Source of the DNA: an uncultured Flavobacteriaceae bacterium
GTDB taxonomy: Bacteria; Bacteroidota; Bacteroidia; Flavobacteriales; Flavobacteriaceae
Reading direction: 5' to 3'
DNA: 64,000 nt
Assembly (NCBI GenBank): GCA_947500445.1
Contig: CANMSB010000025.1
Coordinates: forward strand, 1 to 64,000
The first letter of the stretch is position 1, and the number at the start of each line of letters is the position of its first letter. The notes beneath the pieces are model-generated. The model had not been told where the DNA came from and ran no database searches. It saw only the letters and a program-made list of their open reading frames with translations. Both the position numbers and the translations under genes were made by a program. This document shows positions 1-64,000 of this stretch, one piece after another.

Positions 1-2
1 AC

Positions 3-77
3 AAACTCGACGTCATGTTCACGGCCTTTATCTATATCGCCCTGATTTTCGATGCAATTAGTGTTAACACGCCCTAA
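3..77 (+). CDS. C-terminus of an unidentified membrane protein (partial)
   Basis: The reading frame is open from the window edge to a TAA at 75-77. It encodes 24 residues with a hydrophobic stretch (FTAFIYIALIFDAI) that looks like a last transmembrane helix followed by a short tail. A rho-independent terminator follows 20 bases later, which supports a real gene end. Too little is present to name a family. Confidence 0.5.
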   Translation, partial: KLDVMFTAFIYIALIFDAISVNTP

Positions 78-97
78 GTAGAATATAAAAATGTTTT

Positions 98-126
98 AAA
101 CCCTGCCCAAAAGGCGGGGTTTTTTG
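98..126 (+). terminator. Rho-independent terminator
   Basis: AACCCTGCC and GGCGGGGTT form a nine-pair stem with one G-T pair around a CAAAA loop, followed by a T run. It ends the partial gene upstream and separates it from the gene starting at 167. Confidence 0.8.
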
Positions 127-166
127 TGCCCAAAAATCAGTAAATTTAAGCTGTAAAAACACTGTC

Positions 167-607
167 ATGTACGAAACCATTCAATCCGTTCATTCTTATC
201 TGGCCTACATCGTTTTGGCCCTTCTTTTTTTGGCCGTTGCCAATGCCCTTACAGGCTGGTTCGGGAACCGGGTATTCAATCTTTCCAAGGATTTTAGATT
301 GAGCCTTTTTGCCCTTATTTTGTCGCATATTCAGCTGGTGGTCGGGTTGATTCTGTTTTTCAGTTCCCCAAACGGTCTAAAGGCCATCCAGACCTTGGGG
401 ATGGGCGGACTAAACGCCCCGTCGCGCTTGTTGGCCGTAGAGCATCCTTTTATCAATATCATTGCCATTGTGTTGATTACCATCGGATGGTCCCGTCATA
501 AGAAGTTTATGGAAGGGAAAAAGAAGTTCAAAAGCATTGCCATTTTTTATGGATTGGGGCTGTTGTGCATTCTTAGCCGTATTCCTTGGGGACAGTGGTT
601 CAACTAA
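167..607 (+). CDS. Small four-helix membrane protein of unknown function
   Basis: The protein has 146 residues with four predicted membrane segments at about 12-32, 45-67, 93-110 and 123-140. The third and fourth are joined by a lysine-rich loop (HKKFMEGKKKFK) that is probably cytoplasmic. There is no signal peptide, cofactor motif or catalytic signature. It resembles uncharacterised Bacteroidota membrane proteins that are sometimes loosely labelled cytochrome b-like, but no haem-binding histidine pair is visible, so no function is assigned. It has its own terminator upstream and no close downstream partner, so it is likely monocistronic. Confidence 0.7.
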   Translation: MYETIQSVHSYLAYIVLALLFLAVANALTGWFGNRVFNLSKDFRLSLFALILSHIQLVVGLILFFSSPNGLKAIQTLGMGGLNAPSRLLAVEHPFINIIAIVLITIGWSRHKKFMEGKKKFKSIAIFYGLGLLCILSRIPWGQWFN

Positions 608-754
608 TAGTAGTTGCAGAACATTCTTTGTTATAAAAAGGATGGCACACAGAGCGTAGGTGACAAACAGTATTGGGCGTTGGATTATATGCTGAGAATT
701 ACCGGGGCAACCCCTTCCGACCTTTTATTTTTCCCGTTGGTCAAAATCAAAAGC

Positions 755-782
755 CCACCTTCCCCTTTCTAGGGAAGGAGCC
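755..782 (+). repeat. Left inverted repeat of the DUF559 cassette
   Basis: CCTTCCC (758-764) and GGGAAGG (772-778) form a small palindrome in a longer asymmetric repeat that ends in GGAGCC. Its reverse complement closely matches the repeat at 1171-1198 on the other side of the DUF559 gene, so the gene sits between two inverted copies. The rest of the 608-801 gap shows nothing recognisable. Confidence 0.75.
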
Positions 783-801
783 TTTAAAAACGTGACCTAC
801 G

Positions 802-1167
802 ATGAGTTACGAAAAGAGACATAACAAAACTGGTTTAAAAAAATATCGTAAGTTGTTGAGAAAGAGGCTAACGCCGGCGGAGGCTTTTTTATGGAAACAC
901 TTGAGCGGTAAAAAACTAGCAGGGCGAAAGTTTAGAAGACAACACAGTATCGATCGATATATAGCTGACTTTTACTGCGCTTCCGAGAAGTTAGTTATCG
1001 AATTGGATGGGCAGGTACATATGAACCCTACTGCGCAAGCATATGATAAAAAAAGAACTGAGCATTTGGAACGTGCTGGTTTGACCGTAATCAGGTTTGA
1101 AAACAAAATGGTTTTTGAAAACTTGACCACTGTTTTAGAAGAGATAACAGCAAATTTCAAAAAATAA
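802..1167 (+). CDS. DUF559 endonuclease-fold protein
   Basis: The protein has 121 residues, typical of free-standing DUF559 proteins, which belong to the PD-(D/E)XK nuclease fold related to very-short-patch-repair endonuclease. The family core is present: a basic N-terminus (KYRKLLRKRLTPAEAFLW), then RKFRRQHSIDRYIADFYC at about 42-59, then LVIELDGQVH at 64-73, with D56, E67 and D69 as likely metal ligands, and a C-terminal VIRFEN strand. The DNA target and biological role of such stand-alone proteins are unknown. The gene is closely bracketed by inverted palindromic repeats (755-782 and 1171-1224), so the unit resembles a small mobile or repeat-associated cassette. The family call is firm; mobility is inference. 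Confidence 0.85.
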   Translation: MSYEKRHNKTGLKKYRKLLRKRLTPAEAFLWKHLSGKKLAGRKFRRQHSIDRYIADFYCASEKLVIELDGQVHMNPTAQAYDKKRTEHLERAGLTVIRFENKMVFENLTTVLEEITANFKK

Positions 1168-1170
1168 TCA

Positions 1171-1224
1171 GGCTCCTTCCCCAAAAAGGGGAAGGTGTCA
1201 TCTAGCGCAGCTCAGATGACGGAT
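1171..1224 (+). repeat. Right inverted repeat of the DUF559 cassette with a second hairpin
   Basis: CCTTCCCC (1175-1182) and GGGGAAGG (1188-1195) form a perfect hairpin. GTCATCT (1196-1202) and AGATGAC (1213-1219) form an adjacent second one. The first part is an inverted near-copy of 755-782. Confidence 0.75.
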
Positions 1225-1309
1225 GGGGTTATACGTTGGGTCATTTCTAAAAAGCTCAAGGCATACCTTTTCTCCTTTAAGGCCTCTTCTTTCGATTGTA
1301 GCTAAAACC

Positions 1310-1342
1310 GAACCTTTTCCCTTTCTAGGAAAGCACTTTAGA
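1310..1342 (+). repeat. Degenerate third copy of the DUF559-flanking palindrome
   Basis: ACCTTTTCCCTTTCTAGGAA followed by AGCACTTTA matches the left repeat (ACCTTCCCCTTTCTAGGGAA, then GGAGCCTTTA) with a few changes and the same orientation. It lies just beyond the stop of the EEP nuclease gene. Confidence 0.5.
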
Positions 1343-1349
1343 TATACGC

Positions 1350-2393
1350 TTATTCCCCCTCCTCCCGTATCAAATACAAATATACCGGCAAATGATCGCT
1401 GTAACCTCCAGCGTAATTACCCCCTGCGTAGGTGCGAAAGGGATATCCCTTGTACTGCCCTTCTTTGTTCAACAGATATGGTGCGGTGAAAATACCCGAC
1501 TTCCAGTAGCGGAACGTTCCTTTGTGATCTGATAACAAATTGGAGGTAAAATAGAGCTGGTCGAATAAATTCCATTCATCGCGGTATGCCAAAGAACCAA
1601 TGCCCTTTTTAAACAGTTTTTCCATAGGGTTAAAAAGGAATGCTTCGGTTGTCGCCTTGCCATGCCCCTTGGTCTTAAGTACTTTTTTAAGGCTATCGTC
1701 TATAGGGTCGTCGTTTAGATCTCCCATACCGATTAGTTTTGCATCGGGGTGCAATCGTTGTACCGAGTCGATAATCCTTTTATTTAGTTTGGCGGCGGCG
1801 ATGCGGTTAGGGGCGCTCCTTGCTTGTCCACCACTGCGGGAGGGCCAATGGTTTACCAGAAAATGCATGGGCGTTCCGTCCAATAATCCCGATACGACCA
1901 ACTGGTCTCGGGTGTAATTACGGTTACCGGCATCATCTTGTAAAATAAGACGATGACTGGCACTGGCCGTGGGAAGAAAAGCAGCTTTCTTGTACAGTAG
2001 GGCGACATCGATTCCTCTCTCATCCGGAGAATCATAGTGCACGATGCCATAGGCCTTCGGGAGCAATACAGGTTGTGAGATGAGGTCTTTGATTACCTTT
2101 ACATTTTCCACTTCACAGATTCCAATAACATCCGGTGAGGTGCCGGTAACGTCGTTCCCTATTTCGGAGATGACCTTCGCCAGGTTCGATAGTTTCTTTT
2201 GATAGCGTTCCAAGGTCCAATGGCGCCTACCTTCAGGAGTGTTATCATCATCGAAAGTAAGCGAATCGTTTTCGATATCGAACAGGTTTTCCAAATTATA
2301 GAAGGCTATGGTACGAATACGATATTGTGTGCCCTCCTGCGCGTAGCATAAAAATCCGATGAACAACAGAAAATTGAGGTAAAAGTATTTCAT
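1350..2393 (-). CDS. Secreted endonuclease/exonuclease/phosphatase (EEP) family protein
   Basis: I chose the ATG at 2393 because it begins a clean signal peptide (MKYFYLNFLLFIGFLCYAQ); an in-frame ATG at 2414 would add seven residues ahead of it. The mature protein carries the EEP metal-phosphodiesterase signatures in order: NLENLFD, GICEVEN (catalytic Glu), RGIDVALLY, VNHWPSRSGG (catalytic His), GMGDLNDDP (Asp/Asn) and the terminal SDHLPV. It is therefore predicted to be an active exported phosphodiesterase on DNA, RNA or a phospho-ester. It is divergent from the TonB receptor at 2508, beside a DUF5689 lipoprotein and a NUC1 nuclease, which makes nucleic acid the most likely substrate. A sphingomyelinase-like activity cannot be excluded. 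Confidence 0.88.
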   Translation of the reverse strand: MKYFYLNFLLFIGFLCYAQEGTQYRIRTIAFYNLENLFDIENDSLTFDDDNTPEGRRHWTLERYQKKLSNLAKVISEIGNDVTGTSPDVIGICEVENVKVIKDLISQPVLLPKAYGIVHYDSPDERGIDVALLYKKAAFLPTASASHRLILQDDAGNRNYTRDQLVVSGLLDGTPMHFLVNHWPSRSGGQARSAPNRIAAAKLNKRIIDSVQRLHPDAKLIGMGDLNDDPIDDSLKKVLKTKGHGKATTEAFLFNPMEKLFKKGIGSLAYRDEWNLFDQLYFTSNLLSDHKGTFRYWKSGIFTAPYLLNKEGQYKGYPFRTYAGGNYAGGYSDHLPVYLYLIREEGE

Positions 2394-2507
2394 GTCCTTA
2401 AAAGAATATTCCAATAAACGAAAAAACTGACAATTTCATAGGATTTATCGTTAACGCGACATGCTTTCTGGATATATTGAAAACCATAATTTTTTTATTT
2501 ATCTGAA

Positions 2508-5234
2508 ATGCATCGTTTATCCGTCCTGTTGTTTTTATTTTTTGTCTCCCCTACTTTCGGACAGGAGCCACAGATAACCGTAATTAAGGGAAGGGTCGCC
2601 AGCGAGGAATTGGGCGCGCTTTTGGAAGGTGTTATAGTGTCCGTAGAAGGGTCCGATAGTGTAGCGAGTACCAATGCCGACGGTGGTTTTGAACTCTCGG
2701 TATCAGGTATGGGAGAACGATTGATTTCTTTGAGGTTAAGGGAATATTTGACCCAAAACATCCCTATCCAATTAGATACCGGTACCGTGGATATGGGTAT
2801 GCTGTATCTCAAAAGGGATATTACCTATGAGCAGACCGATAACCTATTTTCGTTGACCGCTACCGAATTGGTCGATGAGGAAATCAGTGCGGTCTCCGTT
2901 CCTTTGTTGCAGGGTACTAGAGATGTTTTTCTAACGACCGCAGCCTTCGATTTCGGACAAGCTTTTTTTCGGGTACGCGGATACGACTCCCAAAATGCAA
3001 AAGTATTGATCAATGGAATTCCCATGAACAGACGGATAAACGGTCGACCACAATGGAACCATTGGGGCGGATTGAACGATGTAATGCGCAATCAGGAGTT
3101 TACCCATGGCCTCGGTCTGGCGAACGGCTCTTTTGGAGGGGTTTTGGGCACCACGGCGATTAATACACGTCCGACAAGCTTTCGTTCCGGTACGCGTTTA
3201 TCGTCTTCTTTTTCCGATCGCACCTACGCTGGCAGGCTCATGGCGACCCATACCGCTAGTACGGACCGCATCGCCTATAGTGTTTCCGGGTCTAGACGGT
3301 GGGCACCGGAAGGGTATATCGAAGGAACGTTATATGATGCGTTCTCTTTTTTTGGAACAGTGGAATATGCCCTCAACAAAAACAATAGCATGCAACTTAC
3401 CGGAATTTTCGCCCCGAACCGAAGGGGGCGTTCCGCTGCTATAACCCAAGAAGTATTTGAGTTGGTCGGTAGACGCTATAATCCCTATTGGGGGCTACAA
3501 AATGGAAAAATCAGAAACTCGCGGGAGCGGCGGAGTATGGAACCTATAGTAATGCTCAATCATTACTATAGTACCAAAAAGTTCCAACTTCGTGTCGGGG
3601 CGGCGTATCAGTTCGGGGAACAGGCTTCGGGGAGGTTAGGGTATTACAACGCGCCAAATCCCGACCCGACCTATTATCGTTATTTGCCCAGTTACTATGC
3701 CAATAGCACTATAGGGGCCAATTTTGAAAGTGCCAACCAGGCGGCACAGGGATTTATAAGCGATCCGCAAATGGATTGGCCGCAAATTTATACCGTCAAT
3801 ACGGCACCCGATGCCGACTATGTACAATACGACGATCGTACGGACGACAGTCGTTTGTTGGGTAACATTTACGGTAACTGGCAGGTACATGACAATTTTA
3901 AAATGGAGTTTGGGGGAAATTACCAACAGTTGACTTCCGAGAACTTTGCCGAGATTACCGACCTCTTGGGAGCGGAGTATCATAATGATATCGATGTTTT
4001 TTCGAATACACGGAACGATATCGGGAGTGCCCTTCAAAAAAGGGAAGGGGACCGTTTTGGATATCATTACAAATATGATGCTTCGCTTGCGGAAGGTTTT
4101 GTACAGTTCCAGTATCAAAAAAAGAAGTGGAACGCTTTTCTGTCGGGTCGGGGTTCCGAAAATAGCTATACCCGAAACGGGTTGTTCCAAAACGAACGCT
4201 TTCCGGAAAACTCGCTCGGAGAAAGCAATACGGTCAGTTTTTTGGATTATGCCGTCAAGTCGGGTTTGGAGTACCAACTTACCGGAAGGCACTGGATTAC
4301 CGGCCATGCAAGTTACGGTACCGAACCGCCCGCCCTTCAGCATAGTTTTGTAAACCCAAGGGAGAACAACCTGACGGTGGAAGGTCTTTCAAGTTCCCGT
4401 GTGACTAGTACCGATTTAAATTATGTGATGCGGTTGCCAAAACTTACGGCGCGACTCAGCGGTTTTTATACCCGTTTTCAAAACACCACCGATATCAATT
4501 TCTTTTTTGTGGATTCGGGTGTAGGTTCCGATTTTGTACAAGAGGTGGTTACCGGACTGGACAAGCTTCACAAAGGCGTTGAATTGGGTATCGCCTATAA
4601 GGCCTCTTCGTCGGTTCGCCTCACGGGCGTTATGGCCTTGGGGGAATATACCTATGCCAATAACCCCCGGGTCGCCATAAATTTCGATACCGCGGGACCG
4701 GATGAGGAGTTGATCAATCGAGAGGGGTACAGCGACCTCGGTACGGCGAACCTAAAAGGGTACCGCCTATCACAGGGGCCGCAAAAAGCATTTTCGATAG
4801 GGGTGGAATATCGAGATCCCGCTTACTGGTGGGTAAAGACCACAGCAAATTTTTTAGCCGACAATTATGTTGGGATATCGACCATTACACGTACCCAAAG
4901 CTTTCTTTTGAATCCGGATACTGGGGAGGCATATCCAGAGGCCATCCCTACCGAAGTAGCTGCGCTCTTGACACAGGAACGCTTGCCGGACTTTTACCTT
5001 TTGAATTTGGTCGGCGGCAAGTCGTGGTTGAAAAAAGGCAAGTATACCAGTGTATTCCTCAGCATAAACAATGTGTTCGATACGGTATATAAAACCGGGG
5101 GGTACGAGCAGAGCAGAAACGGGAACTTCGGTCAATTGCGACAGGATAACCTGAGCGGAAATCCCTCGTTCGGACCGCGGTATTGGTTCGGTTATGGGCG
5201 AACGTATTTTTTGAACCTGGCCTTCAGTTTTTAA
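2508..5234 (+). CDS. TonB-dependent outer-membrane receptor, probably for nucleic-acid breakdown products
   Basis: The protein has 908 residues. A signal peptide (MHRLSVLLFLFFVSPTFGQ) is followed by a carboxypeptidase-regulatory-like beta domain at about 23-105 and a plug domain at about 115-245 (FFRVRGYDSQNAKVLINGIPM, GGVLGTTAINTRP). A long 22-strand-type barrel then ends in an aromatic residue (LNLAFSF). This is the usual architecture of Bacteroidota TonB receptors that import oligomers. No SusD gene follows; the next gene on the strand is a DUF5689/lamin-tail lipoprotein, which may be its surface partner. The flanking nucleases suggest nucleic-acid fragments as cargo; that is inference from context. 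Confidence 0.9.
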   Translation: MHRLSVLLFLFFVSPTFGQEPQITVIKGRVASEELGALLEGVIVSVEGSDSVASTNADGGFELSVSGMGERLISLRLREYLTQNIPIQLDTGTVDMGMLYLKRDITYEQTDNLFSLTATELVDEEISAVSVPLLQGTRDVFLTTAAFDFGQAFFRVRGYDSQNAKVLINGIPMNRRINGRPQWNHWGGLNDVMRNQEFTHGLGLANGSFGGVLGTTAINTRPTSFRSGTRLSSSFSDRTYAGRLMATHTASTDRIAYSVSGSRRWAPEGYIEGTLYDAFSFFGTVEYALNKNNSMQLTGIFAPNRRGRSAAITQEVFELVGRRYNPYWGLQNGKIRNSRERRSMEPIVMLNHYYSTKKFQLRVGAAYQFGEQASGRLGYYNAPNPDPTYYRYLPSYYANSTIGANFESANQAAQGFISDPQMDWPQIYTVNTAPDADYVQYDDRTDDSRLLGNIYGNWQVHDNFKMEFGGNYQQLTSENFAEITDLLGAEYHNDIDVFSNTRNDIGSALQKREGDRFGYHYKYDASLAEGFVQFQYQKKKWNAFLSGRGSENSYTRNGLFQNERFPENSLGESNTVSFLDYAVKSGLEYQLTGRHWITGHASYGTEPPALQHSFVNPRENNLTVEGLSSSRVTSTDLNYVMRLPKLTARLSGFYTRFQNTTDINFFFVDSGVGSDFVQEVVTGLDKLHKGVELGIAYKASSSVRLTGVMALGEYTYANNPRVAINFDTAGPDEELINREGYSDLGTANLKGYRLSQGPQKAFSIGVEYRDPAYWWVKTTANFLADNYVGISTITRTQSFLLNPDTGEAYPEAIPTEVAALLTQERLPDFYLLNLVGGKSWLKKGKYTSVFLSINNVFDTVYKTGGYEQSRNGNFGQLRQDNLSGNPSFGPRYWFGYGRTYFLNLAFSF

Positions 5235-5294
5235 AGCGGGTTAAAATAGAGAACAACTGCCTTAATGGAATAAGGGCATTTAAGATGAAACAAG

Positions 5295-6665
5295 ATGTAT
5301 TGTAAAATACGATATCAAATTACGGTTTTCTTTGTTGGTACTGCGCTGTTGTTACAGTCCTGTGTCGATAGCGGCACTTTCGATCCTCCAAAAGAAGATT
5401 GTACGGAAAACACGGACATACCGGTCACCTTTGCCGAACTGCAAAAGCGGTATGTCGACCAAACCGTTCGCATACAGGAAGATTTGACTATTGTCGGTTA
5501 TGTAACGTCGTCGGATAGCGCGGAAAATTTTTACGGAACACTTCATTTTCAGGATAGCCCCAATAATCCGACCGCCGGTTTTCAAATTGCCGTAGACCTG
5601 CGCGATACCCATTTGTTCTATCCGATAGGAAGCAAGATTTTTATTCGGGTGAAAGGCCTGTATTTGGGAAAGAGTAAAGACGTTTTTGAACTGGGCGGTG
5701 TGTTCACTTCCTTTGGGAATACCAGCGTAGGAAGGTTGCCTGCTACGCAGCTGGACGCCCATTTGCTACGGTCTTGCGAAATGGCGGACATGGTGCCTAC
5801 TGTGGTAACCATAGAAGAATTATCAAACGCGCAGACCAGTACTTTGGTTACCCTTACGGGAATCGAGGTCGATAGCTCCGAACTGGGGAAACCTTTTGCC
5901 ATTGAAACGGAAGAAACCAAACGGCTGCTGATCGACTGTGCCGATAACGAACTGTATTTGTTGAACAGTGGATACTCCGAATTTTGGGATGAACCCCTTC
6001 CGGAAGGGAACGGTAGTATTACCGGGGTACTGTTACGGGAAGAAGAGACCTTTTACTTAGCGGTCCGCGATTTGTCCGATATCCGTTTTTCCGATACCAG
6101 ATGCGAGGACGTTGTCGATACCTTTAGTTCTAGAAATGTATTTATTTCCGAATTGGCCGATCCGGACAATAATACCGGAGCACGTTTTGTAGAGCTTTAC
6201 AATTCTGGAAGCGAAAGCATTTCTTTGAAAGGATGGACGTTGGGCAGGTACACGAATTCCAATACCGAAGTCGGCGCCGTGATAGACCTTTCCGATTTGT
6301 CCATCGGCGCTAAAGGAACCTTGGTAATTTCACCGGACATCTTGGAATTTGAGGCCGTTTATGGGTTTGTACCCGACCTGGGCGTTGGGAGCAATAGCCC
6401 TGCGGATTCCAATGGGGACGATAACTTGGTGCTGATCGACCCGTTTGGGGAGTTGATCGATATCTATGGCGTTATCGGTGAGGACGGTAGCGGGACCGCT
6501 CATGAATTTGAAGATGGAAGGGCTGTTAGAAACACGTGGGTTACCGAGGGGAATCCCGTATTTACTCCCGAAGAATGGACGATATACAACGATACCGGAG
6601 CGGAAGGTACCATTGAACAACCCCAAAATGCCCCGGGCGACTTTACGCCCGGGACAAGGGATTGA
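5295..6665 (+). CDS. DUF5689 and lamin-tail domain surface lipoprotein
   Basis: The protein has 456 residues. A lipoprotein signal ends in LLLQSC with Cys23. Residues of about 35-270 match the DUF5689 region, an OB-like beta domain often found in two halves in Bacteroidota surface lipoproteins (VRIQEDLTIVGYVTSSDSAENFYGTLHFQDS is typical of its start). About 280-420 is a lamin-tail domain (VFISELADPDNNTGARFVELYNSG, LKGWTLGRYTN, DNLVLIDPFGELIDIYG), a fold common in secreted bacterial nucleases. It lies 60 bases after the TonB receptor on the same strand and faces a NUC1 nuclease. A role in binding nucleic acid at the cell surface is plausible but unproven. Confidence 0.85.
   Translation: MYCKIRYQITVFFVGTALLLQSCVDSGTFDPPKEDCTENTDIPVTFAELQKRYVDQTVRIQEDLTIVGYVTSSDSAENFYGTLHFQDSPNNPTAGFQIAVDLRDTHLFYPIGSKIFIRVKGLYLGKSKDVFELGGVFTSFGNTSVGRLPATQLDAHLLRSCEMADMVPTVVTIEELSNAQTSTLVTLTGIEVDSSELGKPFAIETEETKRLLIDCADNELYLLNSGYSEFWDEPLPEGNGSITGVLLREEETFYLAVRDLSDIRFSDTRCEDVVDTFSSRNVFISELADPDNNTGARFVELYNSGSESISLKGWTLGRYTNSNTEVGAVIDLSDLSIGAKGTLVISPDILEFEAVYGFVPDLGVGSNSPADSNGDDNLVLIDPFGELIDIYGVIGEDGSGTAHEFEDGRAVRNTWVTEGNPVFTPEEWTIYNDTGAEGTIEQPQNAPGDFTPGTRD
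6632..6653 (+). terminator. GC-rich hairpin between convergent genes
   Basis: CCCGGGCG (6632-6639) and CGCCCGGG (6646-6653) pair perfectly around ACTTTA. The hairpin lies inside the last codons of the DUF5689 gene, 22 bases before the convergent nuclease gene ends. There is no T run, so it may slow or stop transcription from either side rather than act as a classic terminator. Confidence 0.4.
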
Positions 6666-6674
6666 TATTTGGGT

Positions 6675-8108
6675 TTAGCTTGAAGCGCCGCTGTCTACCC
6701 GCGCTTCTACCACAGCTTCGACACCGTCGGGGATGTTCTCGAACAGATCATAACCCGTTAAGGCTTCAATAGCATCAACGGAGGTAATGAACTGCTGCCA
6801 ATCTGTACTAATGTTTTGATCATTGGGCACGTTGATCGCAATGATCCTGGTACCGCTATTTACCCTGGAAATATCGTCGGATCCGTTGGGAAGTACCAAG
6901 GCTACCTTCCAAAAGGAATCCGGAACGGTGATGTTGCCGCCATCAATAGTACTGGCAAAACCATTTCTACCGGTACCTCCAGAACCCGCAACCCCGGAAA
7001 CAAGGTGAACCTCAAAACCTTGTTCGGTAAGTGACCTCAGGTAGTTTTCGAAAGTAGCCCAGGAACGTTGGTTGTTGTCGGGGGACTGTGGTGCAATATT
7101 GGTCATAAAATAGGTGTTGGCATTGTCCTCGCTACTCCCGTTCCTATCGGCGGAAGGGCAAAGATGTCCACGATCGAAACCGGAATTGGTATAGTCGCTA
7201 GTGGTCGCCCTAAAGAAAGAACCGGGCAGGTCGGTGTCCTGTCGAAAACAGTTACAGCGCGAAGTGTTGCCGGTCCAGGCACTGCTCAAATGCCAGCTTA
7301 CCCAATTTGCGGTACCTCTGTCATTGTTGTAGGAAAGGGTATAGTCATCTTTGGCCAGAAAGTAATTCGTTGCGCCGGTACCCGCATTGGAGGGGTTTCC
7401 AAAAGTGAGGTTGCTATCCCTCGTAGGTCCCGAACCGCCCCCGCCTCCCGAGGTAGCTGTGGTTACTTCCACATTGTCGATATTCAGCCGATTGCCGCCA
7501 CCACCGGTTTTGTAAACACCGTACCGTGCCGGTTGGGGGTCGTTGATGGTAAAGGTGACCGTGTTTAGGGCTGTGGACGAGGTGGTTATCGTATTCCCGG
7601 CAAAAAACCAAGAGCCCCCGTTGTCATAGGATACGATCAACCGCCAGGTCGAACTCCCGTCACCACCGTACACGGCATGACGCACACGTATCAGTTCGAC
7701 GCCATTGTCCATGTTAAAATTCATGATGGCATAACCGGTATTGCGAATACGTACCGATCGGGTACCGAATTTTCGATCATTACTGAGCGAACCCAATAGG
7801 GCATCCGACAGAAACCAACTTCCAGAGGAGCTCAATTGCACATCCGCACCAGTATAGCTGCCTTTTGTAGCCGACTCAAAACCTTCGGTAAAGCCTGCGG
7901 AACGTTCCGTCAAAAAAACATGTTTATGCGGCCCTTGATTGTCTTGCAGTTCGGTCGGGACGGCTATTTCGCCGGAAATGGACAGACCGAAGTCGTCCAT
8001 ACCATCAGGGGCATTTTCCAACGGAACGGAATCCTCTTTTGTACAACCGATCAGAAATAACGAAAACATGGCCCATACGAAAACGGGCCTAAAAACAGAT
8101 AACTTCAT
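6675..8108 (-). CDS. DNA/RNA non-specific endonuclease (NUC1 family) lipoprotein
   Basis: The protein has 477 residues and a lipobox FLIGC with Cys22. Residues of about 70-217 form a beta-rich jelly-roll-like domain (GFESATKGSYTGADVQLSSS, WRLIVSYDNGGSW). A glycine linker (SGGGGGSG) leads to the NUC1 domain at about 230-460. That domain has the family DRGH motif (FDRGHLCPSADR, general-base His315) and the metal-binding Asn in FMTNIAPQ (N337). It should therefore be an active metal-dependent sugar-non-specific nuclease anchored in the envelope. It sits tail to tail with the DUF5689 lipoprotein. With the EEP protein it supplies two nuclease types at one TonB receptor. Confidence 0.92.
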   Translation of the reverse strand: MKLSVFRPVFVWAMFSLFLIGCTKEDSVPLENAPDGMDDFGLSISGEIAVPTELQDNQGPHKHVFLTERSAGFTEGFESATKGSYTGADVQLSSSGSWFLSDALLGSLSNDRKFGTRSVRIRNTGYAIMNFNMDNGVELIRVRHAVYGGDGSSTWRLIVSYDNGGSWFFAGNTITTSSTALNTVTFTINDPQPARYGVYKTGGGGNRLNIDNVEVTTATSGGGGGSGPTRDSNLTFGNPSNAGTGATNYFLAKDDYTLSYNNDRGTANWVSWHLSSAWTGNTSRCNCFRQDTDLPGSFFRATTSDYTNSGFDRGHLCPSADRNGSSEDNANTYFMTNIAPQSPDNNQRSWATFENYLRSLTEQGFEVHLVSGVAGSGGTGRNGFASTIDGGNITVPDSFWKVALVLPNGSDDISRVNSGTRIIAINVPNDQNISTDWQQFITSVDAIEALTGYDLFENIPDGVEAVVEARVDSGASS

Positions 8109-8665
8109 ACTATGTAAAATTTAGGGTTTATATATGCGCGAAAATAACGGTAGTACTTTTCTTTCAATGCATCTGTTTGTTAATAAAACGCTAATTTTTA
8201 GGCAAAGAATGATAAAAACTAGTCAAGGTGTGGACAATTTACTTTTAACGATATGTTCACAATCCTACCGTAGATTTTACCGTTGCCAACAAAAAGAGGG
8301 GGTGCTGTTAAATTTGTTTTCGATGCGCGATTCCCAAACGAATAGTGCCTTCGGATGGTACTGGAGATCTGCGGTAGTAACTATTTAGGATTTGGAATCG
8401 TTACCCTCCAGCAGCTGTTACCTTTGTAACAATCCTTTTATGGTAAAGTTGTATTTGGAAGATTCAATGGTAAAATACGGATAGTAGTAATTTGCCCCAA
8501 AACAAGTCGGACCGACCCGTGCCTTGTCCATTCACTTTTGTTGCACGCGTTTGTGCAATTATGATTGGGAAAACGTTTAGGGCTGTGGTAAATGAAAAAG
8601 CAATTCTGTTGTTCAAGTCCCACATTATATTATTTCAACGTTAAAACGGTATAAAGCTACATCCA
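8109..8665. other. Intergenic stretch with no convincing gene
   Basis: About 560 bases lie between the NUC1 and katG genes. Short open frames here have no family features, and one would lack a plausible initiation context. The stretch holds a small perfect hairpin (TGTTAC 8416-8421, GTAACA 8426-8431) and one end of the dispersed repeat family (8632-8653). The promoter of the NUC1 gene should lie near its left end. Confidence 0.5.
8632..8653 (+). repeat. Solo end of the dispersed inverted-repeat family
   Basis: ATTTCAACGTTAAAACGGTA and the next two bases match the family end ATTTCAAAGTTAAAATGGTA at 18 of 20 positions. No partner copy is visible nearby. Confidence 0.55.
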
Positions 8666-8700
8666 TAAAAAAGAAAAGGTGACCCTTTCGGGGCCACCTT
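8666..8700 (-). terminator. Rho-independent terminator of katG
   Basis: AAGGTG-A-CCC (8676-8685) pairs with GGG-C-CACCTT (8691-8700) with one mismatch. On the minus strand the stem is followed by TTTTCTTTTTT. It lies 35 bases beyond the katG stop codon. Confidence 0.85.
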
Positions 8701-8734
8701 GTTCCGGTTTATATGTTGATTCGATTTTTATGGG

Positions 8735-10978
<2,244 letters not shown>

Positions 10979-11194
10979 CTAAAATTTTAAATTGTAGAAT
11001 TGTAAATGTATTAAAATACCCTATCGGTTTCACCATTCGGTTCATGTTTTGCACTATGTAGATATAAAAAATAGCTATAATGGCAAAATATGATGCACAG
11101 GGGGAAGTACTTAATTTTGAAAAAAACAAACGTCCTCTAGGAATCATGAATAAGGCATAGGAACGGTAACGATTGTTTTTTCTAACTTTATGTT

Positions 11195-11668
11195 ATGGAG
11201 AAGTTTTACAACGCTTTGCGCGAAGGGAATATCGGTACGGTCGGGGAGCTGTTGAAAGCGCATCCGGAGTGGGCGAACAAAAAGGACCAACGCGGTTCAA
11301 CCCCGTTGATTTTATCGACCTACTATAACCATGTTGCATCGATACCTGTTTTATTGGATGTTGGCGCTGCGATAGACGAAAAGGATGCTTCCGGAAATAC
11401 GGCGCTTATGGGCGTTTGTTTTAAGGGATATCATGAAGCGGCCGAAATGCTGATCGGTTATGGGGCGAAGGTGAACGAGCAGAACGCCATGGGGGCCACT
11501 GCCTTGATTTACGCAGCAACGTTCAACCATTTGGCCGTGGCCAAATTACTTTTGAACAGCGGTGCCGATTTTCATGTAAAGGATGCTCGGGGCAATACGG
11601 CCCTAGACCACGCCAAAATGCAGGGTGCCCCCGAAATGATCGATCTTTTGGAAGCGGTTTCGGGTTAA
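11195..11668 (+). CDS. Ankyrin-repeat protein
   Basis: The protein has 157 residues made almost entirely of four ankyrin repeats. Examples are RGSTPLILSTYYNHVASIPV, SGNTALMGVCFKGYHEAAEM, MGATALIYAATFNHLAVAKL and the final RGNTALDHAKMQGAPEMIDL. There is no signal peptide. Ankyrin proteins are repeatedly found beside bacterial catalase genes (AnkB beside KatB in Pseudomonas is the known case, where it supports catalase activity), and here the gene is divergent from katG. A support role for KatG is a reasonable inference. The stop codon is directly followed by the ATG of the next gene, so the two are co-transcribed. Confidence 0.9.
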   Translation: MEKFYNALREGNIGTVGELLKAHPEWANKKDQRGSTPLILSTYYNHVASIPVLLDVGAAIDEKDASGNTALMGVCFKGYHEAAEMLIGYGAKVNEQNAMGATALIYAATFNHLAVAKLLLNSGADFHVKDARGNTALDHAKMQGAPEMIDLLEAVSG

Positions 11669-12208
11669 ATGGGAAAGCCAAGGATTTTTGCGGTTTCGGG
11701 AAGTACCGCAAGCCGCTCGAGCAACGCCCATATTTTAAGATACCTTAAAAAAGAAACTATCGGTCGGGCTACAATCGATGTTTTTAGCGATTTACGGGAC
11801 CTACCACATTTTAATCCGGATTTGGATGGGGAGCAACTGCCCTCTCAAATTGTTGGTCTACGAAAAAAAATTGCGGGCTCCGACGCAGTGTTGATTTGTA
11901 CCCCTGAGTATATTTTTAGTTTGCCGGGAAGTTTAAAAAATATGTTGGAATGGTTGGTGGCGACCACGCTGCTTTCCCAAAAACCGACCGCGTTGATCGT
12001 TGCCTCGGCATCTGGGGAAAAAGCGATGGAATCGTTGGAATTGATTGTGAAAACACTCGGTGCCAGTATTTCCGGGAATTCCAAGTTATTGCTTTCGGGC
12101 ATTAAGGGAAAACTGGACGCCAATGGAAATCCCGATCTGGCCACCGCGGCATTACTGCGAGGGTTAATGCGGGCCTTTCTTTCCGAACTCCAAGAAAAAA
12201 TAGAATAG
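11669..12208 (+). CDS. NAD(P)H-dependent FMN reductase family protein
   Basis: The protein has 179 residues with a flavodoxin-like fold. The FMN-phosphate loop is near the N-terminus (SGSTASRSSNAHIL). The second family signature is ICTPEYIFSLPGSLKNMLEW at about 77-96, which contacts flavin and the nicotinamide site. Family members reduce FMN, quinones, azo dyes or chromate. The ATG abuts the stop of the ankyrin gene with no gap, so the two are translationally linked. Together with the nearby katG this suggests a redox-stress group. The physiological electron acceptor cannot be read from the sequence. Confidence 0.9.
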   Translation: MGKPRIFAVSGSTASRSSNAHILRYLKKETIGRATIDVFSDLRDLPHFNPDLDGEQLPSQIVGLRKKIAGSDAVLICTPEYIFSLPGSLKNMLEWLVATTLLSQKPTALIVASASGEKAMESLELIVKTLGASISGNSKLLLSGIKGKLDANGNPDLATAALLRGLMRAFLSELQEKIE

Positions 12209-12219
12209 TTAAAATGGAT

Positions 12220-12227
12220 TATTTTTG
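12220..12227 (+). promoter_or_regulatory. Possible -7 promoter box for the amidase gene
   Basis: TATTTTTG fits the Bacteroidota -7 consensus TAnnTTTG and lies 44 bases before the ATG at 12272. No clear TTTG -33 box is present, so this is only a candidate. Confidence 0.35.
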
Positions 12228-12271
12228 AGCAAACCACTTCATTGATCGCTATTCCTTAAACAAGCACCTCC

Positions 12272-13048
12272 ATGAAAACAACATTGAAAGTAGCATTGGT
12301 ACAGTCGGAAGTGGTGTGGCAGGAACCGGAAACGAACAGGAACAATTTTGAAAAACTGTTGCAGGACCTGGATTCCGATACCGACCTGATCGTTTTGCCG
12401 GAAATGTTCACCACGGGTTTTACCATGCAACCGGAACAATTGCCGTCGGACGAAGGCAATGTAACCAAGGCGTGGATGCAGCGTATTGCGAACGAAAAAA
12501 AGAGCGCGATTACGGGCAGCGTCCCTTTTTTGGAGCAAGGCTCCTATCGCAACCGGCTCTTTTTTATGACCTCCGAAGGGGATGCGTACCATTATGACAA
12601 ACGGCATACGTTTACCTTGGCCGGCGAGGATAAGGTATACCGTTCCGGAACGGAGCGGCCCATTATTTCGTATCGTGGTTTTCGAATATGCCCGATGATC
12701 TGTTACGATTTACGTTTTCCGGTATGGGCGCGCAATACGGACAATTACGATGTACTCCTCTACGTCGCGAACTGGCCTAAACCTCGGATTACCGCTTGGG
12801 ACACCTTGTTAAAGGCAAGGGCCATTGAAAATATGGCCTACTGTATCGGTGTGAACAGGGTGGGTTCGGATGCATCGCAATTGGAATACCCAGGGCATTC
12901 CGCCGTTTATGACGGGCTGGGCGCGCCATTGGTGCATCAAAAGGAGAATGGTGTTTTTTACGCAACTTTACAGAAGGAGCATGTGATGAATATTCGGGAA
13001 AAGCTCCGTTTTCTGAACGATCGCGATGAATTCAGTCTAAAAGTCTAA
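12272..13048 (+). CDS. Nitrilase-superfamily omega-amidase (YafV/Nit2 type)
   Basis: The protein has 258 residues of the carbon-nitrogen hydrolase fold. The Glu-Lys-Cys catalytic set is visible: E44 in VLPEMFTTGF, K110 in YDKRHTF and C144 in CPMICYDLRFPVW. The LPEMFTTGF and AGED...YR segments are typical of the YafV branch, which hydrolyses alpha-ketoglutaramate and alpha-ketosuccinamate, the toxic by-products of glutamine and asparagine transaminases. It should be a cytoplasmic metabolite-repair enzyme. Its 3' end overlaps that of the convergent lipoprotein gene by 17 bases. Assignment within the nitrilase superfamily is good but the substrate is not proven. Confidence 0.9.
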   Translation: MKTTLKVALVQSEVVWQEPETNRNNFEKLLQDLDSDTDLIVLPEMFTTGFTMQPEQLPSDEGNVTKAWMQRIANEKKSAITGSVPFLEQGSYRNRLFFMTSEGDAYHYDKRHTFTLAGEDKVYRSGTERPIISYRGFRICPMICYDLRFPVWARNTDNYDVLLYVANWPKPRITAWDTLLKARAIENMAYCIGVNRVGSDASQLEYPGHSAVYDGLGAPLVHQKENGVFYATLQKEHVMNIREKLRFLNDRDEFSLKV

Positions 13049-14645
13049 AGGTTTCGATCAGCTCCCAATTGGCCCTGACTTCCAAAACGGTAGGGTAGTA
13101 GCTGACCTTTTCGGGCTGTAACCTTCTTAAAAAGCTGCCCGTATCCCACTGTTGATTCCCATTGGTGTCATCGATAACACGAATTAGGTACTTTCCGGGG
13201 TCGATGGTAGAAAATTCGAATGCCGAGGTGTCGGTGGCGTACTTTTCCTGTTCCAATTCCCCGTTTTCGGTAATCAATTGAATGATCAGCGGAAAACGGA
13301 CCGCGCCCTCGAGCTGTACCGTCAAATTACCGTAATCGGCGAGACTTTTTGTGGATAAATTATATTCCGTACTGTCGTTTACCGTATTAAAAAAATCCTG
13401 AATGGCGCCGGGTAGCAGTTGTACGGCATAGGATTGCTCCGGCACTGCCTCAAAATCAAAATCGACCTTATTTTCCAGGCTGTCCAAGGCTACCGTAAAC
13501 CCGACATCCAACGAGTCCTTGTCCATTATGGAAATCAACGTGGAATCGATGGAAAGTAACGGCGTATTGGATCCGATCTGAAAAGACTTGTTAAAATCCA
13601 GACTTCCGTTAAAATTGGGTTCCAGAATCATGGAATCGATTCCAACTTTTCTTGTTTTAACGTTAAAGGTGTCAATTTGAGATAAGGTTTCGTTGCGCAC
13701 CGTAAACAGGATGGAATCCGCTTTAAACGGGGTAAACCAATAATTCAATGTATCCTTGCCCGGTTCTTTTAAAATGGTCGTACGTACGGTATCGGGCAAT
13801 GGATGTAATGGGGCTATGGAAATGTCCTTGCCCGTTCCATAATACCCAAAAACGATTTTGTTTTTTGCGGCAAAATTGGGTACGGAAATACCGTAGCTTG
13901 GAATCTCCTTAAACATGGTCAGCAAGTAGGTTGAGTCCGTAGGCATGGTTACCGTATCGGTAACGTATCCTATCTTGTCGGTATTTTGGTCAAAAACGTT
14001 GTTCTTGGCTTCATCTTTTATGGCAAAAAGGGCATATTTTCCTTTTTTGATGTTTCCGATCTTAAAAATAATGGCACTGTCCAAGGTATTGGTGATATAG
14101 TTCGGGGGCCTTTTGAATACCGTGGAGTCGGTATAGGCCGTATCGATTTCATAGAGCATTACGCTAACAAAATTGTCCGCTTTTTTTTCGAAGGCATCCC
14201 TGATGACCCCGGTCAGTTCCAAGGAATCGATATAGGTTCCCGTGGAAAAAACATAGTTGAGATAGGGATAGGCGTTCCCCTCGTTATTGTCCACGATGCT
14301 TTGCCCGAAATTAAAGGTATAGGTGGTATTTTCTCTTAAGGTGTCCTTTATCGTAATTTCTACGACTTTGCTTGCCCCACCCTGTGGGGAGATCAGCGGA
14401 AGGTATTTTAGAGGAGGGGAAACAATAAGCTGCTCCTGTAGTTTTTCCAGCTTCACATATTCATCAAAATAGAGTTTGATGGTATTGGTATTGAAGTTGA
14501 CCGACATGTTTTCCGGCTCGGCCTTTAGTAGTTCCGGTGGCGTTTCGTCTTTCGGACCTCCGGTAGGGTTCCCCCTTTTGGCGCACTGCACGAGGGCGGA
14601 AACGATAAAAAACAGAAATACTACTGCCAGCGCACGTTGGATCAT
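13032..14645 (-). CDS. Lipoprotein with N-terminal Ig-like domain
   Basis: I chose the ATG at 14645 because it starts a lipoprotein signal (MIQRALAVVFLFFIVSALVQC, Cys21). A longer frame from 14735 would begin inside a repeat element. The mature protein starts KRGNPTGGPKDETPPELL and continues with a bacterial Ig-like domain (Big_5 type: NFNTNTIKLYFDEYVKLE, ENTTYTFNFGQSI). Several further beta domains follow, ending in a short prealbumin-like module near the C-terminus (EFSTIDPGKYLIRVIDDTNG). This family is widespread in Flavobacteriia but its function is unknown; envelope localisation is secure. Two repeat elements separate it from comF upstream. Confidence 0.85.
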   Translation of the reverse strand: MIQRALAVVFLFFIVSALVQCAKRGNPTGGPKDETPPELLKAEPENMSVNFNTNTIKLYFDEYVKLEKLQEQLIVSPPLKYLPLISPQGGASKVVEITIKDTLRENTTYTFNFGQSIVDNNEGNAYPYLNYVFSTGTYIDSLELTGVIRDAFEKKADNFVSVMLYEIDTAYTDSTVFKRPPNYITNTLDSAIIFKIGNIKKGKYALFAIKDEAKNNVFDQNTDKIGYVTDTVTMPTDSTYLLTMFKEIPSYGISVPNFAAKNKIVFGYYGTGKDISIAPLHPLPDTVRTTILKEPGKDTLNYWFTPFKADSILFTVRNETLSQIDTFNVKTRKVGIDSMILEPNFNGSLDFNKSFQIGSNTPLLSIDSTLISIMDKDSLDVGFTVALDSLENKVDFDFEAVPEQSYAVQLLPGAIQDFFNTVNDSTEYNLSTKSLADYGNLTVQLEGAVRFPLIIQLITENGELEQEKYATDTSAFEFSTIDPGKYLIRVIDDTNGNQQWDTGSFLRRLQPEKVSYYPTVLEVRANWELIETFRLLD

Positions 14646-14657
14646 ACTTATAAGCTT

Positions 14658-14727
14658 ATACCATTTTAAGTTTGAAATAGTATTATGTAAACAAAGAAAC
14701 GATTTATTTCCAAAGTTAAAATGGTAT
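14658..14727. repeat. Miniature inverted-repeat element, short copy
   Basis: This 70-base unit starts ATACCATTTTAAGTTTGAAAT and ends ATTTCCAAAGTTAAAATGGT then AT; the ends are inverted copies of each other. Its interior keeps AAGAAACGATTTATT, also found near the right end of the next copy, so it looks like an internally deleted relative. One base separates the two copies. Confidence 0.7.
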
Positions 14728-14728
14728 A

Positions 14729-14890
14729 ATACCATTTTAACTTTGAAATCGCGCGTATGGAAATTGAATTATTTTTTAGTTGTTCGAGGCAAAAAATCTA
14801 AGCATAGCCATAGCTACGGTTCTATTTTTTAACGAAGAACAGCTGAAAAAGAAACGATTTATTAGTGCTATTTCAAAGTTAAAATGGTAT
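14729..14890. repeat. Miniature inverted-repeat element, full copy with hairpin core
   Basis: The 162-base unit has ends ATACCATTTTAACTTTGAAAT and ATTTCAAAGTTAAAATGGTA then T, perfect inverted repeats. Inside, AAAAAAT (14791-14797) and ATTTTTT (14824-14830) bracket the core AAGCATAGCCATAGCTACGG (14800-14819). The reverse complement of the element at 35678-35785 matches both halves (TATGGAAATTGAATTA near the left, AGTGCTATTTCAAAG near the right). Confidence 0.75.
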
Positions 14891-14935
14891 AACCTTGAAT
14901 TTAGTGTTTGCGGCTCATAAAGCTTTGTTATTTTT

Positions 14936-15649
14936 CTAGGGTAGGGGAACCACGGCCATGCTGGCGATATAGACGGTGGTCCCGGGAATTTCGGTCAGTG
15001 TCCGGGCACAGGTTTCCATAGTGGCCCCGGTAGTGATCACATCATCGACCAGTAGAATTCTTTTGTTTTTCAGGGGCATTTTTTGTGTTACCGTATAAAG
15101 CGCTTTATTGGTCAACCATCTACCGATGCGCCCCTTCGTTGTTTGGGTCTTGGTATTCGCTGTTTTTACCAACAGCGCATCATGGTATTCCGCATCTAAA
15201 TGTTTGGCCAGTCGTTGGGCAAAACCGCTTACTTGGTTATACCCTCGTGCACGTTGCTTTTTACGATGTAGCGGAACCGGTATGACCATATCGATATGTT
15301 GGTCCAACCCTTCGTCCCGTCGTAACAATTGGCCGTACCAATCTCCTAAAAAAGCACTTATTTCCGGATGGTTTTTGTATTTCAGTTGATGGATCAGCCG
15401 TTGTACGATACCGTTTTGGCGATAAAAAAGGAAGGAAGCGGCTTTTTTTATGGCAATTCGACCATAAAATATACGGTCTACCGGGTTTTCTGCGTTAAAG
15501 GTGTACTCGGTGAACGGCAAGTCATTCCGACAAACGGTACAAAGGAGTCGTTCTCCTCTGATTAAATGGGCATTACATCCAAAACAGACCCTAGGAAACA
15601 GGGTGTTATTGATATCATTTAGTATATTTGTTAAATTGGTGAAAAACAA
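14936..15649 (-). CDS. comF: ComF family phosphoribosyltransferase-like protein
   Basis: The protein has 237 residues. An N-terminal zinc-ribbon-like part carries the Cys pairs CFGC and CTVC (about 22-40), followed by a type I phosphoribosyltransferase domain with the PRPP-binding loop RILLVDDVITTGATMETC near 195-212. ComF proteins are needed for uptake of transforming DNA in several bacteria and are thought to act at the inner membrane with ComFA or PriA. The mid-protein motif HRKKQRARGYNQ is also typical of the family. It is a separate minus-strand gene, divergent from the coiled-coil gene at 15693. Competence in this organism is not shown. Confidence 0.93.
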   Translation of the reverse strand: MFFTNLTNILNDINNTLFPRVCFGCNAHLIRGERLLCTVCRNDLPFTEYTFNAENPVDRIFYGRIAIKKAASFLFYRQNGIVQRLIHQLKYKNHPEISAFLGDWYGQLLRRDEGLDQHIDMVIPVPLHRKKQRARGYNQVSGFAQRLAKHLDAEYHDALLVKTANTKTQTTKGRIGRWLTNKALYTVTQKMPLKNKRILLVDDVITTGATMETCARTLTEIPGTTVYIASMAVVPLP

Positions 15650-15692
15650 TTTTAGCCCTTATTAAACCTACTTAATACGTATCCTTTTTTTA

Positions 15693-16589
15693 ATGGAAGG
15701 TCAAGATACTAAATTCAACTACAAGATTGTCTTTGCGGCCTTAGGAGCGGTTATTTTTGGCATTTTGATCGCGTTTTATTACAGCTACGCACAATCGCGT
15801 TCGCAAATCAGCTACTTAGAGGAACAAAAAGACCTGTTGGTCAAAGATCTGACGCTTATGAAAGCGGACCTCGATCGATTGACGGCACGGGACGAAGTGA
15901 GCACCATAGAAATTCAGAACGCCAAGTACGAGGTACAGGAACTTCGCGACTCCATAGGAAGGTTGAATTTTACGGTCGATAAATTACGGGACTACAAAAC
16001 CGAACTGCGCAGGTTGGAGGCCAGAAACGATAGTCTAAAGCTAAAAAACGATTATTTAAAGTATAACAATTCGCGTTTGGCCAGCAAGTCAAGGGAAACC
16101 AAAAAACAAATGGAAGTGCTGCGAAGTAAAAGTAGTTCGCTGGCAGCGGCCGAAGCGTTACAGCGCAAAACGATACAGGAATTGAACAGGGAACTCAAAA
16201 TTAAGAGCTATCTTAAAATTCAGGGTTCGCAAGGCAGTGGTTTTCGGGTGCGAAACGGCAAGCCGATACAGACTAATAAAGCATCCTTGATAGAACGGTT
16301 GCGGGGTACCGCGATCATCGTAAAAGACCCTACTGCGGCGGGAACCGAGAAAATCGTTTATTTTCAGTTTTTGGGTCCCAATATGCGGATCATAGAGGAC
16401 AATGCCAATACCATCACCGTCAATGGCAACATCTACAGCAAAAGGGTAGAATTTCTGTTTAATGGCGAACAGACCCAGGTTAACGACTACATTACCTTGC
16501 CGGAGGGTTCGTTGGAACCCGGCACGTATACCCTTAACGTTTTTGAGGATGAGCGCCTGCTCTCCAGTTCCGAGTTTTTATTGAAGTAA
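15693..16589 (+). CDS. Membrane-anchored coiled-coil protein of unknown function
   Basis: The protein has 298 residues. It has one N-terminal membrane helix (KIVFAALGAVIFGILIAFYY, about 11-30) and no cleavage site. A long coiled coil follows at about 35-170, rich in Leu, Glu, Lys and Arg heptads. A beta-rich C-terminal domain covers about 180-298 (IIVKDPTAAGTEKIVYFQFL, DYITLPEGSLEPGTYTLNVF). Similar flavobacterial proteins are often mislabelled chromosome-partitioning ParA, but there is no Walker motif here. The topology suggests a periplasmic spacer with a beta head. The stop codon directly abuts a repeat-family end at 16592. Function is unknown. Confidence 0.8.
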   Translation: MEGQDTKFNYKIVFAALGAVIFGILIAFYYSYAQSRSQISYLEEQKDLLVKDLTLMKADLDRLTARDEVSTIEIQNAKYEVQELRDSIGRLNFTVDKLRDYKTELRRLEARNDSLKLKNDYLKYNNSRLASKSRETKKQMEVLRSKSSSLAAAEALQRKTIQELNRELKIKSYLKIQGSQGSGFRVRNGKPIQTNKASLIERLRGTAIIVKDPTAAGTEKIVYFQFLGPNMRIIEDNANTITVNGNIYSKRVEFLFNGEQTQVNDYITLPEGSLEPGTYTLNVFEDERLLSSSEFLLK

Positions 16590-16591
16590 TG

Positions 16592-16615
16592 CCATTTCAA
16601 GGTTAAGATGGTATA
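16592..16615 (+). repeat. Repeat-family end just after a stop codon
   Basis: CCATTTCAAGGTTAAGATGG followed by TATA is a diverged copy of the family end CCATTTCAAAGTTAAAATGG. It begins two bases after the TAA of the coiled-coil gene and is itself nearly palindromic (CCAT at one end, ATGG at the other), so it may double as a transcription stop. Confidence 0.55.
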
Positions 16616-16816
16616 AACGACAAGTTGTGGACAAGCATCCACAAGGCCCAATATGCTCCTAATCGGTAATGGTGGCCGTACAATGGACGGAAGCCCGGAT
16701 TTTTAGGGTTTACTCGATGTTCCTTTTCCAATACCGGGCGTCTCATGATGCCGCGAGGTCCGTACGATGCCATAAAATAATTCTGAAATTCTCTCCGCTC
16801 TGTTGGGGTAAAATTC

Positions 16817-16824
16817 TATTTTTG
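16817..16824 (+). promoter_or_regulatory. -7 promoter box placed for a leaderless glyS transcript
   Basis: TATTTTTG fits the Bacteroidota -7 consensus and ends only four bases before the glyS ATG. A -7 box at this distance would put the transcription start at or beside the start codon. No strong TTTG -33 box is seen at the usual spacing. Confidence 0.5.
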
Positions 16825-16828
16825 CCAA

Positions 16829-18370
16829 ATGGCAAATAAAGAAGACATCTTTAAAAAGGTTATTTCCCACGCAAAAGAGTATGGGTACGTATTTCAATCC
16901 AGTGAAATTTATGATGGTTTAAGTGCAGTGTACGACTATGCGCAGAATGGGGCGGAATTAAAGAAAAACATTCGGGAATACTGGTGGCGCGCCATGGTTC
17001 AGCTCAATAAGAACATTGTGGGAATCGATGCCGCGATCTTTATGCATCCGACAACCTGGAAAGCTTCGGGCCATGTAGATGCCTTTAACGACCCCCTGAT
17101 CGATAACAAAGATTCCAAAAAAAGATATCGTGCCGATGTTTTGGTAGAGGACTATACGGCTAAAATCGAGGCTAAAATCGAAAAAGAGGTCAAAAAAGCG
17201 GCCAAACGGTTTGGTGACGCTTTTGATAAGTCCCAGTTTTTGGCCACCAATGGCAGGGTGGTAGAATACCAGAAAAAAATAAATACCATATTAAAACGCT
17301 TGGGCAGCTCCTTGGAAAAAGAAGACCTGGCCGATGTTAAGGCGCTGATCGAAGAGCTGGGAATCGTATGCCCCGTATCCGGATCAAAAAACTGGACCGA
17401 CGTAAAACAGTTCAATCTCATGTTCGGCACCAAATTGGGCGCATCGGCCGATTCGGCCATGGACCTTTACTTGAGGCCCGAAACGGCACAGGGAATTTTC
17501 GTAAACTTTTTGAACGTTCAGAAAACGGGCCGCATGAAAATTCCGTTCGGAATAGCTCAAACCGGTAAGGCCTTTAGGAACGAGATTGTGGCGCGCCAGT
17601 TCATCTTTCGGATGCGGGAGTTTGAACAAATGGAAATGCAGTTTTTTGTAAAGCCCGGAAGCCAAAAAGAATGGTATGAGGCCTGGAAGGAAAATCGTAT
17701 GAAATGGCACCTTTCCCTTGGTATGGGCGAAGAAAATTATCGTTTTCACGACCACGAGAAATTGGCCCATTATGCCGATGCCGCAGCGGATATCGAGTTC
17801 CGTTTTCCGTTCGGATTCAAAGAATTGGAAGGAATCCATTCCCGTACCGATTTTGACTTGAGCGCGCACGAAGAGCATTCCGGTAAAAAATTACAGTATT
17901 TTGACCATGAGGAAAATAAGAACTATGTGCCCTATGTGGTAGAAACTTCCATAGGTCTGGACCGAATGTTTTTGGCCGTATTCTCCCATTCCCTAAAGGA
18001 AGAGGTGCTGGAAAACAATACCACACGTACCGTTTTAAAATTACCTGCGGTACTGGCACCGACCAAGGCCGCGGTATTGCCGTTGGTGAAAAAGGATGGC
18101 CTGCCCGAAATCGCACATCAGATCGTAGACGACCTGAAATGGGATTTTAATGTAACCTATGATGAAAAAGATGCCGTAGGTAGGCGTTACCGCAGACAGG
18201 ATGCCGTAGGTACGCCGTTTTGTATTACCGTGGACCATCAGACCAAGGAAGACAATACGGTAACCATTCGCCATCGCGATACCATGGAACAACGGCGGGT
18301 CCCCATAGCCGAGGTCAATGAACTGATCGCAAAGGAGGTGGATATGAAATCGTGGCTCGGTAAAATGTAA
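16829..18370 (+). CDS. glyS: Glycine--tRNA ligase, class II homodimeric type
   Basis: The 513-residue length and order fit the alpha2-type GlyRS found in Bacteroidota. The N-terminal catalytic domain starts ISHAKEYGYVFQSSEIYDG and carries motif 2-like FRNEIVARQFIFRMREFEQMEMQ at about 249-271 and motif 3 SIGLDRMFLAVF near 375. The C-terminal anticodon-binding domain starts at about 405 (APTKAAVLPLVKKDG). It charges tRNA-Gly in the cytoplasm. The start codon follows a -7 box by four bases and there is no Shine-Dalgarno site, so the mRNA may be leaderless. The TAA is the first base pair of contact with a truncated repeat element at 18370. Confidence 0.97.
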   Translation: MANKEDIFKKVISHAKEYGYVFQSSEIYDGLSAVYDYAQNGAELKKNIREYWWRAMVQLNKNIVGIDAAIFMHPTTWKASGHVDAFNDPLIDNKDSKKRYRADVLVEDYTAKIEAKIEKEVKKAAKRFGDAFDKSQFLATNGRVVEYQKKINTILKRLGSSLEKEDLADVKALIEELGIVCPVSGSKNWTDVKQFNLMFGTKLGASADSAMDLYLRPETAQGIFVNFLNVQKTGRMKIPFGIAQTGKAFRNEIVARQFIFRMREFEQMEMQFFVKPGSQKEWYEAWKENRMKWHLSLGMGEENYRFHDHEKLAHYADAAADIEFRFPFGFKELEGIHSRTDFDLSAHEEHSGKKLQYFDHEENKNYVPYVVETSIGLDRMFLAVFSHSLKEEVLENNTTRTVLKLPAVLAPTKAAVLPLVKKDGLPEIAHQIVDDLKWDFNVTYDEKDAVGRRYRRQDAVGTPFCITVDHQTKEDNTVTIRHRDTMEQRRVPIAEVNELIAKEVDMKSWLGKM

Positions 18371-18417
18371 TACCATTATTGCTTTTTATTTGGGTAATTT
18401 TAAGGTGGAAATGGTAT
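18370..18417. repeat. Truncated miniature inverted-repeat element at the glyS stop codon
   Basis: The 48-base unit runs from ATACCATT to AATGGTAT. Its right half (TTTATTTGGGTAATTTTAAG, then GTGGAAATGGTAT) matches the right end of the 24138-24299 element with two differences, while most of the left side and the interior are missing. It starts in the last base of the glyS TAA. Confidence 0.65.
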
Positions 18418-18498
18418 AATACCAATAGGTATAAGTATGGTACCACTGGCCTGCAAAGCGATGTTTGGCCCTGTAAGTCACCTCGATCGTAAACAAAA

Positions 18499-19989
18499 TC
18501 AATCCATCTTTTTAGGGATACTATCTTGAACGGCCAAATACAGTTTTTTTAAGACCGTTCGAATTTCCTCCTCGTTGTATGCGGCAAAACCCATCCGTAT
18601 ACCGTTATGGCCGGTTTTGGCCATATCATAACGTTGCCATTCCCCAATGATCAAACCGTGTTTTTTTGCCTGTTCGGAAATCGTGCGCCACTCGTACCCC
18701 TTTTGAAGACGCACCCACACCGCCATGCCTCCCTTGGGTATTTCAAAAGTAAAGACCGTACCGAAAAGCTGCTCCAACAATGTACAGAAGAGCGCCCGGC
18801 GCAATGCATAATGCTTTAATACCTTTCGGATATGACGGTCGAGATCCCCACTTTTGATAAAGTTCGCAAAAGCGGCCTCCAGTAACGAATCGCCCTGTCT
18901 ATCGACAAAACGGCGCAGTTTGGCACATTGGTCCACAAACGCCCTTGGGGCCACCAAATAGCCCACGCGGTATACCGGGGCCACTGTTTTGCATACCGAC
19001 CCTACGTAAATTACGTTGCCGTTAGCGTCATGGCTCGCAAGGGGTAGTATGGGGGAATGATCGTAGTGAAAATCGTAGTCATAGTCATCTTCGATAATGG
19101 CAAAACGATGGGTGCGGGCAAGGTTTAGCAACTGCATACGCCGTTCGGCCGACAGCATTACCGTGGTGGGATGATGGTGGTGCGATGTAACATAAACGGC
19201 CTTGATATCATGTTTTTTGCACAAATGGGCAATGGCATCGGTGTTGAGCCCATTTTCGTCCACGGGCACCCGAAGGAGCGTAGCGCCTGCATGTTGGAAC
19301 GTAAGATCCGCTGCAATATAATTGGTTTCGCCGACCACCACATAGGTATTGGGTGCCATTAATGTTCGTGCCGCCAGGTACATCGCCATTTGACTTCCGC
19401 GGGTAATCAACAACTGGTCTTTTGTAATATGCAGTCCCCGGGTTTCATTAAGATAGGTAACCAAAACCTCGCGAAGTCTGGGATTTCCATAGGTGGTGTC
19501 ATAACCCAAATAGCGAAGGCTGTTCTTGCGGTCGGCCAGACTGCGATATTCTTTGGCTATGGCTTTCATAGGTGTTAGCCGTACATCCGAAACCCCGTCG
19601 TTTAGGTAGTGATAGCCGGGCAATCTTTCAACTAAGGGCCGTTCCAATAACGGTTCTTTAAAAAATGAAAAACCGGCTTCTTGCGTGCCGGGAACCTCCA
19701 TAGTATCGATAAAGGCCCGTTTTTGGAGCGTCGGGATATTTTGGTGGACAAAAGTGCCTTTTTTGGGAATACTCACTATCCAGCCTTGTAGCAAAAGGTC
19801 ATCGTAACAGGCGATTACCGTTTTCCGGTGTACCGACAGTTGCGCTGCAAGTGTTCGGCTTCCGGGAAGTTTTGCGCCCGGGACGAGTACGTTTTTTTTG
19901 ATCAAACCTACAAATTGATTGGCCAATTGAAGGTAGATAGGTTGCTTTCCGGAGCGGTCTATTTGAAGGGTCGTTTTATAGGGAATCAT
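18499..19989 (-). CDS. pdxR: MocR/PdxR-type regulator (GntR helix-turn-helix fused to an aminotransferase-like domain)
   Basis: The protein has 496 residues. Residues of about 12-80 form a GntR winged helix (QPIYLQLANQFVGLIKKNVL, GSRTLAAQLSVHRKTVIACY). The rest, about 110-490, is a fold-type I aminotransferase domain with the PLP-lysine context VGSVCKTVAPVYRVGYL and the PLP-binding IIEDDYDYDF. MocR regulators sense PLP or amino compounds and usually control an adjacent divergent gene. Here that gene encodes a pyridoxamine-phosphate-oxidase-fold protein, so the vitamin B6 branch (PdxR) is likely. The 116-base gap to 20106 should hold the operator; I could not define direct repeats with confidence. 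Confidence 0.92.
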   Translation of the reverse strand: MIPYKTTLQIDRSGKQPIYLQLANQFVGLIKKNVLVPGAKLPGSRTLAAQLSVHRKTVIACYDDLLLQGWIVSIPKKGTFVHQNIPTLQKRAFIDTMEVPGTQEAGFSFFKEPLLERPLVERLPGYHYLNDGVSDVRLTPMKAIAKEYRSLADRKNSLRYLGYDTTYGNPRLREVLVTYLNETRGLHITKDQLLITRGSQMAMYLAARTLMAPNTYVVVGETNYIAADLTFQHAGATLLRVPVDENGLNTDAIAHLCKKHDIKAVYVTSHHHHPTTVMLSAERRMQLLNLARTHRFAIIEDDYDYDFHYDHSPILPLASHDANGNVIYVGSVCKTVAPVYRVGYLVAPRAFVDQCAKLRRFVDRQGDSLLEAAFANFIKSGDLDRHIRKVLKHYALRRALFCTLLEQLFGTVFTFEIPKGGMAVWVRLQKGYEWRTISEQAKKHGLIIGEWQRYDMAKTGHNGIRMGFAAYNEEEIRTVLKKLYLAVQDSIPKKMD

Positions 19990-20105
19990 ATCTGGACTAC
20001 TTAAAAGTTGTATTCTGGACGAAAACGATAGCCCATAAAGCTATTACATTTGTTCGGAAGAAGCGCATCACATTCGGGAAATTGCCCGGTATAAAATTTT
20101 GTAAG

Positions 20106-20792
20106 ATGAACGAGTTTAAAAAAGAAGCCCGTAATACGGTACGTAGGGGAGCCAATAGGGCCAGTTACGATGTCGAAAAAATAAATACCATACTGGATGC
20201 CGGCTTTGTCGGTTACGTATCCTACATTTTTGAGGGTCGGGCCATCTGCTTGCCCATGGCTTACGGAAGATCGGGAGATACGATTTATTTGCACGGCTCC
20301 CATAAAAACCGAATGCTGTTGTCCTTGTTGGAAGGGAAAACGGCGAGTATGACCGTGATGCATTTGGACGCCCTGGTACTGGCCCGTTCGGGGCTGCACC
20401 ATTCCGTAAACTATCGTTCGGCAACCTTGTTCGGTAGTTTGGAAAAGCTAACCGACCCGGACCAAAAGACGCAAGCGTTGAAGTGTGTGGTCGATCATAT
20501 GATGGAAGGCCGCTGGGAAGGAATTCGCCCAATGTTAAAAAAAGAACTGGACGGTACCTTGGTAGTGGCCATGACCATTGAAACGGCCAGTGCAAAAATT
20601 AGGGACGAGGGGGTAAAGGATGAAAAGGGCGATATGCATTTGCCCGTTTGGGCGGGATTGCTTCCTTTACGGCAAATTGCCGAACTTCCCGAAAGCGATC
20701 CCTTTCTTCCTGAAGGAGTGGCCGTTCCCGAGCATGTAACGGCCTATTACCAAACCCATAAATATAACGTTAATGTTAGCGATCAGACCTAG
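20106..20792 (+). CDS. Pyridoxamine 5'-phosphate oxidase family flavoprotein
   Basis: The protein has 228 residues from the ATG at 20106; an upstream in-frame TTG at 20082 has no better support. It is a split-barrel FMN-binding protein of the PPOX class, with typical segments GFVGYVSYIFEGRAICLPMAYG, TIYLHGSHKNRML and the paired-residue stretch HSVNYRSATLFG. It lacks the full PdxH signature, so true PNP/PMP oxidase activity is uncertain; members of this branch are usually called flavin-nucleotide-binding proteins. It is divergent from the MocR regulator and its 3' end overlaps the DUF1272 gene by 20 bases, so those two are one transcript. Confidence 0.9.
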   Translation: MNEFKKEARNTVRRGANRASYDVEKINTILDAGFVGYVSYIFEGRAICLPMAYGRSGDTIYLHGSHKNRMLLSLLEGKTASMTVMHLDALVLARSGLHHSVNYRSATLFGSLEKLTDPDQKTQALKCVVDHMMEGRWEGIRPMLKKELDGTLVVAMTIETASAKIRDEGVKDEKGDMHLPVWAGLLPLRQIAELPESDPFLPEGVAVPEHVTAYYQTHKYNVNVSDQT

Positions 20793-21063
20793 TTGTGAAA
20801 ACTGTAACAAAGCCCTTCCGGCCAATGCCGTTGATGCCATGATCTGTTCTTACGAATGCACCTTTTGTGCCGATTGTGTGGAAACGATACTTTTGAATGT
20901 GTGTCCAAATTGTGGGGGTGGGTTTGAAAAACGCCCCGTTCGGCCCAAAGAAAAATTGGTAAAAAACCCGGTACAACAAAAAGCGGTATACCGTCCTGTT
21001 GACAAGTTCAAATTTGAACCGTTACAAACACTATGGAAGGACATTGCTCCTGAGGAAAGGTAA
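20773..21063 (+). CDS. DUF1272 zinc-binding protein
   Basis: The protein has 96 residues. It starts MLAIRPSCENCNKALPANAV, the hallmark of DUF1272, and carries cysteine pairs CENC, CTFCADC and CPNC, which should form a treble-clef or RING-like zinc site. The C-terminal third is basic and probably flexible. The start lies within the end of the PPOX gene in another frame, showing translational coupling. DUF1272 has no known function. Here it is linked to a MocR/PPOX pair, which hints at vitamin B6 or amine metabolism. The gene is convergent with the TonB receptor at 21071, with seven bases between them. Confidence 0.9.
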   Translation: MLAIRPSCENCNKALPANAVDAMICSYECTFCADCVETILLNVCPNCGGGFEKRPVRPKEKLVKNPVQQKAVYRPVDKFKFEPLQTLWKDIAPEER

Positions 21064-21070
21064 ATTGGTA

Positions 21071-23149
21071 TTAAAACCGATACCCAAGTCGAAGGCTACC
21101 ATATGCATTACGGGCGTCACCAGGATAGAAATAACGGGGCTCGTTTCCGCCAAAACCATTGGTGTTGATCAACACCGATTGTGCGTAAACGATATCGAAA
21201 AGGTTGTTGATGCCCAAATCCATACCTAGCGAAAAGCGGTCCGTAAGTTTTTTGTAAAACCCTAATCGTGTATTCAGTACGTTGAAGGAATCGCTCGAAA
21301 GGCTATTGGCATCGGTCAGCGGAATGGCGCCCACATGCTGGTAGGTAACGTTCCAGTAACAAAAGGAGAACAGTTGTAGCTGTAACCCGGCCGTTGCCCG
21401 GTGCTTGGGAACACCCGTTAGCGGGTTCCCTGAAAAGTCCTCTTCTTCGTCAACAAAATCGATAAAACTATGGTCGGTAAGAGTATAGTTTACAAATGGG
21501 GATAGTTGAAACCCCTCAGCCAAGGGCAACTGATATTTTACTGCCAATTCAAGACCGTGATGCCTTGTTTTTCCTGCGTTTCGACCGATAAATCGATCGT
21601 TGTCGATACGTTCCCCTACCAGCAGGTTTTGAATGTTCATTTGGTATACCGCCAACTGTAGTCGCAACCGCTTTCGATCAAGAAAAAGTTGGGTGCCCAG
21701 TTCGTAGTTCATTCCCGTTTCTTGCGCAATATCCGGATTTACCGCTCCATCGGGTGTTAAGGATTGTTCCAAGGTCGGGTTCGAAAAACCGCGGCTCACA
21801 TTAAAATATACCGACTTCGAATTTGAAAGCCGATAGTTCAGATTCAGACTGGGAAGTAGAATGGCCTTGAAATTTCTTGTTGCGCTTCTGTTTTCGGTAC
21901 CTTGTCCAAAAAAATCGCGATAGTTGTACTTCGTCTTATTCAAGTTCACCCCCATTTGTGCGGTGAACGTTTCGGAAAACGGAACTTCCAAACTACCGAA
22001 CAGGTTTAGCTGAGTGCGATACTCTTTATTGTCAGCAAACTTTGCCCCCTGCAAACTACCGTTACCATTGTTGTCCTCAAAATTGTTTTGAAACTCGTCC
22101 CAAACATATACATCCCTATACCCTTCGGTGCCAAGTACATAATTGGCGGGAGTATCCAGTATACCGGTTTTTCCCAAAAATCGGGACCGTATCCCGTAGC
22201 CGTTGGTAAACTCATCGAGAATACCGAACGGTCGTGCTTCGTAATGGTCCAGATAGGTATAGAAAACACTGGTCGAATTTTCCAACTTTTCGGAAAAGGT
22301 ATGATGGTAGTTAAGTCCGGTAAGGGTATACTTATTGGCTTCAAAGCCTTGGGAGGCTCGCCATGTAAACGTGGCTTGGCTCGGATCTTCCGCAAAAGCG
22401 GTAGCCCCGAGAGAACTTGGTATTTGCGCGGTATAGTCAATATGGTTCAATAGGAGGTTCACCCTATTTTTTGGATCGATACGGTACCCAAGGTTCACCA
22501 ACAATCCGTCCCGTTTGAACGTGCTGTTTTGGCGGTACCCGTCCGTTTCGGTATGGCCATATTGGACACCGAGTCGCAAACCGTTTTCATAATGGTTAAA
22601 AGAGAGGTTGTTTTTCAAAAGGCCAAAGGCGCCCACGGTAAAATTGTTGGAAATGGTGGTAGCGTTACCCAGCGCCTCTTTCGGATTTAGGATAATGGCG
22701 CCCCCCAAATTAGTGCCGTAGGTAGTCCCTTTTGGGCCTTTTATCACTTCGATCTGGCTTAGGTTTTCCAAATCGAACGCTTCTATGGTCGATACGCCCG
22801 ATCCGTCCGTTACGGGAATATCATTGTAATACAAGCGAAGTTTGTCCGTTCCGAAAAGTGTTCGTGCACCTACCCCACGTATGGTGATACGGTTGGTGTT
22901 CAACGCCCCCGAAAACACATATACCCCGGGAATCTGGTTCATGGAAGGGACCAAGGAAACAGGGCTGGAATTTTGGAACACACTGGCGCCTACGATATCG
23001 GAGGGAACGATACCTATGGCATTTTTCCGTTTTAGGGCATCCAATAAAATAACCTCGTCAAGTTGTGTAATACTGTCCCGGTCCACGGGGTCTTGAGCAA
23101 CTAAAATGGTGGTGAACAGCAGTAATACGATGGCGGGCGTGTGGTTCAT
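21071..23149 (-). CDS. TonB-dependent receptor, iron/vitamin transporter type
   Basis: The protein has 692 residues. A signal peptide (MNHTPAIVLLLFTTILVAQ) is followed directly by a plug domain (VPSMNQIPGVYVFSGALNTN, IEVIKGPKGTTYGTNLGGAI) with no carboxypeptidase-like N-domain. The barrel ends RNAYGSLRLGYRF with the usual terminal aromatic residue. The short form without an N-domain and the plug sequence resemble siderophore or FecA-like receptors more than oligosaccharide SusC receptors. No siderophore, haem or cobalamin gene lies beside it, so the cargo is unknown. The protein should reside in the outer membrane and be energised by TonB-ExbBD encoded elsewhere. Confidence 0.9.
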   Translation of the reverse strand: MNHTPAIVLLLFTTILVAQDPVDRDSITQLDEVILLDALKRKNAIGIVPSDIVGASVFQNSSPVSLVPSMNQIPGVYVFSGALNTNRITIRGVGARTLFGTDKLRLYYNDIPVTDGSGVSTIEAFDLENLSQIEVIKGPKGTTYGTNLGGAIILNPKEALGNATTISNNFTVGAFGLLKNNLSFNHYENGLRLGVQYGHTETDGYRQNSTFKRDGLLVNLGYRIDPKNRVNLLLNHIDYTAQIPSSLGATAFAEDPSQATFTWRASQGFEANKYTLTGLNYHHTFSEKLENSTSVFYTYLDHYEARPFGILDEFTNGYGIRSRFLGKTGILDTPANYVLGTEGYRDVYVWDEFQNNFEDNNGNGSLQGAKFADNKEYRTQLNLFGSLEVPFSETFTAQMGVNLNKTKYNYRDFFGQGTENRSATRNFKAILLPSLNLNYRLSNSKSVYFNVSRGFSNPTLEQSLTPDGAVNPDIAQETGMNYELGTQLFLDRKRLRLQLAVYQMNIQNLLVGERIDNDRFIGRNAGKTRHHGLELAVKYQLPLAEGFQLSPFVNYTLTDHSFIDFVDEEEDFSGNPLTGVPKHRATAGLQLQLFSFCYWNVTYQHVGAIPLTDANSLSSDSFNVLNTRLGFYKKLTDRFSLGMDLGINNLFDIVYAQSVLINTNGFGGNEPRYFYPGDARNAYGSLRLGYRF

Positions 23150-23373
23150 CTAAAAAAATATCCTATAAAAATAAGGCTTATAGTTTGTATTGTCTTGAAA
23201 ACCGGACCATTTATAAAAACCCTCGTTTTCGTTTAAAGTTATAGTGCGGCCATTTTCCAACATCGGTCCGTTTTGGTTACTTTTAGGCATTGAAAGATAT
23301 TGAACTCATTTAGCCAATTGAAAAAGTCTAAATGAGTTCATTAACAACAGAAACACCGATAAAGCACTTCAGT

Positions 23374-24138
23374 ATGAAAATTGTATCCTATAATGTAAAC
23401 GGCATTCGTGCCGCCTTAAAAAAGGGTTTTATAGAATGGCTCAGTGCCACGGACCCTGATGTCGTTTGTTTACAGGAAATAAAGGCACAGGAAGATCAGT
23501 TGGACCTATCGCTATTCGAGGCGGCGGGATATTCCTATAATTACTGGTATAGTGCGCAAAAAAAAGGGTACAGTGGGGTTGCGATATTGTCGAAGACCGA
23601 ACCGGACCATGTTGCTTTCGGTACGGGAATCGAAACTATGGATTTTGAGGGAAGAAACCTTAGGGCAGACTTTGGAGATCTTTCCGTAATGAGCATGTAT
23701 TTGCCCTCTGGAACCAACCTCGCCCGTTTGGATTTTAAGCTGAACTATATGGCCGAGATTCAGGAGTATTTTGACGAATTAAAAAAAGAACGCCCCAACC
23801 TTGTGGTATTGGGCGACTACAATATTTGCCATGAGGCCATAGACATACACGATCCGGTACGCAACAAAAATGTTTCCGGGTTTTTGCCGGTGGAACGGGA
23901 ATGGATCGGCAACCTGATGAAAAGCGGATTCATAGACAGTTTCAGGCATTTTAATAAAGAGCCCGATAATTATACCTGGTGGAGTTATAGGGCAAATGCG
24001 CGAAATAACAATAAAGGTTGGCGTTTGGATTATGGTATGGTTAGTGAAACCCTGGCCGCTCGCTTGGTTCGTTCGGTAATTTTATCCGAGGCCAAGCACA
24101 GTGACCATTGTCCGATCCTTGTGGAGATAGCGGACTAA
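23374..24138 (+). CDS. xth: Exodeoxyribonuclease III
   Basis: The protein has 254 residues from the ATG at 23374, which gives the family N-terminus MKIVSYNVNGIRAALKKG; an in-frame ATG at 23332 would add 14 residues with no family match. Catalytic residues are present: N8, E35 in CLQEIKAQ, the Asp/Asn of LGDYNICH and the terminal SDHCPI. It is the AP endonuclease/3'-exonuclease of base-excision repair. No signal peptide is present, which separates it from the exported EEP nuclease at 1350. The TAA is directly continuous with a 27-bp terminal inverted repeat element. Confidence 0.96.
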   Translation: MKIVSYNVNGIRAALKKGFIEWLSATDPDVVCLQEIKAQEDQLDLSLFEAAGYSYNYWYSAQKKGYSGVAILSKTEPDHVAFGTGIETMDFEGRNLRADFGDLSVMSMYLPSGTNLARLDFKLNYMAEIQEYFDELKKERPNLVVLGDYNICHEAIDIHDPVRNKNVSGFLPVEREWIGNLMKSGFIDSFRHFNKEPDNYTWWSYRANARNNNKGWRLDYGMVSETLAARLVRSVILSEAKHSDHCPILVEIAD

Positions 24139-24299
24139 TACCATTTCTACTTTAAAATTACCCATTAAAAATTGCCCTTCTCCGCTTATACTTCAATATA
24201 AAAAACAACCGTAGCTACTGCTATGCTTGATTTTTCCTTTTCGTCTAAGCGAAAAAATGACTGCGTTTTATTTGGGTAATTTTAAAGTAGAAATGGTAT
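24138..24299. repeat. Miniature inverted-repeat element with 27-bp perfect ends
   Basis: Left end 24138-24164 (ATACCATTTCTACTTTAAAA then TTACCCA) is the exact reverse complement of the right end 24273-24299. The interior has a hairpin with the core AACCGTAGCTACTGCTATGC (24207-24226), the inverse of the core at 14800. The element starts in the last base of the xth stop codon. A further family end (ATACCATTTCAACGTTAAAA, 24301-24320) follows after one base. Confidence 0.8.
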
Positions 24300-24300
24300 A

Positions 24301-24320
24301 ATACCATTTCAACGTTAAAA
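24301..24320 (+). repeat. Solo family end adjoining the 24138 element
   Basis: ATACCATTTCAACGTTAAAA resembles the family end but has no visible partner downstream. The rest of the stretch to 24410 shows nothing recognisable. Confidence 0.5.
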
Positions 24321-24410
24321 AGATATTGACGTATTACAGCTTGGCAATGTGTTTCCTAGGAAATGTCGTCGGTATCTTTGGACGGTTCATATTGTTTGGT
24401 CTCCAAAGGC

Positions 24411-24443
24411 AAAAAAAGTGGCCCGTTTCATTTGAAACGGGCC
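24411..24443 (-). terminator. Rho-independent terminator of the SprB-like gene
   Basis: GGCCCGTTTCA (24420-24430) and TGAAACGGGCC (24433-24443) pair perfectly around two bases. On the minus strand a run of seven T follows. It lies 37 bases beyond the stop at 24481. Confidence 0.9.
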
Positions 24444-24480
24444 GCTTGTTGTATGCTAAACGAGTTTGTTACTTCTGTTA

Positions 24481-27400
24481 TTAACGATAGATGGAAAAGT
24501 GACCGATAAATTCGCGATCGTCACGCTCTCCGTTCAGTTTAAGAACATACCAGTAATCTCCCGTTGGAAGATCTTCTCCATTGTAGGTCCCGTTCCATTC
24601 CCCTTCCCCAACAAACTGTTTTAAGGTACGTCCGAACCGGTCGAATATTTTGACCGTGATATCGGGGAAGGCATTGGAGTTTTTAATTCTCCAAGTGTCG
24701 TTTTCACCATCGTTATTGGGGCTAAAGAAATTCGGGATTTCAATATCGATGAACTCCATCGTTATTTGAACGGCCGCTTCACAACCTTTTCCGTCCACCA
24801 CTCTTACGGTATACGTACCGTCGCGGTTAATGTAATAGGAAGGAGAAGCCGACGGTACCCCTTCGAAGTAGTAGGTGTACGTGCCGTCGCCACCATCGGC
24901 GGCCACAAGAATTTCATTGATGTTCCCCGGCATTGTCGTCAAGGTAAGTTCGTCCTGAGCGTCCAGACTAAAGGTCCTTGGCAACACACATCCGGTACCC
25001 ATGTGTACGATACTAATGGTATGGTCTCCAGGGCCGATAGCCTCGAACAGATTACTGCTCTGGGTTTCCGAAGGTTGTGGGTTCAAAGGATCGATAGGAT
25101 CAAGGGCGTACACGATTTCCAACATGTCCTGATCCTGATCTTCAAGAACAACCTGTGCTCCATAAAAGGGAATACCTTCACGACATTCGATAAATTCTGT
25201 GATACTGCCCTCTATGTTGGCACCTGTTTCAACTTCGTCCAGAACAACGGGAACATCGGGTTCGCAATTATTCGCATCGGTTACGTACACTTCATAGAAC
25301 CCTCCGGAGAGCCCGGTAATATCGTAGGTAGTACCTGAAATGGCATTGTATTCCGTGTCGGTGCCATCGTTTTGATCGACTACCCGAATGTTATATGGTG
25401 CAGTACCACCGGCAATGGTTAAGGTAATCTGCCCTCCATTATCGCCCGAGCAAACCTCGTCTATCACCGAAGTGGTAAAGGTCAATGGAGCGGTTGGCCC
25501 ACCGATGCGAACGACGGTTTGTTCCTGACAACCGTTTACATCCTGTACCAGAATGTCATGGTCGCCTTCGGGAAGGTTAACAAAATCACCACTGTCATAT
25601 GCTTTCTCCGGAGTGTCCGAGGAAAGGTTAAAGAATTGGAAAGGCCCTGCTCCCTCTAACGGAACTACGGAGGCCGTTCCGGTTTCTTCCCCAAAACAGA
25701 GCACTGGCGATCCAATAACGTCAACAGGTAACCTTAGTGGTGTTGCATCAGGAACAATACCGGGTTCAGACCTTGAGCAACTGGTTTCATAGCCTAGGCT
25801 TACCACATCAATGGTATACGAACCGCTACCCAAGTTTTCAAAAATTCCGGTATCGTTGGTGGCCGGATATCCAGTAGGTACCGGGGAAATGGTATACTGG
25901 TAATTCCCTTTTCCTCCGGTAGCGGTCGCCACCAATACGCCGTCCATATCGCCAAAGCAATTGATTCTGGCATTGGTGTCGTCTACAACTAGATCCAACG
26001 GCGCTACTTCGGGCATTACCCTAGTAATGGGTAAGGGGGCGCTACAGCCGCTATTGTCCACTGCAGTAAATTCATAGGTTCCTGCAGGGGTGGGAACGTT
26101 ATTGGACGTCCATTGTGCAGAAGGGCTTGCATTTCCGTCCATATCGGTATACACATAGTAAATGGTCAATGGTGCCGTTCCTCCGTCCGGAGTCACGTCG
26201 AACCTTCCCGAACCTGCAGCACAGCTGGGTTCGAGAGAAATGAAAACGTCCAATGTTACTTCCAAAGGGTCGGTAAGAACGATATTCGTAATCGTAAGAT
26301 CACAATTTCTGCCATCGGTAACGATTACCTCGTAATCGCCTTCTCTTAGGTTTTCAAATCGGTTACTGTCTTGCGGTACTCCTGTGACACCTGTGGTATT
26401 GTTTACCAAGCTATACTGATACGTTCCGCTACCCCGATCTACGACCACTTCGATAAAACCGTCATCGCCTTTCGGGCAACTTGGATCGTTAACTACTTTC
26501 GAACTTGTTATTTCTCTAATAGGCTCGATAAGCGGAGTCGATATCGTTTCACTGTAATTGGCACAGCCACGGCTGTCCCTTACGAACAGTTCGTAATTGG
26601 TATCGCTATCAAGATTGCTAAAGGTATAATTTGATCCAAAAGCGACCGTTTTACTAGGATCTGTAGGATGTACAAGTTCAAACTCATAACCGCCCCATCC
26701 ACCTTCCGGTATGGCCGTGATTTCGCTATCGTTTCCAGGGTTACAACTAGGTTCCTGTGTAAAACTATAGGTGAAGCTGAGCCTTCTCGGTGGGGCCTGT
26801 ATGGTAACATTTTCCGAAGGAACAACACATCCCGAATCAATATCGGTCACTTGTACATAATAGGATCCCGCGGGCAATCCGGGCACGTTCAGTACACCGC
26901 TATCGGTAGAGGTTATCGTCGCCTGTTGTGAGGAACCATCGGCGCGGAATACTTCATATCGGAATCCGCTGCCTCCAAAACTAGCCGCTTGGAATGTAAA
27001 ACTTCCGTCACTTGCCGGAGTGGTACCATCCGCTAAGGTCTTACAGACCAAATCGGTTTTCCCGGTTACGGCCACTTCAATATAGTTGTACTCGTTTACC
27101 GTATAGGTAACCGTAGCACGACAATCGGTAACAAGGTCATGTACTTCATAGAAGTAATCCGCAACGGGGCTACCTTGTGGAATGGTAATTTCGTAAGGTG
27201 CGGCCGCTGTTTCTACCGATCCGGTAGTCAGGTTTACCACCTCATATGATCCCGAACCGTCGCTAATATCGATACGGAAAACGGCGTCATCAATACAGGT
27301 CATGGGCTGTGCCCCACTGCCACCATTGGTAGCGTCAACAACCGCCTGCAAAGGACGAATGGCCTCTACGGTAACGGTATTAGAAGTTGCCTCGCATCCA

Positions 27401-30400
27401 TTATCATCCTTAATAATGACGGTTATGTCCTGGGTAACGTCCTTATAGGTAACGGTCAGGGTATTGTCCGCCGTAAAACTGTTTCCATTAAAACTATACA
27501 GATAGGGAGCGGTACCGTCTACGGGCGCGGCCGTAATGGTTACTTCGTTTCCGGTGTTACAGTTATAGGGTGCCGGTGCGGCCAAGGATACCTGTAACAG
27601 CGCCGGTTCTTCTATTTCTGCTGGAAAAGACTGTACACAGTTTTTTGAGGAACGCACGTATACGGTATACGTATCGGCGGCAAGATCTTCAAAAATATCT
27701 GAGGCGCCATAGGTTAACGTGGCGGTACTCGAGGTAGGTCGAATGGCATATTCATAGGTGACATCGGTATTCGAACTACCTGAAATCTGTTGTACGAACA
27801 CTTTTCCGGTCGCCGAGCCCAAGCCACCACAGGCCACGTCCTGTTCGGTGCTTATTTCAAACTCGGGATCGGCGGGCGTGTCCAAAGTAAAGCTGACCGA
27901 TGGTGGTATCGGACAGCCCGATAACAGGTCTTCTACCGTAAACTCATATGCCACTCCATCGTCTAAATTGGCAAAAAGTCCGGTGGTATTGGTTTCCTCA
28001 CCGGCCACGTATCCGGCAGGTGGGTTTAACAAGGTAAATTCATAAGATTCCGATCCACCGTATACTTCTACTTGTATACTGCCGTCGTTACCTGGGTCAC
28101 AACTCACCTCCTGAACGATATTCGGGATTTGTTTGATAACCATTGAGGGGTAAATGGAAATAGGGGTCGATACAAAACATCCATTGGCGTTTCGTACTTC
28201 CAAAGTGTGATCTCCGGGGCCCAGGTTTCTGGTGGCGCTATCGGTAATCTCACCATTCCAGATAAATTGTAGATCATCCGTTCCGGTATAGTCTACGGTA
28301 GCGTTTACGGTATAAATCTCATCGGATGGAGAAGCGCAACGGTTTGGAACGGTAAACGCCAAATTCGAAGGCTCCGGTTCCAGTTCGATGACCACGGGCT
28401 GAAAACCGGCCGTGCTATCGTCCATATCGAGCTGTACAATACACCCTGCGGCATCTTTTACATAAACATCGTAGCTTCCCGCTGGACGGTCGACATCGCT
28501 GGCCGGTCCAAAATCAGGGTCAGTTACCGGATTGCCGACGGGTACAAAGGCGTACTGGTATTCTTCCCAGGTGCCCCTTAGGGTATTGTTCCTTTCAAAA
28601 AACCGCTGGTCGTCCCATCCGCCCGTCGCGTTGACCGCAATTTTACCATCACGATGGCAGGTGGCATCCACCTTGTTTAAAAATTCTATTTTGAGACTAC
28701 TTCGTGGTCGCTGTATCAAGAACCGTACGGCAGATTGACATTGGTTATTTGGGTTATAAATTTCGGCAACATACCAAGCGGGCAGCAAATCGTGCGGTAA
28801 CTCGTATACGGCAGTGTTCGGTCCCGTAAACGCAGATACCGGGAAGCTTAGGGTCGTCGGTGGGGTTCCAAACTCATATGGAACATCACTGGGTCTGCCC
28901 CGACTACCTCCCCTGTAAATTCGGTACTCCAGATCGGTACCGCCACCAAAGTCGGTTACCGTAAGCTGTACCCGTCCATCGCTGGAGCTGCGACAACTGA
29001 TACTTTCGGTAACTGCAGTTACGGTAGTTCCCTCGGGATGTGGAATAGTACCCATGTTTTTCCAACGTTGACACCCGTTTGCGTCAATGACTACAACACC
29101 ATAATTCACGCCGAACAATAAACCCTCTATCCGTGTTGTGGAAGAAAAACTGGTACTGGTGTCCGCTGGGTCAAAAGGAATAAAACTTCCTGCTGTCGGT
29201 GCGTCCGGGTCAAAGGGCCATACGCGATAGCGGTACGGACCAGGAATCATGGCACTGTTTGTAATATTGAGGTCAAATTGTGCTCCGGTAACACAGGTTT
29301 GTGTTGTAGCGGAAGGCGCGGGTCTGGTCACCACATTGTTTGGTAGTTCCGGCATGTCCACAAATCGGAAAGTTTCATAAATACAGCCTCGCGCATCTTC
29401 TACACGTACTAAAAAATGACCCCTCCAGTACATACGTTCCTGTGAGTTGATAATTCCGTTCGCGGGTACGGTTACCGTTCGTGTGCGGTATCTTCTGGAC
29501 CACCCGGTGGCAAGATAATCCGCTTCACTACGGATCCGATATACCGAAAAGGTAAGCGGACCTACGGCATTGGTAGGCTGATCGTTGGCGGCTCCCGGAT
29601 TCCGTATTCTGATAAAGCCCCAGTTCATGCCTCCTGTCGATCTACAGGTTGTATCTTGAGTGTCAACGGCAAAATCCAATGGGTCGTCCGCAGCAATGGT
29701 TATTGTCTGTATTCCAGTAGTACACCCTAAGGCGTCGGTGATGACAAAGCGGTAATCCCGTGCGTCCAAATTGTTATAAAGGGTATTGTCGCTTACGCCT
29801 TCACCATTAAAGGTAGCGGACGGAGCCGCACGTTCAAAATCAATTTGGAACGGTGCCGTTCCTCCCCCGGGAATTATTTTCACCGCTCCCGTACCCGCGA
29901 TACCACATTTGGTATCGGTGATTTCCGTAGTAAAAGTAATCGGTGGCGCTTCTTTTATGGTTATCGGTTGGGTTACGGTCTGGCAACCTTTATCATCGGT
30001 AACACGAAATACCAGAATTTCACCATCAACACTGGAATAGTGCGGGGATACCGTACTGGCATATGCGGTATCGGGCGCTCCTTCCTGTTTGACCTCATAG
30101 GTATACGGTGGGTATCCTTCCTCGGCATTGATACTGATTTCGGCATCGCCCCCACAACCCAAAGGTTTGTCCACATTGGCCAAGGCAAATAGCTGACCGC
30201 TGATATTGGTATCCGCTACAAGGGTTTCGCATAAGTTTGCGCCCCCTACTTTTATTTCATAATCGTCCGGTGTTAAATTGTTAAGGACAAAGGTCGTTGC
30301 TGCTCCCAAATCTACTTTTGAACCATCGTTTATGGTATAGTAGTATGGAGCGGAACCTGCGGTAATGTTAATGCGCAGCGATCCCGGTTGGCTGTTTTGA

Positions 30401-32940
30401 TAACAGTACTGGGTGTCCGGACTGGCAGTATCCACTTCCACGGTAGGTCCACCGGCATCCGTCAATGTAAAGGAGTCGGTAGCGTCGGTACAACCGTTTG
30501 CGTCCGTTACCAAAATATCATAGGTTTCCCCGAGATCGGTAAGTCCGGTTATGGTGGCGCTATTTTGTGGAGCTGCTGGATGAAATGATCCATCGCTCTG
30601 TCTCCGTAACTGGTAGCTGAAAGCGCCCCAACCACCGGAAGCGTTGATTGCTACGGAACCGGCATTACCACAGTTCATGGGGTTTAAGGTGTGGCTTACG
30701 CTAATAGCACTGCTAGGAACGGCAATGGTTAGGGACGTTGTCTTAAAACAAGTTGAGGTGTCGTCGGTAACGGTGACCTCATAGTCGTCCGGTGCCAAAC
30801 CAGACAAGGTAGTCGTGTTGGTATTGGTATTGGTCCCGGAATCGATGATACTGCCCCCTCCGTTGGTAACGGTATAGCTATAGGTCGTCTGAAATTCGGT
30901 AACACTAAAACTGAAACTACCATTGGTAGACCCGGTGGCGCAACTTGCATTGTTTAGCACTTGGGTGGCCACGGTAATATTGGATGGATCGATCAGATTG
31001 TAATTTCGAATGATCCTACAGCCATCGGCAGTAACTACTTGAAAGGTATATGCACCTGCGGAAAGACTTGGAAAAAAACCGTCGGCATTGGTTGTTCCGG
31101 TACCGGCACCGGCCGTAATACTATATGTATAAGGTCCTGTACCATCCACAACGGTAAGCTGCAAATTGGAGGTGCCCGCAGCGCAATCGCTATCGGGTAC
31201 GGCAAAGGTAAGGTCTGTAGGGTCGCTTCCCGCACTAATGGTAAAATTGCTCTCGGCGATACAGCTTCCGTCATCTGCGATCAACGTGTAGTTTCCCGCA
31301 CCAAGACCTGTAAATTCCGGGTTGTTTTGAAAGGTATTGCCATCCAGGCTAAAGGTATAGCTCGCCGGTGGAGCACTGCCATCGGGCAAAGTTGCCCGTA
31401 TGGTGGCCGAACCGGTATCGCAGTCCAATTGTTGCGTCTGTTCGGTAGTTATTGTAAAACTAGGGTCACTGCCGACTGTAACCGAAATAGGATCGGATGT
31501 ACATTGGTTACCGGATTTCTCTTGCCGTACGCGTAACTCATAGCTGCCAGCGGCCAAATTACCGAACGAACTGGAGGTCTGAAAAGGAGCGCCATCCAGC
31601 GAAAAGGTTACCGAGTACCCCCTGGCATCCAATATTTCCACAATGATGTTTCCATTGTCGGTTCCGTTACAGCTGACATTGGTAACATTGGGGGTGACCG
31701 TCAATTCGGGCTCTTCGGCCATAGTAACTTCGTTTGCCGGTATTTCACAGTCCTTATTGTCCCTTACAATGATGGTGTAGTTCCCCGCTGTTGAAATCGG
31801 TACATTGGTTTGGTTTCCATTGGTGAACGGTAAAAAGGTAGTACCATCGATACTATATTCATAAGGGGCATTGAATCCGGAAGTAGCGATGTTGACGATG
31901 CCTTCATTACAATCGATATTTTTGGTTACCGTTGCGGAAGGTGCCGAAGGGTCGAATTGTTCTACCGTTACCAATTGGGTCCAAGGGCAGCTGCCGTTTG
32001 CCAAGGTAACTTCTACAAGATACTGTCCAGGGTCCAGACTATTACTGGTATAAGTGTTAGCGGAAATAGGCCCGCCGCTGGTTGCCCTTAGGGCACCTGT
32101 ATTGGTGGTTCCCGCATAAATATTGTAATCGTAGGTGGCCGCACCGTCTATGACTTCTACCTGAATACCATTAGAGGCATTACAATTAATGGCCACTTCT
32201 TCCGCAGTAGCGTTAATTTCATCGTTTCTTACTTCAATGTCTTCTAGACGAAAGGTACATCCTCCGGAACCGTCCAAGCTTTCGATCAGAACGGTATAGC
32301 GTCCTGCAGCTGGAACGGTAAATGTTTTTTCGGTTTGCCAGTTTGCTCCGTTTTCGATGCGGTACTGGTAATTGTTGGGCATGTTGTTGATCGTGATCGA
32401 CCCTGCGCCCGCACAGGTAATGTGAGTAACGACCTCTTGGGGGTTCAACCCATTCGCCGTTACATTAAAAAAGTACCTCCCTGGAGGAGTGCCGTCGGAG
32501 TAGTTGACGAATATGCGGTATTGGCCACTTTCGGTAACCGTGAACTGGGTGTCCGTTGAAAGTTCGTCCCAGGTACAGGCCGGATTAAAATTTCCACATC
32601 CCGGAGATGCGGCCGGACAGCTTCCTTCCTGAAGTTTGGCCCAACTGATATTGGTCAGGTTCGGAATGTTAGTGGTAAGTACACGTTCATCGTTGGCGCC
32701 ACAGAGGTAAATTTCGTGTAAGAAGTCACCTGAATCATTACAGAATTCCTGATTGTCCGAAATGCCTTCGAGCGGGTGGGTGTTGAAAATTGCCGTTTCC
32801 ATCGCTATTTCCGGGCTAGTTTCTTCGGAAGGTGTGAACACATGCGGAAAAACAAATCCAAAAATGGAGGAAAAAGTAAGCACGGAAACGATACATATCA
32901 TTACGCGCTTAAAGCGTTGGGAATGCGTAAAAAGGGCCAT
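24481..32940 (-). CDS. Giant SprB-repeat surface protein with type IX secretion type-B C-terminal domain
   Basis: The 2819-residue protein has an N-terminal export signal (hydrophobic run at about 13-33). By eye I count about 27-28 beta modules of roughly 75-110 residues, each opening with a Cys-Gly-rich motif such as VSCNGTDNGNIIVEI or INCFGDMDGVLVATATGG and continuing GTAPYxYxxxG and a final DxxGC. This is the SprB-repeat pattern known from the gliding adhesin SprB of Flavobacterium johnsoniae. The last 85 or so residues (IPNFFSPNNDGENDTWRIKN, then FDRFGRTLKQ and WNGTYNGEDLPTGDYWYVLK) are the gliding-motility-associated type-B sorting domain. It should be exported by PorV/SprF-dependent type IX secretion and serve as adhesin or gliding protein. 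No sprF/porP-like gene is adjacent. Confidence 0.93.
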   Translation of the reverse strand: MALFTHSQRFKRVMICIVSVLTFSSIFGFVFPHVFTPSEETSPEIAMETAIFNTHPLEGISDNQEFCNDSGDFLHEIYLCGANDERVLTTNIPNLTNISWAKLQEGSCPAASPGCGNFNPACTWDELSTDTQFTVTESGQYRIFVNYSDGTPPGRYFFNVTANGLNPQEVVTHITCAGAGSITINNMPNNYQYRIENGANWQTEKTFTVPAAGRYTVLIESLDGSGGCTFRLEDIEVRNDEINATAEEVAINCNASNGIQVEVIDGAATYDYNIYAGTTNTGALRATSGGPISANTYTSNSLDPGQYLVEVTLANGSCPWTQLVTVEQFDPSAPSATVTKNIDCNEGIVNIATSGFNAPYEYSIDGTTFLPFTNGNQTNVPISTAGNYTIIVRDNKDCEIPANEVTMAEEPELTVTPNVTNVSCNGTDNGNIIVEILDARGYSVTFSLDGAPFQTSSSFGNLAAGSYELRVRQEKSGNQCTSDPISVTVGSDPSFTITTEQTQQLDCDTGSATIRATLPDGSAPPASYTFSLDGNTFQNNPEFTGLGAGNYTLIADDGSCIAESNFTISAGSDPTDLTFAVPDSDCAAGTSNLQLTVVDGTGPYTYSITAGAGTGTTNADGFFPSLSAGAYTFQVVTADGCRIIRNYNLIDPSNITVATQVLNNASCATGSTNGSFSFSVTEFQTTYSYTVTNGGGSIIDSGTNTNTNTTTLSGLAPDDYEVTVTDDTSTCFKTTSLTIAVPSSAISVSHTLNPMNCGNAGSVAINASGGWGAFSYQLRRQSDGSFHPAAPQNSATITGLTDLGETYDILVTDANGCTDATDSFTLTDAGGPTVEVDTASPDTQYCYQNSQPGSLRINITAGSAPYYYTINDGSKVDLGAATTFVLNNLTPDDYEIKVGGANLCETLVADTNISGQLFALANVDKPLGCGGDAEISINAEEGYPPYTYEVKQEGAPDTAYASTVSPHYSSVDGEILVFRVTDDKGCQTVTQPITIKEAPPITFTTEITDTKCGIAGTGAVKIIPGGGTAPFQIDFERAAPSATFNGEGVSDNTLYNNLDARDYRFVITDALGCTTGIQTITIAADDPLDFAVDTQDTTCRSTGGMNWGFIRIRNPGAANDQPTNAVGPLTFSVYRIRSEADYLATGWSRRYRTRTVTVPANGIINSQERMYWRGHFLVRVEDARGCIYETFRFVDMPELPNNVVTRPAPSATTQTCVTGAQFDLNITNSAMIPGPYRYRVWPFDPDAPTAGSFIPFDPADTSTSFSSTTRIEGLLFGVNYGVVVIDANGCQRWKNMGTIPHPEGTTVTAVTESISCRSSSDGRVQLTVTDFGGGTDLEYRIYRGGSRGRPSDVPYEFGTPPTTLSFPVSAFTGPNTAVYELPHDLLPAWYVAEIYNPNNQCQSAVRFLIQRPRSSLKIEFLNKVDATCHRDGKIAVNATGGWDDQRFFERNNTLRGTWEEYQYAFVPVGNPVTDPDFGPASDVDRPAGSYDVYVKDAAGCIVQLDMDDSTAGFQPVVIELEPEPSNLAFTVPNRCASPSDEIYTVNATVDYTGTDDLQFIWNGEITDSATRNLGPGDHTLEVRNANGCFVSTPISIYPSMVIKQIPNIVQEVSCDPGNDGSIQVEVYGGSESYEFTLLNPPAGYVAGEETNTTGLFANLDDGVAYEFTVEDLLSGCPIPPSVSFTLDTPADPEFEISTEQDVACGGLGSATGKVFVQQISGSSNTDVTYEYAIRPTSSTATLTYGASDIFEDLAADTYTVYVRSSKNCVQSFPAEIEEPALLQVSLAAPAPYNCNTGNEVTITAAPVDGTAPYLYSFNGNSFTADNTLTVTYKDVTQDITVIIKDDNGCEATSNTVTVEAIRPLQAVVDATNGGSGAQPMTCIDDAVFRIDISDGSGSYEVVNLTTGSVETAAAPYEITIPQGSPVADYFYEVHDLVTDCRATVTYTVNEYNYIEVAVTGKTDLVCKTLADGTTPASDGSFTFQAASFGGSGFRYEVFRADGSSQQATITSTDSGVLNVPGLPAGSYYVQVTDIDSGCVVPSENVTIQAPPRRLSFTYSFTQEPSCNPGNDSEITAIPEGGWGGYEFELVHPTDPSKTVAFGSNYTFSNLDSDTNYELFVRDSRGCANYSETISTPLIEPIREITSSKVVNDPSCPKGDDGFIEVVVDRGSGTYQYSLVNNTTGVTGVPQDSNRFENLREGDYEVIVTDGRNCDLTITNIVLTDPLEVTLDVFISLEPSCAAGSGRFDVTPDGGTAPLTIYYVYTDMDGNASPSAQWTSNNVPTPAGTYEFTAVDNSGCSAPLPITRVMPEVAPLDLVVDDTNARINCFGDMDGVLVATATGGKGNYQYTISPVPTGYPATNDTGIFENLGSGSYTIDVVSLGYETSCSRSEPGIVPDATPLRLPVDVIGSPVLCFGEETGTASVVPLEGAGPFQFFNLSSDTPEKAYDSGDFVNLPEGDHDILVQDVNGCQEQTVVRIGGPTAPLTFTTSVIDEVCSGDNGGQITLTIAGGTAPYNIRVVDQNDGTDTEYNAISGTTYDITGLSGGFYEVYVTDANNCEPDVPVVLDEVETGANIEGSITEFIECREGIPFYGAQVVLEDQDQDMLEIVYALDPIDPLNPQPSETQSSNLFEAIGPGDHTISIVHMGTGCVLPRTFSLDAQDELTLTTMPGNINEILVAADGGDGTYTYYFEGVPSASPSYYINRDGTYTVRVVDGKGCEAAVQITMEFIDIEIPNFFSPNNDGENDTWRIKNSNAFPDITVKIFDRFGRTLKQFVGEGEWNGTYNGEDLPTGDYWYVLKLNGERDDREFIGHFSIYR

Positions 32941-33238
32941 AAGTAGGTATTTAGCTATTTGGTCTGGTTTTTGGCGCTATCCTAAATTTGGGGAAAAAAT
33001 AGGGCCAAAAGGTTTCTCTTTAACGATTAATTTGGGGGTTTAGTATGGTAGAAATGTCTTTTCGCCATACAAACCAACAGTAAAACTATAATATTGTCCG
33101 TGAATGATAAAATAGTACCGATATACGGGTGTAGTTGAACGATGAACGGGCGTATTTTATGGCAATACAGGAATCCAAAAACAATTGTTCGGGTTTCGCA
33201 TTATGTGTAAATTTACAATCGACAAACACATGCGAGAT
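32941..33238. other. Divergent intergenic region
   Basis: These 298 bases separate the divergent SprB-like and aldo/keto reductase genes and should contain both promoters. I see AT-rich sequence but no clear consensus pair, hairpin or small gene. Confidence 0.4.
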
Positions 33239-34279
33239 ATGGATTATAGTTATTTGCCACATACCGAAATTGAGGTCAGTAAAATTTGTTTGGGTACGAT
33301 GACCTGGGGAAAGCAAAATACCGAAGCGGAGGGGCATGAACAAATGGATCATGCCTTTGATAAGGGGGTCAATTTTTTTGATACGGCGGAATTATATCCT
33401 ATTCCCGCGGAGTCGGAACGCTATGCGGAAACCGAGCGAATTATCGGTAATTGGTTTAAAAAGACGGGAAATCGCGATAAGGTAGTGTTGGCCACTAAAA
33501 TCGCCGGGAAAGCGGAGTTTACCAAGCACATACGAACGACCGGCTTTACCCGAGATGCCATCATTGGCGCCGTTGAGGGGAGTCTGGAACGGCTACAGAC
33601 CGATTATTTGGACCTGTATCAATTGCATTGGCCGGACCGGAATACGAACTATTTTGGAAAAAGAGGGTACGAACACAGTGCCACTGACTATTGGGAAGAT
33701 AACATCCATCAAGTTTTAGAGACCTTACGAGACCTGGTCCGTGAAGGTAAAATTCGACACATCGGCCTTTCGAACGAAACGCCCTGGGGCGTTATGCGCT
33801 ATTTGGAAGAGAGTAAGGTACATGCCAGTTTGCCCAGAATGATTACGATACAGAACCCCTATAGTTTGCTCAACCGCCTTTTTGAAGTGGGCAATGCCGA
33901 GGTGGCCCATCGCGAAAAGATAGGGTTGTTGGCGTACTCTCCACTGGCTTTTGGGGTGTTGAGCGGAAAATACTTGGGAAATCGAAAGCCCGACAATGCA
34001 CGGCTCACCCTGTTCCCGAATTATGCACGGTATAGCAACGAGGTGGCGACCAGTGCAACGCAGAAGTATTATGAACTGGCCCAGGAGCACAACCTTTCTT
34101 TGGCACAAATGGCCCTGGCATTCGTAAACTCACGTCCGTTTTTGACGAGCACGATTATCGGTGCCACTTCAATGAAGCAGCTGGAGGAAAATATTGCCAG
34201 TAGTGCCATTACCTTGCAGGAAACGGTACTGGAACGTATCGAGAAAATTCATGACAAAATTCCAAATCCGGCTCCCTAG
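33239..34279 (+). CDS. Aldo/keto reductase, Tas-like
   Basis: I chose the ATG at 33239 (MDYSYLPHTEIEVSKICLGT), which gives 346 residues and the usual N-terminus; an upstream frame from 33185 has no family match. The aldo/keto reductase barrel is complete. Asp and Tyr of the catalytic tetrad are in FFDTAELYPIP, Lys in VVLATKIAGKA and His in LYQLHWPDRNTNYFG. The loop AESERYAETERIIGNWFKK and the WPDRNTNYFG insertion are typical of the E. coli Tas branch. It should be a cytoplasmic NADPH-dependent oxidoreductase; the natural substrate is unknown. It is convergent with radA, with six bases between them. Confidence 0.93.
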   Translation: MDYSYLPHTEIEVSKICLGTMTWGKQNTEAEGHEQMDHAFDKGVNFFDTAELYPIPAESERYAETERIIGNWFKKTGNRDKVVLATKIAGKAEFTKHIRTTGFTRDAIIGAVEGSLERLQTDYLDLYQLHWPDRNTNYFGKRGYEHSATDYWEDNIHQVLETLRDLVREGKIRHIGLSNETPWGVMRYLEESKVHASLPRMITIQNPYSLLNRLFEVGNAEVAHREKIGLLAYSPLAFGVLSGKYLGNRKPDNARLTLFPNYARYSNEVATSATQKYYELAQEHNLSLAQMALAFVNSRPFLTSTIIGATSMKQLEENIASSAITLQETVLERIEKIHDKIPNPAP

Positions 34280-34281
34280 TG

Positions 34282-34298
34282 CCTTTTAGCCGAAAAGG
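34282..34298. terminator. Small hairpin between convergent genes
   Basis: CCTTTT (34282-34287) and AAAAGG (34293-34298) pair around AGCCG. It spans the six-base gap and the radA stop, so it may act as a weak two-way terminator. Confidence 0.35.
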
Positions 34299-35647
34299 TC
34301 GGAGACCACCTGCTCGATGCGGGAGGCGAGAGCAATATTGATTTTGGTCGTTTTTAGACCTATTTTATTGTTTTTGGAGACATAAATAGTCGTAAACCCG
34401 AGTTTTTCCGCTTCCAAAATACGTTGTGTCACACGCTGTACTGGTCTAATTTCCCCCGCTAACCCTACTTCTGCCGCAAAACAGACACCTTTGGGTATGG
34501 GAATATCCGCGTTGCTCGATAAAATGGCGACGATTACGGCAAGGTCTATCGCAGGATCATCTACCGAAATGCCCCCCGTAACGTTTAGAAAAACGTCCTT
34601 TGCGCCCAGTTTAAAGCCGGCCCGCTTTTCCAAAACGGCCAAAAGCATGTTCAACCGCTTGGCATTGTATCCGGTGGTAGAGCGTTGTGGCGTGCCGTAT
34701 ACCGCGGTGCTGACAAGCGCCTGAAGTTCGATCATTAGGGGCCGCATGCCTTCTACCGTTGCTGAAATGGAAGTGCCGCTCAATGCTTCGTCATTTTTAG
34801 AGATCAAGATTTCCGAAGGGTTGTTCACTTGGCGAAGTCCCGCGCCCTGCATCTCGTAAATACCGAGTTCGGCGGTAGATCCAAATCGATTTTTAAGCGC
34901 ACGGAGTATACGGTATACATAGTTACGGTCACCTTCGAACTGGAGCACGGTATCGACCATATGTTCCAAAATTTTGGGTCCGGCTATGGCGCCGTCCTTT
35001 GTAATATGGCCGATAAGTATTACCGGCGTATTGGTCTCCTTTGCAAATTTGATCAGTTCCGCGGTGCACTCCCGTATCTGGGAAATACTGCCCGCGGCCG
35101 ATTCTATATAATCCGAGTGTAGGGTCTGTATGGAATCGATGACCACAATGTCGGGCTTTGTAGCGGCAATTTGTTGAAAGATATGCTGTGTTTTGGTTTC
35201 CGTCAGAATAAGACAGGTTTCGCTCTCGGGCCGAATACGGTCGGCGCGCATTTTAATCTGTTTTTGACTTTCCTCGCCGGAAACATAAAGGGTCTTAAAA
35301 GGAAGCTTTAGGGCTATCTGAAGGAGTAACGTACTTTTACCGACGCCCGGTTCCCCACCCAACAATACCAGAGATCCGGGTACGAGACCCCCTCCAAGGA
35401 CACGGTTGAACTCGATATCAAAAGTATCCAAACGCGCTTCTTGGGTGGTGCTGATTTCATTGATGCGAACGGGTTTTGCCCGTTTACGGGAGGGCTCGGC
35501 GGTCGTGTTCCAAACCTTTTTTTCCTCTTTTTGCACCAATTCTTCCACCACGGTGTTCCATTCCTTACATGCGGAACACTGCCCTACCCATTTGGCATAT
35601 TGGGTACCGCAATTTTGACAGAAAAAGGTAGTTTTTTGCTTGGCCAT
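34286..35647 (-). CDS. radA: DNA repair protein RadA
   Basis: The 453-residue length is normal. The domains in order are an N-terminal four-Cys zinc finger (FFCQNCGTQYAKWVGQCSAC), a RecA-like ATPase with Walker A GGEPGVGKSTLLLQ and Walker B IVVIDSIQT, the RadA-specific KNRFGSTAE motif at about 250-258, and a C-terminal Lon-protease-like domain (FLNVTGGISVDDPAIDLAVI). RadA promotes branch migration and processing of recombination intermediates. It is the last gene of a minus-strand series that begins with panC. The inverted-repeat element at 35678 lies 31 bases before its start codon. Confidence 0.97.
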   Translation of the reverse strand: MAKQKTTFFCQNCGTQYAKWVGQCSACKEWNTVVEELVQKEEKKVWNTTAEPSRKRAKPVRINEISTTQEARLDTFDIEFNRVLGGGLVPGSLVLLGGEPGVGKSTLLLQIALKLPFKTLYVSGEESQKQIKMRADRIRPESETCLILTETKTQHIFQQIAATKPDIVVIDSIQTLHSDYIESAAGSISQIRECTAELIKFAKETNTPVILIGHITKDGAIAGPKILEHMVDTVLQFEGDRNYVYRILRALKNRFGSTAELGIYEMQGAGLRQVNNPSEILISKNDEALSGTSISATVEGMRPLMIELQALVSTAVYGTPQRSTTGYNAKRLNMLLAVLEKRAGFKLGAKDVFLNVTGGISVDDPAIDLAVIVAILSSNADIPIPKGVCFAAEVGLAGEIRPVQRVTQRILEAEKLGFTTIYVSKNNKIGLKTTKINIALASRIEQVVSDLFG

Positions 35648-35677
35648 GGCGAATCGAAAAAGCTTTTCGCGAAGGTA

Positions 35678-35785
35678 ATACCATTTTAACTTTGAAATAG
35701 CACTGTTAAATGGTTTCTTTTTTACCTTGAATACCTAAAAAGTAATTCAATTTCCATAGCTGCCATTTCAAAGTTAAAATGGAAT
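35678..35785. repeat. Miniature inverted-repeat element upstream of radA (internally deleted copy)
   Basis: The 108-base unit has ends ATACCATTTTAACTTTGAAAT and ATTTCAAAGTTAAAATGGAA, an 18-bp perfect inverted repeat inside slightly diverged tips. Its reverse complement aligns with 14729-14890 along both flanks but lacks the central hairpin core, so it appears to be a deletion derivative of the same element. The remaining 150 bases to 35935 show no gene. Confidence 0.75.
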
Positions 35786-35935
35786 AACCCTTTGCGCCAC
35801 ATCCTTTAACGACCCTTATAAATTCCGGTAACAGATTAGCCTGAAGGAAGGGATTCCCTAGTGTATGACCGTAACAAGGTAATGTAGAGACGGGCCTACT
35901 ATTTCCAATGGTAATCGGAACGGCAAAACGTTTTT

Positions 35936-37075
35936 CTAATATCCGAAATCGGCTTTTAGCGCATCTATTTTTTCCAAGGCCATTTCTTTGGTAAGAAAGT
36001 CGATCTCATCCATTCCAAAAGCCTTTTCAAACGTTTTTAAGGCCTTTTTGGGTTCTCCCATCTGTTCGTAGTATTCCCCTTCAAAATAAAAGCCCAACAT
36101 AGTGCCCATAAATTCGGTTTTGCACAGTTCGGAAAGGGGTTTTAAGGATTCATAGTCCTCCTTTTTGCGGATTCCTGCATAAATGGCCATAATATCGTTC
36201 AGCTCTACCGGTTTTTGAAGTCCAAATAGGTCTTTGATGCCGTTGTATTTGTTTTCCAGGTATTGAAATACCGGTTCCTCAGAAGTTAATATCTGTTGTC
36301 GATATTCTTTTGGACTGATAGGTTTGAACATTCCGAAAATGTTGTCAAAGGCCCTGCCGATCCCATAGGCCGCGATGGAGATATGGTCGGCGCCGGCATA
36401 TTCGTCATAGTAATAAAACAGGGTCTCTTTTTCTATTGCCTTTATCGATTTGTTCATTGCTTCAATGCTGGCGGAGTAGTCGTTTTTTTCAGTCTCCATG
36501 ATGAGTTGGTAAAAAATACGCTTGTTATGGTCGGCCAAACGGGCGGGAACATTGGTTTCCATGCCGGGAGCCAAGGTAGGGGAAATGCTGATGTACGCAT
36601 TGAACAACGAATTTTCCTTATACAACCAATAGTTTATAAAGTTTGCGGTGATGTCATATCCGACAATCATTTTAAAAGGGGCGGTGTTGTAGTTCAGGTC
36701 CAAATAAGGAATCAGTTCCATGCCCAAAAATTCAAAAAACTCTTTCCCTTTTTCTGATGGCAATCCATTTTCGTCATAAGCGCAATCGTCCAAACGAACG
36801 CTTTTTTCAAGTTGGTTGATGCCCACTACGATCATATCGGGCATTCCGTGAAACGTGCTATAGTATTTGGAGTTGGCTACCACTTGTTCGAAAAGGTGCT
36901 CCGCATCCAGAACGATGACCAAGGGGTATTTTTTTTCTTGGTCGTAATCCTCCGGGATGTAATAAAACACCTCACGGCGCTCCTGTAATTTGAAGGATTC
37001 AAAAATTTCTTGGGTGACTTGTGCGTTTGCGCCAAATGCTATAAAAAGGGCAAACAAGGTAAAAACATATCGCAT
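35936..37075 (-). CDS. Exported esterase-D-fold protein lacking the nucleophile serine
   Basis: The protein has 379 residues. A signal peptide (MRYVFTLFALFIAFGANAQ) leads into an alpha/beta-hydrolase domain of the esterase D/enterochelin esterase type (REVFYYIPEDYDQEKKYPLV, VILDAEHLF, NAYISISPTL). The nucleophile elbow reads VGYDITANF where the family has GHSxGG, so Asp replaces Ser; the catalytic His context is kept (GADHISIAAYGIG). A C-terminal extension of about 60 residues resembles a TPR hairpin (YYEQMGEPKKALKTFEKAFG). Normal ester hydrolysis is unlikely; a binding role or an altered chemistry is possible. It follows the UPF0104 gene by 27 bases, so the two are probably co-transcribed. 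Confidence 0.85.
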   Translation of the reverse strand: MRYVFTLFALFIAFGANAQVTQEIFESFKLQERREVFYYIPEDYDQEKKYPLVIVLDAEHLFEQVVANSKYYSTFHGMPDMIVVGINQLEKSVRLDDCAYDENGLPSEKGKEFFEFLGMELIPYLDLNYNTAPFKMIVGYDITANFINYWLYKENSLFNAYISISPTLAPGMETNVPARLADHNKRIFYQLIMETEKNDYSASIEAMNKSIKAIEKETLFYYYDEYAGADHISIAAYGIGRAFDNIFGMFKPISPKEYRQQILTSEEPVFQYLENKYNGIKDLFGLQKPVELNDIMAIYAGIRKKEDYESLKPLSELCKTEFMGTMLGFYFEGEYYEQMGEPKKALKTFEKAFGMDEIDFLTKEMALEKIDALKADFGY

Positions 37076-37102
37076 GATTCACTTTTTGGTTGGGAAAGCG
37101 GG

Positions 37103-38068
37103 TTATTTCTCTTTGTTCAATAACGGCAAAACAAGAAAAGATATTGCACCGAAAACAACGATCATCAAGGTTTGGGAAATCCACATGATCCATCCGAAAG
37201 CATCGCCCGATACGGCGGTGATCCCAAAGATGGCCAAAGCCTTGCTTACCGCGATGGGGTATAGTCCTACCCCGCCATTTGTGGTTGCCATCGCAAAGGC
37301 CCCGGCAACAAAGGCCACCATGAGTTGGCTCAGGCTTAGCGACATGGTTTCCGGAACCGTATATTTAATTACCCAGAGCATTCCGATATAGCAGGCCCAA
37401 ATGAAAAGGGTGTGAAACACAAAGGCCCATTTCCGCTTCATTTTAAAAATACTGAGAACACCCTCCAAAAGCCCGCCCATAAATTTTTTGATCTTCAGGA
37501 TAAAAGGATGATTCGATTTTTTGAATACCAAGATCATGATCAACAGTAGCGCCAAGCCTACACCGGCAAGGAGGAGCATCCCATTGAAATCGAAACCCCG
37601 TTCTTCAAAAAAGCCAAGGATCACATTGGTCTGCAATAGTAAGGTAGCTATCACTACCACCAATAACATGAACACATCGATTACCCTTTCGGTAACGATA
37701 GTTCCGAACCCTTTTTCAAAAGGTACCTTTTCGTAAGTGGCCAGGGCGGTCGCCCTTAAAAATTCCCCCGTTCTGGGGATGCCCAAATTTGCAAAATAGG
37801 CCATTAAAATGATAAGGACGTTGTTAAGGAGCCGTGGACGATATCCCATCGGTTCCAAAAGATAGCTCCAACGGATCGCTCGTGAAACGTGGCCCAATAT
37901 GCCCAGAAGAATAGATATGGACACCCAAAACAAATCGGCATTTTTGATATAGAAGGCAATTTGTTCCCTATCGCCGGGAGCGGTACGGGAGTACCAAAAC
38001 CAAACCAAAAAGATGCCCAGTGCTATGGGAACTACCGTTTTTAATGTCTTTTTTATCGGGAAACTCAA
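37103..38068 (-). CDS. UPF0104 / lysylphosphatidylglycerol synthase transmembrane-domain protein
   Basis: The protein has 321 residues with about seven or eight membrane helices and no soluble catalytic domain. The segments LGILGHVSRAIRWSYLLEPMGYRPRLLNNVLIILMAYFANLGIPRTGEFLRATAL and GVGLYPIAVSKALAIFGI are typical of the membrane half of MprF, a phospholipid flippase. Stand-alone members probably move a lipid or polyprenyl-linked substrate across the inner membrane; none is identified here. It lies between panD and the esterase-fold gene in an order I regard as common in Flavobacteriia, but it is split from panD by a 593-base region containing an inverted-repeat element. Confidence 0.88.
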   Translation of the reverse strand: MSFPIKKTLKTVVPIALGIFLVWFWYSRTAPGDREQIAFYIKNADLFWVSISILLGILGHVSRAIRWSYLLEPMGYRPRLLNNVLIILMAYFANLGIPRTGEFLRATALATYEKVPFEKGFGTIVTERVIDVFMLLVVVIATLLLQTNVILGFFEERGFDFNGMLLLAGVGLALLLIMILVFKKSNHPFILKIKKFMGGLLEGVLSIFKMKRKWAFVFHTLFIWACYIGMLWVIKYTVPETMSLSLSQLMVAFVAGAFAMATTNGGVGLYPIAVSKALAIFGITAVSGDAFGWIMWISQTLMIVVFGAISFLVLPLLNKEK

Positions 38069-38371
38069 GGTGTACGATGCTTAGTTGGATGCAAAATGGT
38101 TCGGTATGGTCCCAATCGCACGCGTTAGAACGAATACGGTATTAACGGGCATAAGACGGTCGGCTATTTTCATTGGTCACAATCATTAGCTGAAAGAATG
38201 TGGTTTGATGCGAGACTTTCTTTCAAGTAATCGGGGCTACAAACCTTTGACAGGTATGTGGTTGCACTTGGCGGCAGGCAATTTTTATGGATTACAAAAT
38301 AGCTTACTGCCAACTGCTGCTTTGACGCAAAGTTGAAATTGCGTTTCATGTTTTTCGTATAAACCTAAGCA
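38069..38371. other. Intergenic stretch, no gene seen
   Basis: No plausible coding frame is visible. An imperfect inverted repeat lies at about 38268-38324 (TTGGCGGCAGG against CTTACTGCCAACTGC). The stretch separates UPF0104 from the element at 38372 and probably holds the UPF0104 promoter. Confidence 0.4.
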
Positions 38372-38550
38372 TTTTAACCCGGATTATGCATTAGAACTTC
38401 GTAATGAAGCTTTTAGCTGGGATAAAATATGACATTTTATGAATGTAAGCATAGCACCGCTACGGTTACATTTAAAAATGTAGCGCAGCACCATATTTTG
38501 AAGTAGCTGGAAGCTGTAATAGATTTTCTAATGCATAAAGCGGGTTTAAA
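38372..38550. repeat. Second type of miniature inverted-repeat element with a long internal hairpin
   Basis: The ends are AACCCGGATTATGCATTAGA (from 38376) and TCTAATGCATAAAGCGGGTT (38527-38546), matching as inverted repeats at 22 of 25 positions when extended. The interior 38424-38499 folds as one long broken hairpin: AAAATATG/CATATTTT, CATTTT/AAAATG, AATGTAA/TTACATT and TAGC/GCTA. Its tip AAGCATAGCACCGCTACGGT (38447-38466) is the same core as at 14800 and 24207. Confidence 0.75.
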
Positions 38551-38661
38551 TACATCGTGGTTCATTTTACGGATGCCGTACAGTTACCCTCTTCATTCAA
38601 AAATACCAATTAAAAATAAGCTTTTGGGCAGTGCTCCGCCTTCCAAAGAACTGAAGCGGTA

Positions 38662-39012
38662 TTATTTCAGCAAGTTGGTGTTTTCATCGGGAAACACCAA
38701 TGACGGGTTGAACGTTTTGGCATCCGCTATTGGCATCCACGCATAGGTTATCAAAATAAGCACATCGCCAACAGCTACCTTTCGGGCCGCCGCTCCGTTC
38801 AAGGTGATTTCCCCACTGTTTCGGGGACCGGGAATGGCATAGGTTTCCAGGCGTTCGCCATTGTTATTGTTCACGATCTGTACTTTTTCTCCCCGGATGA
38901 TGTTGGCCGCATCCATCAAATCTTCGTCAATGGTAATGCTACCGATATAATTGAGGTCCGCTCCGGTGACTTTTACGCGATGTATTTTCGATTTTACAAC
39001 TTGAATTTGCAT
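38662..39012 (-). CDS. panD: Aspartate 1-decarboxylase
   Basis: The protein has 116 residues, the usual length of the proenzyme. It is cut autocatalytically between Gly and Ser ([17 protein letters not shown], Ser26 being the future pyruvoyl group). Lys9 and Tyr58-region residues ([20 protein letters not shown]) of the active site are present, as is the typical [12 protein letters not shown]. It makes beta-alanine for pantothenate. It follows panC by 14 bases on the same strand, so both come from one transcript. The enzyme is cytoplasmic. Confidence 0.97.
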
Positions 39013-39026
39013 AAATGTGGTGTTCG

Positions 39027-39872
39027 TTAGTTTAAGGCAATGTTGTCGATAAGGCGCACATCATCAGCATAAACGGCTATAAACGCCCTATATTTTTGGT
39101 CGTCCTGAATTTTTGCGTCGGGCAGCAATGTTCGCTCGTTCGCAATGGTCAGGTACTCTAGTTCAAGATGGGGATGTTTTTCAAACGATTCTTTTACCCA
39201 TTCCTCAATAGAACTTGCATTTTTCGTGCCAAATTGGGTTTTCACCGCTTTCAAGGTGGCATGGATAAAAGGCGCTTCTTTGCGAACGCCCTCGGAAAGG
39301 CGTTTATTGCGTGAACTCAACGCCAATCCATCGGCTTCCCTGACAATTGGGCAGCCAATGATCGTTATGGGCAGCTCAAGCTGTGCCACCAAACTTTTGA
39401 TGATCTGTAGTTGCTGAAAATCTTTTTCCCCAAAGTACGCTCGCTGTGGGGCCACAGCGCGCAACAGCATTTCCACAACGGTACCCACCCCATTAAAATG
39501 GCCGGGCCGAAAGGCACCTTCCATAACCTTTTCCAGCCCACCGAAATCATACGTTTTCGCATGCAATCCTTCTTGGTACATTTCCGCTACCGGGGGAACG
39601 AAAACCAAAAGCTGTTCCGATACGGAATTTAAAAGGGCCAGGTCGGTTTCATGGTCGCGTGGATAGCTTTCGAGGTCCCCTGCATTGTTGAATTGGGTGG
39701 GGTTGACAAAAATACTGACCACTACCACATCATTTTCGGATACCGCCTTTCGTACCAGTGCCAAATGGCCATCGTGCAAGGCTCCCATGGTCGGGACCAA
39801 ACCCAGTAGGCTGCCCGGTGCTCGGTTGGAGAGCGCGGATCTTAGGGCTTTTTTGGTTTCTATCAAAGGCAT
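39027..39872 (-). CDS. panC: Pantoate--beta-alanine ligase
   Basis: The 281-residue length is standard. The nucleotidyltransferase HxGH-type motif is [20 protein letters not shown] at about 23-42. Other family blocks are [45 protein letters not shown] and [11 protein letters not shown], the last holding the KMSK-like loop. It joins pantoate to the beta-alanine made by PanD, next gene in the same operon. The divergent gene at 39977 encodes the glycogen synthase domain, with 104 bases between the start codons. Confidence 0.97.
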
Positions 39873-39931
39873 ATTTCATGGTTAAAAGCGAGCAAACTTA
39901 CTATAAATACGGCTAATCTGCATAATTTTTG

Positions 39932-39939
39932 TAGTTTTG
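39932..39939 (+). promoter_or_regulatory. -7 promoter box of the glycogen synthase-like gene
   Basis: TAGTTTTG fits TAnnTTTG and lies 37 bases before the ATG at 39977. The -33 region is weak. Confidence 0.5.
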
Positions 39940-39976
39940 CAACTCCGTAAGAACGGTTAACGTATATACAGCTTCT

Positions 39977-40786
39977 ATGAATGGCAAAAAGATATTGTTC
40001 GTATCTTCAGAATTAGTTCCTTACCTTCCTGAAAATGAGGTGTCCTTGATGTCTTACGAAACACCCCGAATGGTGAACAGTAAAGGCGGTCAAATCCGTA
40101 TTTTTATGCCCAGGTACGGCAACATCAACGAACGTAGGCATCAGTTGCACGAAGTGATCCGTTTGTCGGGTATGAACTTGGTCATCAATGATATGGACAT
40201 GCCTTTGATCATAAAGGTAGCGTCCATTCCTAGAGAACGCATTCAGGTATACTTTATCGATAATGACGAGTATTTTAAAAGAAAGGCCACTTTTAGTAAC
40301 GAAGAGGGCGCTCTTTTCCCCGATAATGACCAACGGGCCATATTTTTCGCCAAGGGTGTAGTAGAAACGGTAAAAAAGTTGAACTGGAACCCTGATATTA
40401 TCCACGTTCACGGATGGATGGCCTCATTATTACCTTTGTATCTTAAAAAATATTACGCGGACGAACCCTTGTTCACCGAAAGTAAAATTGTAACATCGGT
40501 CTATAAAAAATCCTTTGATGGGATGCTCGACCAAGGAATGATGCAAAAAATCGCCTTTGATGGAATTCCAGAGGAGCAAATCCAACCTTTGGCCTCGCCC
40601 GATTATAATAATTTGTTAAAAGTGGCCGTAGATTTTTCGGATGCGGTTATTTTAGCCTCGGAAGAAGTTCCAGAAGCGTTAAAACAACACATTTCCAACC
40701 TTCAAGTACCAGTGTTGCCGTATGTTCCCTTGCAAGAATTTGAGGACGCGTATGCCAACTTTTATGAAACGGAAGTTTTAAAGTAA
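39977..40786 (+). CDS. Stand-alone glycogen/starch synthase N-terminal (GT5) domain protein
   Basis: The protein has 269 residues, about half of a normal glycogen synthase. It holds only the N-terminal Rossmann domain: KKILFVSSELVPYLPENEVS, MVNSKGGQIRIFMPRYGNIN and PDIIHVHGWMASLLPLYLKK. The usual ADP-glucose lysine motif KTGGL is changed, and the C-terminal GT-B nucleotide-binding half is absent. It is not a truncation by frameshift: the stop is clean and the next gene starts six bases on. This short form appears to be a lineage feature of Flavobacteriia. Glycogen synthesis by this protein alone is doubtful; a regulatory or envelope-linked role with the DUF4270 lipoprotein and GlmS is possible. 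Confidence 0.85.
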   Translation: MNGKKILFVSSELVPYLPENEVSLMSYETPRMVNSKGGQIRIFMPRYGNINERRHQLHEVIRLSGMNLVINDMDMPLIIKVASIPRERIQVYFIDNDEYFKRKATFSNEEGALFPDNDQRAIFFAKGVVETVKKLNWNPDIIHVHGWMASLLPLYLKKYYADEPLFTESKIVTSVYKKSFDGMLDQGMMQKIAFDGIPEEQIQPLASPDYNNLLKVAVDFSDAVILASEEVPEALKQHISNLQVPVLPYVPLQEFEDAYANFYETEVLK

Positions 40787-40791
40787 CCCAA

Positions 40792-42651
40792 ATGATTTTT
40801 CTGAAAAAAATAAAAGCGCCCGCCTTGTTGGTAGGCTTGCTGCTATTGGCCCTTGTTTCCTGTGAAGAGGATCTTACCACTCTAGGGGGTACCGTCGTAG
40901 GAAGCGAACCCTTTTCTACCGGTAACGAGACTTACCCGGTGTTTGCGGTCAATAAAAAAATTAACGCAGTACAGACCAATCGGTTGCCGCTGTACCAGTT
41001 GGGTGTCTTTAACGACGCTGTTTACGGGCGAACGGAAGCACAGATCACTTCTCAACTGCTATTGCCCGAAGGAAATCCGACCTTTGGTGCGAGCACCCAG
41101 GACGAAGAAGACAATGACCCTGATAAAATTCCCGAGGCGGAAACGGTAACGGAAGTGGTTCTTTACATCCCGTATTTGAGTCAGACCGAAGCGGTAAGGG
41201 ATATGGACAATGATGGAGTGGACGATTTTTTGGACGAGTTTCCGGACGATCCCAATAACGATGATGATGGTGATACACTGACCAATGCCGAAGAACGTGC
41301 CTTGGGCACCAACCCTTTGGAGCGGGATACCGATAATGATGGAATAGATGATAATGTAGATGAGGAGACATTACAGAATAACTTTCCCAAAACAATCGAT
41401 ATCGATAGTATCTATGGAAATCGGGAGGCAGGATTCCGATTAACGGTAAGCGAATCCGAATTCTTTCTTCGAGACTTTGATCCGCAAAGCAACTTTACCG
41501 AGCAGCAGGAATATTTCAATACTCAACGGTTCGATCAGGATTTTTTGGGAGATTTGCTATATCAGACCGATACCTTGGAGACCATCAGCAATCTTGAATA
41601 TGTATTTGACAACGAGGACGATCCCGATACCGAGGAAAACGAGGCGTTGTCGGTAACCAAGGCCGACCCGGGCATACGTGTCGTTTTGAGTGCTGAATTT
41701 TTTCAGGAAAATTTAATCGACAAAGAGGGTAGTTCGGAACTGCGTAGTCAGGCCAATTTCAATGAATTTTTACGGGGTATCCATATTGCGTTAGAACCAA
41801 TAGGGGAAGAACTAATGCTGTTGCTGAACTTGAACCAGGCCGAAGTGCAGCTAACCTATACGTTCGAAAGTGAAGACCCGGACAATAGCGAGACCAATCT
41901 GGTAAACGAACGCACCATAGTATTGAATTTACTTCGGGCAACTCCTCAGGGAACGGTTGGCAATGCGGTAAATACGATTATTCAAGATGACTTTCCTGCG
42001 GAGGTCATTGAAAACTTTAACGAATCGAACGCCTCTAGAATCTATTTAAAAGGTGGTGCCGGTTCTTATTCCCAGATTAATTTGTTCAGTGATGATACGG
42101 GAGAGGAGACAGATGCCATAACCAATATTAAGGCGCAAAACTGGATCATTAACGAGGCGAACTTGGTTTTTTATGTAGATCGAACGACCCTGGGAGATGC
42201 AGCGGTGACGGAACCTATGGATGATGTTGCATTTCGAGAACCGTTCCGTTTGTACCTGTTTGATCTGGAAACCGGAATCCCTATTATAGATCTTAGCACC
42301 GAGGTTTCCGCGGCCAATACACTTTTTGGTAGTTTTTTGAATTACGACGGTCTCTTGGAGCGTGATGAAAACGGACAAGGCATAAAATACACCGTTAGGA
42401 TTACCGATCATATCAACGATTTAATCCTTAGGGACCAAGAGAACGTTGCCTTGGGGCTCATGCTTACCCCTGACATATCCACCATAGGAAATTTTAGGAC
42501 GGCATCGGCGCTGGTGGAAGGTGAGACAGATATTGCACTTCCAATAGAGCCCACTTATACACCGGTGGGTACGGTGCTTTTCGGTAGTGGACCAGACGTT
42601 CCGGAAGCCCAGCGTTTACAACTGGAAATTTTTTATACCGAGGCGGACTAA
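40792..42651 (+). CDS. DUF4270 lipoprotein with thrombospondin-type-3 calcium-binding insert
   Basis: The protein has 619 residues. The lipobox LLALVSC has Cys24. DUF4270 covers most of the rest (GSEPFSTGNETYPVFAVNKK, LGVFNDAVYGRTEAQITSQL near the start, TSQ-type beta repeats later, YTVRITDHINDLILRDQENV near the end). At about 140-195 there is an acidic insert with repeats DMDNDGVDDFLDEFPDDPNN, DDDGDTLTNAEERALGTNPL and DTDNDGIDDNVDEE, the thrombospondin-type-3/calcium-binding pattern, which should stiffen on binding Ca2+. It starts six bases after the glycogen synthase domain gene, so they share a transcript. It should sit in the outer membrane; the function is unknown. Confidence 0.87.
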   Translation: MIFLKKIKAPALLVGLLLLALVSCEEDLTTLGGTVVGSEPFSTGNETYPVFAVNKKINAVQTNRLPLYQLGVFNDAVYGRTEAQITSQLLLPEGNPTFGASTQDEEDNDPDKIPEAETVTEVVLYIPYLSQTEAVRDMDNDGVDDFLDEFPDDPNNDDDGDTLTNAEERALGTNPLERDTDNDGIDDNVDEETLQNNFPKTIDIDSIYGNREAGFRLTVSESEFFLRDFDPQSNFTEQQEYFNTQRFDQDFLGDLLYQTDTLETISNLEYVFDNEDDPDTEENEALSVTKADPGIRVVLSAEFFQENLIDKEGSSELRSQANFNEFLRGIHIALEPIGEELMLLLNLNQAEVQLTYTFESEDPDNSETNLVNERTIVLNLLRATPQGTVGNAVNTIIQDDFPAEVIENFNESNASRIYLKGGAGSYSQINLFSDDTGEETDAITNIKAQNWIINEANLVFYVDRTTLGDAAVTEPMDDVAFREPFRLYLFDLETGIPIIDLSTEVSAANTLFGSFLNYDGLLERDENGQGIKYTVRITDHINDLILRDQENVALGLMLTPDISTIGNFRTASALVEGETDIALPIEPTYTPVGTVLFGSGPDVPEAQRLQLEIFYTEAD

Positions 42652-42750
42652 AAGGGGGGCGTCGATTGCGATGTAACGCAATGGTTTTCGATTATGATCG
42701 AGACAGTAAAACAAAATAACTTCAAAGAAAATATACGTACGTTAACGACG

Positions 42751-42785
42751 TTTGTTAAACGTAGGCGGTGTTTCCCTTACATTTG
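42751..42785 (+). promoter_or_regulatory. Flavobacterial promoter of glmS
   Basis: TTTG at 42751-42754 (-33) and TACATTTG at 42778-42785 (-7) are separated by 23 bases, within the reported range for Bacteroidota sigma factor. The start codon is 36 bases beyond. No glmS ribozyme-like fold is evident in the leader. Confidence 0.6.
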
Positions 42786-42820
42786 CGACGTACTTGTAAA
42801 TCCTTTTTAAATTCAATTTT

Positions 42821-44668
42821 ATGTGTGGAATAGTCGGTTATATAGGATATAGAGAAGCCTATCCAATACTTATTAAAGGTTTGCAGCGCTTGGAGTACCG
42901 TGGGTACGACAGTGCCGGTGTGGCCATTTATGACGGCACCGATATTAACCTGGCCAAAACGAAAGGAAAGGTCGAAGATCTTTCGAAGAAGGCGGAATCT
43001 TCTATTTCGGTAAAAGGGAACTTAGGTATAGGCCATACGCGTTGGGCTACCCATGGTGTTCCTAATGATGTAAACTCGCACCCACACTATTCGAACTCTG
43101 GAAATTTGGTAATCATCCACAACGGAATCATCGAAAATTATGAATCGATAAAAAAAGAACTGGTAAAACGCGGCTATACCTTTAACTCCGATACCGATAC
43201 GGAGGTATTGGTAAACCTAATCGAAGAAGTACAAAAAACCGAAGATGTTAAATTGGGCAAGGCCGTACAAATAGCGCTCAACCAAGTGGTAGGTGCGTAC
43301 GCAATTGCGGTTTTTGATTTGAAAAAGCCCGATGAGATCGTGGTGGCCAAACTCGGTAGCCCGTTGGCCATAGGTGTGGGCGACAACGAATTTTTTATTG
43401 CTTCGGACGCATCCCCTTTTATCGAGTTTACCAACAATGCCGTTTACCTTGAGGACGAGGAAATGGCGATCGTACGTTTGGGCAAAGAGATCAAACTTCG
43501 AAAGATAAAGGACGATGCCATTGCATACCCTAATATTCTGGAGCTGCAATTAAATTTGGAAGAAATTGAAAAGGGCGGCTACGACCATTTCATGCTAAAG
43601 GAAATATACGAGCAGCCTAGGGCCATTTTGGACACTTACAGAGGGCGTTTGTTGGCCGATCAGGGATTGATCCGAATGGCGGGTATCGATCAAAACCTGG
43701 AAAAATTTTTGAAGGCCGATCGTATCATTATCGTCGCTTGCGGAACCTCTTGGCACGCGGGACTTGTTGCGGAGTACATTTTTGAAGATTTGGCCAGGAT
43801 ACCGGTGGAGGTGGAATATGCCTCGGAGTTCCGATATCGAAATCCGGTCATCACCGAAAAAGACGTATTGATCGCTATTTCCCAGTCGGGGGAGACCGCC
43901 GATACCCTTGCCGCTATCAAACTGGCAAAAGAAAAGGGCGCTTTTGTATTTGGAGTGTGTAACGTAGTAGGGTCGTCTATCGCCAGGGCCACCGATGCCG
44001 GAGCGTATACCCATGCCGGCCCCGAAATTGGGGTGGCCTCTACCAAAGCCTTTACTACACAGATTACCGTGTTGACCCTGATTGCCTTAAAGCTCGCCAA
44101 AGAAAAAGGGGAGTTCTCCGAATCAAAATTCCACGAGTTTCTTACCGAATTGGAAACCATTCCATCCAAGGTAGAGACCGCCTTAAAATCGGACGCACAG
44201 ATAAAGATGGTCGCCGATGTATATAAAGATTCCAATAACTGTCTTTATTTGGGAAGGGGATATAATTTCCCGGTTGCCCTGGAAGGGGCCCTCAAATTAA
44301 AAGAGATCAGTTACATACACGCCGAGGGGTATCCCGCGGCTGAAATGAAACACGGTCCTATCGCCCTGATCGACGAACAAATGCCGGTCATCGTTATCGC
44401 GACCAAAAAAGGTCATTACGAAAAAGTAGTGAGCAATATCCAAGAGATCAAGTCCCGAAAAGGTAAGATCATCGCCATCGTTACAGAGGGTGACGAACAG
44501 GTACGTAGTCTGGCCGATCACGTTGTGGAGGTTCCGGAGACCTTGGAAAGCCTAACGCCTTTGTTGACCACCATACCACTTCAATTGCTCTCTTACCATA
44601 TTGCAGTGATGCGGGAGTGTAACGTGGACCAACCCAGGAACTTGGCAAAATCGGTTACGGTCGAATAG
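42821..44668 (+). CDS. glmS: Glutamine--fructose-6-phosphate transaminase (isomerizing)
   Basis: The 615-residue length is standard. The N-terminal glutaminase domain starts MCGIVGYIGYREAYPILIKG, with the nucleophile Cys2, plus RWATHG and HNGIIENY. Two SIS domains follow (ACGTSWHAGLVAEYIFEDLA, AISQSGETADTLAAIKLAKE; GRGYNFPVALEGALKLKEIS). The C-terminal NLAKSVTVE is the conserved catalytic tail. It makes glucosamine-6-phosphate for peptidoglycan and lipid A. It has its own promoter and terminator although it follows the DUF4270 gene on the same strand. Confidence 0.98.
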   Translation: MCGIVGYIGYREAYPILIKGLQRLEYRGYDSAGVAIYDGTDINLAKTKGKVEDLSKKAESSISVKGNLGIGHTRWATHGVPNDVNSHPHYSNSGNLVIIHNGIIENYESIKKELVKRGYTFNSDTDTEVLVNLIEEVQKTEDVKLGKAVQIALNQVVGAYAIAVFDLKKPDEIVVAKLGSPLAIGVGDNEFFIASDASPFIEFTNNAVYLEDEEMAIVRLGKEIKLRKIKDDAIAYPNILELQLNLEEIEKGGYDHFMLKEIYEQPRAILDTYRGRLLADQGLIRMAGIDQNLEKFLKADRIIIVACGTSWHAGLVAEYIFEDLARIPVEVEYASEFRYRNPVITEKDVLIAISQSGETADTLAAIKLAKEKGAFVFGVCNVVGSSIARATDAGAYTHAGPEIGVASTKAFTTQITVLTLIALKLAKEKGEFSESKFHEFLTELETIPSKVETALKSDAQIKMVADVYKDSNNCLYLGRGYNFPVALEGALKLKEISYIHAEGYPAAEMKHGPIALIDEQMPVIVIATKKGHYEKVVSNIQEIKSRKGKIIAIVTEGDEQVRSLADHVVEVPETLESLTPLLTTIPLQLLSYHIAVMRECNVDQPRNLAKSVTVE

Positions 44669-44692
44669 TCAGAATTATAACCAAATAAATGT

Positions 44693-44724
44693 AAGGCCTC
44701 GATTTTTTTCGTGGCCTTTTTTGT
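44693..44724 (+). terminator. Rho-independent terminator of glmS
   Basis: AAGGCC (44693-44698) and GGCCTT (44713-44718) with an inner CGA/TCG pairing form the stem, followed by a T run. Confidence 0.8.
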
Positions 44725-44866
44725 TTCGTTTTTTGAAGATATCTCAGAATTACGGGGGTGTTGTTAGGAATAAAATACTATGCATGCATCCTTTTTTTTG
44801 TTTTATGATTTTCGATGTAAAAAAATCTGTATCTTGCCTTACAAACTAATATAACTCAAAACGAAT

Positions 44867-47671
44867 ATGAGAACAGTACTGTTGTTAACGTTTTTACTGT
44901 CGGGAATTCTTGGTTTTTCCCAGACCGTAATAAACGGAAAAGTAGTCGACCAAAACGATCAGCCTGTCCCGGGCGCCAACGTGGTCATTGAGGGAAAAGC
45001 CATTGGAACCGTAACGGATTTTGATGGTAATTTTGTTTTGGAGACTTCTGAAGTGCCCCCTTTTCAACTGAAAGTAACGAGTATCGGATACACTGACGCG
45101 ACCGCTGAGGTTACCGAAAACAACCAGACCCTTTCCATTGTGGTCTCCGAGGCACAAACCTTTTTGGACGAGGTGGTCATCTCCGCCTCCCGAACGCCGG
45201 AACGTATTTTTGAATCGCCGGTTTCCGTAGAGCGGTTCGGACTTAAGGAAATTAAATCGACCACGGCGGAATCCTTTTATGGAGGATTACAGAACCTGAA
45301 AGGTGTCGATGTCAATACCAATAGTTTAACTTTCCAGTCGATCAACACCCGTGGTTTTGCCGATTTTAACAACACCCGTTTTATGCAATTGGTCGATGGG
45401 ATGGACAACTCCGCTCCCGGGCTGAATTTCGTGCTCGGTAACTTGGTGGGAATGTCCGAATTGGAAGTGAACAGTGTAGAAATACTCCCGGGTGCCTCTT
45501 CCGCACTATATGGTGCCGGCGCATTCAACGGTATTTTGTTCATGACGAGTAAAAATCCTTTCGATTATCAAGGAATAAGTACTTATTTTAAAACGGGGAT
45601 CACTTCCCAAACAGCGGCGGGCGATAACAGTTATTACGATTTTGGAATTCGTGCGGCGCACGCGTTTAGCGATAAGTTTGCGTTGAAGGCCAATTTTTCC
45701 TATCTGCAAGGGGAGGATTGGCATGCCGTAAACGATATTGATTTGGGGAATCCCGGTCTTACCCGAACCGATCCCGGTTATGACGGTTTGAATATTTACG
45801 GGGACGAGGTGTCCAATGTGATAGACTTTGATGAGTTTGCCGGTCTGCCTTCCGGCACGCTTGGTTCCGCATTAATATCGAGAACGGGTTATGCCGAACA
45901 AGATTTGAATAATTATGGAGCGCAGAGCGTTAAGTTCGACGGGTCGGTGCACTACAAGCCTTTTGGCGATGACCTGGAAATTATTTACAACGGTAGAGTA
46001 GGTAGGGGAAATACCATCTACCAGGGTGCAAACCGCTATGCGATTCGAGATTTTATTTTGCAACAGCACAAGATAGAAATTCGTAACGATAACTTTTTTG
46101 TTCGCGGGTATACCACGATCGAGAACTCTGGAAATTCATATGATACCCGTTTTGCGGCCATCAACGTGAACAGAAGGTGGAAAAGAGACGCGCCAAACCC
46201 TAACAACCCTGCGGAACCCTCTTGGTTCGGAGATTACATCTCCACCTACATTGGAGCGCGTTTGGGCGTAGGTACGGGTCAATTGGCCGATGATGCCACC
46301 GCACATGCCGCCGCTAGGGCAGCTGCCGATACGGGTCGTCTAATTCCGGGGACTCCCGAGTTTGAAGCGGCGTTCAACAGTGTTATTTCCGATGGGGACC
46401 TGAGTAGTGGTGCCAAGTTTATCGATAACACCAAGTTGCGCCATGCCGATGGAAATTACAACTTTAGCCACTTGTTGAACGATAAGGTAGACCTACAGGT
46501 CGGTGGTTCCTTTCGAGAGTATGAATTGAATTCCAATGGAACCATCTTTACCGATTTTGATGGGCCGATTACCTACAGCGAGTTCGGTGCGTATACGCAG
46601 ATACAAGGAAAGGTGATGGATGAACGTTTGAAATATACGGCTTCCGTTCGTTACGACAAGAATGAATTTTTTGATGGTTTCTTCTCGCCAAGAGGATCTT
46701 TGGTATATACCTTTGGCGAAAGACGCAACCATAATATTAGAGGTTCGGTACAAAAAGGGTTCCGTAACCCGACGACGCAAGATTTGTTTATCGGACTTAA
46801 TAGTGGTCGAGCGGTATTGGTCGGTTCGGCACCGGATAACCTGGATCGCGACGTGCGTACTTTCGGGTTGAATCCTTCCGAAAACGGTGCTGCGCTTACT
46901 GGCTCTCCAACAGCAACAATCGTAGGTAGGGATGCTTACGAAAATGCTTTCAGTGTCAGTTCCCTGCAGGCGGGAGCTCCAGAGGCTGCAAATGTTGGAC
47001 TGGTAAAGCCTGAGGAAATCACGGCCTATGAAGTAGGGTATCGGGCGCAAATGGGGAAAACCGCTATCGATATTAGCGGGTATTATAACGATTACAACGA
47101 TTTTATCTCCACCACCTTGGTTTCTGTTCCGCTTTACGGCGACGTAGGGTTTACCGAAGTGGATAACACCGGTAAGCCCCTTGCTTTGAGCGCTTTGGAG
47201 AACGGGGATACCCAAGTGTACCAGACCTACACCAATTCACAGGCACCAATCAAGTCTTATGGGGTTACCGCCGGTGTGGATACCAAAATTTTAGGGAACT
47301 TTGATGTTGGTGTCAACTACACCTTCTCCGAACTAGATTTTAACCAAGCGGCCTTCCCTGACTTTAGACCGAGGTTCAACACCCCAAAACATAAGGTGAA
47401 AGCGTCCTTCGGAAATACGGAACTCTTCAAAAATTTTGGTTTTAACGTAAACTATAGATGGAGCGATTCCTTTTTATGGCAGGCTACTTTTGCCGATGGG
47501 GACGTACCGTCTTTTAGCGTGGTCGATGCCCAGATCAATTACTCCGTACCAAGTATAAAATCTATTTTTAAAATAGGAGGATCGAATATCCTTAATGAAG
47601 AATATTTTACCGCCGTAGGTACCGGGCTGGTAGGGGCGATATACTATGTTTCTTGGGCGATAAACCCTTAG
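44867..47671 (+). CDS. TonB-dependent receptor with carboxypeptidase-like N-domain
   Basis: The protein has 934 residues. A signal peptide (MRTVLLLTFLLSGILGFSQ) is followed by a carboxypeptidase-D-regulatory-like domain at about 20-95 (VINGKVVDQNDQPVPGANVV, GTVTDFDGNFVLET), a plug at about 105-230 (VISASRTPERIFESPVSVER, INTRGFADFNNTRFMQLVDG, VEILPGASSALYGAGAFNG) and a long barrel ending AIYYVSWAINP. The C-terminus is not the usual Phe, so the last strand is slightly atypical. No SusD or enzyme gene is adjacent, so cargo cannot be inferred. The gene is monocistronic, with a terminator 35 bases after the stop. Confidence 0.92.
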   Translation: MRTVLLLTFLLSGILGFSQTVINGKVVDQNDQPVPGANVVIEGKAIGTVTDFDGNFVLETSEVPPFQLKVTSIGYTDATAEVTENNQTLSIVVSEAQTFLDEVVISASRTPERIFESPVSVERFGLKEIKSTTAESFYGGLQNLKGVDVNTNSLTFQSINTRGFADFNNTRFMQLVDGMDNSAPGLNFVLGNLVGMSELEVNSVEILPGASSALYGAGAFNGILFMTSKNPFDYQGISTYFKTGITSQTAAGDNSYYDFGIRAAHAFSDKFALKANFSYLQGEDWHAVNDIDLGNPGLTRTDPGYDGLNIYGDEVSNVIDFDEFAGLPSGTLGSALISRTGYAEQDLNNYGAQSVKFDGSVHYKPFGDDLEIIYNGRVGRGNTIYQGANRYAIRDFILQQHKIEIRNDNFFVRGYTTIENSGNSYDTRFAAINVNRRWKRDAPNPNNPAEPSWFGDYISTYIGARLGVGTGQLADDATAHAAARAAADTGRLIPGTPEFEAAFNSVISDGDLSSGAKFIDNTKLRHADGNYNFSHLLNDKVDLQVGGSFREYELNSNGTIFTDFDGPITYSEFGAYTQIQGKVMDERLKYTASVRYDKNEFFDGFFSPRGSLVYTFGERRNHNIRGSVQKGFRNPTTQDLFIGLNSGRAVLVGSAPDNLDRDVRTFGLNPSENGAALTGSPTATIVGRDAYENAFSVSSLQAGAPEAANVGLVKPEEITAYEVGYRAQMGKTAIDISGYYNDYNDFISTTLVSVPLYGDVGFTEVDNTGKPLALSALENGDTQVYQTYTNSQAPIKSYGVTAGVDTKILGNFDVGVNYTFSELDFNQAAFPDFRPRFNTPKHKVKASFGNTELFKNFGFNVNYRWSDSFLWQATFADGDVPSFSVVDAQINYSVPSIKSIFKIGGSNILNEEYFTAVGTGLVGAIYYVSWAINP

Positions 47672-47705
47672 TATAACGGCTTATAAAAATGTATTGAATT
47701 AGAAT

Positions 47706-47733
47706 AGGCACCTTAGATTAGGTGCCTTTTTTT
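47706..47733 (+). terminator. Rho-independent terminator of the TonB receptor gene
   Basis: AGGCACCT (47706-47713) and AGGTGCCT (47720-47727) pair perfectly around TAGATT, followed by seven T. Confidence 0.9.
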
Positions 47734-48059
47734 ATTGCAGATAAACAGGTGGGCATTGGAGATAAACAATGAAAAGGATCGGCGGGAGAAACGGGCCGGT
47801 AACGGAATTAGGTTTATGGTCTTGTTTTTGTAGAAAATTTTCCTGTATGGATTTCGGTAATATCGGTCTTATTATCATTTCAAAGTAAAAATGGTATCAG
47901 GAGATGCCCTTGGTATTGCCATCTTTTAAAAGGAATCCGTTCCTTCACGATTACTATGGTCCGGGGACATTTCCGTTTAGCTGGCAATCCCTTCGGGCCA
48001 TCGCTTTTTTAATACAAAAAAAAGGGCTGGAAAGGATTTTCATTTCAACTATAAAATCC
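47734..48059. other. Intergenic stretch before atpD
   Basis: This 326-base stretch holds one solo end of the dispersed repeat family at 47877-47898 (CATTTCAAAGTAAAAATGGT then AT) and then the atpD promoter region. No convincing small gene is visible. Confidence 0.45.
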
Positions 48060-48067
48060 TATCTTTG
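48060..48067 (+). promoter_or_regulatory. -7 promoter box of atpD-atpC
   Basis: TATCTTTG is an exact TAnnTTTG box, 65 bases before the atpD ATG. A TTTC near 48037 lies at about the spacing of a -33 box. Confidence 0.55.
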
Positions 48068-48114
48068 CAGCCTGAAAAACAGAGGTGTTTTTCCGCAATC
48101 GTAGTCTTAAGTAA

Positions 48115-49641
<1,527 letters not shown>

Positions 49642-49698
49642 TATGTTTTGCGAATACGGTAGCCCGTAGCGCATACGAATTACTCAATACCCTATATT

Positions 49699-49977
49699 AT
49701 GTATCTAGAAATCGTATCTCCAGAAGCTACGTTGTTCGCAGGCGAGGTTACTTCTGTAACCGTACCGGGTGTGAACGGGGAGTTTCAAATGTTGACCGAC
49801 CACGCCCCTATCGTTTCCTTATTGCAGGCAGGCGATGTGAAGGTGGACGGAAATATCGATATCGATGAGGCCTATGCTTCACGGTTTAGTAAAACCGACG
49901 ATGGTAAAACCGTTTTGGCCATTACCAGTGGAACGATAGAAATGAAAGATAACAGGGTTATCGTGTTGGCGGATTAG
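49699..49977 (+). CDS. atpC: F1 ATP synthase subunit epsilon
   Basis: The protein has 92 residues and holds only the N-terminal beta-sandwich of epsilon (MYLEIVSPEATLFAGEVTSV, GVNGEFQMLTDHAPIVSLLQ). The C-terminal helical hairpin that blocks ATP hydrolysis in other bacteria is absent, which is common in Bacteroidota. It lies 57 bases after atpD and ends at a strong terminator. It sits in the central stalk of F1. Confidence 0.96.
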   Translation: MYLEIVSPEATLFAGEVTSVTVPGVNGEFQMLTDHAPIVSLLQAGDVKVDGNIDIDEAYASRFSKTDDGKTVLAITSGTIEMKDNRVIVLAD

Positions 49978-50003
49978 CCTTTATCCCGATTCAAAAATTT
50001 GTG

Positions 50004-50035
50004 AAATGCCATACGGCTCCCGTATGGCATTTTTT
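50004..50035 (+). terminator. Rho-independent terminator of atpDC
   Basis: AAATGCCATACGG (50004-50016) and CCGTATGGCATTT pair perfectly around CTC, followed by T residues. It ends eleven bases before the next start codon. Confidence 0.92.
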
Positions 50036-50045
50036 ATGACGTTTT

Positions 50046-50558
50046 ATGAAGAAAAACATCATCATATCCGAAGGGAACCGATCTTTGTGGCAACTCTTGA
50101 TTGCTGCAACTTGTTATACGATGGCCATACTCTTTTTCTATCAGTTTTTCAGTAAGGTCGATTTATTTGCCCCATCAAAAAAAGTAAAAAGTGCGGTAAG
50201 TGTCTTAGAAGTCGCGCTATTTCTTTTAGTAGGTGGAATTGGATTTTCAATGGTAAGGGATATTCATTTTGATTTTAAAAAGGGCTGTTATAAAGAGGTT
50301 TTTGGGGTTGGGCCTTTTAAATTTGGTAAGTGGAAAGCTTTTAAAGCGTTGAAGTATGTAGCGGTATTTAAAAACAATAAGGGGGAGTTTGAGGTAAACC
50401 TTTGGTACGACCACAATAAACATTTTAACATTATGCTGTTTGCGAATGGTGATGAAGCGATGAAAGATGCAAAAACCTTTGCAAAACAGTTGGGGATAAA
50501 ATTATATGATGCCCGTGTGGCCAATAAAGGGAAATGGATTGAAGATGTAAGGGAATAG
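50046..50558 (+). CDS. Small membrane protein with cytoplasmic beta domain, unknown function
   Basis: The protein has 170 residues. Two membrane helices lie at about 14-34 and 49-70. They are followed by a soluble domain of about 95 residues with alternating strands (IHFDFKKGCYKEVFGVGPFK, YVAVFKNNKGEFEVNLWYDH) that looks like a PH-like or bacterial TM-PH fold. No catalytic motif is visible. It begins eleven bases after the atpC terminator, with no link to ATP synthase beyond position. Confidence 0.7.
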   Translation: MKKNIIISEGNRSLWQLLIAATCYTMAILFFYQFFSKVDLFAPSKKVKSAVSVLEVALFLLVGGIGFSMVRDIHFDFKKGCYKEVFGVGPFKFGKWKAFKALKYVAVFKNNKGEFEVNLWYDHNKHFNIMLFANGDEAMKDAKTFAKQLGIKLYDARVANKGKWIEDVRE

Positions 50559-50838
50559 GATGTGCCCCAATACTACTTAAATCAAGATATGATCACAAAC
50601 GTGATTTCATTACGTATTCGGCAATATTTCGCCTAACCTAAAAAAGGGAATGCTTCCAAAACTTTTATCGTTTTCATTTCAATGGTTTTTAGTGCCTTAA
50701 AAGGCTCTAATTATTAAATGGGGCCATCTAATTTGCTTTCTATTTGTAGTAGGGTGAAACCTTAATCAGTTGTTACCTTGTAAATAGCCTTTCCGCACAA
50801 GGGAAAAGGCATAATAGCCCACCAAGCCAATACCGAAT
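50559..50838. other. Intergenic stretch, nothing recognised
   Basis: These 280 bases are AT-rich and contain a short inverted stretch (AGTGCCTTAAAAGGCTCT near 50690). I see no gene or clear promoter. Confidence 0.35.
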
Positions 50839-51420
50839 ATGAGACGCTCCCTGATTTTTTTTATCCTCTTCTTAGTAGCTTGCCTAGCGTTGAAGGCGCA
50901 AGACCCTTTGCCCTATAAAAATCAGGTAAGTACCAATCTATTGCTGCCCCTTTTTGGCAGTGCAGATGTTGCTTATGAACGTACTTTGGGTGGAAAGTTC
51001 GCTGTTGGATTGGGCGCCGCTGTTTATGGGGAACCCTTTGAGAACCTCACCATAGACGATTCCTATCGAGGCGGGTCCTTGCGCACCAAAAACGAAATAA
51101 TGCCCTTTGCCCGTATTTATTTTAACGGAAATCAAAAAAAGAGCCATTTTTTGGAAGTCTTAGGTTCTTTCAGCAGGGTAGACGAAAGTGGTCGGTTAAT
51201 ACGTTCGGTCAACGAAGAGGGCAATGGGGTTTACGATATCGGTGTGCGTTCGTATACCAGAGGTGGTTTGGGCATGGGGTATGGCTATCGTTTTCTTTTG
51301 GTTGACGATAAGCTGGTGCTGGAAGCGCAGCTGGGCTTGCGCACGAACTTCGATGTTAACTTTATTGTTTTGAATGCGGCGTTGGTCAGAACAGGGATCA
51401 AAATCGGCTATCGCTTTTAA
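50839..51420 (+). CDS. Small outer-membrane beta-barrel-like protein
   Basis: The protein has 193 residues. A signal peptide (MRRSLIFFILFLVACLALKAQ) is followed by strands of alternating hydrophobicity (STNLLLPLFGSADVAYERTL, GKFAVGLGAAVYGE, MPFARIYFNG, KKSHFLEVLGSFS) and it ends RTGIKIGYRF with a terminal Phe, as in outer-membrane barrels. The size suits an eight-strand barrel. It resembles the unnamed DUF3575-like barrels of Bacteroidota only in general form. The lipoprotein gene follows by ten bases, so the two likely act together at the outer membrane. Confidence 0.75.
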   Translation: MRRSLIFFILFLVACLALKAQDPLPYKNQVSTNLLLPLFGSADVAYERTLGGKFAVGLGAAVYGEPFENLTIDDSYRGGSLRTKNEIMPFARIYFNGNQKKSHFLEVLGSFSRVDESGRLIRSVNEEGNGVYDIGVRSYTRGGLGMGYGYRFLLVDDKLVLEAQLGLRTNFDVNFIVLNAALVRTGIKIGYRF

Positions 51421-51430
51421 GGAATTTACA

Positions 51431-51991
51431 ATGAAAAAAATAGTTATCTGCCTTATCATGGGCATCGTGTTGATCGGGTGTTATTCCAGTGACGATTATT
51501 ACGATCGAACGGTCCGATTGCAAGTACGGGACGTTATTACCTTTACCAACGATAAAGAGTATCAGGTCGGTGATACGCTGAGGTTTGAAGTCGCTTTTAG
51601 CAGATACTTGAACGAGGATGGTTTTTCCAGTCCGTTGGATGTTTTTGAAACGACCGGCGCCGAAGCGTTCTCCTATGGTTTTGACCTCTACCAATATTCT
51701 GACTTTTCAAAACGATTTGAACCGATTTTTTTAGATTCCGAGTTGGTCATAGGTTCAAAAGGCGAAGGGTCGTATTACTTTGGAAATGGAGTGGTGGCCG
51801 AATTGAACGAAACTCGGGACACCTATGTTTCAGAAGTAGGTGTTGTTCTTGTGGAGTCAGGAACCTTTCAGCTCGATTTTGACTTTCTCTACTTTACCTC
51901 TCCTTTTAACGAGAATTCGGTAATAGTGTCCATTGAATATGTGAGACCAAGTGACGGTACCCTCGATTTGGAGTTTTCCGTAGTCGAATAG
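51431..51991 (+). CDS. Lipoprotein of unknown function
   Basis: I chose the ATG at 51431 because it starts the lipoprotein signal MKKIVICLIMGIVLIGC (Cys17); a frame from 51374 would overlap the preceding gene with no match. The 186-residue product is acidic after Cys17 (YSSDDYYD) and beta-rich, with no recognised domain. It is placed ten bases behind the barrel gene, so they are probably one operon. It should be anchored in the outer or inner membrane. Function is unknown. Confidence 0.75.
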   Translation: MKKIVICLIMGIVLIGCYSSDDYYDRTVRLQVRDVITFTNDKEYQVGDTLRFEVAFSRYLNEDGFSSPLDVFETTGAEAFSYGFDLYQYSDFSKRFEPIFLDSELVIGSKGEGSYYFGNGVVAELNETRDTYVSEVGVVLVESGTFQLDFDFLYFTSPFNENSVIVSIEYVRPSDGTLDLEFSVVE

Positions 51992-52006
51992 GTCATTTTA
52001 TATCGG

Positions 52007-52028
52007 TCCGGTGAGGGGCTTTACCGGA
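52007..52028. promoter_or_regulatory. Inverted repeat upstream of bioF
   Basis: TCCGGT (52007-52012) and ACCGGA (52023-52028) flank GAGGGGCTTT. It ends eight bases before the bioF -7 box, so it could be an operator or a weak terminator of the lipoprotein gene. It does not resemble the known BirA operator. Confidence 0.35.
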
Positions 52029-52035
52029 AAGGGAC

Positions 52036-52043
52036 TATTTTTG
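52036..52043 (+). promoter_or_regulatory. -7 promoter box placed for a leaderless bioF transcript
   Basis: TATTTTTG ends four bases before the bioF ATG, exactly the same box and spacing as at glyS (16817-16824). The transcript would begin at or beside the start codon. Confidence 0.5.
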
Positions 52044-52047
52044 GTAC

Positions 52048-53214
52048 ATGGTCAAGTTTCCTGAAAAACTCTCCAAAAAAATAGCGTTACGATCAAAGGC
52101 AAAGATGCTTCGGAAGCTTGCGGAAACTGGTAAAAACGTAGATTTTTTTTCCAATGATTATTTGGGTTTTTCCAAAATGCCCGAATTGGCGGAGAGCACG
52201 AAAGCGCTTCTCCATGATTTAAAGGAAAACGACAACGGCGCTACTGGATCGCGATTGTTGTCCGGAAACCATGCGCTGTACGGGCTACTGGAGAACGAAC
52301 TAACAACCTTTCACAACTGCGAAGCGGCTTTGGTATTCAACTCTGGGTACGATGCCAACCTTGGATTCTTTTCCTCGGTTCCGCAGCGTGGCGATATCGT
52401 TTTGTTCGATGAGTTTGTCCACGCCAGTATCCGCGACGGCATTCGTATGGGAAATGCCAAAAGCTATAAGTTTATACACAATGATATCGATAGTCTAATA
52501 GAGGTCCTAAAGAGAGCCCGGAAAAGTGCGTTCCACGAAACGGAGGTGTATGTAGTTACCGAATCGGTCTTTTCTATGGATGGCGATTCGCCAGATATTT
52601 CGGCCTTGGTAAAGTGCTGCGAAGCCAATAACTGTAGATTGGTAGTGGACGAAGCGCATGCCGTAGGCGTTTTTGGTGATGCCGGCGAGGGTCTGGTACA
52701 GCAAAGCCGATCGCAAGCAAAGGTGTTTGCCCGTATCATTACCTTTGGTAAAGCATTGGGCAGCCATGGTGCAGCAGTTTTGGGTAGCAAGGAGCTTATC
52801 GATTATTTAGTCAATTTTGCGCGGAGCTTTATCTATACTACGGGCCTACCACCGCATACCGTTGCCACCGTTTTGGCGGCGTACCGGTTGTTGTGTGGTG
52901 ATTTGGGAGCGGGGTTTCGGAAACGATTGCAAGAGCGAATTGCCTTTTTCGGAAAAGAACGGGACCGTTTGGGGTTGCAAGGGATATTCGTAACTAGCAC
53001 TTCCGCAATTCAAAGCGCGATCATACCCGGTACCATAGCGGTAAAGCAAGTGGCGGGCGCAATGGGGGACGCCGGAATCGATGTTATGCCCATTTTGGCA
53101 CCTACGGTACCACAGGGCTGGGAACGCCTGCGGTTCTGCCTGCATGCCTATAATTCCGAGACCGAAATTGCCAAGGCCTTATTACTGCTGTCCGAATTCA
53201 AAAACGCCGTATGA
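52048..53214 (+). CDS. bioF: 8-amino-7-oxononanoate synthase
   Basis: The 388-residue length is standard for this PLP enzyme, which joins pimeloyl thioester and alanine in biotin synthesis. Family features include NDYLGFSKMPEL, GATGSRLLSGNHALYGLLEN, the PLP-ring segment VVDEAHAVGVFGDAGEG and the PLP lysine in IITFGKALGSHGAAV. A related 2-amino-3-ketobutyrate ligase is possible from sequence alone, but bioD lies two genes on. Its end overlaps the DUF2007 gene start by four bases (ATGA), so bioF, DUF2007 and bioD form one operon. Confidence 0.95.
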   Translation: MVKFPEKLSKKIALRSKAKMLRKLAETGKNVDFFSNDYLGFSKMPELAESTKALLHDLKENDNGATGSRLLSGNHALYGLLENELTTFHNCEAALVFNSGYDANLGFFSSVPQRGDIVLFDEFVHASIRDGIRMGNAKSYKFIHNDIDSLIEVLKRARKSAFHETEVYVVTESVFSMDGDSPDISALVKCCEANNCRLVVDEAHAVGVFGDAGEGLVQQSRSQAKVFARIITFGKALGSHGAAVLGSKELIDYLVNFARSFIYTTGLPPHTVATVLAAYRLLCGDLGAGFRKRLQERIAFFGKERDRLGLQGIFVTSTSAIQSAIIPGTIAVKQVAGAMGDAGIDVMPILAPTVPQGWERLRFCLHAYNSETEIAKALLLLSEFKNAV

Positions 53215-53594
53215 ACAATACCTTTTTTACCATTGCTTCCTTTGAGTTCGCTTCCGATGTACAGATCGTTAAGGCAAAATTGGAGTCGGAAGGGATACAG
53301 GTGTTTCTCAGGGACGAGAATACCGTTAATTCGGATCCGTTGATCAGTACCGCCATCGGCGGAATAAAACTGCAGGTGTACACCAATGAAAAGGACAGGG
53401 CCCTGGCCATTTACAATGAGGTTCGTGCCTATGCCCAAGATGATGATGGGCTTCCGATCCGATGTCCCAATTGCAAAGCTGAAAAGTCTGAAATTTATTA
53501 TGGAAGGAAGGGTATTTTTTACAAACTGTTCCCCTTTTTCGAAAAAAGAAAATACAAATGCCTAAATTGTGGCATGATTACAAAACCGGAATAA
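53211..53594 (+). CDS. DUF2007 domain protein with C-terminal zinc ribbon
   Basis: The protein has 127 residues. Residues 1-72 are DUF2007, a ferredoxin-like signal-transducing fold (FFTIASFEFASDVQIVKAKL, LQVYTNEKDRALAIY). The tail holds four cysteines as CPNC and CLNC (about 84-121), a likely zinc ribbon, with the basic linker FFEKRKYK. It overlaps the end of bioF by four bases and precedes bioD by one base, so it is co-translated with biotin enzymes. It is often seen between biotin or amino-acid genes, but no role in biotin synthesis is established. Confidence 0.88.
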   Translation: MNNTFFTIASFEFASDVQIVKAKLESEGIQVFLRDENTVNSDPLISTAIGGIKLQVYTNEKDRALAIYNEVRAYAQDDDGLPIRCPNCKAEKSEIYYGRKGIFYKLFPFFEKRKYKCLNCGMITKPE

Positions 53595-53595
53595 C

Positions 53596-54213
53596 ATGCA
53601 GCGAATTTTTGTTACAGGAATCTCTACCGATGTCGGTAAAACCATTGCTTCTGCCATAATTACCGAGGCCTTGGAGGCCGATTATTGGAAGCCCATACAG
53701 GCGGGGGAGCTCGATAATTCGGACAGCCATAAAGTGGCCGGTCTCCTTTCGAACGATACATCCGAAATACACAAAAGTGCCTATGCCCTTACGTCCCCTA
53801 TGAGTCCGCATGCAGCAGCGGAAATCGACGGGATTACCATCGATGTGAACCAATTGCGCGAGCCCGAAACGGAAAACCATTTGGTAATCGAGGGCGCGGG
53901 CGGCCTTTTGGTGCCATTGAATGCGGAGGATACGATATTGGACATTATTATGCCCAATTACAAAGTAGTGGTAGTGTCAAGGCATTATTTGGGGAGTATC
54001 AACCACACCTTGCTCACGGTAAAATGGTTAAAAACGAAGGGGTACGATGTTTCACTTATTTTTAGCGGCAACGCCAACCCACATACCGAACAGATCATCC
54101 TTCATAAAACGGGTGTTTCGTTGATCGGTAGGATCGATGAGGAACCCACTTTCGATAAAACTACGGTAAGCAAATATGCGGACCGGTTCCGCAATGTGTT
54201 ACAGACCCTCTAG
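53596..54213 (+). CDS. bioD: ATP-dependent dethiobiotin synthetase
   Basis: The protein has 205 residues, the usual size. The P-loop is GISTDVGKTIASAII at about 7-21. KPIQAG at about 32 binds diaminopelargonate, and VIEGAGGLLVPLN at about 97-109 is the second family block. It closes the ureido ring with CO2 and ATP in biotin synthesis. It starts one base after the DUF2007 stop. Its 3' end overlaps the convergent glycosyltransferase gene by 15 bases, and this junction is where the AT-richer block begins. Confidence 0.96.
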   Translation: MQRIFVTGISTDVGKTIASAIITEALEADYWKPIQAGELDNSDSHKVAGLLSNDTSEIHKSAYALTSPMSPHAAAEIDGITIDVNQLREPETENHLVIEGAGGLLVPLNAEDTILDIIMPNYKVVVVSRHYLGSINHTLLTVKWLKTKGYDVSLIFSGNANPHTEQIILHKTGVSLIGRIDEEPTFDKTTVSKYADRFRNVLQTL

Positions 54214-55692
54214 CCGTTTATAGATGGTAGCTTTTTCAATTGTATCCAATACCTGGTAGTTTAAGCGTAAATAAGTATTGATGTATTCATTGGGAAGAAG
54301 TTGTTTGGGGTCAAAAATAGATTTTCCCGAACGCGTAACAACAATTTTAGGCTTTATGTTTTCCATAATGTAACGTAATTCTTGCATTTTGGTCTTTCTA
54401 GGGTTTTCGTAAGCGGCAAACATCTCATCTTTACAAATATTACTGGGATGCGTTGAGGCCTTAGTGGGAGGAGTCGCGCCTAAAGCTAAATAACCGATAT
54501 GATATTCTGTAAACAAGATATTATCGGTATCTATGTTGTTTTTCAAAAGATATTTTGGAACGGTAATCCCTTCACCATTAAAAAAACTTCCTGTCCTTAG
54601 CTTGTGTTGAAATATAGAAAGGTACTCGTTATAAGCCTCTAATGGGCTTAGTAAAATAAGGACGATATAAATTTTTAGGGGGATTTTCTTGAACAGAGCT
54701 ATTTTGCTTAAACAGATACTGACCAGTATTACTAAAAGTGGATATAGTTGAATAAGGTAATGACTGTTTATCCTACCCGCTTTATAGAAAGAGTATAGCA
54801 CTCCAATTAAAGCTATTATAATAAGTTGGGTAGTCTTATTATGGAAATCCAGTAATTTTAACTTACTCGATACAAAAAAGAAAATGGATAAAATTATAAA
54901 TGTAGGCGCCAGTTTTAAAGGAGCGTATCTTCTCGCTTCCGCATAGTCCAGTGGAGCGACTATGACCGAATTCCACCAAAGTTTTGAAAGACCTTCTAAA
55001 TGATAGGGTAGATATGAAAAAAATATAACCGTCAAAATTGCGATGCCATAGCACAGAATATTGGCAATTCCTTGGTTAACATTTTTTTGGACATAAACGT
55101 AATAATAAATCAGATATAGCCCAACCAATAATACGGAATAGGCCAGATTCAGTTTTACCATTAAAGCGGCACCCAAAAGAAACCCAGAAAATAAATAATA
55201 ACCAATAGAACGATATTTAGCAATCACATAGATGCCGGGCATAAATAGCGCCATTGCTATGTGTTCTGACATTACACCTTGTATGCTTCCGAACAAACTC
55301 TGCAACAAGACACAAACAATAGCGCTATAAAAAGCAATTTTTTTATTGGTAAAAGTTGCGCCCAGCTTAAAAGTGTAAAAAGATGAAAGAGCTACAAGAA
55401 GCGTCCCTGCCAAACGAATCATTAGAATACTTTTTTTGAATATTGCGAGCACTACAGTAAAAAAAAGAAATGTAAGGGGAGGTTTTACATCCCATAATTC
55501 GGTATAAGGAAGGTTACCTTCTACCCAAGATTGTCCTATTAGTATAAAAGTACTCTCATCGCGATCGATATAATCCCTGAAAAAGAAAGGAAGGCGAATA
55601 AAAAGCGAAATTGCAAATAGAACTAAGAGGATACTTTTGGTTGTCAGATTTGAAATAACGTATGCGATATGGCCATTTGATTTAAAGTTCAT
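54199..55692 (-). CDS. Integral-membrane glycosyltransferase, GT39/ArnT-like
   Basis: The protein has 497 residues and about eleven membrane helices. The first periplasmic loop carries the acidic motif RDYIDRDESTFILIGQSWVE and then LWDVKPPLTFLFF, the pattern of PMT_2/GT39 and ArnT enzymes that use polyprenyl-phosphate sugars. A C-terminal soluble part of about 110 residues follows. The acceptor is unknown (lipid A, glycan or protein). The next gene downstream in the same direction is a GT2 polyprenyl-phosphate sugar synthase type, seven bases away, which would make its donor. Base use is visibly AT-richer than the neighbouring bio genes. Confidence 0.88.
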   Translation of the reverse strand: MNFKSNGHIAYVISNLTTKSILLVLFAISLFIRLPFFFRDYIDRDESTFILIGQSWVEGNLPYTELWDVKPPLTFLFFTVVLAIFKKSILMIRLAGTLLVALSSFYTFKLGATFTNKKIAFYSAIVCVLLQSLFGSIQGVMSEHIAMALFMPGIYVIAKYRSIGYYLFSGFLLGAALMVKLNLAYSVLLVGLYLIYYYVYVQKNVNQGIANILCYGIAILTVIFFSYLPYHLEGLSKLWWNSVIVAPLDYAEARRYAPLKLAPTFIILSIFFFVSSKLKLLDFHNKTTQLIIIALIGVLYSFYKAGRINSHYLIQLYPLLVILVSICLSKIALFKKIPLKIYIVLILLSPLEAYNEYLSIFQHKLRTGSFFNGEGITVPKYLLKNNIDTDNILFTEYHIGYLALGATPPTKASTHPSNICKDEMFAAYENPRKTKMQELRYIMENIKPKIVVTRSGKSIFDPKQLLPNEYINTYLRLNYQVLDTIEKATIYKRLEGL

Positions 55693-55698
55693 TGTGCT

Positions 55699-56484
55699 CT
55701 AGTAAAAAGTATGGGATACATTTTTAACTTTGCTTGTTAAGGAAATTTCTTTTTTATGTTTCTTTCGAATTAGGTACAAGTCGCGCCAAAGTTTAAAAAA
55801 GTAGGTTGTCTTAACTTTTGATTCTTCCTTATCGACCCACTTCTTTACCGGTATTTCCTCCATCATCTTTAAGGCATCTTTTTTACCGTACTTGCAAATC
55901 AGCCTACTGAAAAGTTCAACATCAAACAACCATTTTGAAATAAAAGGTTCATGAAAAAGAGCTTGGGCAAGCTCTTCCTTAAAAAGTTTACATCCACATT
56001 GAGTATCATATACTGGAATTCTTAAAATGCCGGAAATTACTGTAGCTACTATTCTTCCTATTAAAAACCGCGAAAACTTGCGTTCAACTGTAGCGCCAAT
56101 TCTGAGTATCCTAGATGCAAAAACAAAAGATTTTGGTTTAGTCAAAGAGGTGAGATAAGAGTAGCATTCATCAAGTGATACCGATAAATCTGCATCTAAG
56201 TAAGAATAGCAGTCGGCTTTTCCGAGAAGCTTGCAATGTAGAATCCCACGTCTTACCGAAGCTCCCTTCCCTTGATTGTTTTCGTTTGAAATTACAATGA
56301 CTTGTTTCGGGAAGCACTTTTGGATATCTAGCAGTTTTTCTAGAGTGCCATCGGTCGAACCATCATTTACAAAACATAAATGGACTGTCTGTTTTGTTTT
56401 TAAAAAGGACTTATACTCTTGAGATGGAATTCTATTGTACTCATTGAAACAGGGCACTATAATGGAAAGCTCAAATTTTATCAT
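55699..56484 (-). CDS. GT2 family glycosyltransferase, polyprenyl-phosphate sugar synthase type
   Basis: From the ATG at 56484 the protein has 261 residues and starts MIKFELSIIVPCFNEYNRIP, the GT-A fold opening; an in-frame ATG at 56517 adds eleven residues. The metal-binding motif is SYLDADLSVS at about 98, and FASRILRIGATVERKFSRFLIG and VYDTQCGCKLFK are typical of Dpm1/Alg5-like enzymes that load a sugar on polyprenyl phosphate. A C-terminal basic tail replaces the membrane helices of some relatives. It pairs with the GT39-like enzyme downstream, and both lie in the AT-richer block. Confidence 0.87.
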   Translation of the reverse strand: MIKFELSIIVPCFNEYNRIPSQEYKSFLKTKQTVHLCFVNDGSTDGTLEKLLDIQKCFPKQVIVISNENNQGKGASVRRGILHCKLLGKADCYSYLDADLSVSLDECYSYLTSLTKPKSFVFASRILRIGATVERKFSRFLIGRIVATVISGILRIPVYDTQCGCKLFKEELAQALFHEPFISKWLFDVELFSRLICKYGKKDALKMMEEIPVKKWVDKEESKVKTTYFFKLWRDLYLIRKKHKKEISLTSKVKNVSHTFY

Positions 56485-56717
56485 TCGTACACGCTCAGTC
56501 GGGAACACTATTTTCACATCTAAGGTACAAATTCGTTGCTGATAGCATTCGAAAATCGTATGATAAAAATATTATAATTTCTTTCTGATAACTATTGAGG
56601 CATTCGCAATAATAGTGGTAAGAAAATTGATATTTTTTCTGGAGGCTTATACCAATAGGATAATTTTATGTTAGATACTAGGGCCGTACCTTTGTATAAT
56701 TCAAGTTTTAATAGAAG
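56485..56717. other. AT-rich intergenic stretch before the GT2 gene
   Basis: This is the probable promoter region of the two glycosyltransferase genes (minus strand). It contains TTATACCAATAGGATAA near 56648, similar to the ATACCAATAGGTATAA at 18418. No gene is visible. Confidence 0.4.
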
Positions 56718-56755
56718 AGCCCTAGCGTTTTGATTTTAATCAAAACGCTAGGGCT
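56718..56755 (-). terminator. Strong hairpin after the crystallin-like gene
   Basis: AGCCCTAGCGTTTTGAT (56718-56734) and ATCAAAACGCTAGGGCT (56739-56755) pair perfectly over 17 bases around a short loop. Only a weak T-rich tract follows on either strand. It lies 38 bases beyond the stop of the lipoprotein gene. Confidence 0.7.
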
Positions 56756-56792
56756 ATCTTATTCTTAATCTAAAAACAATCTTTAAAATAGG

Positions 56793-57497
56793 TTATTTCC
56801 ATTCTGCCTCGCTAATTCGATCATTCCAATTCCCACAGCATCCCGGGTACCGTACACTTTTTAATCTTCTATATCCTACGGCATATCCATTGTTTTCGGT
56901 TAGATCTGCTAGAACTAAATATCTCCTACTCGATAGGGAAACACTAGAATCCCAAGAAGCATCATTATAAAACCATGCGATTCCATTTTGAACTTTAATC
57001 GAAGATGCCCTATCGTTCCAAGTGCCACCAGAAGGATGGCTAACTAATCCTATACGTTCATCAGAACTATTAAACGCTTCATAAATGTATAATTTGTTTC
57101 CCTTGTAGTAACTATCCTCATAGACCACAGCAAGCCCATTGACTGATTTTTCGGTAGAAATAAGACCGTCTTTTACTAGTTTGGATTCAAATTTTTGGTA
57201 AGACTTTACACTTTCAAAAAGTTTCACGGTTTTACCGCCATCGTAAAAAGTAACTAAATTAGGTAGTGATAGTATTTCTTTAAGTTCTAATTCTGCGTCA
57301 CTTGATAAAGCGATTTGAGTTTCAGGATTTACCTCATAATCTTGTCCTTTGAAGGAGTAATAGAGGATGTCTGTTTCTTGGACGCTTAATTCTTGTTGTT
57401 GGTTTTCTAATGAATTCTCTTGTTCTAATGGTGAAGTTTGTTCTTTTGAACAGGAAACTAAAATAAGAGTGATACTAAAAAAAAATACTTTTTTCAT
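56793..57497 (-). CDS. Lipoprotein with a beta/gamma-crystallin-like domain
   Basis: The protein has 234 residues. The lipobox ILVSC has Cys16. After an acidic linker, residues of about 120-234 show the crystallin Greek-key signs: Y-x4-Y-x-G in VYEDSYYKGNKLY (Y126, Y131, G133) and the calcium-site N/D-N/D-x-x-S-S in WNDRASSIKV (N161, D162, S165, S166). A second, weaker key reads FYNDASWDSS and ends WNDRISEAEW. A calcium-binding surface role is likely from these residues. The gene is alone between two hairpins and is AT-richer than the biotin genes around it. Confidence 0.8.
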   Translation of the reverse strand: MKKVFFFSITLILVSCSKEQTSPLEQENSLENQQQELSVQETDILYYSFKGQDYEVNPETQIALSSDAELELKEILSLPNLVTFYDGGKTVKLFESVKSYQKFESKLVKDGLISTEKSVNGLAVVYEDSYYKGNKLYIYEAFNSSDERIGLVSHPSGGTWNDRASSIKVQNGIAWFYNDASWDSSVSLSSRRYLVLADLTENNGYAVGYRRLKSVRYPGCCGNWNDRISEAEWK

Positions 57498-57541
57498 GGT
57501 GATTTATTTATTGTTCAAGTAAAAATAGAAAAGACCTTCAT

Positions 57542-57574
57542 TTATTACAAGTAATAAACTTATAATTTATAAGT
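57542..57574. promoter_or_regulatory. Two adjacent perfect palindromes upstream of the crystallin-like gene
   Basis: TTATTAC-AA-GTAATAA (57542-57557) is directly followed by ACTTATAA-T-TTATAAGT (57558-57574). They lie 45 bases upstream of the start codon at 57497, the place for an operator pair. Confidence 0.5.
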
Positions 57575-58031
57575 AAAATACAGATAAAAGTAAGTTGTTT
57601 CTGGAAAAATAGGCCTCCTTTACCATAAAAAGAATATAGTTTTTTGATAAACCATTAGAAATAAAGAGGTAATCGCACATGGAAGGCTTGATTGCTATTT
57701 TATTCTAATAGAACCCGAAAAGAGAATTATAGAATAATGGTAGAAAATTCTCCCAAGCTTGAAGATAGTTTAGGGGTTTTGATTTGGTTTATGGGAAATA
57801 AAATCTGAAAAACAGAACAGGCCGTTTCGTAATTGACCGGGATAAACACCCTTTTAAAGTTGAAATTTCTTGTAAATGGGTAGACTTGATAGCTGTTAGA
57901 AGGCTTTTCAAATTAAAAAAGATACAATCAAATAGTTAGGAAGTCACTATTGATACCCTATATGTCTTTTTGCAATGAAATCCCCATCTTTGCAAGATAG
58001 ATGAATTCTGGTATTTTAGAAATAAACGGTC
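57575..58031. other. AT-rich intergenic stretch before bioA
   Basis: About 460 bases without a supportable gene. It is AT-rich like the neighbouring block and includes the probable bioA promoter at its right end (CATCTTTG, 57985-57992, one mismatch to TAnnTTTG). Confidence 0.45.
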
Positions 58032-59300
58032 TTGAAAAATCTTTCTGAACGCGACAAAAAGCACTTATGGCACCCGTTGACACAGCATCGGCTGCACCCG
58101 GATATGTTGCCGATCGTTAAGGCCAAGGGTGCCCTAATGTTCGATGACGCGGGGAATTCGTATATCGATGGTATCGCATCGTGGTACACCGCCATGTACG
58201 GTCATGGCCACCCCGATATCGTAAGGGCGATGACCGAACAAATGCAGACGCTCGATTTTGTAATGTTCAGCGGATTTACCCATCCTCCCGCCATTGAACT
58301 TTCGGAACGGCTTATGGCCATCCTGCCCGATAACCAAAAGAAAATCTTTTTCAACGATAATGGTTCCACCGCTATCGAGGCGGCGATTAAAATGGCCTTG
58401 CAGTATTATCATAACAAAGGGGATAAAAGAGATACGCTGATCGCCTTTGAAAACGGTTTTCACGGCGATACCTTCGGTGCCATGAGCGCTTCGGGACTAT
58501 CGTCCTACAACGGACCGTTCGAGGATTTTTTGTTAAAGGTGGTGCGTATTCCGGTACCGCAGGAAAACACTATGGATTCCGTTTTGGAACGGCTGGAGAC
58601 TATTCTTGAGAACAACGCTTGTGCCGCCTTTGTTTTTGAGCCGTTGGTACAAGGTGCCGCCGGAATGAAATTCCATTCCGCAAAGGGGCTTGACAAGCTT
58701 ATCGCAAAATGCCGCACTGCAGGGGTCTTGACCGTTGCAGATGAAATAATGACCGGTTTTGGAAAAACGGGGCCAAATTTTGCCGTCAATTTTTTGGAGC
58801 AGCGGCCCGATATCATTTGTTTGAGCAAAGCGCTTACGGCCGGAATGTTTCCATTGAGCATTACGAGCTGTAGCATGGCCGTATACGAAGCGTTTTTAAG
58901 TGATGAGGTAGCAAAAGGTTTCTTCCATGCCCATACGTTTAGCGCGCATCCCATAGGTTGTGCGGCGGCTTTGGCTGGGTTGCGCCTACTGAACAGTGAT
59001 GCTATCGTCGCCCGGCGTACGGCCATCGAAAAGGCGCATAAAGCATTTGCCACGGAAATACGAATGCACGAAAAGATTAGTGAGGTACGAACCTTAGGGG
59101 TTATTTTGGCCATAGACCTAAAGGAAAAAACCGGCCGGTACGGAACCTTAAGGGACCGCTTGTACCGATTTTTTATGGAAAATGGTGTTAACTTGCGACC
59201 TTTGGGGAATACCATATATACCTTGCCGCCCTATGTTATTGCCGATAGCGAACTGCAACACATTTATGATACCATTAAAAAGGCACTTGAAATTGTTTGA
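58032..59300 (+). CDS. bioA: Adenosylmethionine--8-amino-7-oxononanoate transaminase
   Basis: The protein has 422 residues. Start is a TTG, because the conserved N-terminus HLWHPLTQHRLHPDML lies before the first in-frame ATG. Family marks are IDGIASWYTAMYGHGHPDIV, FNDNGSTAIEAAIKMALQYY, ENGFHGDTFGAMSASG and the PLP lysine in CLSKALTAGMFPLS. It converts KAPA to DAPA. It begins a second biotin unit with the ketosynthase gene 12 to 24 bases on. The two glycosyltransferase genes and the lipoprotein gene separate it from bioF-bioD. Confidence 0.94.
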   Translation: MKNLSERDKKHLWHPLTQHRLHPDMLPIVKAKGALMFDDAGNSYIDGIASWYTAMYGHGHPDIVRAMTEQMQTLDFVMFSGFTHPPAIELSERLMAILPDNQKKIFFNDNGSTAIEAAIKMALQYYHNKGDKRDTLIAFENGFHGDTFGAMSASGLSSYNGPFEDFLLKVVRIPVPQENTMDSVLERLETILENNACAAFVFEPLVQGAAGMKFHSAKGLDKLIAKCRTAGVLTVADEIMTGFGKTGPNFAVNFLEQRPDIICLSKALTAGMFPLSITSCSMAVYEAFLSDEVAKGFFHAHTFSAHPIGCAAALAGLRLLNSDAIVARRTAIEKAHKAFATEIRMHEKISEVRTLGVILAIDLKEKTGRYGTLRDRLYRFFMENGVNLRPLGNTIYTLPPYVIADSELQHIYDTIKKALEIV

Positions 59301-59324
59301 CAATTTCCACATTTGATCAGCTCT

Positions 59325-60545
59325 ATGCCGCCAGACACCAACAAGCCCGCTTCGGATACCCTTGAAATTTCAATTACGGGAATCGCTTCCATATCACCCT
59401 TGGGAACTACTTTGGAATCGGTTTGGAAAGCCTACGGGACCGAGGCATCTTGCATGGTCCAAAAACGCTACGGTGCGGAAATGGTTTGGGTGGCACCGCT
59501 TACTGCGGATGGGCGTGCCGAAACAAAAGCAATCGGAGCATCGAACGGGATGTACGGAAATTTGGACGATTCGGTGCTGTTTGCGCTGTATGCCGCTAGA
59601 AAAGCCGTTTCCCAGTCCGGTTGGAGCGGGAACAACGATTTTGGGGTAAATATCGGATCCTCTCGGGGTGCTACCGCCCTATTTGAAAAATACCATGCGG
59701 AGTTTTTAAAAAACGGGCGAACGCCCACGCTTACCTCACCGACCACTACCCTGGGAAACATTTCGTCCTGGATAGCGCACGATCTTCAAACTTCGGGTCC
59801 CGAAATCTCCCATTCCATTACCTGTTCCACGGCCTTGCATGCCTTGCTCAACGGTGTGGCATGGATCCGCAGCGGTATGGCGGACCAATTTTTGGTGGGT
59901 GGCAGCGAGGCCCCGCTTACGGCGTTCACCATCGCACAGATGAAAGCCCTGAAAATCTATGCCGATTCCGATATGGGCAAGGTAAATATACCGCGCACAG
60001 CTGACAACGCATATCCTTGTAGGGCATTGGATCTTCAGAAAAAAAGGAATACCATGGTCTTGGGCGAAGGGGCCGCGGTAGCCTGTTTGGAGAAAGGGCG
60101 GCCCGATAATGCATTGGCCGTCATCACTGGGGTAGGATATGCTACCGAACCCTTAAAACACAATATTTCCATTTCTACCGATGCGCTTTGTTTTCAGCGG
60201 TCTATGGCCATGGCCTTGGGCACTGCAGACCCTTCCGAGGTGGATGTAATCGTAATGCACGCTCCCGGTACAATAAAAGGCGACCTGTCGGAGTTTACTG
60301 CTATTGAGAAAGTATTCTGTAACAAAATTCCCGTTTTGACTACTAATAAATGGAAAATAGGCCACACATTTGGTGCTTCGGGTCTGTTGAACATAGAGCT
60401 TGCAGTGTTGATGTTGCTACATCAAAAAGTAATCGAAGTTCCTTTTCTGGAACCGATTTCCAAGCCATCACAGATAAATAAGGTCATGGTCAACGCCGTA
60501 GGTTTTGGCGGGAATGCCGTGAGCGTATTGCTTTCAAGAAAATGA
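59325..60545 (+). CDS. Beta-ketoacyl synthase-like protein in the biotin cluster
   Basis: The protein has 406 residues from the ATG at 59325; a TTG at 59313 is an alternative start. It is a thiolase-fold condensing enzyme of the KAS I/II type. The Cys-His-His triad is intact: SITCSTALHALLN (Cys), VMHAPGTIKGDLSE (first His) and KIGHTFGASGLLN (second His). It is closer to a divergent FabF than to housekeeping FabF. It sits between bioA and the YqiJ/flotillin pair in the biotin region where no bioC, bioH or bioW gene is seen, so a role in making the pimeloyl thioester is a reasonable guess, not established. Confidence 0.87.
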   Translation: MPPDTNKPASDTLEISITGIASISPLGTTLESVWKAYGTEASCMVQKRYGAEMVWVAPLTADGRAETKAIGASNGMYGNLDDSVLFALYAARKAVSQSGWSGNNDFGVNIGSSRGATALFEKYHAEFLKNGRTPTLTSPTTTLGNISSWIAHDLQTSGPEISHSITCSTALHALLNGVAWIRSGMADQFLVGGSEAPLTAFTIAQMKALKIYADSDMGKVNIPRTADNAYPCRALDLQKKRNTMVLGEGAAVACLEKGRPDNALAVITGVGYATEPLKHNISISTDALCFQRSMAMALGTADPSEVDVIVMHAPGTIKGDLSEFTAIEKVFCNKIPVLTTNKWKIGHTFGASGLLNIELAVLMLLHQKVIEVPFLEPISKPSQINKVMVNAVGFGGNAVSVLLSRK

Positions 60546-60606
60546 ACTCAAAACGGGTTCGATAGCCCGTTTAGGCCACAATAATAACCGATCAAAACAA
60601 ATACCT

Positions 60607-61188
60607 ATGGAAGAATGGTTCACCGCGCTTGCAATTTTTGAAAAAGTTTATTGGATTACGGCCTTGATCGCCTCGGTAGTATTTATGGTATTGCTGGTAG
60701 GTACATTTTTGGGTGGCGATACCGACGGATTTGAAGGTGGCGATGTGGATATGGATATTGAAGCGGATACCGGTATCGAATTTCAATTTTTATCCTTTAA
60801 AAACCTCGTTGGCTTTTTGACCATTTTCGGATGGTCGGGAATTGCCTGTTTGGACGGGGGCCTTTCAAAAACGGTTACGGTCATCGTATCGGTCTTTTGC
60901 GGATTGTTGATGATGGTGGCCATGGCAGCGCTTTTTTACTATTTGGGAAAACTACAGAGCAGTGGTACCCTAAAATTAAAGAATGCCCTAAATCAGATTG
61001 GCGAGGTATATTTGACCATAGGTGCCCAACGGAGCAATATTGGAAAAGTAAGCATTACGGTGCAAGGTACCCTACGGGAATTGGATGCGCTGACCGATGC
61101 GGATACCGACCTGGTATTGGGCAACGTAGTACGCGTAAAAGAAGTGACCGATAACGGAATATTAATTGTTGAACTCTTAAATAAATAA
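60607..61188 (+). CDS. YqiJ-like membrane protein with NfeD-type OB domain
   Basis: The protein has 193 residues. Three membrane segments lie at about 12-40, 68-85 and 92-112, with an acidic loop (GGDTDGFEGGDVDMDIEADT) after the first. A C-terminal OB-fold domain of about 70 residues follows (NQIGEVYLTIGAQRSNIGKV, ending NGILIVELLNK). This is the YqiJ/NfeD-type partner of flotillin-like proteins, as in the E. coli yqiJ-yqiK pair. The flotillin gene starts five bases later, so they are one operon. It should act in the inner membrane; the function of the pair is incompletely known. Confidence 0.87.
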   Translation: MEEWFTALAIFEKVYWITALIASVVFMVLLVGTFLGGDTDGFEGGDVDMDIEADTGIEFQFLSFKNLVGFLTIFGWSGIACLDGGLSKTVTVIVSVFCGLLMMVAMAALFYYLGKLQSSGTLKLKNALNQIGEVYLTIGAQRSNIGKVSITVQGTLRELDALTDADTDLVLGNVVRVKEVTDNGILIVELLNK

Positions 61189-61193
61189 CCATT

Positions 61194-62630
61194 ATGACCA
61201 TAATTCCTTTGGAACTGGGCGGAAGTGCCGCCCTGCTAGCGATTGGTTTCGCTATTTTATTCTTTTTTATTATCATCATATCCTTTATACGCCGGTATAA
61301 ACGATGTCCGTCCGATCGTATACTGGTCGTGTACGGAAAAGTGGGCGGAGGCAATTCTGCACGATGTATCCACGGTGGGGCTGCCTTTATTTGGCCCGTT
61401 ATCCAGGAATATGAGTTTTTGGACCTTACACCCATTTCCATTGAGGTAAACCTGATCAATGCATTGAGCAAGCAGAACATTCGGGTAAACGTTCCATCGC
61501 GTTTTACCATAGGTATCTCTACGGAGCCCGGAATTATGCAAAATGCGGCCGAGCGGTTGTTGGGCCTTGGTCAAAATGAAATTCAGGAACTGGCACAGGA
61601 GATTATTTTTGGGCAATTACGTTTAGTAGTCGCTTCCATGGATATCGAGGAAATCAATTCTGATCGGGACAAGTTTTTGACCAATATTTCCCAGAGTGTG
61701 GAGTCGGAACTGAAGAAAGTAGGGCTGAAACTGATCAACGTGAACATTACCGATATCGTGGACGAGTCGGGCTATATCGAAGCGCTTGGAAAAGAGGCCG
61801 CCGCACACGCGATCAATGCCGCGCGAAAGTCGGTAGCGGAGAAAACCCGTGATGGTTCCATTGGGGAGGCCAATGCCTTACAGGACGAACGTACCCAGGT
61901 AGCCGCTGCCAATGCAAAAGCGGTAGAAGGGGAAAACATTGCGAAAATTAACGTTGCGAATTCCGATTCGTTACGACGGCAAAGGGAGGCGGAAGCGGAG
62001 CGTACTGCCATTGCGGCAGAAAAAGTACAATCCGCAAAAGCGCTTGAGGAGTCGTATGCCGCGGAAAAAGATGCGGAAATCGCCAGGGCCGAACGGGTAA
62101 GAAGTTCTCAGACTGCCGATATTGTGGTACCTGCCGAAATCGATAAGCGAAAAGTAGAGATCGATGCCGAAGCCGAGGCCGAAAGAATACGGCGCAAGGC
62201 AAAAGGGGAGGCAGATGCAATTTTGTTCAAGGCCCAGGCCGAGGCACAGGGATTGTTCGAAGTGCTTACCAAACAGGCCCAAGGTCTGGACGAAATCGTA
62301 AAAGCGGCGGGCGACAATCCAAAAGATGCCGTATTACTCTTGGTGGCCGATAAATTGCCCGAATTGGTGAAAACACAGGCAGAAGCGATCAAAAATATCA
62401 AAATAGATAAGGTTACCGTTTGGGATTCCGGATCCAAAGATGGAGAAGGGAAAAATTCTACTGCCAACTTTATATCGGGAATGTACAAATCGGTACCGCC
62501 ATTACAGGAAATGTTCAATATGGCGGGAATGCAATTGCCCGAATACTTAAAGGGCAAGGAGGTGACCGAGGAAACGGAAGCGACGGAGGTTACCAAAAAG
62601 GCCAGTACTAAAAAGGACAAAGAAGTTTAA
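61194..62630 (+). CDS. Flotillin-family protein (YqiK type)
   Basis: The protein has 478 residues. One N-terminal membrane helix (about 10-32) is followed by an SPFH/band-7 domain at about 35-200 (YKRCPSDRILVVYGKVGGG, LINALSKQNIRVNVPSRFTI). A long Ala/Glu-rich flotillin coiled coil covers about 200-400, with repeated AEAEA stretches. A short C-terminal tail ends in alternating Glu/Lys. It should form oligomers in inner-membrane microdomains. It directly follows the YqiJ-like gene and ends at a terminator. Confidence 0.93.
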   Translation: MTIIPLELGGSAALLAIGFAILFFFIIIISFIRRYKRCPSDRILVVYGKVGGGNSARCIHGGAAFIWPVIQEYEFLDLTPISIEVNLINALSKQNIRVNVPSRFTIGISTEPGIMQNAAERLLGLGQNEIQELAQEIIFGQLRLVVASMDIEEINSDRDKFLTNISQSVESELKKVGLKLINVNITDIVDESGYIEALGKEAAAHAINAARKSVAEKTRDGSIGEANALQDERTQVAAANAKAVEGENIAKINVANSDSLRRQREAEAERTAIAAEKVQSAKALEESYAAEKDAEIARAERVRSSQTADIVVPAEIDKRKVEIDAEAEAERIRRKAKGEADAILFKAQAEAQGLFEVLTKQAQGLDEIVKAAGDNPKDAVLLLVADKLPELVKTQAEAIKNIKIDKVTVWDSGSKDGEGKNSTANFISGMYKSVPPLQEMFNMAGMQLPEYLKGKEVTEETEATEVTKKASTKKDKEV

Positions 62631-62654
62631 AGTAAGTTTCCTACCATGAAATAG

Positions 62655-62684
62655 ACCCGGGGCCGAAAATGTCCCGGTTTTTTT
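62655..62684 (+). terminator. Rho-independent terminator of the YqiJ/flotillin operon
   Basis: CCGGG (62657-62661) and CCCGG (62673-62677) form a short stem around GCCGAAAATGT, followed by a T run of seven. Confidence 0.7.
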
Positions 62685-62814
62685 GTGCTTTTGTTTTTTT
62701 GGACGCAGTAGCTTTTCGAATCCATCGATCGGGTTACATATTCAGCGGTGATGTGTCTTGCGTAACTTTTTATAATTTAAGATTTGTAATTTTCGATTTG
62801 AGCAACAGAAAGGT

Positions 62815-62822
62815 TATTTTTG
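62815..62822 (+). promoter_or_regulatory. -7 promoter box of bioB
   Basis: TATTTTTG fits TAnnTTTG. It ends 24 bases before the ATG at 62847 and overlaps an in-frame TTG at 62820, which argues against that TTG as the start. Confidence 0.5.
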
Positions 62823-62846
62823 GAACGAAAGAACACACTTTATTAC

Positions 62847-63941
62847 ATGAGCGAGACAAGACACGACTGGACAACAGCGGAGATTATGGCAATCTATAAC
62901 AAGCCCCTTATGGAGCTGTTGTACGAAGCGGCGACCATTCATCGGGAGCACCATGATCCGAATACGGTACAGGTATCGACACTGCTTTCCATTAAAACGG
63001 GTGGCTGTCCCGAGGATTGTGGGTATTGTCCGCAAGCGGCCCGTTACCACACCGATATCGAGACGAACGATTTGATGAAGGTCTCGCACGTAAAGGCGCA
63101 AGCGCTCCGTGCAAAGGCCTCCGGAAGCTCACGGGTATGTATGGGCGCCGCATGGCGAAACGTAAAGGACGGTCCGGAATTCGATCAAGTATTGGAAATG
63201 GTCCGTACCATTAACAAATTGGATATGGAGGTATGCTGCACGTTGGGCATGCTTACCGAAAATCAGGCGAAACGTTTGGCGGAGGCCGGTTTATACGCGT
63301 ACAATCACAACCTGGATACTTCTGAGGACTATTATAAGGACGTTATATCTACCAGGGCTTTCGAAGATCGTTTGCAAACCATTGACAACGTACGCAAAAG
63401 CAACGTAACCGTTTGTAGTGGTGGGATTATAGGAATGGGGGAACGTTTGGAAGATCGCGCCGGCATGTTGGTGGCGCTCACTTCATTGAACCCGCAACCG
63501 GAGTCGGTTCCCATTAATGCTTTGGTGGCGGTAGAGGGAACGCCGATGGCGGAAATTGAGCCTGTAGCGATATGGGATATGATCCGTATGGTGGCGACCA
63601 CCCGGATCGTACTCCCGGAAACCCAAGTGCGCTTGTCGGCAGGTAGAACGGAAATGAGCCGGGAAGGGCAGGCCATGTGCTTTTTTGCCGGTGCCAACTC
63701 TATTTTTGCGGGTGATAAGCTATTGACCACACCGAATCCCGATGTGAACGAGGACATGGAAATGTTCAAACTGTTGGGGTTAAACCCACAAAAACCTTTT
63801 GTGAAAGTAGCCCAACCAACGACTACCGAGGCTGCAGATTCAGAGCTTGTTCCTTTGGGAGAAAAACCAAAATGGACGAGACCTGGGCATACCATTGCCC
63901 GGAACGAAACGGCAAAACAGGATGCCAAGCTTACGGAATAG
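62847..63941 (+). CDS. bioB: Biotin synthase
   Basis: The protein has 364 residues from the ATG at 62847 (MSETRHDWTTAEIMAIYNKP). The radical-SAM cluster is CPEDCGYCPQAARY (CxxxCxxC). The [2Fe-2S] cluster ligands are present in SRVCMGAAWRN and EVCCTLGMLTENQ, with later Arg in VRLSAGRTEMSREGQAMCFF. It inserts sulfur into dethiobiotin, the last step. It has its own promoter and terminator neighbour rather than being in one operon with bioA. The C-terminal extension of about 35 residues is polar. The sequence after 63941 to the window end shows no further gene. Confidence 0.98.
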   Translation: MSETRHDWTTAEIMAIYNKPLMELLYEAATIHREHHDPNTVQVSTLLSIKTGGCPEDCGYCPQAARYHTDIETNDLMKVSHVKAQALRAKASGSSRVCMGAAWRNVKDGPEFDQVLEMVRTINKLDMEVCCTLGMLTENQAKRLAEAGLYAYNHNLDTSEDYYKDVISTRAFEDRLQTIDNVRKSNVTVCSGGIIGMGERLEDRAGMLVALTSLNPQPESVPINALVAVEGTPMAEIEPVAIWDMIRMVATTRIVLPETQVRLSAGRTEMSREGQAMCFFAGANSIFAGDKLLTTPNPDVNEDMEMFKLLGLNPQKPFVKVAQPTTTEAADSELVPLGEKPKWTRPGHTIARNETAKQDAKLTE

Positions 63942-64000
63942 TCTCATATTATCGATTTTTTAAGAGATACTTTTGGGAAGGTTAACTATTTTAGCTTCCT

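Follow-up and report, generated by a model that had tools for sequence, protein, structure and literature searches.

A DUF559 endonuclease gene capped by triplex-type palindromes: a candidate nuclease-only, homing-like mobile element

Results

Architecture of the locus

The DNA analysed here, called the window throughout, is a 64-kb stretch (64,000 bp) of a contig from an uncultured Flavobacteriaceae bacterium. Toward one end of it lies a small DUF559 endonuclease gene, the sole gene between two palindromic elements (802-1167), and the locus comprises the following features.

709..1230, no strand: whole proposed unit, 522 bp
709..783, minus strand: palindromic element on the left (about 75 bp), paired in inverted orientation with the one on the right, its tail directed outward from the gene
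711..718, minus strand: left tail, GGAAGGGG when read on this strand; it mirrors GGGGAAGG, the 3′ arm of the hairpin, and forms the outer end of the unit
756..780, minus strand: left hairpin 1, CTCCTTCCCTAGAAAGGGGAAGGTG
802..1167, plus strand: DUF559 (PF04480) endonuclease gene, 121 aa
1169..1230, plus strand: right palindromic element, 62 bp, with its tail directed outward from the gene
1175..1195, plus strand: right hairpin 1, CCTTCCCC-AAAAA-GGGGAAGG
1197..1220, plus strand: right hairpin 2 (GTCATCT...AGATGAC), within the loop that separates arm and tail
1221..1228, plus strand: right tail, GGATGGGG; it mirrors GGGGAAGG except for a single A replaced by T, and forms the outer end of the unit
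1316..1333, minus strand: decayed hairpin-like copy, 16/18 identity to 760-777 in the left hairpin

Read as a single strand, each element consists of hairpin 1 (CTCCTTCCCC-loop-GGGGAAGG), the dinucleotide TG, hairpin 2 and a purine tail, and the tails, GGAAGGGG in the left element and GGATGGGG in the right, repeat the 3′ arm of hairpin 1 read backward, without complementing it. An earlier note on this DNA had described inverted near-copies of about 28 bases on either side of the gene, and these are indeed there, as a 28-nt pair at 756-783 and 1170-1197 that is 93% complementary and 386 nt apart. The extents it gave, 755-782 and 1171-1198, had the location right but the length too short, since the purine tail at each end had been overlooked; the real units run from 709 to 783 and from 1169 to 1230. 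The second hairpin that it placed on the right was found at 1197-1220, and the left element has one too. Folded as DNA, the right element scores a z of -4.30 and the left a z of -3.26, each better than 200 of 200 shuffles. The degenerate copy that it saw at 1310-1342 does match the left hairpin at 16 of 18 bases, but its fold is no different from shuffles (z 0.11), it has no mirror tail, and it is probably nonfunctional.

Across the 64-kb window, a generalised hairpin pattern has 2 matches, both at the unit ends, where 0.02 would be expected, and a strict scan for hairpin plus mirror tail returned the same two places only. An Rfam scan of the window gave no match above threshold, and thus the element is not a described RNA family. 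Terminal inverted repeats of the IS/MITE type are present in the window unit, and the copies found inside genes (see below) end with inverted pyrimidine/purine arms. The unit holds no known transposase, DUF559 being its only gene.

The encoded nuclease

The DUF559 identity that had been proposed for the protein proved unambiguous: it matches Pfam PF04480 with an E value of 4.4e-34 and 117 bits, against a cut-off of 20.6, and has the PD-(D/E)XK/Vsr-like core, with conserved residues E27, D56, E67, D69 and H73 of the Vsr/EDxHD-like fold. An AlphaFold2 model of the window protein (pLDDT 92.4) aligns with PDB 3hrl, the DUF559 protein NGO0050 of Neisseria gonorrhoeae, at a TMt of 0.87 and with 3r3p, the homing endonuclease I-Bth0305I, at 0.76, the match to Vsr being weaker; the relationship to I-Bth0305I extends to the sequence level. 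In the same vein, the YcjD profile has been reported to find Vsr at 1e-5 (PMC1189080). A reading as a defense system was rejected because a methyl-directed restriction enzyme profile gave the one match, a weak one (E 7.5e-5), and a reading as a phage region because there were two weak phage matches only. Within the DUF559 literature as represented by titles and abstracts, with subscription papers outside the scope, no link between DUF559 and repeats was found.

The window locus and its genome

The syntenic interval is kept in 8 congeners and the unit is absent from all of them. Seven (L095 and L098-L103, compared with window positions 608-1349) have instead one conserved gene of about 200 aa, which we take from its reading to be DUF1080-like; in G300 that gene is absent too, and a short solo triplex-type element stands in its place. 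By the long-element pattern, the window genome has this pair alone. The idea that it contains many copies was rejected, as its other pattern matches look like A/T-rich chance matches. Its only other DUF559-scoring gene (L002, G000:C2:250205-250333) scores weakly at 25.5 bits and looks like a true Vsr endonuclease, and no such palindromes were found nearby in its surroundings.

Hairpins beside DUF559 genes in other genomes

More than 100 relatives from several bacterial phyla were compared, related loci being sought with the window protein alone as the query. A DUF559 relative is present in 109 of 299 genomes of the family. In a first set of 49 loci, mostly from the family and with 15 from plasmid or phage records of other groups, a pyrimidine-purine hairpin is present in 84 of 98 DUF559 flanks; control flanks have one in 3 of 65 cases and shuffles in 4 of 294. 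For a second set of 74 loci, independent of the first and largely from named Flavobacteriaceae, the figures were 127 of 145 for the DUF559 flanks and 8 of 138 for the controls. The control flanks in these comparisons were taken 700 bp further out, and neither they nor the loci of one family are independent of phylogeny. The association extends to Cyanobacteria, to alpha-, beta- and gamma-proteobacteria and to Deinococcus, with loci in Pseudanabaena, Picosynechococcus, Azospirillum, Shinella, Sinorhizobium (S. meliloti), Novosphingobium, Neisseria gonorrhoeae, E. coli (ycjD) and Photobacterium. The repeats are enriched near DUF559 genes, and no relative was found to carry the gene at the window site without them, the two points on which the earlier note had said that its reading could fail. 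Among 75 loci with a DUF559 gene between such palindromes, 34 genomic-context clusters can be told apart. In 21 of 28 loci, the closest intact elements to the left and right have opposite orientations. Both tails are directed inward, to the gene, in 16 loci and outward in 5, and because the inward direction prevails among the relatives, the exact ends of the unit are not fixed. Downstream of the DUF559 gene at one locus (L016), a TGTCATTCCCGC...GCGGGAAT repeat resembling CGTC-tagged REPs adjoins the DUF559-associated hairpin.

In E. coli, the sapF-fabI interval (L114, L115-L117) holds a multidrug efflux operon in the ycjD-less genomes examined, an operon that has been reported in this interval as eefRABCD (PMC12817139). 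The ycjD locus was considered as a clean empty/filled site and set aside, since with the efflux operon in its place there is no simple empty site.

The mirror tail and its triplex layout

For asymmetric purine arms, the 60 nt following the arm were searched for its mirror, with T accepted for A. In the first set, the mirror was found for 114 of 261 arms, compared with 20 for the direct arm, 9 for the reverse complement and 4.3% for shuffled arms; set-wide, 98 arms had the mirror only and 4 the direct form only. The second set gave 154 of 381 for the mirror versus 19 for the direct arm and 4.0% for shuffled arms. As a tail is expected on just one side of a hairpin, the ceiling for such counts is about half of the arms. 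A first form of the test, with untrimmed arms and approximate matching, found the mirror no better than the direct arm (p = 0.57). This weak result is attributed to the A/T inner pairs and to the mixing of both hairpin directions, and the clear signal to the restriction to the purine core, repeated on an independent set.

To judge by its sequence, the arrangement of arm and mirror tail corresponds in geometry to a purine-motif intrastrand triplex. Such motifs (PIT/TM) have been reported from more than 260 prokaryotes by Holder et al. 2015, who showed that the one from E. coli adopts a triplex structure in vitro and is associated with genome instability, while DMS footprinting of it gave no support for a triplex in vivo (PMC4666352). 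That E. coli motif, CCCTCGCCCCTCTGGGGAGAGGGTTAGGGTGAGGGG, is the element that separates ycjD, itself a DUF559 gene, from fabI. The window element has the three segments of PIT/TM class II, namely the pyrimidine arm, the purine arm (GGGGAAGG) and a purine segment mirroring it in which A may be T. It departs from the class in its second loops, which are 25 and 39 nt long where both loops should be of 1-6 nt; in many relatives the second loop is 3 nt.

Repeat copy number

Copies were counted in the 299 family genomes with a single pattern, which is blind to the short-spacer form. Every one of the 11 genomes with at least 10 net copies is DUF559 positive, against the base rate of 109/299 (Fisher p = 1e-5), and so are 19 of the 21 with at least 6 (Fisher p = 2e-7), both tests ignoring kinship. 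Two genomes with 7 net pattern matches have no DUF559 match, and many DUF559-positive genomes, including that of the window, have few copies; the relation between copy number and DUF559 is one of correlation only. One of the repeat-rich strains is Arenibacter sp. F26102 (G212). In another genome (G176:C10:16548-17528), six copies of the palindrome follow one another at even intervals of some 191 bp, much like a tandem array.

Cassettes inside protein-coding genes

The cassette also occurs in frame within conserved genes, which were named from conserved motifs rather than by profile search. It lies, ends included, inside leuS in 16 genomes, directly before the conserved FTTRPDTIFG motif, and in frame in metH (7 genomes), recG (8) and ileS (1); at the hemC-hemD junction, in 6 genomes, it forms the start of the hemD frame. 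The palindromes inside genes are translated, for example as the peptides PPPKGE and PPLGAGGA, and DUF559 is the only gene of these cassettes. The frame is open throughout the in-gene copies, with no intron or intein seen and no extra domain beyond the roughly 120-150 aa. The catalytic-site residues are invariant, fused copies included, with the exception of G002, and since they are invariant the nuclease is probably still active in the fused copies. One metH frame of 1159 aa (L046, G215:C1:744500-752500) has two DUF559 insertions at different positions.

Filled and empty alleles were found within single genera for recG (G006/G240 and G248/G019), metH (G047/G269) and leuS (G050/G270 and G023/G252). 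No target-site duplication is obvious in these pairs, whose alleles have diverged. DUF559 proteins form clades by site, comprising 8/8 for metH (support 0.98), 6/6 for hemD (0.99), 8/8 for recG (0.84) and 14/16 for leuS (0.86), and the intergenic solo copies of the family group together as well (49/49, 0.83). In recG, the identities of insert and flank are correlated (r = 0.84, largely owing to one outlier), and the presence/absence pattern could in part reflect vertical inheritance with precise loss.

The window genome has a scar-like trace of its own. Its leuS (L270, G000:C5:71281-71991) contains a solo triplex-type end, CCCCTTGGGGGATAGGGGG, in frame and at the exact position of the cassette in the 16 other genomes. 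In G002, the leuS frame (L286) is kept around an eroded DUF559 domain that has lost much of its active site and is, as far as the letters can tell, a decayed nuclease retained as a domain. Together with the in-gene copies and the filled/empty alleles, these two cases look like a cycle of gain, decay and loss. Unrelated palindromes occupy the same leuS position in L272 (G019; AAGATTATTGCCGAAGGCAATAATCTT) and L276 (G248; GTCACCCTGAACGCAGTCGAAGGGTC), as though palindromes in general could enter at this loop.

Discussion

The reading that we favor, and hold to be fairly probable, is that 709-1230 is a minimal nuclease-only, homing-like mobile element with triplex-type ends. It draws on the structure of the unit, the DUF559 association, the presence/absence alleles, the in-frame insertions, the site-specific lineages and the conserved catalytic residues, and on comparison of genomes the unit appears to move. 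The nuclease may drive this movement or recognize the palindromes. A Vsr/I-Bth0305I-like nuclease would nick or cut its target, which may be a palindrome of a similar kind or, in a conserved gene, the empty allele; repair would then copy the palindrome-capped cassette into the break, homing-style; the folded ends might serve as recognition signals, as protection of the cassette ends, or both; and the scattered solo repeats would be deleted, decayed or non-autonomous descendants. We infer in this scheme the nuclease-driven movement, the specificity of cutting, the copying step and a role of the triplex in vivo, and this last is the least certain part of the model, as the triplex of the E. coli motif went undetected in vivo. 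The compact unit that the earlier note envisaged as possibly copied or mobilized is supported as far as comparison carries it, through the 34 context clusters, the in-frame copies and the filled/empty alleles, and its nuclease-driven part is a matter of the scheme above.

Three other explanations should be weighed. The one that fares best, in our opinion unlikely, is that of a pure site-specific homing endonuclease, for which the target site in the host gene alone matters and the palindromes, as stabilizing or read-through ends, take no part in movement. The finding of one DUF559 clade per in-gene site fits this well, as does the fold match to I-Bth0305I, but intergenic copies from many contexts and phyla have ends built in the same way, and in DUF559-positive genomes the solo ends have multiplied. 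From the perspective of DNA repair, the enzyme might instead be a stationary host nuclease that processes hairpin or triplex DNA, with the repeats collecting nearby as its substrate and neither partner mobile. Vsr relatives are repair nickases, and of 5426 E. coli genomes 3363 have ycjD, nearly always as a single copy; a stationary gene does not, however, fit the 34 context clusters among 75 loci or the patchiness across phyla, nor in-frame insertion into unrelated housekeeping genes or congeneric filled/empty alleles, and this explanation seems less likely still. We give least credit to the view that a Y1 (RAYT/IS200-type) transposase mobilizes the palindromes in trans as ordinary REPs, with DUF559 as a passenger. 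REP/RAYT is a known precedent for it, and Y1 transposase genes are present in the window genome. The hairpins of those Y1 genes differ, however (e.g., TTCGCCTTTAGGCGAAGACTTTAG, in forward or reverse form), and because no Y1_Tnp match was found in 5 of the 11 genomes with the most copies, a RAYT is not required; high copy number is predicted by DUF559, and the in-gene cassettes hold no gene besides it.

The homing-like, nuclease-only element may also be one member of something larger. We entertain, tentatively and with rather more doubt than the proposal for the window itself, a new transposase-free class of mobile elements across phyla, made of one Vsr-like DUF559 nuclease and triplex ends, that would home in frame without splicing and seed intergenic sites, and whose non-autonomous descendants would include the PIT/TM repeats of E. 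coli, Neisseria and cyanobacteria and perhaps also RIME and further palindromes with no known mobilizer. Triplex-type and other palindromic repeats are known from hundreds of bacterial genomes, and their way of moving is not known. Two surveys found no dedicated mobility gene, one for triplex motifs, near which mobility functions were never found (PMC4666352), and one for CGTC REPs (PMC3733652). The link to DUF559 suggests that this enzyme could be the missing partner of a puzzling and widespread class of bacterial repeats and supplies a concrete candidate, including ycjD of E. coli K-12 and NGO0050 of N. gonorrhoeae (3hrl). If true, it would account for the nuclease domains lodged in LeuS, MetH, RecG and IleS, show how a gene can enter essential coding regions with no means of splicing, and join repeat biology with homing endonucleases.

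The unit can be set beside several known systems. It is neither a REP/RAYT element nor a known insertion sequence. With REP/RAYT (REPtron) and the CGTC REPs it shares inverted palindromes tagged at one end, the flanking of a gene and dispersal through the genome, but the GTAG tag of REP/RAYT is not at the unit ends, which are GGAAGGGG and GGATGGGG, there is no Y1 transposase, the tail is a mirror repeat, and the gene encodes a PD-(D/E)XK nuclease. Around the DUF559 gene of Shinella (L072), the flanks show a tag, a small hairpin and a large hairpin and are presumably RIME-like, RIME being a repeat of Rhizobiales. A possible DUF559 link of the CGTC REPs and of RIME is a lead; according to Di Nocera et al. 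2013 (PMC3733652), the CGTC-tagged REPs lack a transposase of their own and may be located within genes. The unit resembles PIT/TM (TM-ECO) in its pyrimidine arm, in the hairpin with the purine arm and in a third purine stretch mirroring that arm, and differs in that the published loops are of 1-6 nt (PMC4666352, which makes no mention of DUF559) and the second loop in the window is of 25-39 nt and contains a hairpin.

Rickettsial palindromic elements (RPEs) are short repeats without a gene. Their palindromes lie in frame within protein genes (summarized in PMC3733652), as they do here, with the difference that the insert described here carries a nuclease. Finally, the Vsr-like (EDxHD) homing endonuclease I-Bth0305I (3r3p) is matched in fold and sequence, in the use of one conserved position in conserved genes, in patchiness and in site-specific lineages; as expected of homing elements, a nuclease homologous to 3r3p sits at the same insertion point in leuS, metH and recG, patchily among close relatives. 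The difference is that in these cassettes the nuclease remains part of LeuS, MetH, RecG or IleS, as a domain in frame, and is bounded by palindromic ends.
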